This document shows positions 1-34,430 of a stretch of 34,430 nucleotides of DNA, piece after piece. This DNA comes from Candidatus Mediterraneibacter norwichensis (lineage in GTDB: Bacteria > Bacillota > Clostridia > Lachnospirales > Lachnospiraceae). Where the stretch lies: NCBI GenBank assembly GCA_019112765.1, contig DXIU01000006.1, positions 1-34,430 on the forward strand, in the 5' to 3' direction. How positions within the stretch are numbered: the stretch's first letter is position 1; the number at the start of each line of letters is the position of its first letter. The notes beneath the pieces were generated by a model. It worked only from the letters and a program-made list of their open reading frames with translations, searched no databases and was not told where the DNA came from. The translations under genes and the position numbers were made by a program.

Positions 1-1029
1 AATTCCTAAAACAGCCGCATACCAGCTCAGGCTGCAGGAGATCCTCATTGGTTCATAGTCAGTAAGCCCCAGTTCCCCGTATGGCTGAGCAGCAACTGCC
101 GTAACCACGGAAGTCAGGACGCCGCCGATAATGCCGGGAATGGCTGCAAAGCCGGCATAATGACGTGCTAACTGCGCTCTGGTGTACCCCATGGCAGAAA
201 GCGTTCCGATCATCTGCTGCTCTGTCTTTACCTTTCTGCTGATAATGATGCAGATCAGCGCCACCGCCACAAGAGGCAGGATGCACAGAAGCATCCACGA
301 CATGATCAGAAACATTTCCGCCTGTGAGCGTACCATCACAATTCGCTGGTTTTCTTCCGCTGCTGTATAGCTGTTCATATGATATTTCTCATTGACGGCC
401 CTGCGGAAATCTGTATCGTCATTTCCGCTATATCTGACCAGATACTGGCAGTCCGTCTTTCCCAGTTCTGCAAAGTCTTCCTCAGACATATAGGCAAGAA
501 AAAAAGTGGAGATATTCTTATATGAGTCGCCCTCATTTTCGAGCAAGTACAGATAGTCCGGCCGCTGGAAGAAACCGGTCACCGTGTAGTCTTCTTCTCC
601 GATCCTGATCTGATCTCCTATAGAGATGTCCATATTGACCGCATAGCCTTCGGACAGGATCACCTCGCCTTTTTCATCTGCATCCTTTCCTTCTGTCACA
701 TCGTAGAGATCCACTTTCCGTGTCTTATGGAATACCCTTGCAGTAGTTCCGCCGGTATCAATATTTATATAGGACTGTGCTTCCAACGTAATCCCATACT
801 CTTCTTCCAGATCCTCAATATCCGATTCCGGGATCGGGATATAGGTCGTAAAATGAGCATCCTCCAGCTTCTGTTTTTCAAAAAATTCATCTGCAAAGTC
901 CAGAATTGCATTTCCCGCAATGTGAAACAGGAAAAACAGAAAGAGCGCCGCCATCGTCAGTACGGTGGAGGCTATATAAAACGACAAATTCTGCCGGATA
1001 TTCCGGACGTATCTTCTCCTCAGTTTCAT
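1..1029 (-). CDS. ABC transporter permease, FtsX/MacB-like (C-terminus runs off the window)
   Basis: Minus-strand frame open from ATG at 1029 to the window edge: MKLRRRYVRNIRQNLSFYIASTVLTMAALFLFF...KVKTEQQMIGTLSAMGYTRAQLARHYAGFAAIPGIIGG; directly downstream of a LolD-type ATPase gene. Absent from the ORF track because no stop lies in the window. Confidence 0.85.
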   Translation of the reverse strand, partial: MKLRRRYVRNIRQNLSFYIASTVLTMAALFLFFLFHIAGNAILDFADEFFEKQKLEDAHFTTYIPIPESDIEDLEEEYGITLEAQSYINIDTGGTTARVFHKTRKVDLYDVTEGKDADEKGEVILSEGYAVNMDISIGDQIRIGEEDYTVTGFFQRPDYLYLLENEGDSYKNISTFFLAYMSEEDFAELGKTDCQYLVRYSGNDDTDFRRAVNEKYHMNSYTAAEENQRIVMVRSQAEMFLIMSWMLLCILPLVAVALICIIISRKVKTEQQMIGTLSAMGYTRAQLARHYAGFAAIPGIIGGVLTSVVTAVAAQPYGELGLTDYEPMRISCSLSWYAAVLGI

Positions 1030-1041
1030 TCTGCTCCTCCT

Positions 1042-1740
1042 CTACAGTTCCAGCTCTTCCGCCGGAATCTTCCTTTCATTGAATACGCTCTTCTCAACTC
1101 TGCCGTCCCGGATTCGTATGATCTGATCTGCCATCTTCGCGATTGCCTCATTATGGGTAATGATCACGACTGTGGTGCCGTACTGCCGATTCATCTTCTC
1201 CACGAACTGCAGGACCTTTTTAGAGGATCGGGTATCCAGGGCACCGGTCAGTTCATCACAGAGCAGCAGCCTGGGATTTTTGATCATGGCTCTTGCAATG
1301 GCCGCCCTCTGCTGCTGGCCGCCGGAAAGCTCCCGTGGAAAGCGTCTGCGGTACTGCTCCAGTTCAAGTGCTCCCAGCACCTCGCTCAGATCAAGAGGAG
1401 ATTCTGAGATATCTGATACTACCTCGATATTCTCCTCAACTGTCAGGTCCCGGATCAGATTATAGAACTGGAAGACAAATCCCACCTCTCCTTTTCTGTA
1501 CAAGGTACGTTCCTTTGGCGTCAGTCCGATCAGACTTCTTCCCTCTATGGTCAATTCTCCGGCATCCAGCGTATCCAGGCCGCCCAGCATGTTCAATATT
1601 GTACTCTTTCCGGAACCGGAAGGTCCAAGAATCGCACAGATCTCCCCTTTTCCGATGACAAGATCTGCATGGTCCAGCGCATAGACCGCCGCCTCTCCTT
1701 CTCCGTATTTTTTTACCGCATCCTTTAAACAGATAAACAT
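1042..1740 (-). CDS. ABC transporter ATP-binding protein, LolD/MacB type
   Basis: Walker A GPSGSGKST, signature LSGGQQQRAAIARA, Walker B LLLCDELTGALD. Start at MFICLKD preferred (GGAGAG upstream). Confidence 0.93.
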   Translation of the reverse strand: MFICLKDAVKKYGEGEAAVYALDHADLVIGKGEICAILGPSGSGKSTILNMLGGLDTLDAGELTIEGRSLIGLTPKERTLYRKGEVGFVFQFYNLIRDLTVEENIEVVSDISESPLDLSEVLGALELEQYRRRFPRELSGGQQQRAAIARAMIKNPRLLLCDELTGALDTRSSKKVLQFVEKMNRQYGTTVVIITHNEAIAKMADQIIRIRDGRVEKSVFNERKIPAEELEL

Positions 1741-1755
1741 ATTTCTCTCCTTTCT

Positions 1756-1789
1756 TTTAAATAACATTATTATTTAAATGTTATTTAAA
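1756..1789. promoter_or_regulatory. 34-bp palindrome upstream of the ABC operon, candidate TetR operator
   Basis: TTTAAATAACATT-N8-AATGTTATTTAAA; contains AAATAACATTATTATTT, similar to AAATAACACCGTTATTT upstream of the adjacent TetR gene. Confidence 0.6.
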
Positions 1790-1810
1790 AAGGACCCGAA
1801 GGTCCTTTTT
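1787..1810 (-). terminator. Rho-independent terminator of the TetR gene (possibly bidirectional)
   Basis: AAAAAGGACC-cgaa-GGTCCTTTTT, 4 bp after the TetR stop on the minus strand. Confidence 0.75.
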
Positions 1811-1813
1811 CAT

Positions 1814-2518
1814 TCATCTTTCTCTTATAAAATCTGTTAAGTTGCCTTTGTGCAGTAGCGCATAAAATCCGCCCCGCATGAAGCGTACCATATTTCTTGC
1901 CTGCATTTCCGCCTCTCTTTCTTCTGTCTCATGCTTGATCAGATAAAAGACCATATCAACCTGTAAATGAGAAAACCAGTGGATTGTATCAGCCGTAAAT
2001 TCCGGCACTTCCTCATTGCTGCTTTTATCTCCGATTTTCTCTCCGGTTCCTTCTCCGATTCCTTCCCGAATCAGAGCCGCCACTGCTTTCCCCTGGGCGT
2101 CAATCTGCCCGATCAGCCGGTCAAAGAACGCAGCCACCGCCGGATGCTCCCTGTGGCCGAAGAGGATGGAACAGACTTTTCTATTCCGGTAATAATACCG
2201 CAGGAGCGCCAGGACTGCATTGACATCCTCTTCCTCTGCTTCCGGATTCAGAAGCTCTCTGCCGGCAGACGCACGCTCCCTCTCGTAATGCTCTCCCATG
2301 ACAGCATCAATATGATCCGTAACCGGCTTTATGACATTTTCAAAAAGATCGTCTTTATCTCTAAAGGAAGCATACAGAGCTCCCGTAGTCACGCCCGCCC
2401 GGGTACAGATCCTCCTGAGGGATGATTTTTCAAACCCATATTCGGCAAATTCTTCTGTGGCTGCTTTTAAAAGAGCCGCTCTTGTCTCTTCCGGTATATT
2501 TCCTGCTTTTCTTGACAT
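1814..2518 (-). CDS. TetR/AcrR family transcriptional regulator
   Basis: N-terminal HTH: TRAALLKAATEEFAEYGFEKSSLRRICTRAGVTTGALYASFRDKDDLFENVI. Confidence 0.92.
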   Translation of the reverse strand: MSRKAGNIPEETRAALLKAATEEFAEYGFEKSSLRRICTRAGVTTGALYASFRDKDDLFENVIKPVTDHIDAVMGEHYERERASAGRELLNPEAEEEDVNAVLALLRYYYRNRKVCSILFGHREHPAVAAFFDRLIGQIDAQGKAVAALIREGIGEGTGEKIGDKSSNEEVPEFTADTIHWFSHLQVDMVFYLIKHETEEREAEMQARNMVRFMRGGFYALLHKGNLTDFIRER

Positions 2519-2544
2519 CAGATCACCCCGCTGTGGACATTGTT

Positions 2545-2565
2545 ATAAATAACACCGTTATTTAT
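2545..2565. promoter_or_regulatory. Palindrome upstream of TetR gene, candidate autoregulatory operator
   Basis: ATAAATAAC-acc-GTTATTTAT, perfect 9-bp arms, 27 bp upstream of the TetR start. Confidence 0.6.
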
Positions 2566-2600
2566 TTTATACCGGATCTGCTTCTTTTTGTCAATCCTTC

Positions 2601-3182
2601 TTAACCGACTTCCGTAAACAACGGCGTGGAGTAATACCGATCCCCGGAATCCGGCAGCAGCGCCACAATCGTTTTCCCTTTATTCTCCGGTCTTCGCGCC
2701 AGTTCAACAGCTGCTCTCCGGCACAAAGCCTGCGCCGATTCCCTGAATCTTATGCTTTCCTGCCTTTCCTTCAGAGAGAACCGGAGAGCCTTCCGGTTCT
2801 ACAGCCGCGATGCTTATATCCGGGTTCTGTTCTTTTAAGTATTCTCCGACTCCTGTGATCGTTCCGCCGGTTCCCACTCCTGCCACAAAAATATCGATTT
2901 TTCCGTCCGTATCACGCCAGATCTCCGGACCGGTACCTGATCTGTGCGCCGCCGGATTCGCAGGATTTTCAAACTGTCCGGGGATAAAGCTGTCCGGGAT
3001 CTCTGCCGCCAGCTCCTGCGCCCTGGCAATAGCTCCTTTCATCCCCTTTGCCCCGTCCGTCAGCACCAGCTCTGCACCGTATGCCTTTAAAATATTTCTG
3101 CGCTCCACGCTCATAGTCTCCGGCATGGTCAGAATGATCCTGTAGCCTTTTGCCGCAGCGATTGCCGCAAGCCGCTCCTTCT
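2601..3182 (-). pseudogene. cysK: Cysteine synthase A remnant (5' truncated, internal deletion with frameshift)
   Basis: [47 protein letters not shown]...[17 protein letters not shown]...GIGAGFVPE then stop; the C-terminus [37 protein letters not shown] continues in another frame. N-terminal PLP-lysine part and the segment between GAGFVP and AAVELA are missing. Confidence 0.85.
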
Positions 3183-3260
3183 AAATATAAATTTACTTGC
3201 AGATTTTTAGCCTGAATTTATATTCTGTCTGTACATATTGCCTTCTGAGAGTCTGCAGCA

Positions 3261-4565
3261 TCACTCCGCTGCTTCAAACGCTGTGTCAAGCGCCGCGATC
3301 AGGTCGTCCGCCTTCTCGATTCCGACAGACAGCCGGATCGTATTCGGCCTGATCCCCTGCTCTTCCAGTTCCTGTGCCGTGCACTGGCTGTGAGTTGTTG
3401 TGGCCGGATGGATCACAAGTGATTTTACATCCGCCACATTTGCCAGCAGAGAAAAGATCGGCAGGTTATCAATAAATTTCTGTGCAGTCCCTGCGTCTCC
3501 CTTGATCTCAAAGGTAAAGATGGAGCCGCCGCCCTGCGGAAAATACTTTTCATACAGTGCATGGGTTGATTCGCTTTCCAGGGACGGGTGATGCACTGCC
3601 TCCACCTGCGGATGATTGGCCAGATATTTTACGACCTTCAGAGCATTTTCCACATGGCGCTCCACCCGAAGAGAGAGAGTCTCCAGTCCCTGCAGCAGAA
3701 GGAAAGCGTGGAACGGGGAAAGGGTAGCTCCTGTATCCCTCAAAAGGACTGCACGGATATATGTCGCAAAGGACGCTGCCGGAGCCGCATCTGTAAATGA
3801 AACACCGTGATAACTGGGATTCGGCTCTGAGATCCACGGATATTTTCCTGAACCTTTCCAGTCAAACCTGCCGCTGTCAATGATCACACCACCCAGAGCC
3901 GTGCCATGCCCGCCGATAAACTTTGTTGCTGAGTGCACCACGATATCCGCTCCGTGCTCAATCGGCCTCACCAGATACGGTGTGGCAAATGTAGAATCCA
4001 CGACAAGCGGAATCCTGTGTTTATGGGCTAGCTCTGCAAGATTTTCCAGATCCGCCACATTGGAATTCGGATTTCCCAGCGTTTCTACAAAGATTGCTTT
4101 CGTATTTTCCTGAATTGCCCTTTCAAATGCGCCCTCTTCTTCCGGATTCACAAATGTTGCCGTGATCCCGCCTGTAAGCGGCAGCGTATGAGCCAGAAGA
4201 TTGTAGGATCCTCCATATATCGTCTTAGAAGCAACAATGTGTTCGCCGGCCTTTGCCAGTGCCTGAAATGTATAGGTAATGGCCGCGGCTCCCGAAGCTG
4301 TTGCAAGAGCTGCCGTGCCGCCCTCCAGAGCCGCAATTCTCTGCTCAAATGCATCCTCCGTCGGATTCGTCAGTCTCCCGTATATGTTTCCCGAATCCTT
4401 CAGAGCGAAGCGGTCCGCCGCATGCTGACAGTCATCAAACACGAAAGATGCTGATGCATAGATCGGAACTGCTCTTGCCCCTGTTGCCGGATCCGGCTGC
4501 TCCTGCCCGATATGTACCTGTTTTGTCTCAAAGCTCCAGTTCTGTGAATTTCTGATGTCTGTCAT
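3261..4565 (-). CDS. metY: O-acetylhomoserine aminocarboxypropyltransferase/cysteine synthase (Cys/Met metabolism PLP enzyme)
   Basis: [45 protein letters not shown]...[24 protein letters not shown]...[20 protein letters not shown]. Start at 4565 supported by GGAGGA. Confidence 0.93.
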
Positions 4566-4674
4566 GCCAGTCTCCTCCATTTTCGTTCAATCGTATATTA
4601 AAACGATTATCGATGTATTATAGTTCTTTTTGCTGCTGGATTCATCCTATCACAGTATATGTATTCCTGCTAAT

Positions 4675-4716
4675 ACGCAAAAAAAATATCCGGTTATAGG
4701 TTCATCCTATAACCGG
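4675..4716 (-). terminator. Rho-independent terminator downstream of the alarmone synthetase gene
   Basis: Perfect 11-bp stem CCGGTTATAGG-ttcat-CCTATAACCGG followed on the minus strand by TATTTTTTTTT. Confidence 0.88.
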
Positions 4717-4723
4717 GCTCTTC

Positions 4724-5470
4724 TTACATAAAATTGATATCTATTTTCTTGAGCTTTTCATACAGCGCTTCCGCATCCGTAGTTTCTTCTTTGATATTGT
4801 CCATCTCTATCCGGATTTCCTGCATCGTCTCATCTATGTGCGCGATCTCATCTGCGCACTCTTTCAGACGGGCGATCACCTTCTCCGCATGTTCCACTTT
4901 TTTCTTGTATTTGATCTGATGCTCCAGACTCGCCCAGAAATCCATGGCAATGGTCCGGATCTGTACCTCCGCCTTTACTTCTTTCATAGACTCCGCAAAG
5001 AAGATCGGGACACTGACAATCAGATGAAGGCTGCGGTAGCCGTTCGGTTTCGGGCTGCTGATATAGTCTTTTCTCCTGATCAGCCGGATATCGTCCTGCT
5101 TTGTCAGCGCATCTGCCAGGAGATAAATATCATCAATATAGGAACATATCACCCGGATCCCGGCAATGTCGTTCAGGTTGTTCTCAATGTTCTCCCTTGT
5201 AGGAGGTATTCCCATCCTCGCCATCTTCTCAAGAATGCTTGTCTGACTCTTCAGCCGCGTCTCAATCGAGCTGATCGGGTTTCTCTTGTATCTGACCTCA
5301 AATTCCGTATCCAGGACCTCAAACTTTGTATTGATCTCCTTGATCGCGCAGGCATATCCCATCATAAGTTCTTTATAATCGAGAACACCGTCCAGAAGGT
5401 CCATTGCCTGCCCCATGATAAGATTTGTTCCGGCTCCTTCGGCAAGCTGAAGCCAGTTCTTTTTTTCCAT
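4724..5470 (-). CDS. GTP pyrophosphokinase family protein, small alarmone synthetase-like
   Basis: RelA/SpoT synthetase motifs: SIETRLKSQTSILEKM, NDIAGIRVICSYIDDIYLLADAL, RRKDYISSPKPNGYRSLHLIV, VQIRTIAMDFWASLEHQIKYKK; no HD hydrolase domain. Confidence 0.92.
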   Translation of the reverse strand: MEKKNWLQLAEGAGTNLIMGQAMDLLDGVLDYKELMMGYACAIKEINTKFEVLDTEFEVRYKRNPISSIETRLKSQTSILEKMARMGIPPTRENIENNLNDIAGIRVICSYIDDIYLLADALTKQDDIRLIRRKDYISSPKPNGYRSLHLIVSVPIFFAESMKEVKAEVQIRTIAMDFWASLEHQIKYKKKVEHAEKVIARLKECADEIAHIDETMQEIRIEMDNIKEETTDAEALYEKLKKIDINFM

Positions 5471-5911
5471 TGTTTCCTCCGTTCCGGCAGCATATCTGCT
5501 GTCTGTCTGATTCTGTACTCTGTTACTATTTTAGCGCATGAAACCGGAAGGCTCAATTAAATTACTCTAAAAAAATATTAACTGTCTCTTTTTAATTGCT
5601 GTTGATATATATTTTCTCGCCTGTAACCGTACTCTTCATTTTGGGAAAGAACTGCTGCAGGGTCTGGTCTGTAAAACATCTGTCCAGTATATACTCTATA
5701 TGGTTCTCTGCCGGTTTCTGCTGCTGCCGTTCATGCATCCGCAAAAGCGCGGCGCCTGCGGCTGTACACTTCACGAAAATCCAGGCCGGATGGTTCCATC
5801 TGTTATTCACCGTAAGGAGATGCAGAAGCACTCCGCCAAATCCCCATACACAGCTGATCGGAAAGAACAAGTCGCTGGTCCGGCTGGTAAAATCCTTCTG
5901 CCTTCAGCCAT

Positions 5912-6316
5912 TCAGCCTCGGGATTCTTCCATATACTCTGTCCCCGGTATCCTTACCTTTTTGGAATGGCAGAACCAGAGGCAGTCAAGAACAAGAGCAT
6001 CATACCAGTCAATAATCAGCCAGATCACATAGGAATCCCGGAATCCTTCCCAGAACGTATCTGCTCCATTAAACTGTTTCAGGATAAAAGTGAAGGCGAA
6101 CACAAAAACAAGCAGGGCGGCTCCCTTCCGAATGATGTCCGCCCTGGTAAAACGCTGTTCTCTTTTCTCGATCAAGCCCGACTCAATACATTTCTCCCGT
6201 ATGGCCGGGGGATAATCCCCCACTGATGTGAGGGGATTTTTCAGTGTCAGAGGCACGATCAGGATTGTGAATAACAGGATTCCGATCAGGCTTTCTATAA
6301 TGATTATCATATTCAC
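5912..6316 (-). CDS. Small membrane protein, possibly 3'-truncated
   Basis: TM helix near the N-terminus (IIIIESLIGILLFTILIVPLTL) and two further hydrophobic stretches (KGAALLVFVFAFTFIL; SYVIWLIIDWYDALVLDCLWF); ends abruptly at GTEYMEESRG with hydrophobic sequence in another frame just downstream. Confidence 0.5.
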   Translation of the reverse strand: MNMIIIIESLIGILLFTILIVPLTLKNPLTSVGDYPPAIREKCIESGLIEKREQRFTRADIIRKGAALLVFVFAFTFILKQFNGADTFWEGFRDSYVIWLIIDWYDALVLDCLWFCHSKKVRIPGTEYMEESRG

Positions 6317-6365
6317 TTCACCTTCAGTCTCACATAAAAACTTCTCGTTCTCCTAAATCATAATG

Positions 6366-6920
6366 TCAGTCTCCCAATGCCAGATGGATCATTTTGACCA
6401 TTCCAAACCGATCCGAGACATCTATGCTGATTTTTGTAATCAATTTTAACCCGTTTCGTTTGATAAACCCGTAGTACGGTTCATCCGCCAACACTCTGGC
6501 ATTGCCGCCCAAGGCGGAAACCAGAGCATTCGCTGCAAGATACGTTTCCCGCTCCGGTTCCGGCAACAGCCTGCGCCGGTATTTGATCACATCCGGAAGA
6601 TCCACAGCATACCAGCGGGTTTGCCCATTATCATTTCGGTCATACGTTGTCTCCAGACCGCACCCCAGCTGCACGATAGCGCCATCCGGCCTGCGCTTCA
6701 GGAAATCCCGAATATGCCGGTCCATATTGGCAGAACGGGATGCAGAAGCCAGCAGCGTATATTGGCTCTGTTTTCCTTTTTCCATCAGCCCGGAAGGCAA
6801 CTTTTCTTTTAATGAAAGCGCCTTTTTATCATATAAAATTTGCGGATGCATTTCACTGGCATAAATCCTTCCCAGCATAGGGATAAACATCGTATCTTCC
6901 ACCGTACCAAATCCAGACAT
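6366..6920 (-). pseudogene. Leucine carboxymethyltransferase (LCMT)-family methyltransferase, internally deleted in frame
   Basis: N-terminal LCMT features IVQLGCGLETTYDRNDNGQTRWYAVDLPDVIKYRRRLLPEPERETYLAA joined to a C-terminus NARVLADEPYYGFIKRNGLKLITKISIDVSDRFGMVKMIHLALGD; 184 aa versus 282 aa for the related gene at 8047-8895. Confidence 0.6.
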
Positions 6921-6929
6921 AATCCCACC

Positions 6930-7748
6930 TCACTTTCTTCCCACCAGCATCCTCGACTCGCCCAGCATCATCATGGCCGCCCGGCGGTGTGAGCCGAATA
7001 CTTCTCTGGCGGTGTCGATCAGGCGCACTTCCTCGTATCCCATATCCCGGAGTTTCTGCGCAAACGTCTCCATATCCCCGTACATCCTCGGTTTCATGTC
7101 ATCGTTGAGGGCGAAGACGCCGCCCTTTTTCAGCACCCGCAGTGTCTCCAGCAGCAGTTCCTGTTTATCCGCCCCGGTAATATTGTGATAAACATAATTG
7201 CTCACCACAGCGTCAAAAGATTCATCCGGGAAATCCAGCTTATTGGCATCGCCATGGCAGAAAGTACACCGGTCCCCTGCCCCTTCACTGGCTGCATTTT
7301 TCTCGCAGAGAGCCTGACTGTAATTGTAAACTGCATCCCAGTAATCAATTCCAACAACCTTTGTCTCCAGCCATGTCAGAGCTGCGCGGATGGATAATGC
7401 CCCTGAGCCGCAGCCTACATCCAACAGTGTACCACTTCCGTCATAATCCAGATATGAAAGTATAGTTTGGTGTACTCGCTCCATCATGCCGCCTCCGCCA
7501 AAGGCATACTGCCGCCGGATCCATGTGATCCAGCCAAGAAGCGCCAGAAGCCCCGCCACGATGATCATAAACAGGATGCCCAGAGCAGAAATATGGAACA
7601 CAGCAAATGACAGTACCGCCAGAAGCGCTGCCAGGGCCGTCAGCCCGCCCACCATATAAAACACCGGATTTGACATCCAGCTTCCATAGTCTTCACCGTG
7701 AGTGCCAAGATAAATTACATTCTGAGATTTGCCACGCTGATCAGTCAT
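6930..7748 (-). CDS. Membrane-anchored class I SAM-dependent methyltransferase
   Basis: Two TM helices then LLDVGCGSGALSIRAAL, VVGIDYWD, FPDESFDAVVSNYVYHNI. Start at 7748 supported by AGGAGGGTACTTATG. Confidence 0.88.
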   Translation of the reverse strand: MTDQRGKSQNVIYLGTHGEDYGSWMSNPVFYMVGGLTALAALLAVLSFAVFHISALGILFMIIVAGLLALLGWITWIRRQYAFGGGGMMERVHQTILSYLDYDGSGTLLDVGCGSGALSIRAALTWLETKVVGIDYWDAVYNYSQALCEKNAASEGAGDRCTFCHGDANKLDFPDESFDAVVSNYVYHNITGADKQELLLETLRVLKKGGVFALNDDMKPRMYGDMETFAQKLRDMGYEEVRLIDTAREVFGSHRRAAMMMLGESRMLVGRK

Positions 7749-7789
7749 AAGTACCCTCCTTTCCTTTTCAACAGATTTAATCCTCGTTA

Positions 7790-8011
7790 CTATAGGCGTA
7801 TCGACAATACTCCCAGCCCTGCCTGGAGCGAAGCCATCACCGGGCAAAGGATCAGCGGCCACTGCAATAGATGTTCCGGCGCATCCTTGATAACTGATGG
7901 AGGATAACAGGGAAACATCAAACGTGGGTTATATATCGCTACAGCCACAGCGAACAGATTAAAACAGACTCCCATCATAATCCCATCCAAAACCATGCGT
8001 ATCCAGTTCAC
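7790..8011 (-). CDS. Short membrane protein, probably a truncated remnant
   Basis: MNWIRMVLDGIMMGVCFNLFAVAVAIYNPRLMFPCYPPSVIKDAPEHLLQW...; one clear TM segment, 73 aa, between two methyltransferase genes. Confidence 0.4.
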   Translation of the reverse strand: MNWIRMVLDGIMMGVCFNLFAVAVAIYNPRLMFPCYPPSVIKDAPEHLLQWPLILCPVMASLQAGLGVLSIRL

Positions 8012-8046
8012 TTTGCTTCCTCCCTCCGCAATATCCTTATCCGGCT

Positions 8047-8895
8047 TTATTCTTTGTCAAATTCTATCCGCACGATCTGCAAATGCAGCGGCCCATCGGC
8101 AATTTTAGCCATCAGGCGGTGAACGGGGTTGACGCCGGGCCCGGCCAGTTTCTGATATCCCTCCATATATCCGCGGCTGGAAACCTTTGAATTCTCTGCC
8201 CAGTCACCCAGCTCCTCCTCTGCATGTGCCACTGCAAAATAGGCTCCCACATCCTGGATGTCTGCCTGTTTCACCCATGTTTTCAGCATCAGCTTTACTG
8301 CTGTTTTTCCGGCAGCATCAAAAACCAGTCTCCCACCGGGAAAGCGCCCGGACATGGCAGCAACCATCGCCCGGACTGTCTCTGTCTGAAAATAATAAAA
8401 CACTCCTGCAGCAAACAGCACGGTTCCTTCTTTCGGGTCACTGTCAATCGCAGCCATCCATGCAGGATCATTCAGATCCAACGCCAGATTTTTCTCCCGC
8501 TCTCCTGCCGGAAGCAGACTGTTTCTTACCTTGATGACATCCGGCAGATCAATATTATATATTTTGCAGCTGCCATTATCACAGGTTCGTCCGGTGCAGT
8601 CCAGTCCACAGCCAAGATTGACCACAGCAGCATTTGGATGGGACCGCAGATAATCCCTTACTTCCCAGACCATATCCATCTGCCGCATCGCTGTTTCCAT
8701 TGCTCCGAACTCCTGCATCATCCCGGCCGACTTTTTCTCTAACTCAGAGAAATCGTAATCAATACGTTCCATCAATCCGGCTGCGTTCTTATCCTGAAAC
8801 AGATGCGGATACCTCTGAGAACACAACCACCGCCCATACAATGGGATGACCAGCGTTTCCCGCACTGTGTTTTTCTCTATTTTGTATTTTTTCAT
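8047..8895 (-). CDS. LCMT-family class I SAM-dependent methyltransferase
   Basis: HPNAAVVNLGCGLDCTGRTCDNGSCKIYNIDLPDVIKVRNSLLPAGEREKNLALDLNDPAWM, FAAGVFYYFQTETVRAMVAAMSGRFPGGRLVFDAAG. Confidence 0.85.
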   Translation of the reverse strand: MKKYKIEKNTVRETLVIPLYGRWLCSQRYPHLFQDKNAAGLMERIDYDFSELEKKSAGMMQEFGAMETAMRQMDMVWEVRDYLRSHPNAAVVNLGCGLDCTGRTCDNGSCKIYNIDLPDVIKVRNSLLPAGEREKNLALDLNDPAWMAAIDSDPKEGTVLFAAGVFYYFQTETVRAMVAAMSGRFPGGRLVFDAAGKTAVKLMLKTWVKQADIQDVGAYFAVAHAEEELGDWAENSKVSSRGYMEGYQKLAGPGVNPVHRLMAKIADGPLHLQIVRIEFDKE

Positions 8896-8944
8896 TGCTG
8901 CTCCTCGGAATATAACAATAAATTTAAGCTAGTTCTATAAGTTT

Positions 8945-8973
8945 ATCATAGTTAGTTTTAACTAACTTGTCAA
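8945..8973 (-). promoter_or_regulatory. Consensus sigma-70 promoter with TTAG-N6-CTAA operator filling the spacer
   Basis: Minus strand: TTGACA-AGTTAGTTAAAACTAAC (17 bp)-TATGAT, upstream of the 8895 start. Confidence 0.85.
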
Positions 8974-9016
8974 GAAATCACTCCCTGCTGATGACATTTC
9001 CGGCAGGACACTCCAA

Positions 9017-9221
9017 TCAGAGGAAATTTGCCGCAGCATTGCGCCCCACATTTCCCGCATTGACCTCATAAGCCGCGATCTTTCCTTCGGGGTTGACGAT
9101 AAATGTCCCCCTCTCTGCTACCCCATCCGCCCAGCACGTCTTCCTTTTTTACTTCTTTAAATACGTTATTATGATAAGCCTGCACACAGAACTCGCCGAT
9201 TTCTTTGTTGATTAATGACAT
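9017..9221 (-). pseudogene. ahpC: Peroxiredoxin (AhpC-type) remnant with internal deletion/frameshift
   Basis: AAGGAGGTTTTAATT-ATG then MSLINKEIGEFCVQAYHNNVFKEVKKEDVLGGW, followed in another frame by GVAERGTFIVNPEGKIAAYEVNAGNVGRNAAANFL-stop. The catalytic FYPADFTFVCPTE segment is absent. Confidence 0.82.
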
Positions 9222-9249
9222 AATTAAAACCTCCTTAAAATATTACTGG

Positions 9250-9263
9250 TTAGTTATAACTAA
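9250..9263. promoter_or_regulatory. TTAG-N6-CTAA operator upstream of the ahpC remnant
   Basis: TTAG-TTATAA-CTAA; a TATGAT -10-like box lies at 9274-9279 on the minus strand. Confidence 0.7.
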
Positions 9264-9364
9264 TCAAATTGTAATCATAGAATTCAGCTTTGTTAACAAC
9301 AATATGTTAATAATAATAACTTTTATCGATTTATGATTCTTTTCTGAATTCTTTGTCTCCCCTA

Positions 9365-9393
9365 TTGACATATATTACAAAAACATTTATAAT
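9365..9393 (+). promoter_or_regulatory. Consensus sigma-70 promoter of the TetR gene
   Basis: TTGACA-N17-TATAAT, followed by direct repeats AACAGTGTT (9397-9405, 9410-9418) that may be an autoregulatory site. Confidence 0.85.
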
Positions 9394-9447
9394 CATAACA
9401 GTGTTTTAAAACAGTGTTATGAATTATTGAAAGGAAATGGCCCCGCT

Positions 9448-10113
9448 ATGGCAAAACAGATCGAAGGCGTATACGAAGCGATACTCTCCTGCGCCAAAAA
9501 GGAATTTTTAGAGAAAGGCTACAAAGATGCTTCCCTGCGGGTCATCGCGCAGGAGGCCGGCACAAGCACCGGTTCTATATATACCCGCTTCGGTGATAAA
9601 GAAGGGCTTTTTGAGGCGATCGTCGCCCCTGCCGCGGATCAGCTCACAGAGATGTTTTTAGAGATACAGGAGAATTTCCATAACCTGAATGAAGATACCC
9701 AGCAGGCCGAAATGGGAAGCTATACGGCAGATTCTCAGCTTGGCATGCTGGATTTTATCTACGACCATTTCGATGAGTTCTGTCTTCTCCTGGACTGCGC
9801 ACAGGGCACCCGTTTTTCTGCTTTTCTGGATAAGCTGGTAGATATCGAAGTGGAATACACTTATAAATATATGGAAGTCATCGGCTGTGAAAGCGTGAAA
9901 TCCGGACTGATCACCGAAGATTTTATCCATATCGTCACGACCGCCTATTTCAACGGCATGTTTGAGGTCGTGCGGCACCGGATGAACAAGTCGGATGCGG
10001 TAAAATACATCCGTCTCCTCAACAACTATCACATGCAGGGATTTACCACCATCTTCAACCCGGAGTGCGAAGTTCCGGAGACCACTGACACTGGGCGCAC
10101 TGCCGGTTTCTGA
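9448..10113 (+). CDS. TetR/AcrR family transcriptional regulator
   Basis: MAKQIEGVYEAILSCAKKEFLEKGYKDASLRVIAQEAGTSTGSIYTRFGDKEGLFEAIV. Confidence 0.92.
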   Translation: MAKQIEGVYEAILSCAKKEFLEKGYKDASLRVIAQEAGTSTGSIYTRFGDKEGLFEAIVAPAADQLTEMFLEIQENFHNLNEDTQQAEMGSYTADSQLGMLDFIYDHFDEFCLLLDCAQGTRFSAFLDKLVDIEVEYTYKYMEVIGCESVKSGLITEDFIHIVTTAYFNGMFEVVRHRMNKSDAVKYIRLLNNYHMQGFTTIFNPECEVPETTDTGRTAGF

Positions 10114-10143
10114 GTAAAGTGCGAGCAGTAACCACCGGTAATC

Positions 10144-10184
10144 AGACCGTTTCCTGTCCGGTACCGCAGGCAGCGGTCTTTTTA
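10144..10184 (+). terminator. Terminator after the TetR gene
   Basis: AGACCG...CCTG...CAGG...CGGTCT followed by TTTTT. Confidence 0.7.
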
Positions 10185-10196
10185 TAAAATATATGG

Positions 10197-10210
10197 TTAG
10201 TGATTTCTAA
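10197..10210. promoter_or_regulatory. TTAG-N6-CTAA operator upstream of the ABC pair
   Basis: TTAG-TGATTT-CTAA, 21 bp before the ATG at 10232. Confidence 0.65.
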
Positions 10211-10231
10211 CTCTAAAAAGGAGGAATTCTT

Positions 10232-11974
10232 ATGCAGGAAAAAAGTCCTATGCTCCGGCTGTGGGAGCTTGGGGAACAATATCACGGAGGTCTGATACGC
10301 GCGGTCCTTTCCGCGTCCGTCGGCGTTTTATGCGGCTTACTGCCGTATTTTGCGGCAGCACAGATCATCATAGGTCTCATCCGTTCTGAACAGGACACTT
10401 CATTTTATCTGTTCTGGTGCTGTCTGGCACTGGGAGGCTACATCCTGCGGGCGGTTCTTTATGCGCTGGCGCTCTCCATGTCGCACAAAGCGACTTTTGC
10501 TATTTTGAAAAATATCCGGGAGCGTATCCTTGCCAAGCTTCCAAAGCTTCCACTGGGAACCGTCATGGATACTCCCAGCGGACAGATGAAACAGATCATC
10601 GTGGATCAGGTTGAAAGTATGGAGCGTCCTCTTGCACACCTGCTGCCGGAGATGACGTCAAATATACTGGCTCCGGTGTGCATCCTGATCTATCTCTTTG
10701 TCCTTGACTGGAGGATGGCACTGCTCTCTCTTGTCTCCATTCCTGTCGGCATGGCGTTCATGATGGCCGTGATGGCAAATTACGGGAAACAGTATGAAGG
10801 GTCTGTCAAGGTTACGCAGGAAATGAACTCCACCATCGTAGAATATATCGGCGGTATTGAGGTGATCAAGGCATTCAATCAGGGGAAGAATTCCTATGCG
10901 AAATTTTCTCAGCGTGTTCTGGCAAACGCATCCTACTTCTATCACTGGATGAAGAGCTGTCAGCTCCCGGTGTCCATTTCCCGGACACTGGCGCCCACAA
11001 CACTGATCACTATTCTTCCCGCGGGCTGGATCATGTATCTGGGCGGCTCCCTGGATATCGAGACTTTTATTACTGTTATCATCCTCTCCCTGGGCATTGC
11101 CGGACCTCTGCTTGCCGCCATGGATTTCGTGGACAGCCTGGCAAAGGTCGGGACCATCGTAAGTGAAGTTGACTCCATCCTGAACAGCGAAGAACAGAAG
11201 CACGGCCTGACGCCGGTATCTTTCAGTTCTGAGGATATCCGGCTGGATCATGTGTCTTTCGGCTATCACGCGGATCAGGAGATCCTGCATGACGTTTCTC
11301 TCTCCATCCCTGCAGGAACCATGACCGCGTTTGTCGGTCCGTCAGGCAGTGGAAAATCAACGATTGCAAAGCTGATCGCCGGGTTCTGGGATGTAAAAAA
11401 AGGCAGGATCACGCTGGGCGGACATGACTTGAAGGATATCCCGCTTCGCCAGCTCTATGAACAGACTGCGTTCGTCTCTCAGGACAACTATCTGTTTAAT
11501 GAATCTGTAAGGGATAACATCCGCATGGGAAAACCCGGAGCAGACGATGCCCAAGTAGAAGCCGCGGCAAAAGCTGCAGGCTGTGATTCTTTCATAAGGA
11601 AGCTGGAGAACAGCTACGATACCGTGGTCGGCGGAGGAGGCGCCCATCTCTCCGGCGGGGAACGCCAGAGGATCGCCATCGCGCGGGCTATGCTGAAAGA
11701 CGCGCCCATCGTGATTCTGGACGAAGCCACCGCATACATTGATCCCGAAAATGAGGCGGTCGTCCAGAAAGCTGTGGCAAAACTGGTAAAAGGGAAGACT
11801 GTGATCGTCATTGCCCACCGCCTCTCTACCATTACGGACGCGGACCGGATCTTTGTCGTGGCAGACGGACGGATCTCTGCATCCGGAACACATGAGGAAC
11901 TCTTAAAGCAAAGTGCAATGTACCACGAAATGTGGCAGGCACATATCGGAGCAAAGGATGGTGATGCAGCATGA
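10232..11974 (+). CDS. ABC transporter, fused permease/ATPase (half of a heterodimer)
   Basis: N-terminal TMD, Walker A GPSGSGKST, LSGGERQRIAIARA, Walker B IVILDEATA. Confidence 0.93.
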   Translation: MQEKSPMLRLWELGEQYHGGLIRAVLSASVGVLCGLLPYFAAAQIIIGLIRSEQDTSFYLFWCCLALGGYILRAVLYALALSMSHKATFAILKNIRERILAKLPKLPLGTVMDTPSGQMKQIIVDQVESMERPLAHLLPEMTSNILAPVCILIYLFVLDWRMALLSLVSIPVGMAFMMAVMANYGKQYEGSVKVTQEMNSTIVEYIGGIEVIKAFNQGKNSYAKFSQRVLANASYFYHWMKSCQLPVSISRTLAPTTLITILPAGWIMYLGGSLDIETFITVIILSLGIAGPLLAAMDFVDSLAKVGTIVSEVDSILNSEEQKHGLTPVSFSSEDIRLDHVSFGYHADQEILHDVSLSIPAGTMTAFVGPSGSGKSTIAKLIAGFWDVKKGRITLGGHDLKDIPLRQLYEQTAFVSQDNYLFNESVRDNIRMGKPGADDAQVEAAAKAAGCDSFIRKLENSYDTVVGGGGAHLSGGERQRIAIARAMLKDAPIVILDEATAYIDPENEAVVQKAVAKLVKGKTVIVIAHRLSTITDADRIFVVADGRISASGTHEELLKQSAMYHEMWQAHIGAKDGDAA

Positions 11975-13701
11975 TCGCAGTATTGAAAAAACTTTATCGG
12001 TTTGCGGGAGAGGAACAGAAAAATATCAACAAGTCGATTTTCTGGGGCTTCTTTTACGCAGTATTCCACATGTTCCAGGTCGGGGCAATCTATTTTATAG
12101 TGCTTGCGCTTACCGCTGGGGACAGAACATACCATGCGGCATGGACCGCTCTCCTTCTGCTCATTGCAAGCATAGCCGGAAGAGCCGTCATCAACCGCTT
12201 CACTCAGCTTCAGCAGACCCACGCAGGATACTTCATGGTCGCAAATAAAAGAATCGCCATAGGCGACAAACTGAAACGAATTCCCATGGGGTATTTTAAT
12301 GCAAAGAGCCTTGGCGAAATTACCGGGATTTCCACCACCGTGCTTGACGTCGTAGAAAGCAATGGACCTGTTGTTCTTGTCAACATCCTCAGTGGTTTTA
12401 TCAATTCCATTGTATTTCTCCTCTGCGTATTCGGATTCGACTGGCGTATAGGGCTTCTTGCCCTTGCGGGCACAGTACTCTACCTGCTCATCACTTCCGC
12501 CATGGAGAAAAAATCTGCCCGGGTGACGCCCCGCCGTCAGGAGTCCGAGGCTCAGCTTGTAGACGCCGTGCTGGAACAGATCCAGGGCATGAGCGTGATC
12601 AAATCCTTTAATCTGACCGGGAAAGGCGACCGTCGGGTCAGGGAAGCACTGGAATATAACCGGAAAAGCAACCTCGACATTGAGCGCCTCTTCACCCCTT
12701 ACATGGTCGCCCAGGAATTAAGCCTGCATCTGTTTTCCGTACTGATCATGGGAGCCGGGATCATTTTTGGCCTGAACGGGAGTATGACGCTTTCTGATGC
12801 GCTGATGACCGTTGTCATCTCCTTTTTAGTCTTTTCACAGATCCAGTCAACAGGAAGTGCGGTATCCCTGCTGCGTGTCGTCGGAAGTTCCATTGCCCAT
12901 GCGGATCAGATCGACGAGATCCCGGAAATGGACAGCACAGGAAGACCGGTATATCCCAAAAAGCATGACATTTCTTTCGATCATGTTGACTTCTCTTATG
13001 ATAAGAGACCGATCCTGAAAAATGTTAACGTGACGATACCAGATCGCACCACCACTGCCATTATAGGCCCCAGCGGTTCCGGAAAAACCACCCTGTGCAG
13101 TCTGATCGCCCGGTTCTGGGATGTGGACAGCGGCTCGATTCGTATCGGCAGCACAGATATCCGGGAGTATACACTGGAATCCCTTATGGACCAGATCAGC
13201 ATGGTATTCCAGAACGTATATCTCTTTGCGGACACGATCGAGAACAATATCAGATTCGGAAAGCCGGACGCCACACACGAGCAGGTTGTCGCCGCGGCGA
13301 AAAAAGCGTGCTGCCATGATTTTATCTCCGCTCTGGCGGACGGCTATGACACGGTGATCGGGGAAGGCGGTGCCACACTGTCCGGCGGGGAAAAACAGCG
13401 CATCTCCATTGCACGGGCCATACTGAAAAACGCACCTGTCATTATCTTTGACGAAGCGACCGCAAATGTTGATCCCGAGAATGAGGATAAACTGCAGAAA
13501 GCCATGGAAGAACTGATGCGTAACAAGACGATCCTGATGATCGCCCACCGGCTGAAGACCGTACAGAAAGCGGACCAGATCCTCGTACTTGACGAGGGAC
13601 GGATTGTGCAGAAAGGTACCCATGAAGAGCTCAAGGATACGCCCGGGATCTATCGGGATTTTCTGGAAGTCAGGAAAGAAGCCGCGGGGTGGAAGCTGTA
13701 A
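11971..13701 (+). CDS. ABC transporter, fused permease/ATPase (second half of the heterodimer)
   Basis: N-terminal TMD, GPSGSGKTT, LSGGEKQRISIARA, VIIFDEATA; start overlaps the preceding stop by 4 bp. Confidence 0.93.
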   Translation: MIAVLKKLYRFAGEEQKNINKSIFWGFFYAVFHMFQVGAIYFIVLALTAGDRTYHAAWTALLLLIASIAGRAVINRFTQLQQTHAGYFMVANKRIAIGDKLKRIPMGYFNAKSLGEITGISTTVLDVVESNGPVVLVNILSGFINSIVFLLCVFGFDWRIGLLALAGTVLYLLITSAMEKKSARVTPRRQESEAQLVDAVLEQIQGMSVIKSFNLTGKGDRRVREALEYNRKSNLDIERLFTPYMVAQELSLHLFSVLIMGAGIIFGLNGSMTLSDALMTVVISFLVFSQIQSTGSAVSLLRVVGSSIAHADQIDEIPEMDSTGRPVYPKKHDISFDHVDFSYDKRPILKNVNVTIPDRTTTAIIGPSGSGKTTLCSLIARFWDVDSGSIRIGSTDIREYTLESLMDQISMVFQNVYLFADTIENNIRFGKPDATHEQVVAAAKKACCHDFISALADGYDTVIGEGGATLSGGEKQRISIARAILKNAPVIIFDEATANVDPENEDKLQKAMEELMRNKTILMIAHRLKTVQKADQILVLDEGRIVQKGTHEELKDTPGIYRDFLEVRKEAAGWKL

Positions 13702-13793
13702 TCGCCGGAATGTTCACAGGGCTGTCGCGTCTACCTGCTTGTTAAGATACTGTTGAAAATGACAGCCCATTTATCGCAGCATAATCAAAATAG

Positions 13794-13843
13794 AGCCGAA
13801 CGGCTAAATTATTTATTAATTTTAGAAATCAGGCCGTTCGGCT
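13794..13843. repeat. 11-bp inverted repeat with A/T-rich 28-nt loop
   Basis: AGCCGAACGGC ... GCCGTTCGGCT; each arm is itself a near-palindrome (GCCG-AA-CGGC). Lies between convergent genes. Confidence 0.75.
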
Positions 13844-13878
13844 AAAAAAGAAAAGAAGTCAGTACATCCTGGCCGCAA

Positions 13879-14331
13879 TCAGTGTCCGGCAATTTCCTGA
13901 AGCATCTGAAGCGTACTGTCCAGATTTTCACTGTGCCAGTTTCCCTCAGTCAGGCTGCCTCCCAGCATTCCTGAACTGCGCAGGGCACTCAGTTCTTTCT
14001 GCTGTGCTGACAGTGTTATAACGTCTTTCTCTGTCCGGATTGTAATGTGATAATTCAGCGCTGCGTCTTTTATTTCCACATCCATAATTTCAGAAAAAGG
14101 AATAACCAGCGCCGCGTCTTTTTTCAGGCCCCAGTCCAGCCTGCCAAAGGAAACAAGAACAAGCTCATCCCGACAGATCTGCAGGGCAAAAAACTCTGTA
14201 CTTACCCCCAGAAATCTGACAATGGCATCACTTAAATTCGCCGGAGCATAAGATACAATAATACTCTTATTCTCAATCGGTTCAAAACCGGCTTCTCTGA
14301 TAATTTCCCATACTTTCGCTTCTTTTGCCAT
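13879..14331 (-). CDS. Small hypothetical protein, PH-domain-like (bPH) fold suspected
   Basis: 150 aa; FFALQICRDELVLVSFGRLDWGLKKDAALVIPFSEIMDVEIKDAALNYHITIRTEKDVITLSAQQKE has a PH-like beta pattern; AAGGAGG RBS. Confidence 0.6.
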   Translation of the reverse strand: MAKEAKVWEIIREAGFEPIENKSIIVSYAPANLSDAIVRFLGVSTEFFALQICRDELVLVSFGRLDWGLKKDAALVIPFSEIMDVEIKDAALNYHITIRTEKDVITLSAQQKELSALRSSGMLGGSLTEGNWHSENLDSTLQMLQEIAGH

Positions 14332-14359
14332 ACTGCAAAACCTCCTTCATTCAGATGAT

Positions 14360-14388
14360 ATTATATTTTTGCATATCTCTCTGACCAA
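14360..14388 (-). promoter_or_regulatory. Promoter of the PH-like gene
   Basis: Minus strand TTGGTC-N17-TATAAT. Confidence 0.72.
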
Positions 14389-14393
14389 AGGAG

Positions 14394-14433
14394 GTTTTTT
14401 GCCTGAAATGCCCGTTTCGTGCCTGAATGTCCC
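14394..14433 (-). promoter_or_regulatory. Tandem 20-bp direct repeat just upstream of the -35, candidate response-regulator site
   Basis: Minus strand GGGACATTCAGGCACGAAAC followed directly by GGGCATTTCAGGCAAAAAAC (15/20 identical), ending 5 bp from the -35. Confidence 0.65.
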
Positions 14434-14441
14434 GGAATAAC

Positions 14442-15182
14442 TTACGCATTGAGCAGACTCATTAATTCATACTTTGCTTTACGGGAGAAGGGACATTCTT
14501 CCCCGTTCGTAAAGATAATCTTCATTTCCTTTATATCCAGCAGTCTGATCCTCTGTGTATTTACCAGATACGCGCGATGTACACGCATAAATTTTCCGCT
14601 CATGGTTTTCTGCAGTTCCCGGATGCTTCCCGTAAAATCCATATTTTCTTTTAATCCGTGCAGAATAATGCGGTGGCTTTTTCCGCCGGTTTCAAAGTAA
14701 ATAATTTCGTCAACCGGAATATGCCGGACTGTATCCATGAATTTAACCGTAAAATATTCCCCGTCCTCTCCCTGTTCTTCTTTAAGGCGATCTTTAATAA
14801 TTTCAAGACATTTCCTGATGCCCCGGAACATTTCCTCTCTGCCATCTTTCACAATATAATCCAGCGCTTCCAGCTTATACCGGAATGTATCAAAAGCCAG
14901 TTCACCGTAAGCTGTAACATAAATAAGAAAGCCCCGCGGATCCAGCTTTCTGACCGCCTGTCCCAGTGTAAATCCCGTATATCGATCATTCTTCAGATCA
15001 ACGTCCAGAAAGAAAATACCCCGCTTCCCGTTTTTCGCAGCGGCGTCCAGCACTTCTTCCGGGCTGCCGCTGTCACAGATGATCTTCATATCATAACCAG
15101 AAATCAGAATTTCTTTTTCCAGTTCTTTTCTTATCTCCCTGCGGACTGCCGCTTCATCATCACATAAATATATAGGAATCAT
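14442..15182 (-). CDS. LytTR-family DNA-binding response regulator
   Basis: REC domain (MIPIYLCDDEAAVRREI, IFFLDVDLKNDRYTGF, FLIYVTAYGELAFDTF) and LytTR domain (VDEIIYFETGGKSHRIILHG...FMRVHRAYLVNTQRIRLLD). Confidence 0.94.
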   Translation of the reverse strand: MIPIYLCDDEAAVRREIRKELEKEILISGYDMKIICDSGSPEEVLDAAAKNGKRGIFFLDVDLKNDRYTGFTLGQAVRKLDPRGFLIYVTAYGELAFDTFRYKLEALDYIVKDGREEMFRGIRKCLEIIKDRLKEEQGEDGEYFTVKFMDTVRHIPVDEIIYFETGGKSHRIILHGLKENMDFTGSIRELQKTMSGKFMRVHRAYLVNTQRIRLLDIKEMKIIFTNGEECPFSRKAKYELMSLLNA

Positions 15183-16588
15183 ATTCTTCTCTCTCCTGTT
15201 CCGATATTGAGTTCCTGAACAAACAGGCCGTCCTCCTCATATGACCGTGAAGAGACGTTATCATATGACTCGACTATGCGCCGCAGACTTGCAAGACCTA
15301 TCCCTCTTCCCGGTCCTTTTGTAGAATATCCGTTCTTCCATATTTTCGAGAGGGGCACCGGTTCTTTAACCGGATTTCGAATGATAATACTTACTCCTGA
15401 TTCATCCCCACAAAACAATGCCGTCACTTTACAGTGCTTTTTATCTTCCGAGGATTCCATGGATTTCTGAAGGAAAGCTTCCGTTTCTTCCATCGCATTA
15501 TCCAGAAGAATCCCTGCTGCCCTGCACAGATCCCCCGCCGGAATATCGACCTCTGTAATGGCAGCCGGCGCTTCCAGCCGGAAAGGAATTCCCCGCTGTT
15601 CCATTTCGGATACTTTAACAGCAATCAGACCCTTCAACTCTGTTACCTGAATATTGCCGAGCTGGGAAATCTGAAATATCTTCTCCCCCATTTTCTTTTC
15701 AAAATCTCCCGTCACTTCAGAAATAAATGTCTGAACCGCCTTCAGGTCGCCCTCATCAGCCTGAATCCGGATTCCCGCCATCCTGTTCTTAAAATCATGC
15801 CGGAAAACTCTCACATCACGCTGGACACTTTCAAGACTCTGTATATACATTTTCTGCTGCTCCAGACTGGCCTGCTGCTCCTGAAGCTGTTTCTTCTGTA
15901 TGCCGCAGCGGAATGTATCGTTCAGAACCCCCATAACAAGCAGCAGAAACAGAAGGGAAATCATTGGATTGCTGTTATTCAGCACCAGGCGTTCGTTTGC
16001 AATCTCAACACTCAGTATTTTCAGAACCGGCAGCAGAATAATAACCGCTTTCCAGAGATAATTTTTTCTGTCCGCTGAAAGGAAACCGTTATATACTTCA
16101 TGGAGCCGGAGCTTTAATATAATACCGGATACAATTATTCCGAGAAGCAGAATTTCTGCTATGGAGCTCACCATGTACATCATCAGCTCACCGGGAATAC
16201 TCAGATCAAAATTTCCCCGGATAAAAAAGCCTCCTAGTTCCTCCAGCGTGCCGTACAAAAATACTGTCATTGCCCCGGTAAGCAAAGACTTTTCCCAGCA
16301 CAGCCGGTATGCGGTATGCAGAACGAGGGTCCATCCCGCACTCTCGAGAAAACTGACTATCACTACAAAGAACACATTGCCGAACAGGTTTTTCATAAAA
16401 AATACTGAAGAAGGCAAAACGATAATCAGACAGTATGGTATAAACATCAGGCCTGCCATTTTCAGCGAAGGTTTCTGCTTTATCAGAGCATATGTTAGAA
16501 TAATACAGCAGATATATTCCGATAAAACAAGTGGAATATTCAGTAAAAAGACAATTGCATAGGTATATTCCATGTCCATAATCTCCAA
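15179..16588 (-). CDS. Sensor histidine kinase, GHKL domain (AgrC-like)
   Basis: N-terminal TM helices, VFRHDFKNRMAGIRI H-box, AGILLDNAMEETEAF N-box, GRGIGLASLRRIVESYDN G-box; overlaps the response regulator by 4 bp. Confidence 0.93.
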   Translation of the reverse strand: MEIMDMEYTYAIVFLLNIPLVLSEYICCIILTYALIKQKPSLKMAGLMFIPYCLIIVLPSSVFFMKNLFGNVFFVVIVSFLESAGWTLVLHTAYRLCWEKSLLTGAMTVFLYGTLEELGGFFIRGNFDLSIPGELMMYMVSSIAEILLLGIIVSGIILKLRLHEVYNGFLSADRKNYLWKAVIILLPVLKILSVEIANERLVLNNSNPMISLLFLLLVMGVLNDTFRCGIQKKQLQEQQASLEQQKMYIQSLESVQRDVRVFRHDFKNRMAGIRIQADEGDLKAVQTFISEVTGDFEKKMGEKIFQISQLGNIQVTELKGLIAVKVSEMEQRGIPFRLEAPAAITEVDIPAGDLCRAAGILLDNAMEETEAFLQKSMESSEDKKHCKVTALFCGDESGVSIIIRNPVKEPVPLSKIWKNGYSTKGPGRGIGLASLRRIVESYDNVSSRSYEEDGLFVQELNIGTGERRI

Positions 16589-16683
16589 ACAATAAATATA
16601 AAAAGTAGTTTTATCAAATCATTCATGGTCTGTAAAGCCTTGTTTATTATACCGTATCCAAATCCCTCTGAAAAGATATTTAT

Positions 16684-16724
16684 AAAGCTCCGGAAGACAG
16701 TATAATCCTCCGGAGCTTTTTCCT
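16684..16724. terminator. Bidirectional-type hairpin downstream of the heme-locus ABC gene
   Basis: AAAGCTCCGGA-N14-TCCGGAGCTTTTT; beyond the stop of the 16773-18551 minus-strand gene. Confidence 0.65.
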
Positions 16725-16772
16725 TTCCTATAACTTATCAGTTTATTTCCGCCTGCTTTCCTCCTTTATGTC

Positions 16773-18551
16773 CTACGACACTCTCCCGCTGTCCATCTCA
16801 TACACCACATCCGCCAGGTTCATGGTAGATTTTCTGTGTGACACCAGCAGCACGGTCTTATCTCCCTTTCCCTCTTTCAGAGATTTCAGGATAATCCCTT
16901 CATTCAGGGAATCCAGATTGCTGGTAGGTTCATCCAGAAGAATAAAGGGCGCGTCGTGGAGGAAGGCGCGGGCGATTCCGATCCGCTGCTTCTCGCCGCC
17001 GGAAAGCGTATCTCCCAGCTCGCCGACTTCCGTATCATACCCATCCGGAAGTGTCATAATAAAGTCATGGATGGACGCCTTCTTTGCCGCCTCCATAATC
17101 TCCTCTCTGGACGCCCCCGGTTTTCCGACAGCGATATTATTTGCAATGGAATCGTGGAACAGGCAGGTCTCCTGGGTTACATAGGATTCCATTTCCCGCA
17201 GATCGGAGGTATTGATTCCCCGCACGTCTCTTCCCGAGATCAGGATCTGTCCGCCCTGCACGTCCCAGAACCGCATGAGAAGTTTCAGAAGGGTGGACTT
17301 GCCGGAGCCGCTGGCGCCGTGGATGCCGACAACCTTTCCCTTCGGTATTTTTATGGAATAATCTTTCAGAATCTGTTCCTCTTCATATGCGAAATCAACA
17401 TTGTCCGCCGCCGCGTCGGTAAAGGAAACACTGCCTGCTCCTATCACTTCCTCTACCTGAGGCTCCTCTTCCAGAATGGACAGCACGCGTTCGCCGCTGG
17501 CCAGGGTCTGGTTCAGATTATTGGACAGACTGGCAAGAGCAGTCACCGGGCCGAAGGAACCCATCATGGCGATGGTTCCCACAAGCATCCCTGTAAGATC
17601 TACCCTGCCCGTCTGCTTCAGTCCGATCATCAGAAAGAGCATGGCAAAGGAGAACAGCAGGATCACCAGATTCGTCACAGATCTCTGGGAAGCTTCCAGC
17701 CGGTTCAGACTTTTCTGCATCTCGCCCAGCTGACCGGACCGCTCCCTCATCTCTTTTCTTCTTTTCTCCCCCTGGCGGTACTGAATTGTCTCGTCCAGTC
17801 CCCGCAGGGAATCAAGAATAAAACTGTTCAGTTCCCCGAACGCATTCCGGAATTCCATCCCCCGGTCTCCTCCCCTGCTTCCGAAAAACAGCGGGATTAC
17901 CGCGCCTACTGCCGCATATCCTGCCAGAGCAAGGACTCCTGCCGCCACAGAGAACTGTCCGATAAACAGAACCATCACAAGAGAGGTCAGCACTGCAATG
18001 GCAATCGGTGAAATCGTATGGGCGTAGAAAACTTCCAGCAGTTCAATATCTGAAGTAATCACTGAGATCAGATTGCCCTTGTCCCGGCCTTCCAGCTTTG
18101 CCGGGCACAGCTTCCGCAGCGCCGCGAACACTTTATGCCGGATAATCGCCAGCAGTTTGAACGCTATAAAATGATTGCAGTACTGTTCCCCGTAATGAAG
18201 GATTCCCCGCATTACAGCCATTACAATCAGAGCGGCAAACAATGTCCGGGGCTGTGCGCCCAGCAGGATTCCCGCCTCAGCCGCGTCAAACTGCAGACCA
18301 AGGGCTTCCATAACCGGATCCAGCAGAATATGCATCAGACCGTATCCCGCCGCAATAGTAAGGAAAATTGCGCACAGATATCCGAGAGTTCCCAGGATAA
18401 TTGCCAGGAGAATCACCGGAAGCAGGGGTCTGACCAGCCCGATCAGCTGTCCCATAATACGGATGCCGCTTCTTCTCTTATGAGAGCTTCTTTCCGCGGA
18501 CTGTCCCGTTCTCTTCTCTGTCCGCTGTGCTGCCGTCATTGCGCTGCTCAT
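16773..18551 (-). CDS. ABC transporter permease/ATPase, CydC-like
   Basis: GASGSGKSTLLKLLMRFWDVQGGQILISGRDVR, LSGGEKQRIGIARAFLHDAPFILLDEPTSNLDSLNE. Confidence 0.9.
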   Translation of the reverse strand: MSSAMTAAQRTEKRTGQSAERSSHKRRSGIRIMGQLIGLVRPLLPVILLAIILGTLGYLCAIFLTIAAGYGLMHILLDPVMEALGLQFDAAEAGILLGAQPRTLFAALIVMAVMRGILHYGEQYCNHFIAFKLLAIIRHKVFAALRKLCPAKLEGRDKGNLISVITSDIELLEVFYAHTISPIAIAVLTSLVMVLFIGQFSVAAGVLALAGYAAVGAVIPLFFGSRGGDRGMEFRNAFGELNSFILDSLRGLDETIQYRQGEKRRKEMRERSGQLGEMQKSLNRLEASQRSVTNLVILLFSFAMLFLMIGLKQTGRVDLTGMLVGTIAMMGSFGPVTALASLSNNLNQTLASGERVLSILEEEPQVEEVIGAGSVSFTDAAADNVDFAYEEEQILKDYSIKIPKGKVVGIHGASGSGKSTLLKLLMRFWDVQGGQILISGRDVRGINTSDLREMESYVTQETCLFHDSIANNIAVGKPGASREEIMEAAKKASIHDFIMTLPDGYDTEVGELGDTLSGGEKQRIGIARAFLHDAPFILLDEPTSNLDSLNEGIILKSLKEGKGDKTVLLVSHRKSTMNLADVVYEMDSGRVS

Positions 18552-20284
18552 ACTGCCGCCTCCTTTCCATACTGTTCCAGTTCCATCTGAGACCGGTACA
18601 GCTTCGCGTATTCTCCATTCTGCCGGATCAGCTGGTCATGAGCGCCGCTTTCGGCCACGCATCCGTCTTTCATCATATAGATCCGGTCGGACTTCACCAC
18701 ATTTGCCAGACGATGGGAAATCAGAAGTATTGTCTTTGTCTCTGCCAGCTGATGAATCACATCCATGATCATCTCTTCGCTCTCTGCATCAATATTGGAT
18801 GTGGCCTCGTCAAAAATATAGACCGGCGTATCGTGCAGCAGCGCCCGGGCAATGGCAAGCCTCTGGCACTGTCCGCCGGAGAAGTTGCTCCCTTTCTCCA
18901 GAATGGGCGTCTGCAGGCCCTGCTGGGACCGGAGAAATCCCCACAGATTTACTTTCATAAGCGCCTCTTTCATCTCCTCTTCCGAGGCGTCCGGACTGCC
19001 CATCCGCAGATTGTCCTCCACCGTTCCTTTGAACAGATAGCTGTTGTGGCTGACCAGGGTGATCTGATCCATCAGACTCTCCTCCTGAATATCCGAAAGC
19101 TCTTTCCCTTCTATTGTCACGCTTCCCGAATACCCCTGATTTCTGCCCATAAGTATTGCGGCAGCCGTGCTTTTGCCGCAGCCGGAAGCACCGACGATGG
19201 AAGTGAAACTTCCTGCCGGGAACTCCATATCAACACCTTTTAATATCTCCCGGTCTGCCTCATAGGAAAAATGTACTCCGGAAAACTCGATATCCATCTC
19301 CATGCCGTCCAGCCATTCGGATTTCGGCTCCGGTTCCGGCAGATCCAGCAGAGCAAAGATTTTATCGCTTGCCGCCATGCCGTTCATGGCAATATGGAAA
19401 AAGGAGCCAAGAAGACGCAGAGGAATAAAAAATTCCGCCGCCAGCAGAATCAGCATCAGCGCTCCGTGGACGCTTAAATTTCCTTTCGTAAATTCGGAAA
19501 GAGTCACAATCATTCCCACTGCGGCTCCTCCGTAGGCGATAATATCCATCACACTGGTGGAATTCAGCTGCATGGTCAGTACTTTCATGGTGATCTGCCG
19601 GAACTTCTGGGATTCCTCGTCCATCTCCTCTGCTTTTTTCTCATCTGACCGGTAAATCTTAAGGGTCGTCAGTCCCTGCAGATTCTCCAGGAAGCTGTCT
19701 CCCAGTTCTGTATAGATTCCCCAGTATTTATTCAGCAGACGTCTGGCAATTTTCTGGACCGCAACAATGGAAACAGGAATCAGAGGTACACAGATCAGCA
19801 GCACAAGACTGGCCTTCCAGTTTATAAAAGACAGCACCGCGAACAGAGTTACCGGCGCCAGCAGACTGTAAAACAGCTGAGACAGATATTTTCCAAAATA
19901 AGTTTCCAGCTGTTCCACTCCTTCCGCCGCCATCTGCACAACTTCGGAGGTGGTCACCTTCTCCCGGTACGCCGCTCCCAGACGGAGCAGTTTACTGTAA
20001 ATCCGGTCTCTCAGGATCCTCTTTACATCCACGCCGGCCCGGTAGGATGCGTAAGACGCCCGCCTGTCGCAGAAAAACCGAAGCGCCATGGCAGTCACTG
20101 CGAGCGCTCCGTAACTCACTCCCGTCTGCCGCGTCACTTCCCAAAACAGCGCCTGTTCCAGAAGGACAGACGCGCAGTAGATCATCAGAATCTGGCAGAG
20201 CAGGGCCAGCCACTGCCAGACTACCTGATATATAATATATTTTTTTGCGTGGGACAGAAGTCCCACCAGTCTTTTCTTAATCAT
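18548..20284 (-). CDS. ABC transporter permease/ATPase, CydD-like
   Basis: TTSEVVQMAAEGVEQLETYFGKYLSQLFYSLLAPVTLF, GASGCGKSTAAAILMGRNQGYSG, FSGGQCQRLAIARALLHDTPVYIFDEATSNID. Start at MIKKRLVGLL chosen over the longer track start. Confidence 0.88.
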   Translation of the reverse strand: MIKKRLVGLLSHAKKYIIYQVVWQWLALLCQILMIYCASVLLEQALFWEVTRQTGVSYGALAVTAMALRFFCDRRASYASYRAGVDVKRILRDRIYSKLLRLGAAYREKVTTSEVVQMAAEGVEQLETYFGKYLSQLFYSLLAPVTLFAVLSFINWKASLVLLICVPLIPVSIVAVQKIARRLLNKYWGIYTELGDSFLENLQGLTTLKIYRSDEKKAEEMDEESQKFRQITMKVLTMQLNSTSVMDIIAYGGAAVGMIVTLSEFTKGNLSVHGALMLILLAAEFFIPLRLLGSFFHIAMNGMAASDKIFALLDLPEPEPKSEWLDGMEMDIEFSGVHFSYEADREILKGVDMEFPAGSFTSIVGASGCGKSTAAAILMGRNQGYSGSVTIEGKELSDIQEESLMDQITLVSHNSYLFKGTVEDNLRMGSPDASEEEMKEALMKVNLWGFLRSQQGLQTPILEKGSNFSGGQCQRLAIARALLHDTPVYIFDEATSNIDAESEEMIMDVIHQLAETKTILLISHRLANVVKSDRIYMMKDGCVAESGAHDQLIRQNGEYAKLYRSQMELEQYGKEAAV

Positions 20285-20428
20285 ACAATCCCTTCCTGCC
20301 TCTGCTTTTTCTTTTCTCTCATACTGCACACCACATGCCATATAGCCATCACCGGGTGGTACAGCAGCATCCGGGATCCGGAAAACCACATACTGTTCTT
20401 TTTTCCGCTTCTTTTCAATATTCTGCAT

Positions 20429-20818
20429 TTATCTTTCTGTTTTTACTGTTCTGACTCTTCCGAAAAAATAAATCAGATGACATACCCACACAATAGCAAT
20501 GCAGATCCGTCCCGCCGGAACTCTGCTCATCATAATAAATCCCACAGCCATTACAACGGTCACGGTTCCTACAATGCGCAGCTTCGTTCCCATTGTCATG
20601 GCTCTTTGTTTCACAAAACTGTCCAGATGTTTCTGATACAGCCCGGTTCCTGTAAACCAGTCGTGAAGCTTTCTCGAGCTTTTCGCAAAGCAGAACACAG
20701 TTGCCATATAGAAAGGCACTGTAGGCAGAATCGGCAGAACGACTCCTAAAGTGCCCAGTCCCAGACAGATAAATCCCATCACAATCCAGAAGATCCGCAG
20801 CGGATTTCTCCTGTTCAT
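20429..20818 (-). CDS. DUF454/YbaN-family inner membrane protein
   Basis: [69 protein letters not shown]. Confidence 0.88.
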
Positions 20819-20855
20819 CCTTCATTAACCTCCCTTCTCTGCATCCCGGAGAACC

Positions 20856-20911
20856 GGCGGGCGGCTCCGGCAGAAATGGTATTTCTGCATTTCCCGGAGA
20901 AGCCGCCTGCC
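20856..20911 (-). repeat. Long intergenic stem-loop within the heme operon
   Basis: GGCGGGCGGCT...CAGAAAT-ggt-ATTTCTG...AGCCGCCTGCC; no U-tract. Confidence 0.75.
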
Positions 20912-20925
20912 CCCGGCTGTGTACC

Positions 20926-21714
20926 TCATACAGTCAGTACGAATTTTTCTCCTTCTACTTCTGTTACCCCAAGTGTGATTCCGTACAGTTCACGGATGCT
21001 TTCCGGCGTAATAATCTCATCCGGAGCTCCCTCCGCTGCCACATGTCCGTCTTTCAGACCGATAATCCTGTCTGAATAGTGGATAGCCTGATTCATATCA
21101 TGGAGTACCATAATAATCGTAATCCCGTATTCCCTGTTCAGCTTCTGCACCAGCTTCAGGATCTCGATCTGATATCGGATATCCAGATACGTGGTCGGTT
21201 CATCCAGAAACAGAATCTTTGTATTCTGGGCAAGCGCCATGGCGATCCAGACTCTCTGCCGCTGGCCGCCGGAAAGACGGCTGATCTCCCGGTCCCTGTA
21301 TTTTTCTGTATTGGTTACTTCCATTGCCCACCGGATCTGTCTCTCATCCGCTTCACTGCGGCCCTGCATCAGTTTCATATAAGGAGTTCTGCCGAAGGAT
21401 ACCAGACGCTCTGCCGTGATGTCGTCCGCCGAAGAGTTGTACTGGTGCACAATAGATACTTTTCTCGCAAATTCTTTCAGCGCAAGATTCTGAATATTCT
21501 TCCCCCGCAGGAAAATATTTCCTTTTCCCGGATAAAGATTCCGGGTCATCAGATTAAACAGCGTGGATTTCCCGCATCCGTTTGCCCCCATGATCGTCGT
21601 AATCTTTCCTTCCTCTATCTGAAAAGAAGTATCCTTAAGCACCCAATTCTTTCCATAGGAAAAGGACAGATTCCGCACTTCCATGGCAGGCTTCTTATTT
21701 CCTTCATGCTGCAT
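20926..21714 (-). CDS. Heme/siderophore ABC transporter ATP-binding protein (FhuC/FecE-like)
   Basis: GANGCGKSTLFNLMTRNLYPGKGNIFLRGKNIQ, LSGGQRQRVWIAMALAQNTKILFLDEPTTYLDI. Confidence 0.93.
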   Translation of the reverse strand: MQHEGNKKPAMEVRNLSFSYGKNWVLKDTSFQIEEGKITTIMGANGCGKSTLFNLMTRNLYPGKGNIFLRGKNIQNLALKEFARKVSIVHQYNSSADDITAERLVSFGRTPYMKLMQGRSEADERQIRWAMEVTNTEKYRDREISRLSGGQRQRVWIAMALAQNTKILFLDEPTTYLDIRYQIEILKLVQKLNREYGITIIMVLHDMNQAIHYSDRIIGLKDGHVAAEGAPDEIITPESIRELYGITLGVTEVEGEKFVLTV

Positions 21715-22759
21715 ACTTCTTTGACCTCCTTAACAGAATAATAAAGAACGGGCCTCCGATCACACTCATAATAATTAAGGCAGACACTTCGTAGGGCGCC
21801 GCCACCGTTCTGCCGATGGTATCTGCCAGCAGAAATGTAAAGGCGCCCGCCAGCATGGAAAAGGGTACCAGCGCCCGGTGGTCGCTTCCCACAAGAATTC
21901 TTCCGATATGAGGCACGATCAGTCCCAGAAAACTGATGGCTCCCGCCACCGCTGTAGAAATACTGGCCAGCAGTACTGCAATCAGAGAAATCAGGATGCG
22001 CATCAGATTCACATTGACCCCCAGTCCTCTTGCCGTTTTATCCTCCAGAGACATCAGGTTGCATATTTTTGAAAAAAGAACTGCAAGAATCAGTCCCACG
22101 ATTACATAAGGCAGAAGTGTCTGCACGTCCTCCCATGTCTTCTGGGTAATATTTCCCTCAACAATAGACGCCACCCCGGAAGAATTTCCTCCGGTCATGG
22201 AGTTCAGGGCGTCCGAAAGGCCCGTAAACATGGCGTTCACCGCTACACCTGTCAGAATAATACGCAGGGGACTTAATCCGCCTTTCCAGGACAGGCTGTA
22301 TACAAGAAAGAAGGCCAGAATTCCTCCCGCGAACGCGAACAGAGGCGTGAAAAAATAAAGAGACGGCAGAAAAGCCGTAACCAGCACCGCCACAAAACTG
22401 GCGCCGCCTGAAATTCCGATAATTCCCGGGTCTGCCAGAGGATTTTTCAGCACTGCCTGAAACAGCACGCCGGAAACAGCCACCGCCGCCCCCGCGAACA
22501 GGGAAATGACGATCCGCGGGAACCGGAGATCATAGATTGCCGCCACATTTTCCATTCGCTCAATGAACAGTCCCCGGAACAGTTCTCCCGGCGAAACCTG
22601 AAGACTTCCTATATTGACGGAAGCAAAGATCAGAACCGCCAGAAGCGCCGCCATGATCAGAAAGGACAGGACCGCCCTGGCGTGCTTTCTTTTCTTCCGG
22701 ATCTGATCCTGTCTGCAGGGCTCATCTCTTCCCTGCAGGCTTTCTCTTTCTTCCTTCAT
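21704..22759 (-). CDS. isdF: Heme/siderophore ABC transporter permease, FecCD family (IsdF-like)
   Basis: RFPRIVISLFAGAAVAVSGVLFQAVLKNPLADPGIIGISGGASF; AGAISFLGLIVPHIGRILVGSDHRALVPFSMLAGA. Confidence 0.88.
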   Translation of the reverse strand: MKEERESLQGRDEPCRQDQIRKKRKHARAVLSFLIMAALLAVLIFASVNIGSLQVSPGELFRGLFIERMENVAAIYDLRFPRIVISLFAGAAVAVSGVLFQAVLKNPLADPGIIGISGGASFVAVLVTAFLPSLYFFTPLFAFAGGILAFFLVYSLSWKGGLSPLRIILTGVAVNAMFTGLSDALNSMTGGNSSGVASIVEGNITQKTWEDVQTLLPYVIVGLILAVLFSKICNLMSLEDKTARGLGVNVNLMRILISLIAVLLASISTAVAGAISFLGLIVPHIGRILVGSDHRALVPFSMLAGAFTFLLADTIGRTVAAPYEVSALIIMSVIGGPFFIILLRRSKKYAA

Positions 22760-22771
22760 GGTTTTCCCTCC

Positions 22772-23905
22772 TTACTTTGTAATCTCCTGCAGCGTTTCTT
22801 CGTCAATCTTTTCCGAGGCCTCGCTGTCTTCTGCCGCTTTCGCCGCATTCTCGCTGTTCTTCTGTGCCTGGGCCGCGTCTTCCTCTGTTTCCGGATAAAG
22901 CATGGGCTGCAGCTCCTCCAGAGCCTCCGGATAATTGAAATTGGCGCTCATGCCGAACAGCTCATAGGTCAGGTCATAAACCCTCCCCTCCTGCACCGCT
23001 GTGAAATGCTGCCAGATGTCGCTGGTCTGAAACTCTTCATCGAACATTTCGATTACCTGATCCGGGAGAGCATGGGCTGCCCGGAGGATCACATCCGGTT
23101 CTTTTGACTGCATATCTTCTGTATTGACAGTCAGGAACTCCTGGTCCGTTCCTGCATAAACATTCTCTCCGCCGGCCAGCTCCACAAGACTTCCTACATA
23201 GGAATTTTCCGTAGCAATGATATAGCTTCCGGGCAGTCCCATAAGAATCAGCACTTTCGGACTTTCCTTTCCTTCATTCCGGGTACTGTAGTCCTCATAA
23301 AATTCCGTGAACTCATCTGCCATTTCCCGGGCCTGCTCCTCCCGTCCGAAGATTTCTCCCAGTTCCTGAATGGAACGGTACATGCCGGGAACACTTCTTA
23401 AATTCAGAAACGCCCAGTCTGTATCAATGGCCTCATATTTGGGCTGAAGATCGGACTGCAGACTTGCCGGACTCAGGATCCAGTCCGGATCAAGAGACGC
23501 CACGACCTCCATATCCGGGCTCATGGAAGTACCCACTTCTTCCACTTCCGCATACCGCTCCGGCAGATTGGAAATGGAGCTGGAGCACACACCCACCAGA
23601 TCCAGTTCCAGTCGGTCACAGATCTCTGCGGTTGCCGGTGACGTAGCGATAATCCGGGGATCTCCCTCCATAGCGGCCACCTTCGCCTTTGCCGCCTCTA
23701 CCGCCGCTTTTTCCTCCGGATCCGTAATCTCCAGAAGCGTCTGCGCACTTTCCGCCGGATTCCCGGAACCGTCCCCGGTCTGCCCGGAAGCGCCTCCGCT
23801 CTGATCCACACATCCCGCAAGGAGACCGCAGGCCAGAGCCGTGCACGCCAGGGCTTTGCAGATTCTGTTTTTTTCTTCTGTAATCCTAATCTTCATCATC
23901 GTCAT
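22772..23905 (-). CDS. isdE: Heme ABC transporter substrate-binding lipoprotein (IsdE-like)
   Basis: Lipobox LLAGC; IIATSPATAEICDRLELDLVGVCSSSISNLPERYAEVEEVGTSMSPDMEVVASLDPDWILSP. Confidence 0.87.
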   Translation of the reverse strand: MTMMKIRITEEKNRICKALACTALACGLLAGCVDQSGGASGQTGDGSGNPAESAQTLLEITDPEEKAAVEAAKAKVAAMEGDPRIIATSPATAEICDRLELDLVGVCSSSISNLPERYAEVEEVGTSMSPDMEVVASLDPDWILSPASLQSDLQPKYEAIDTDWAFLNLRSVPGMYRSIQELGEIFGREEQAREMADEFTEFYEDYSTRNEGKESPKVLILMGLPGSYIIATENSYVGSLVELAGGENVYAGTDQEFLTVNTEDMQSKEPDVILRAAHALPDQVIEMFDEEFQTSDIWQHFTAVQEGRVYDLTYELFGMSANFNYPEALEELQPMLYPETEEDAAQAQKNSENAAKAAEDSEASEKIDEETLQEITK

Positions 23906-24911
23906 ATCCTCCGCCCCATCTCCGCCAGTTTTTCCGGAAGAAATATACGATCAGAGCCGCTGCTCCCATCAGAATCAGGCCGGATATGGTAACCGCCGCC
24001 CCAACGGCAAACGGTCCGTTTCCGCCGGATCCTCTGTCTGTCTCTGAAGCAGAAGCCTGCTCTTCCGTAGACAGACTTAATCCCTGAGCGTCATTCAGCT
24101 CCGTATCTGCAGCGCTGTCCCCGGAGGGCGCTGCCGCCTCTTCAATGGAACTGGATAATGCCGGAGCCTCCTCCGTATCTTCTCCTTCTTCTGAAGTCTG
24201 GCTGTCCTCAGAGCCGGAAGAACTTAAGCTGCCGCTCTGCAGGGAAGATCCTGCTGTGCCGGTTCCTGTATTTCCGCTGCCGGTATCTGTACTGCCGCTG
24301 CCGGATCCGCCGGAACTCCCTGAACTGCCGCCGGATGTACTGCTGCCGGAAGCGGAAGTTACAATTGTTGCATTCATATCCGTACTGTTTCCCGCGGTAT
24401 AATCACTGGGATAGAGATAAAAGATTACGTCTCTTCCCATCGGCTCTACATACATGGACCCCCGGACCACGCAGTTCTCGCTTGGCACCTGAATGCAGAT
24501 ATCTGCCGTTGCTCCGTTACTGTCTGTTCCGTTTCCCGTTACGCCCAGCGCCGGAGTGGACCAGCCGGAATCCCCCACATTCTGCACCCAGAAACTGTGC
24601 CCGGAGGTATAGTCCATCAGACTCATGCGGATCGTCAGATAATATTCTCCGCTGTCTGTCAGCTCCAGAATCCCTGTGGTATAGACGGCTCCGTCCACCA
24701 TGCCCTGTCCGGTGGCGTAAGACGCCTCTCCGCCGGAGTCCTCGATCACTCCGGTAACCGGATGCGCGTAGCAGGGATGAATTACGCAGGTATACACGCT
24801 GCCGCCGGCCGCCTTTACCGGAAGCGGCTCTGCTCCTGCGCCCGTAACTGCAAGCAGCAGAGCCGCCAGCAGCCCGGCAAACACTTTTTTCACTCTTTTT
24901 CCTGTTTTCAT
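23886..24911 (-). CDS. NEAT/Shp-like heme-binding protein with Ser/Gly linker and C-terminal TM anchor
   Basis: Signal peptide; YTCVIHPCYAHPVTGVIEDSGG...MYVEPMGRDVIFYLYPSDY; low-complexity linker; C-terminal TM AVGAAVTISGLILMGAAALIVYFF with KNWRRW and no obvious sorting motif. Confidence 0.85.
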   Translation of the reverse strand: MKTGKRVKKVFAGLLAALLLAVTGAGAEPLPVKAAGGSVYTCVIHPCYAHPVTGVIEDSGGEASYATGQGMVDGAVYTTGILELTDSGEYYLTIRMSLMDYTSGHSFWVQNVGDSGWSTPALGVTGNGTDSNGATADICIQVPSENCVVRGSMYVEPMGRDVIFYLYPSDYTAGNSTDMNATIVTSASGSSTSGGSSGSSGGSGSGSTDTGSGNTGTGTAGSSLQSGSLSSSGSEDSQTSEEGEDTEEAPALSSSIEEAAAPSGDSAADTELNDAQGLSLSTEEQASASETDRGSGGNGPFAVGAAVTISGLILMGAAALIVYFFRKNWRRWGGGYDDDED

Positions 24912-25030
24912 CCGTTTCTCCTGCCTTCTGTCTGAATAATCAGGCGGATATTCCCGATCCGCCCCGCTGCCTCCTCATAACCGGAAAGGAGCCGCATACT
25001 CTCCGCAGCTCCTTCCCGCTCTAAAAGGGG

Positions 25031-27304
25031 CTATCTGCTTTCCTTCTTCCCCCGTCTCTTTTCCAGGATTCCGGCTCCAAGAACCCCGCATCCGATCACA
25101 AGCAGGGCTGCCCATCCTCTGATATCCTCTGACGTATCGCCGGTCTTTACACTGGAAGCAGAGGACAGACCGCTGCCCAGAGAAGAACCGCCCAGTGAAC
25201 TGCCGCCCAGTGAATTTCCTCCAAGGGATGCCCCTCCCAGAGTGCTGCCGCCCGGGAGACCCGAACCGCCGTCTAATCCGCTGCCGCCGTTCAGACCGCT
25301 GCCGTCATCATCACCGTCATCCTGGTTTCCGTTTCCGGGCTCATTATCATCTGTGAAGGCCGGGTCATCTTCTTCTGCCGCTTCCAGCGTATCCCAGTCA
25401 AGGGCCAGGAATACCGGCTGTGTCCCCACGCCTTCCGCGATGGATTCCATAATCGGCACGAATACCTGGAGCGGCGCATAACCGTCTTCCAGAGCTTCCG
25501 GAATCAGTTCAAACGTCACCTGATCCGGATAATCTGTGCCATAGTCGTCACTGACCCTTGTGCCGTCTTCATTCAGCTGGTAGGACTCCACCACTGCGTC
25601 TGCCAGCTCTCCCGCCGGATTGCCGTACTGATCCTGGGTATAGCCGGTGAGGAAGTACTTCAGGCCTCCAAGATAACCCAGCTGCCCGCTGATATTCAGG
25701 CCCTTCAGATCCAGGGTAATATAATACTTTCCATCTCTTACCGTCAGCTTTATGGTATGGTTAATCGCATTGTCAGACATGGAAAGGGTGGTCTTATCTG
25801 TCTTCACCATTCTGCCGGTTATGGAATAGACGCCGTCTTCCAGATTATAAATATCCAGTTCACCGCTTCCCGGGTCGTCCGGATCTTCCGTGCCTCCCGG
25901 ATTGTCCGGATCCTCCGTGTCTCCCGGATTGTCCGGATCTCCGGTGTTCCCCGGATCATCCGGATCTGCGGCGCCGTCCCCGCAGGTTATGGTAAAGGTA
26001 GTAACGCCTGTATAATTCCCCGGAGCCGCGGCACCCACATCCTTCCCGGATATGATAATTCTTCCATAAAGCGCGGTTTCCTCTGAATCGCTTCCCTTAC
26101 TCTCTGTCCCATCTGCCTGAAAAGACTGGGTGCCGAAATCATTGGCAAACGCCAGCTCATTGTCTCCGCTGTACAAAAGCCCGCCCTCCGGCGCGCTGAC
26201 CGTCACGGTTCCGTTTCTGTTTTCCGTGGATACCCGGATCTCATATTCCTGTATATTATCGGAAACCGCAGTCAGTTTTCCCATAGAAAGGGAAGAGGGA
26301 ACTGACACAATACAGGAGGGAGAGGATGTTTCTTCCTCGATATCCGCCGAGATTTCCATATCCTTTTCTTCAGTGCTTTCATCCCCGTCTGTTCCTGTTT
26401 CCTGCTTTTTCAGCGTATCCCAGTACATTGTTACAATCGTCTTTACGCTGAACCTGCCGTTTTCAAACAGAATCCCGCTGATCTCGCCGTTCAGATTGCT
26501 CATAGCCGGCACATAGATATAAGTATTGTTGTAATAATACTGACTCAGCCCGGTCAGAGGGAATGACACATCCGTTACCACTGTGTATCCGTTTCTTTCC
26601 TCAGTGCTGTAATCCACTCCGTCCATGGTCAGTTCCTGTTCCGGATCGTTGTCTGTGTAATATCCGTTGAACCCGAGAATATACATAGGCTCCTGATCGG
26701 TCCCTGACACCATCCGATAGGACAGGCGCATCTGCCCGTCTTCCTCTACCGTAAGCACGGCATCCGCCGTCTCCGTCTGCACCAGGCTGTGGTCTACCAC
26801 ATCACTGCGGACTGCTACGGTCACATCATAAGTTCCCGGTTCCGGCGTTTCCGACGGCACAGCGGGCACACTGCTGTCAGACAGATCCAGTCCCAGTGCG
26901 TCCGCCACCGCTTCCTTAATTCCGTTGGAGGAATATGTGGCGCCGGACACTGCGTCAATCTCTTTCAGGCTGTCCGTATCCGTATCTTCAAGCCCCAGAA
27001 AACTTCCTGCCATGCCCTCAATGGCAGAGGCAAGTTTCGTCTTGTTGACTTCCGCGTAAGTTCCCCCGAAGTTGGCTCCTGTAATTGTAATATCCGTAAT
27101 CTTTCCGTCTGTTACCGTTACGTCTGCGTCAATATCATATTCACCGAACTGGTCAATATGGAACGTACCGCTCTTTGTATAGGAACCGGCCCTTTCCTCT
27201 GCAGTCCCGCTTTCCGCCTGCACGGCCGGGCCGGCCGGAACTGCTGCCAGAATCCCTGCCAGAAGCAGAAGACCCCATCTTTTCTTTCCTCTTTTTCTTC
27301 CCAT
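25031..27304 (-). CDS. Surface protein: FMN_bind domain, two NEAT-like domains, a shared beta module, C-terminal SVKTG-type sorting signal
   Basis: FMN_bind motif DAVSGATYSSNGI; NEAT-like segments PGTYDVTVAVRSDVV...YIYVPAMSNLNG and EDGVYSITGRMVKTDK...VFVPIMESIAEG; C-terminus SVKTGDTSEDIRGWAALLVIGCGVLGAGILEKRRGKKESR. Confidence 0.85.
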   Translation of the reverse strand: MGRKRGKKRWGLLLLAGILAAVPAGPAVQAESGTAEERAGSYTKSGTFHIDQFGEYDIDADVTVTDGKITDITITGANFGGTYAEVNKTKLASAIEGMAGSFLGLEDTDTDSLKEIDAVSGATYSSNGIKEAVADALGLDLSDSSVPAVPSETPEPGTYDVTVAVRSDVVDHSLVQTETADAVLTVEEDGQMRLSYRMVSGTDQEPMYILGFNGYYTDNDPEQELTMDGVDYSTEERNGYTVVTDVSFPLTGLSQYYYNNTYIYVPAMSNLNGEISGILFENGRFSVKTIVTMYWDTLKKQETGTDGDESTEEKDMEISADIEEETSSPSCIVSVPSSLSMGKLTAVSDNIQEYEIRVSTENRNGTVTVSAPEGGLLYSGDNELAFANDFGTQSFQADGTESKGSDSEETALYGRIIISGKDVGAAAPGNYTGVTTFTITCGDGAADPDDPGNTGDPDNPGDTEDPDNPGGTEDPDDPGSGELDIYNLEDGVYSITGRMVKTDKTTLSMSDNAINHTIKLTVRDGKYYITLDLKGLNISGQLGYLGGLKYFLTGYTQDQYGNPAGELADAVVESYQLNEDGTRVSDDYGTDYPDQVTFELIPEALEDGYAPLQVFVPIMESIAEGVGTQPVFLALDWDTLEAAEEDDPAFTDDNEPGNGNQDDGDDDGSGLNGGSGLDGGSGLPGGSTLGGASLGGNSLGGSSLGGSSLGSGLSSASSVKTGDTSEDIRGWAALLVIGCGVLGAGILEKRRGKKESR
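25164..25306 (-). repeat. Repeat encoding Gly/Ser/Leu-rich linker
   Basis: GGSGLNGGSGLDGGSGLPGGSTLGGASLGGNSLGGSSLGGSSLGSGLS. Confidence 0.8.
25864..25972 (-). repeat. 27-nt tandem repeat encoding DPDNPGGTE-type linker
   Basis: DPDDPGNTG-DPDNPGDTE-DPDNPGGTE-DPDDPGSG. Confidence 0.85.
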
Positions 27305-27335
27305 CGTTTCCTCCGTCAACCAGCGTCATCCCCGG

Positions 27336-27377
27336 AAAAACAGGAATCCTCACGGACAGACTGCCTGAGGATTCCTG
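27336..27377 (-). terminator. Intra-operon terminator between the first NEAT gene and the FMN_bind-NEAT gene
   Basis: Minus strand: perfect 12-bp stem CAGGAATCCTCA-N13-TGAGGATTCCTG followed by TTTTT. Confidence 0.82.
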
Positions 27378-27399
27378 ATTCTGATACTGACGCTTTTTC

Positions 27400-28341
27400 T
27401 TATTCTGCTGCGTATGTAATGGAGAATGTTGTTGTGCCTGTGTAATTTCCTGCTGCCGCAGCCTTTACATCCTCAGCGGACACGCTGATCTTTCCGCTCA
27501 GCTTTGTTCCTGCTGTGTCGTCATTTACTGTCTGTGTGCCGAAGCTGTTGGCAAATGCCAGAGAATTGTCTCCGCTTGTCAGGCTGCCCTCTCCGGGAGC
27601 TGTCACAGACAGCGTGCCGTTCAGATCAGAAGCTTTCACGTCCACCGCATATACCATTGCGTTATTCCGCTCAGCGCTCAGTGTTCCCATTGCGACAGAG
27701 GAAGGAACGGTTACCGTATAGGACGGTGCGGAAACTGTCTCTTCAACATCTGCCGTAATCTGCATATCCTGGGTATCCTCATCCGGTGTCTGTGTTCCGC
27801 CGGCAGACTGCAGATCTGTTACCTGTACGAAGAAGTTCTGAGTAGAATTCATTACTACATTCACATATGCGCTTGCGGATACAGTTCCTGCCTCCAGGTC
27901 ATCCACCGCATCCCGGGGAAGAGTAACTGTAAGTACCTGCGTGGGAAGAACATCTCCTTCGTTCACGCCGAACAGAGCTGCCGTAGTATCAAATTCCTTT
28001 TCCGGTTTTGTGGTAATATCAGACTCTGCCTCATACTCTGTTTCGTCTACTGTAAATACAACATCCAGAACTGTTCCGTCTGTCCCCTGATCCGGGAACG
28101 CGGGAATCGGATAAGCCACGTAGAATGTCAGTTCCGCCTCCGTATCTGTAAGGGTCAGATCTGCCTCATGCACAAAAATCGGATCACACATACTCTTGTT
28201 TCCCGAGCCGTTGGCATTCAGGAAATGAATCTCTCCCGTATAGTCTCCGTTGGCCGGCTCCGCCGCGAACGCGGTGCCGCACATCATTGTTGTCATCATT
28301 GCTGCCGCCAGGGCGCCTGATAATAATTTCTTCAGTCTCAT
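27400..28341 (-). CDS. Secreted NEAT-like protein with a C-terminal beta module shared with the 25031-27304 protein
   Basis: Signal peptide ALAAAMMTTMMCGTAFAAEPA; NEAT-like GDYTGEIHFLNANGSGNKSMCDPIF...SASAYVNVVMNSTQNFFVQV; C-terminal SAPSYTVTVPSSVAMGTLSAERNNAMVYAVDVKASDLNGTLSVTAPGEGSLTSGDNSLAFANSFGTQ; no sorting motif. Confidence 0.8.
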   Translation of the reverse strand: MRLKKLLSGALAAAMMTTMMCGTAFAAEPANGDYTGEIHFLNANGSGNKSMCDPIFVHEADLTLTDTEAELTFYVAYPIPAFPDQGTDGTVLDVVFTVDETEYEAESDITTKPEKEFDTTAALFGVNEGDVLPTQVLTVTLPRDAVDDLEAGTVSASAYVNVVMNSTQNFFVQVTDLQSAGGTQTPDEDTQDMQITADVEETVSAPSYTVTVPSSVAMGTLSAERNNAMVYAVDVKASDLNGTLSVTAPGEGSLTSGDNSLAFANSFGTQTVNDDTAGTKLSGKISVSAEDVKAAAAGNYTGTTTFSITYAAE

Positions 28342-28400
28342 AACTGATTCTCCCTTCTATGGTTTGTTTTATTTATGTTAAGCGCCGCCGCGCCGTAACA

Positions 28401-28883
28401 TCATTCTTTTACCACAAGCGTACAGTTTACTTCCGCCCCGTTTCTGGGCGTCATGTCCTCATCCGCGGTGAACGTGTCATATTTTACCGTCAGCGGATAC
28501 TCGCCTGCCTCCATTGCTTTTTCAAGAGTGATCTCATACAGATGCTGTCCCGGTCTGATCAGTTTTGACGTATATATCGTCTCATCTGTATCCGGAAGGT
28601 AAAAAGAAATCTGAAAATACACTTCATTTTCCTCCGGATTCATCAGCTCCACTGAGACATCCGTCTTCCCCGCGGGAATGGTAATGGATTTATAGCCCGG
28701 TATCTGAATCCCCGCAGATACGCCGCCGGCCTGATCCTCCTTATCCGGCTTTTCCTGATCTTCCTCAAATTCCGCATCATAATTTGTAACTTCTTTCGGT
28801 CGTGTGTGCAGATACATCGCCGCGGCGCCCGCCACAAGTATGAGAATTACAATCAGTAGGATAATCTTCTTTTTTCGATTCAT
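28401..28883 (-). CDS. Small membrane-anchored extracellular protein of unknown function
   Basis: N-terminal TM KKKIILLIVILILVAGAAAMYLH; beta-rich GIQIPGYKSITIPAGKTDVSVELMNPEENEVYFQISFYLP...; first gene of the NEAT operon. Confidence 0.78.
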   Translation of the reverse strand: MNRKKKIILLIVILILVAGAAAMYLHTRPKEVTNYDAEFEEDQEKPDKEDQAGGVSAGIQIPGYKSITIPAGKTDVSVELMNPEENEVYFQISFYLPDTDETIYTSKLIRPGQHLYEITLEKAMEAGEYPLTVKYDTFTADEDMTPRNGAEVNCTLVVKE

Positions 28884-28910
28884 GTTTTTCAGCTCCAGCT
28901 CACTTTTTAG

Positions 28911-28924
28911 TTAGTTTACGCTAA
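28911..28924. promoter_or_regulatory. TTAG-N6-CTAA operator (proximal, NEAT operon)
   Basis: TTAG-TTTACG-CTAA. Confidence 0.75.
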
Positions 28925-28973
28925 CCTATGCGGTAAAAATTAACCCGCGCGAATCTTTTTCACATCGCGCGAG

Positions 28974-28987
28974 TTAGTTTTTTCTAA
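28974..28987. promoter_or_regulatory. TTAG-N6-CTAA operator (distal, NEAT operon)
   Basis: TTAG-TTTTTT-CTAA, at the predicted transcription start; 63 bp (about 6 helical turns) from the proximal site. Confidence 0.78.
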
Positions 28988-28995
28988 CTACTGGC

Positions 28996-29025
28996 ATACT
29001 ATCATACATTTCCAGATTCTGTCAA
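28996..29025 (-). promoter_or_regulatory. Candidate NEAT operon promoter
   Basis: Minus strand TTGACA-N18-TAGTAT. Confidence 0.6.
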
Positions 29026-29048
29026 TCAAGGTTATTGTTATAAAATTA

Positions 29049-29855
29049 TCAATTATCATTTTCCCTGATCTGAACAGGCCGGGCATCTATACACACCGCA
29101 TGCACGGCAAACCGGGTACTGTAGCCGCTGCCGGTGCAGGTAGACAGGGTCATTATCTTCTGGCTGCTGTCCGGATGAATTCCTGTTTCTATGAGTGAAT
29201 TTTCCACCATGCTGTTAATCAGGTTCTGATATTCCATGCCCGGCTCATAGCCGATCTTATATACACTTCCCCCGTTTGCCGCGTTCTGGCAGGCAAAAAT
29301 CTGATACCGGTACGCCATGGTCTCCGTGTAAAGCGTAAAATACGGATTTTTCTCCCAGAATGTCTGCTCCTTATATTTGTCCAGACTGCCGAACATGCTC
29401 CCGTCCCTCATATTATGCCCATATATAATTATATAGTGATCCGAAAAATCCGGCTGATTCAGGCCTTCCAGAAAGATGCTTCCCGCAGTATGTTCCCTTC
29501 CGTACAGATCGTGCCTTAAATACTCTGTGTTATCCCCGGAATACAGAACCGGATAATCTATTTCCAGTTCTTCCGGATTGTCAGACCTCAGCCATGCCAC
29601 AATATCTGCATTCTCCTTTTTCAGCGCATCGAACCGGACGACAACATCCGTCAGCCACCAGTCTTCCTTCTGCTCTCCTGCGGGTCCCTCCGGCGCGTCT
29701 GTATAACGGTCGCGGAGATCCTCATAGGCTGCGGCAGAGCTCAGATTGTCCAGGCAGTCCGGAAGAATCTTCCACAGCGCGGTTCCCGCAAGCGCCAGGC
29801 CGCACAGCACAAGGCATATCCATTTTTTTGATTTTTTTATTTGTTTTCTGTTCAT
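29049..29855 (-). CDS. srtB: Class B sortase
   Basis: YPVLYSGDNTEYLRHDLYGREHTAGSIFLEGLNQPDFSDHYIIIYGHNMRDGSMFGSLDKY; catalytic TLSTCTGSGYSTRFAVHAV. Confidence 0.93.
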   Translation of the reverse strand: MNRKQIKKSKKWICLVLCGLALAGTALWKILPDCLDNLSSAAAYEDLRDRYTDAPEGPAGEQKEDWWLTDVVVRFDALKKENADIVAWLRSDNPEELEIDYPVLYSGDNTEYLRHDLYGREHTAGSIFLEGLNQPDFSDHYIIIYGHNMRDGSMFGSLDKYKEQTFWEKNPYFTLYTETMAYRYQIFACQNAANGGSVYKIGYEPGMEYQNLINSMVENSLIETGIHPDSSQKIMTLSTCTGSGYSTRFAVHAVCIDARPVQIRENDN

Positions 29856-29870
29856 AGTATTACCTGCGAG

Positions 29871-29884
29871 TTAGTTTTTGCTAA
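29871..29884. promoter_or_regulatory. TTAG-N6-CTAA operator upstream of srtB
   Basis: TTAG-TTTTTG-CTAA, 16 bp upstream of the start codon. Confidence 0.75.
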
Positions 29885-29892
29885 CCTTCGCT

Positions 29893-29919
29893 CAAAAAAG
29901 AAGCCGTGATCACACGGCT
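29893..29919 (-). terminator. Rho-independent terminator downstream of the LysR gene
   Basis: AGCCGTG-tgat-CACGGCT followed by TCTTTTTTG on the minus strand. Confidence 0.78.
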
Positions 29920-29977
29920 GTAATAATAATATGAATAATTTACAGAATCTGTCAATCAGATCTTTTATAATTGAGAA

Positions 29978-30901
29978 TTATTCCCGGATATCCAGATACC
30001 GCTTCAGCGCATCCAGATACATCTCTCCCATTTTGCTGAGGATCGTATTTTTCCTGACAATGTAGCCGATCTCCATAACGCTGTTGTGGTTTTCCTCGTC
30101 GTCCTGAAAGGGAACCGCCGCAAACTCATTGCCGTTCAGTTCTTCGCAGATAATGCCGGAGCAGAGCGTATATCCGTTCAGGCCCACCATCAGATTCAGC
30201 ATGGTCGCCCTGTCATTTGCGCGGATAATCCTTGGATACTCATTTGTGGCGAGGATCTCCTCCGCAAGATAAAAAGAGCTGTTGTCTCCCTGTTCAAACG
30301 CCAGGCACGGATATTCCTCCAGCTGCCGGAAGCAGATGGACGGCTCGGAAGCCAGAGGATGGTTTTTCCACAGATATACATATGCCTTGCAGTCAATCAG
30401 GCGGTGAAATTCCAGCCCTGCCGGACGCAGCAGCCTTTCCAGACTCTTTCTGTTAAATTCACTGAGGTAAAGGATGCCGATCTCACTTTTCATTGTGCTC
30501 ACATCCTGAATCACCTCCGCAGTCTTCGTCTCCCTCAGAGCGAACTCGTATTTTGACATATCAAACTGCTTTGCCATATCCACAAACGCTTTCACCGCAA
30601 AGGAGTAATGCTGGGTGGATACACCGAACTTTTTCTTCAGCGAGCCGTTTTTCCCGTATTTCTCCAGAATCGTCTCATACTGTCCGTAAAGCTGTCTGGC
30701 ATACAGAAGGAATTCCGCGCCGTCATTGGTCAGAGTCACGCCTCTGCCGCTGCGGTGAAACAGCGTAATCCCCAGCTCTTTTTCCAGCTCCCGGACGGCA
30801 CTGGTCAGGGACGGCTGAGATACATACAGCTGCCCGGCGGCCTTGTTGATTGATTTTGTCTCTGCAATTGTAATAATATAATTCAGCTGGGTTAATGTCA
30901 T
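29978..30901 (-). CDS. LysR family transcriptional regulator
   Basis: MTLTQLNYIITIAETKSINKAAGQLYVSQPSLTSAVRELEKELGITLFHRSGRGVTLTNDG. Confidence 0.95.
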   Translation of the reverse strand: MTLTQLNYIITIAETKSINKAAGQLYVSQPSLTSAVRELEKELGITLFHRSGRGVTLTNDGAEFLLYARQLYGQYETILEKYGKNGSLKKKFGVSTQHYSFAVKAFVDMAKQFDMSKYEFALRETKTAEVIQDVSTMKSEIGILYLSEFNRKSLERLLRPAGLEFHRLIDCKAYVYLWKNHPLASEPSICFRQLEEYPCLAFEQGDNSSFYLAEEILATNEYPRIIRANDRATMLNLMVGLNGYTLCSGIICEELNGNEFAAVPFQDDEENHNSVMEIGYIVRKNTILSKMGEMYLDALKRYLDIRE

Positions 30902-30997
30902 ATCCGGATACTCCTGTCTGTCATCGTTTCCTGTCTGGATTTCTCCTCGTTTACCAGCTCATTATACAGCAGGATCTGAATTGACGCCAGTATTCTG

Positions 30998-34400
<3,403 letters not shown>

Positions 34401-34430
34401 GATTTCACCTCTCAAAATATTTTTTATATA

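Follow-up and report, generated by a model that had tools for sequence, protein, structure and literature searches.

A putatively LytTR-regulated PH-like gene with a predicted anti-Shine-Dalgarno arm against read-through transcripts in Lachnospiraceae

Introduction

The ComD/ComE system of S. pneumoniae and the AgrC/AgrA system combine a GHKL kinase and a REC-LytTR regulator with tandem half-sites about 21 bp apart that lie at a fixed distance from the -10 or the transcription start site (TSS) (PMC6560143). The published ComE site reads [TNYWVTTBRGR]-N11-[ACADTTGAGR]-N42-TSS (PMC6560143); with 42 nucleotides behind the right half-site, the distance from box to -10 is about 30-31 bp. The LytTR regulators of LRS (HdrRM, BrsRM) likewise act at tandem repeats that immediately precede a promoter; these systems include a membrane inhibitor and activate the operon that encodes them (PMC6193735). 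At the level of translation, long upstream-initiated transcripts of the phage T4 genes e (lysozyme), soc, 49 and I-TevI hide the Shine-Dalgarno sequence (SD), and those from the proximal promoter, which do not have the 5' arm, are translated (PMC3014915).

Here we describe a locus of Candidatus Mediterraneibacter norwichensis, found in a stretch of 34,430 nucleotides (contig DXIU01000006.1, from here on the window), that shares with ComD/ComE and AgrC/AgrA the kinase, the regulator, the tandem half-sites and the fixed distance to the start. Unlike them, it has no recognised adjacent peptide, exporter or AgrB, and a single target was seen, the downstream PH-like gene, with no box at the kinase operon. 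Its predicted transcript-selective masking of the SD is analogous to that of T4 gene e; unlike T4, the locus is chromosomal and the proximal promoter would be driven by a regulator encoded on the long transcript itself. Insertion sequences use a comparable fold-back protection. The LytTR systems of gut Lachnospiraceae are, to our knowledge, little studied, and a limited search of the open-access literature found no description of a LytTR/PH module in this family or of a transcript-selective mechanism at a LytTR target. The two mRNAs of the two-component-regulated ugtS-ugtL locus of Salmonella also differ in what gets translated, although there it is the longer mRNA that allows translation of ugtS and the mechanism differs (PMC8896665). 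The parts are known singly and are ordinary; their combination is unusual, conserved and testable.

Genes of the module

The genes of the locus and the promoter-like site in front of them are the following:

16646..16674, minus strand: putative promoter of the kinase-regulator operon, TTTTCA-17-TATAAT (promoter scan)
15179..16588, minus strand: AgrC/ComD-like GHKL sensor histidine kinase, 469 aa (Pfam HATPase_c_5, 1.3e-9)
14442..15182, minus strand: AgrA/ComE-like LytTR response regulator, 246 aa (LytTR 3.3e-18, Response_reg 1.2e-7)
13879..14331, minus strand: PH-like output protein, 150 aa (AF2 model, Foldseek)

The kinase retains its catalytic boxes (H-box 263, N-box 363, G-box 427) and matched the NCBIfam AgrC model with 1.4e-33, under the cut-off. 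The regulator gene overlaps that of the kinase by a few bases; the closest solved relative of its product in the PDB is pneumococcal ComE (4cbv, E 3.2e-25), and residues D8, D9, D60 and K112, as well as H170, N208 and R234, are invariant across 11 relatives. A REC and LytTR regulator beside a GHKL kinase with conserved catalytic residues is the arrangement of the AgrA/ComE type. Membership of agr quorum sensing was rejected, the scores against the equivalog cut-offs being 143 versus 400 bits for AgrA and 116.7 versus 500 for AgrC; agrB and agrD were not recognised at the locus, and only a partial AgrB-like match was found, on another contig. The locus is not an LRS either: the regulator carries a receiver domain and is partnered by a kinase, the box stands at the output gene, and no LytTR box was visible at the promoter-like site upstream of the kinase.

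The PH-like gene begins 110 bp after the regulator gene. Its product was under every Pfam cut-off (bPH_3, PF14470, 12.9 versus 23 bits), and a sequence search gave no solved homologue. The AF2 model (pLDDT 72-76) is beta-rich with a C-terminal helix, and nearly all its top Foldseek matches are PH/PTB-like but weak (E about 1e-3, TM about 0.4-0.5); a PH-like fold is predicted with moderate confidence. Going by this fold alone, we would guess at a membrane- or peptide-binding adaptor.

Relatives were gathered by whole-genome searches and one scan of named genomes, setting aside L012/L030, where the PH match is 24% identical and lies in a mobile-element-like region with no LytTR pair. A three-gene signalling module had been proposed in an earlier reading of the window alone (the original prediction), and the order kinase, regulator, PH gene is found again in other genera. 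An ortholog of the regulator was present in 7 of 58 genomes of the genus, all 7 among the holders of the PH gene; no match was obtained for carriage of this gene on plasmids.

The tandem LytTR box and its promoter

The original prediction had placed a perfectly phased 20-bp direct repeat upstream of the PH-like gene, and this was confirmed: GGGACATTCAGGCACGAAAC (14433-14414) and GGGCATTTCAGGCAAAAAAC (14413-14394), both on the minus strand, abut exactly and are identical at 15/20 positions, an identity reached at offset 20 nowhere else in the whole window. The elements recognised by comparison of related loci are:

14422..14431, minus strand: left LytTR half-site, GACATTCAGG
14402..14411, minus strand: right LytTR half-site, GCATTTCAGG, 20 bp downstream of the left one
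14365..14370, minus strand: -10 in the conserved register, AAAAAT preceded by TGC, +31 from the box (19-locus comparison)
14360..14365, minus strand: alternative -10, TATAAT, +36 from the box, 5 bp past AAAAAT and inside the hairpin loop described below (promoter scan, sequence)

Two half-sites of about 10 bp, 20-21 bp apart, were found in 19 loci from several Lachnospiraceae genera; these loci are related to one another, and counts over them are not independent. The right half-site varies among them as ACATTTCAGG and ACCGTTTGGG, and as ACCATTGGCG in a clade whose regulator is 41-45% identical. Regulator and box co-occur and co-diverge, with TTYRGGC in the near clade and RTTGGCG in the 41-45% one. 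Moreover, the box is kept in every case where the three genes occur together, a point on which the original prediction depended. Its further statement that the repeat core differs from the published LytTR consensus did not hold, since the window's own left half-site (...ATTCAGG) fits the TTBRGR of the ComE motif TNYWVTTBRGR.

A scan for further tandem sites, which had also been suggested, found TTCAGGCANNNAACNNNNNNTTCAGGCA perfectly matched at one place only in the 2.6-Mb genome, that at the PH-like gene, the runner-up having 2 mismatches. In 9 genomes, loose searches for the box found about as many matches as a reversed-pattern control, the PH-gene site excepted, and so returned no further regulon members; the box therefore appears to be dedicated to the PH-like gene.

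The promoter fared less evenly. TTGGTC (14388-14383), a 17-bp spacer and TATAAT (14365-14360) are all in place, 5 bp from the repeat as had been described, but TTGGTC is not conserved: no -35 is shared among the 19 loci, as expected at an activator site. A -10-like hexamer with A2 and T6 stands at +31 after the right half-site in 19/19 loci, with at most 5/19 at any other offset. The window's own hexamer in this register, AAAAAT, is poor. Half-site spacing and distance to the start are the same as for ComE, and a tandem LytTR box at a fixed distance from the -10 is, on comparative grounds, conserved in several Lachnospiraceae genera. Because box and -10 geometry match those of ComE, the closest PDB relative of the regulator, the comparison lends good support to the original proposal, in which the PH-like gene is activated by the adjacent LytTR/GHKL pair.

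A predicted anti-Shine-Dalgarno hairpin behind the box

The original prediction saw the repeat and promoter of 14340-14433 and overlooked a hairpin at 14402-14335, and with it a possible anti-SD role. This hairpin is strong (-28.2 kcal/mol, z -5.3, 0/200 shuffles), and its arms are:

14388..14398, minus strand: anti-Shine-Dalgarno arm, AAAACCTCCTT, directly behind the box, between box and -10, within a longer stem 14402-14373 (folding, covariation)
14337..14347, minus strand: ribosome-site arm, AAGGAGGTTTT, complementary to 14398-14388 and holding the SD GGAGG, 14345-14341 (folding, sequence)

According to computed folding, opening the SD costs 12.9-13.5 kcal/mol for any RNA with its 5' end at or upstream of 14402, and 12.2 when the end is at 14398, falling to 2.0 at 14390 and 0.6 at 14370-14358. 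The same contrast was obtained in 10/12 Mediterraneibacter-type loci (long RNA 3.4-13.0, short RNA 0.3-2.4 kcal/mol), and it was still seen in loci with 60 to nearly 200 nt more between the two arms. When the 31 nt holding the arm were shuffled, 0/100 were as strong in 7 loci, and 1/100, 6/100 and 10/100 in three others; L015 and L016 are individually weak. Against a background of 50 genes, PH genes account for 3 of the top 4 long-minus-short differences, that of the window being the largest. A -10 at +31 or +36 predicts a proximal start 3' of the arm in all loci.

Eight distinct arm pairs show 83% pairing, a count lowered by some alignment rows that pair in a shifted register, and four pairs have two-sided changes. 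The covariation score is 0.298 versus 0.137 +/- 0.045 for shuffled pairings (1/500), and slid pairings reach at most 0.127. Judged from these alignments, compensatory changes preserve the pairing of arm and SD in relatives; as in T4 gene e, the 5' arm of the long RNA is predicted to pair with the SD. The leaders of L014 and L078 differ from that of the close relative L015 by an insert of about 190 bp between -10 and SD; the insert has internal inverted repeats, leaves both arms intact and is perhaps a small mobile repeat.

Decay of the pair and a probable terminator in the distant clade

No working arm was found in 2/12 loci, L004 (M. catenae), with deletions in kinase and regulator, and L006, with a kinase deletion; its loss in these two decayed loci is expected if the arm matters only with a live regulator. 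The pair is damaged or lost, and the PH gene kept, in M. catenae (L004/L031), L027, L025/L026, L079 and L087, which suggests that the PH protein may be useful without the pair. Deletions within or of the pair occurred repeatedly, in L031, L027, L025, L026, L079 and L087, and the PH gene of L079 itself has an early stop. Counter to that expectation for the arm, L010/L011 retain both arm and box with hardly anything left of the pair. At L072:2573, a PH gene has three tandem half-sites upstream and is located behind a GGDEF-protein gene, with no adjacent LytTR regulator.

The arm effect was absent from the distant clade. Instead, L073, L075, L084/L085 and L088 carry a strong terminator-like hairpin (-22.6 to -30.1 kcal/mol) with T-runs behind it, placed upstream of the box and downstream of the regulator gene or of an intervening gene; L074 has a weak terminator only, and in L086 no clear terminator and no significant arm effect were found. 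In the window only about 10 bp separate the regulator stop codon from the repeats, too few to accommodate a terminator. We read arm and terminator as two probable ways of insulating the same output gene from read-through. In L074, L075, L084 and L088 of this clade, the gene downstream of the PH gene encodes a DUF3267 putative zincin peptidase.

Proposed mechanism and alternative explanations

From sequence, conservation, geometry, computed folding and compensatory changes we infer binding, activation, start sites, read-through and a translational block, as follows. Kinase and regulator would be transcribed from their own promoter and, there being no terminator behind them, polymerase could run into the PH-like gene. 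On this long RNA the anti-SD arm would fold onto the SD of the PH-like gene and block its translation. Once the kinase is stimulated, the phosphorylated regulator would bind the tandem box and recruit polymerase to the -10 located 31 bp downstream, which has no good -35. A start inside or beyond the hairpin loop would leave out the 5' arm, so that the ribosome site of the short mRNA would be open and the PH-like protein made. The protein would be co-transcribed with its regulators, yet made only when the regulator fires. We consider it quite probable that the PH-like gene is silenced in read-through transcripts and switched on by the LytTR regulator from its own promoter. The broader claim, that a chromosomal two-component output gene co-transcribed with its regulators is translated only from a regulator-activated start by means of an arm between LytTR box and -10, and that arm and intrinsic terminator are interchangeable insulators in one intergenic slot across Lachnospiraceae, seems to us reasonably likely.

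The box and promoter might be real and the hairpin incidental, or only an attenuator or terminator for the regulator mRNA. The 3' arm of the window does end in TTTT, and in distant relatives a terminator fills the corresponding place; in the relatives, however, the sequence after the 3' arm is ATAA and not a U-run, the terminator scan listed nothing at the hairpin, and the paired region has the SD at its centre and is preserved by compensatory changes, making this account unlikely. Occlusion of the SD by a 5' arm is also the usual output of riboswitches, and a hairpin this stable (z -5.3) would suit a ligand- or temperature-sensing leader on the long RNA. Such a leader is extremely improbable given that Rfam gave no match up to E 1, that the loop ranges from about 40 to over 200 nt without being conserved, and that its one conserved element is the -10 rather than an aptamer-like core.

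That the box is the site of another LytTR regulator, or that the adjacent one represses through it, is suggested by the boxes kept without an intact adjacent regulator in L010/L011 and L072. We hold both versions to be very unlikely, as regulator and box co-occur and co-diverge and a box just upstream of a -10 with no -35 is in the position of an activator. Activation through the box, with the arm silencing the long RNA, is the reading we prefer. It would supply a simple sequence rule, with an anti-SD arm placed after the activator box and before the -10, for genes that have to remain off even when transcription runs on from an operon next to them; were the rule general, such genes would wrongly be taken as expressed in operon prediction and RNA-seq counts. 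For gut Lachnospiraceae, it would further delimit a sensing module of three genes together with its exact operator.

Other features of the window

A cysteine-synthase-like reading frame at 2704-3126 is only 140 aa long and is apparently a broken or partial gene. At 20926-29855, a row of ABC importer genes, several secreted repeat-rich or anchored proteins and a sortase-like gene are reminiscent of a haem/iron surface-uptake locus.
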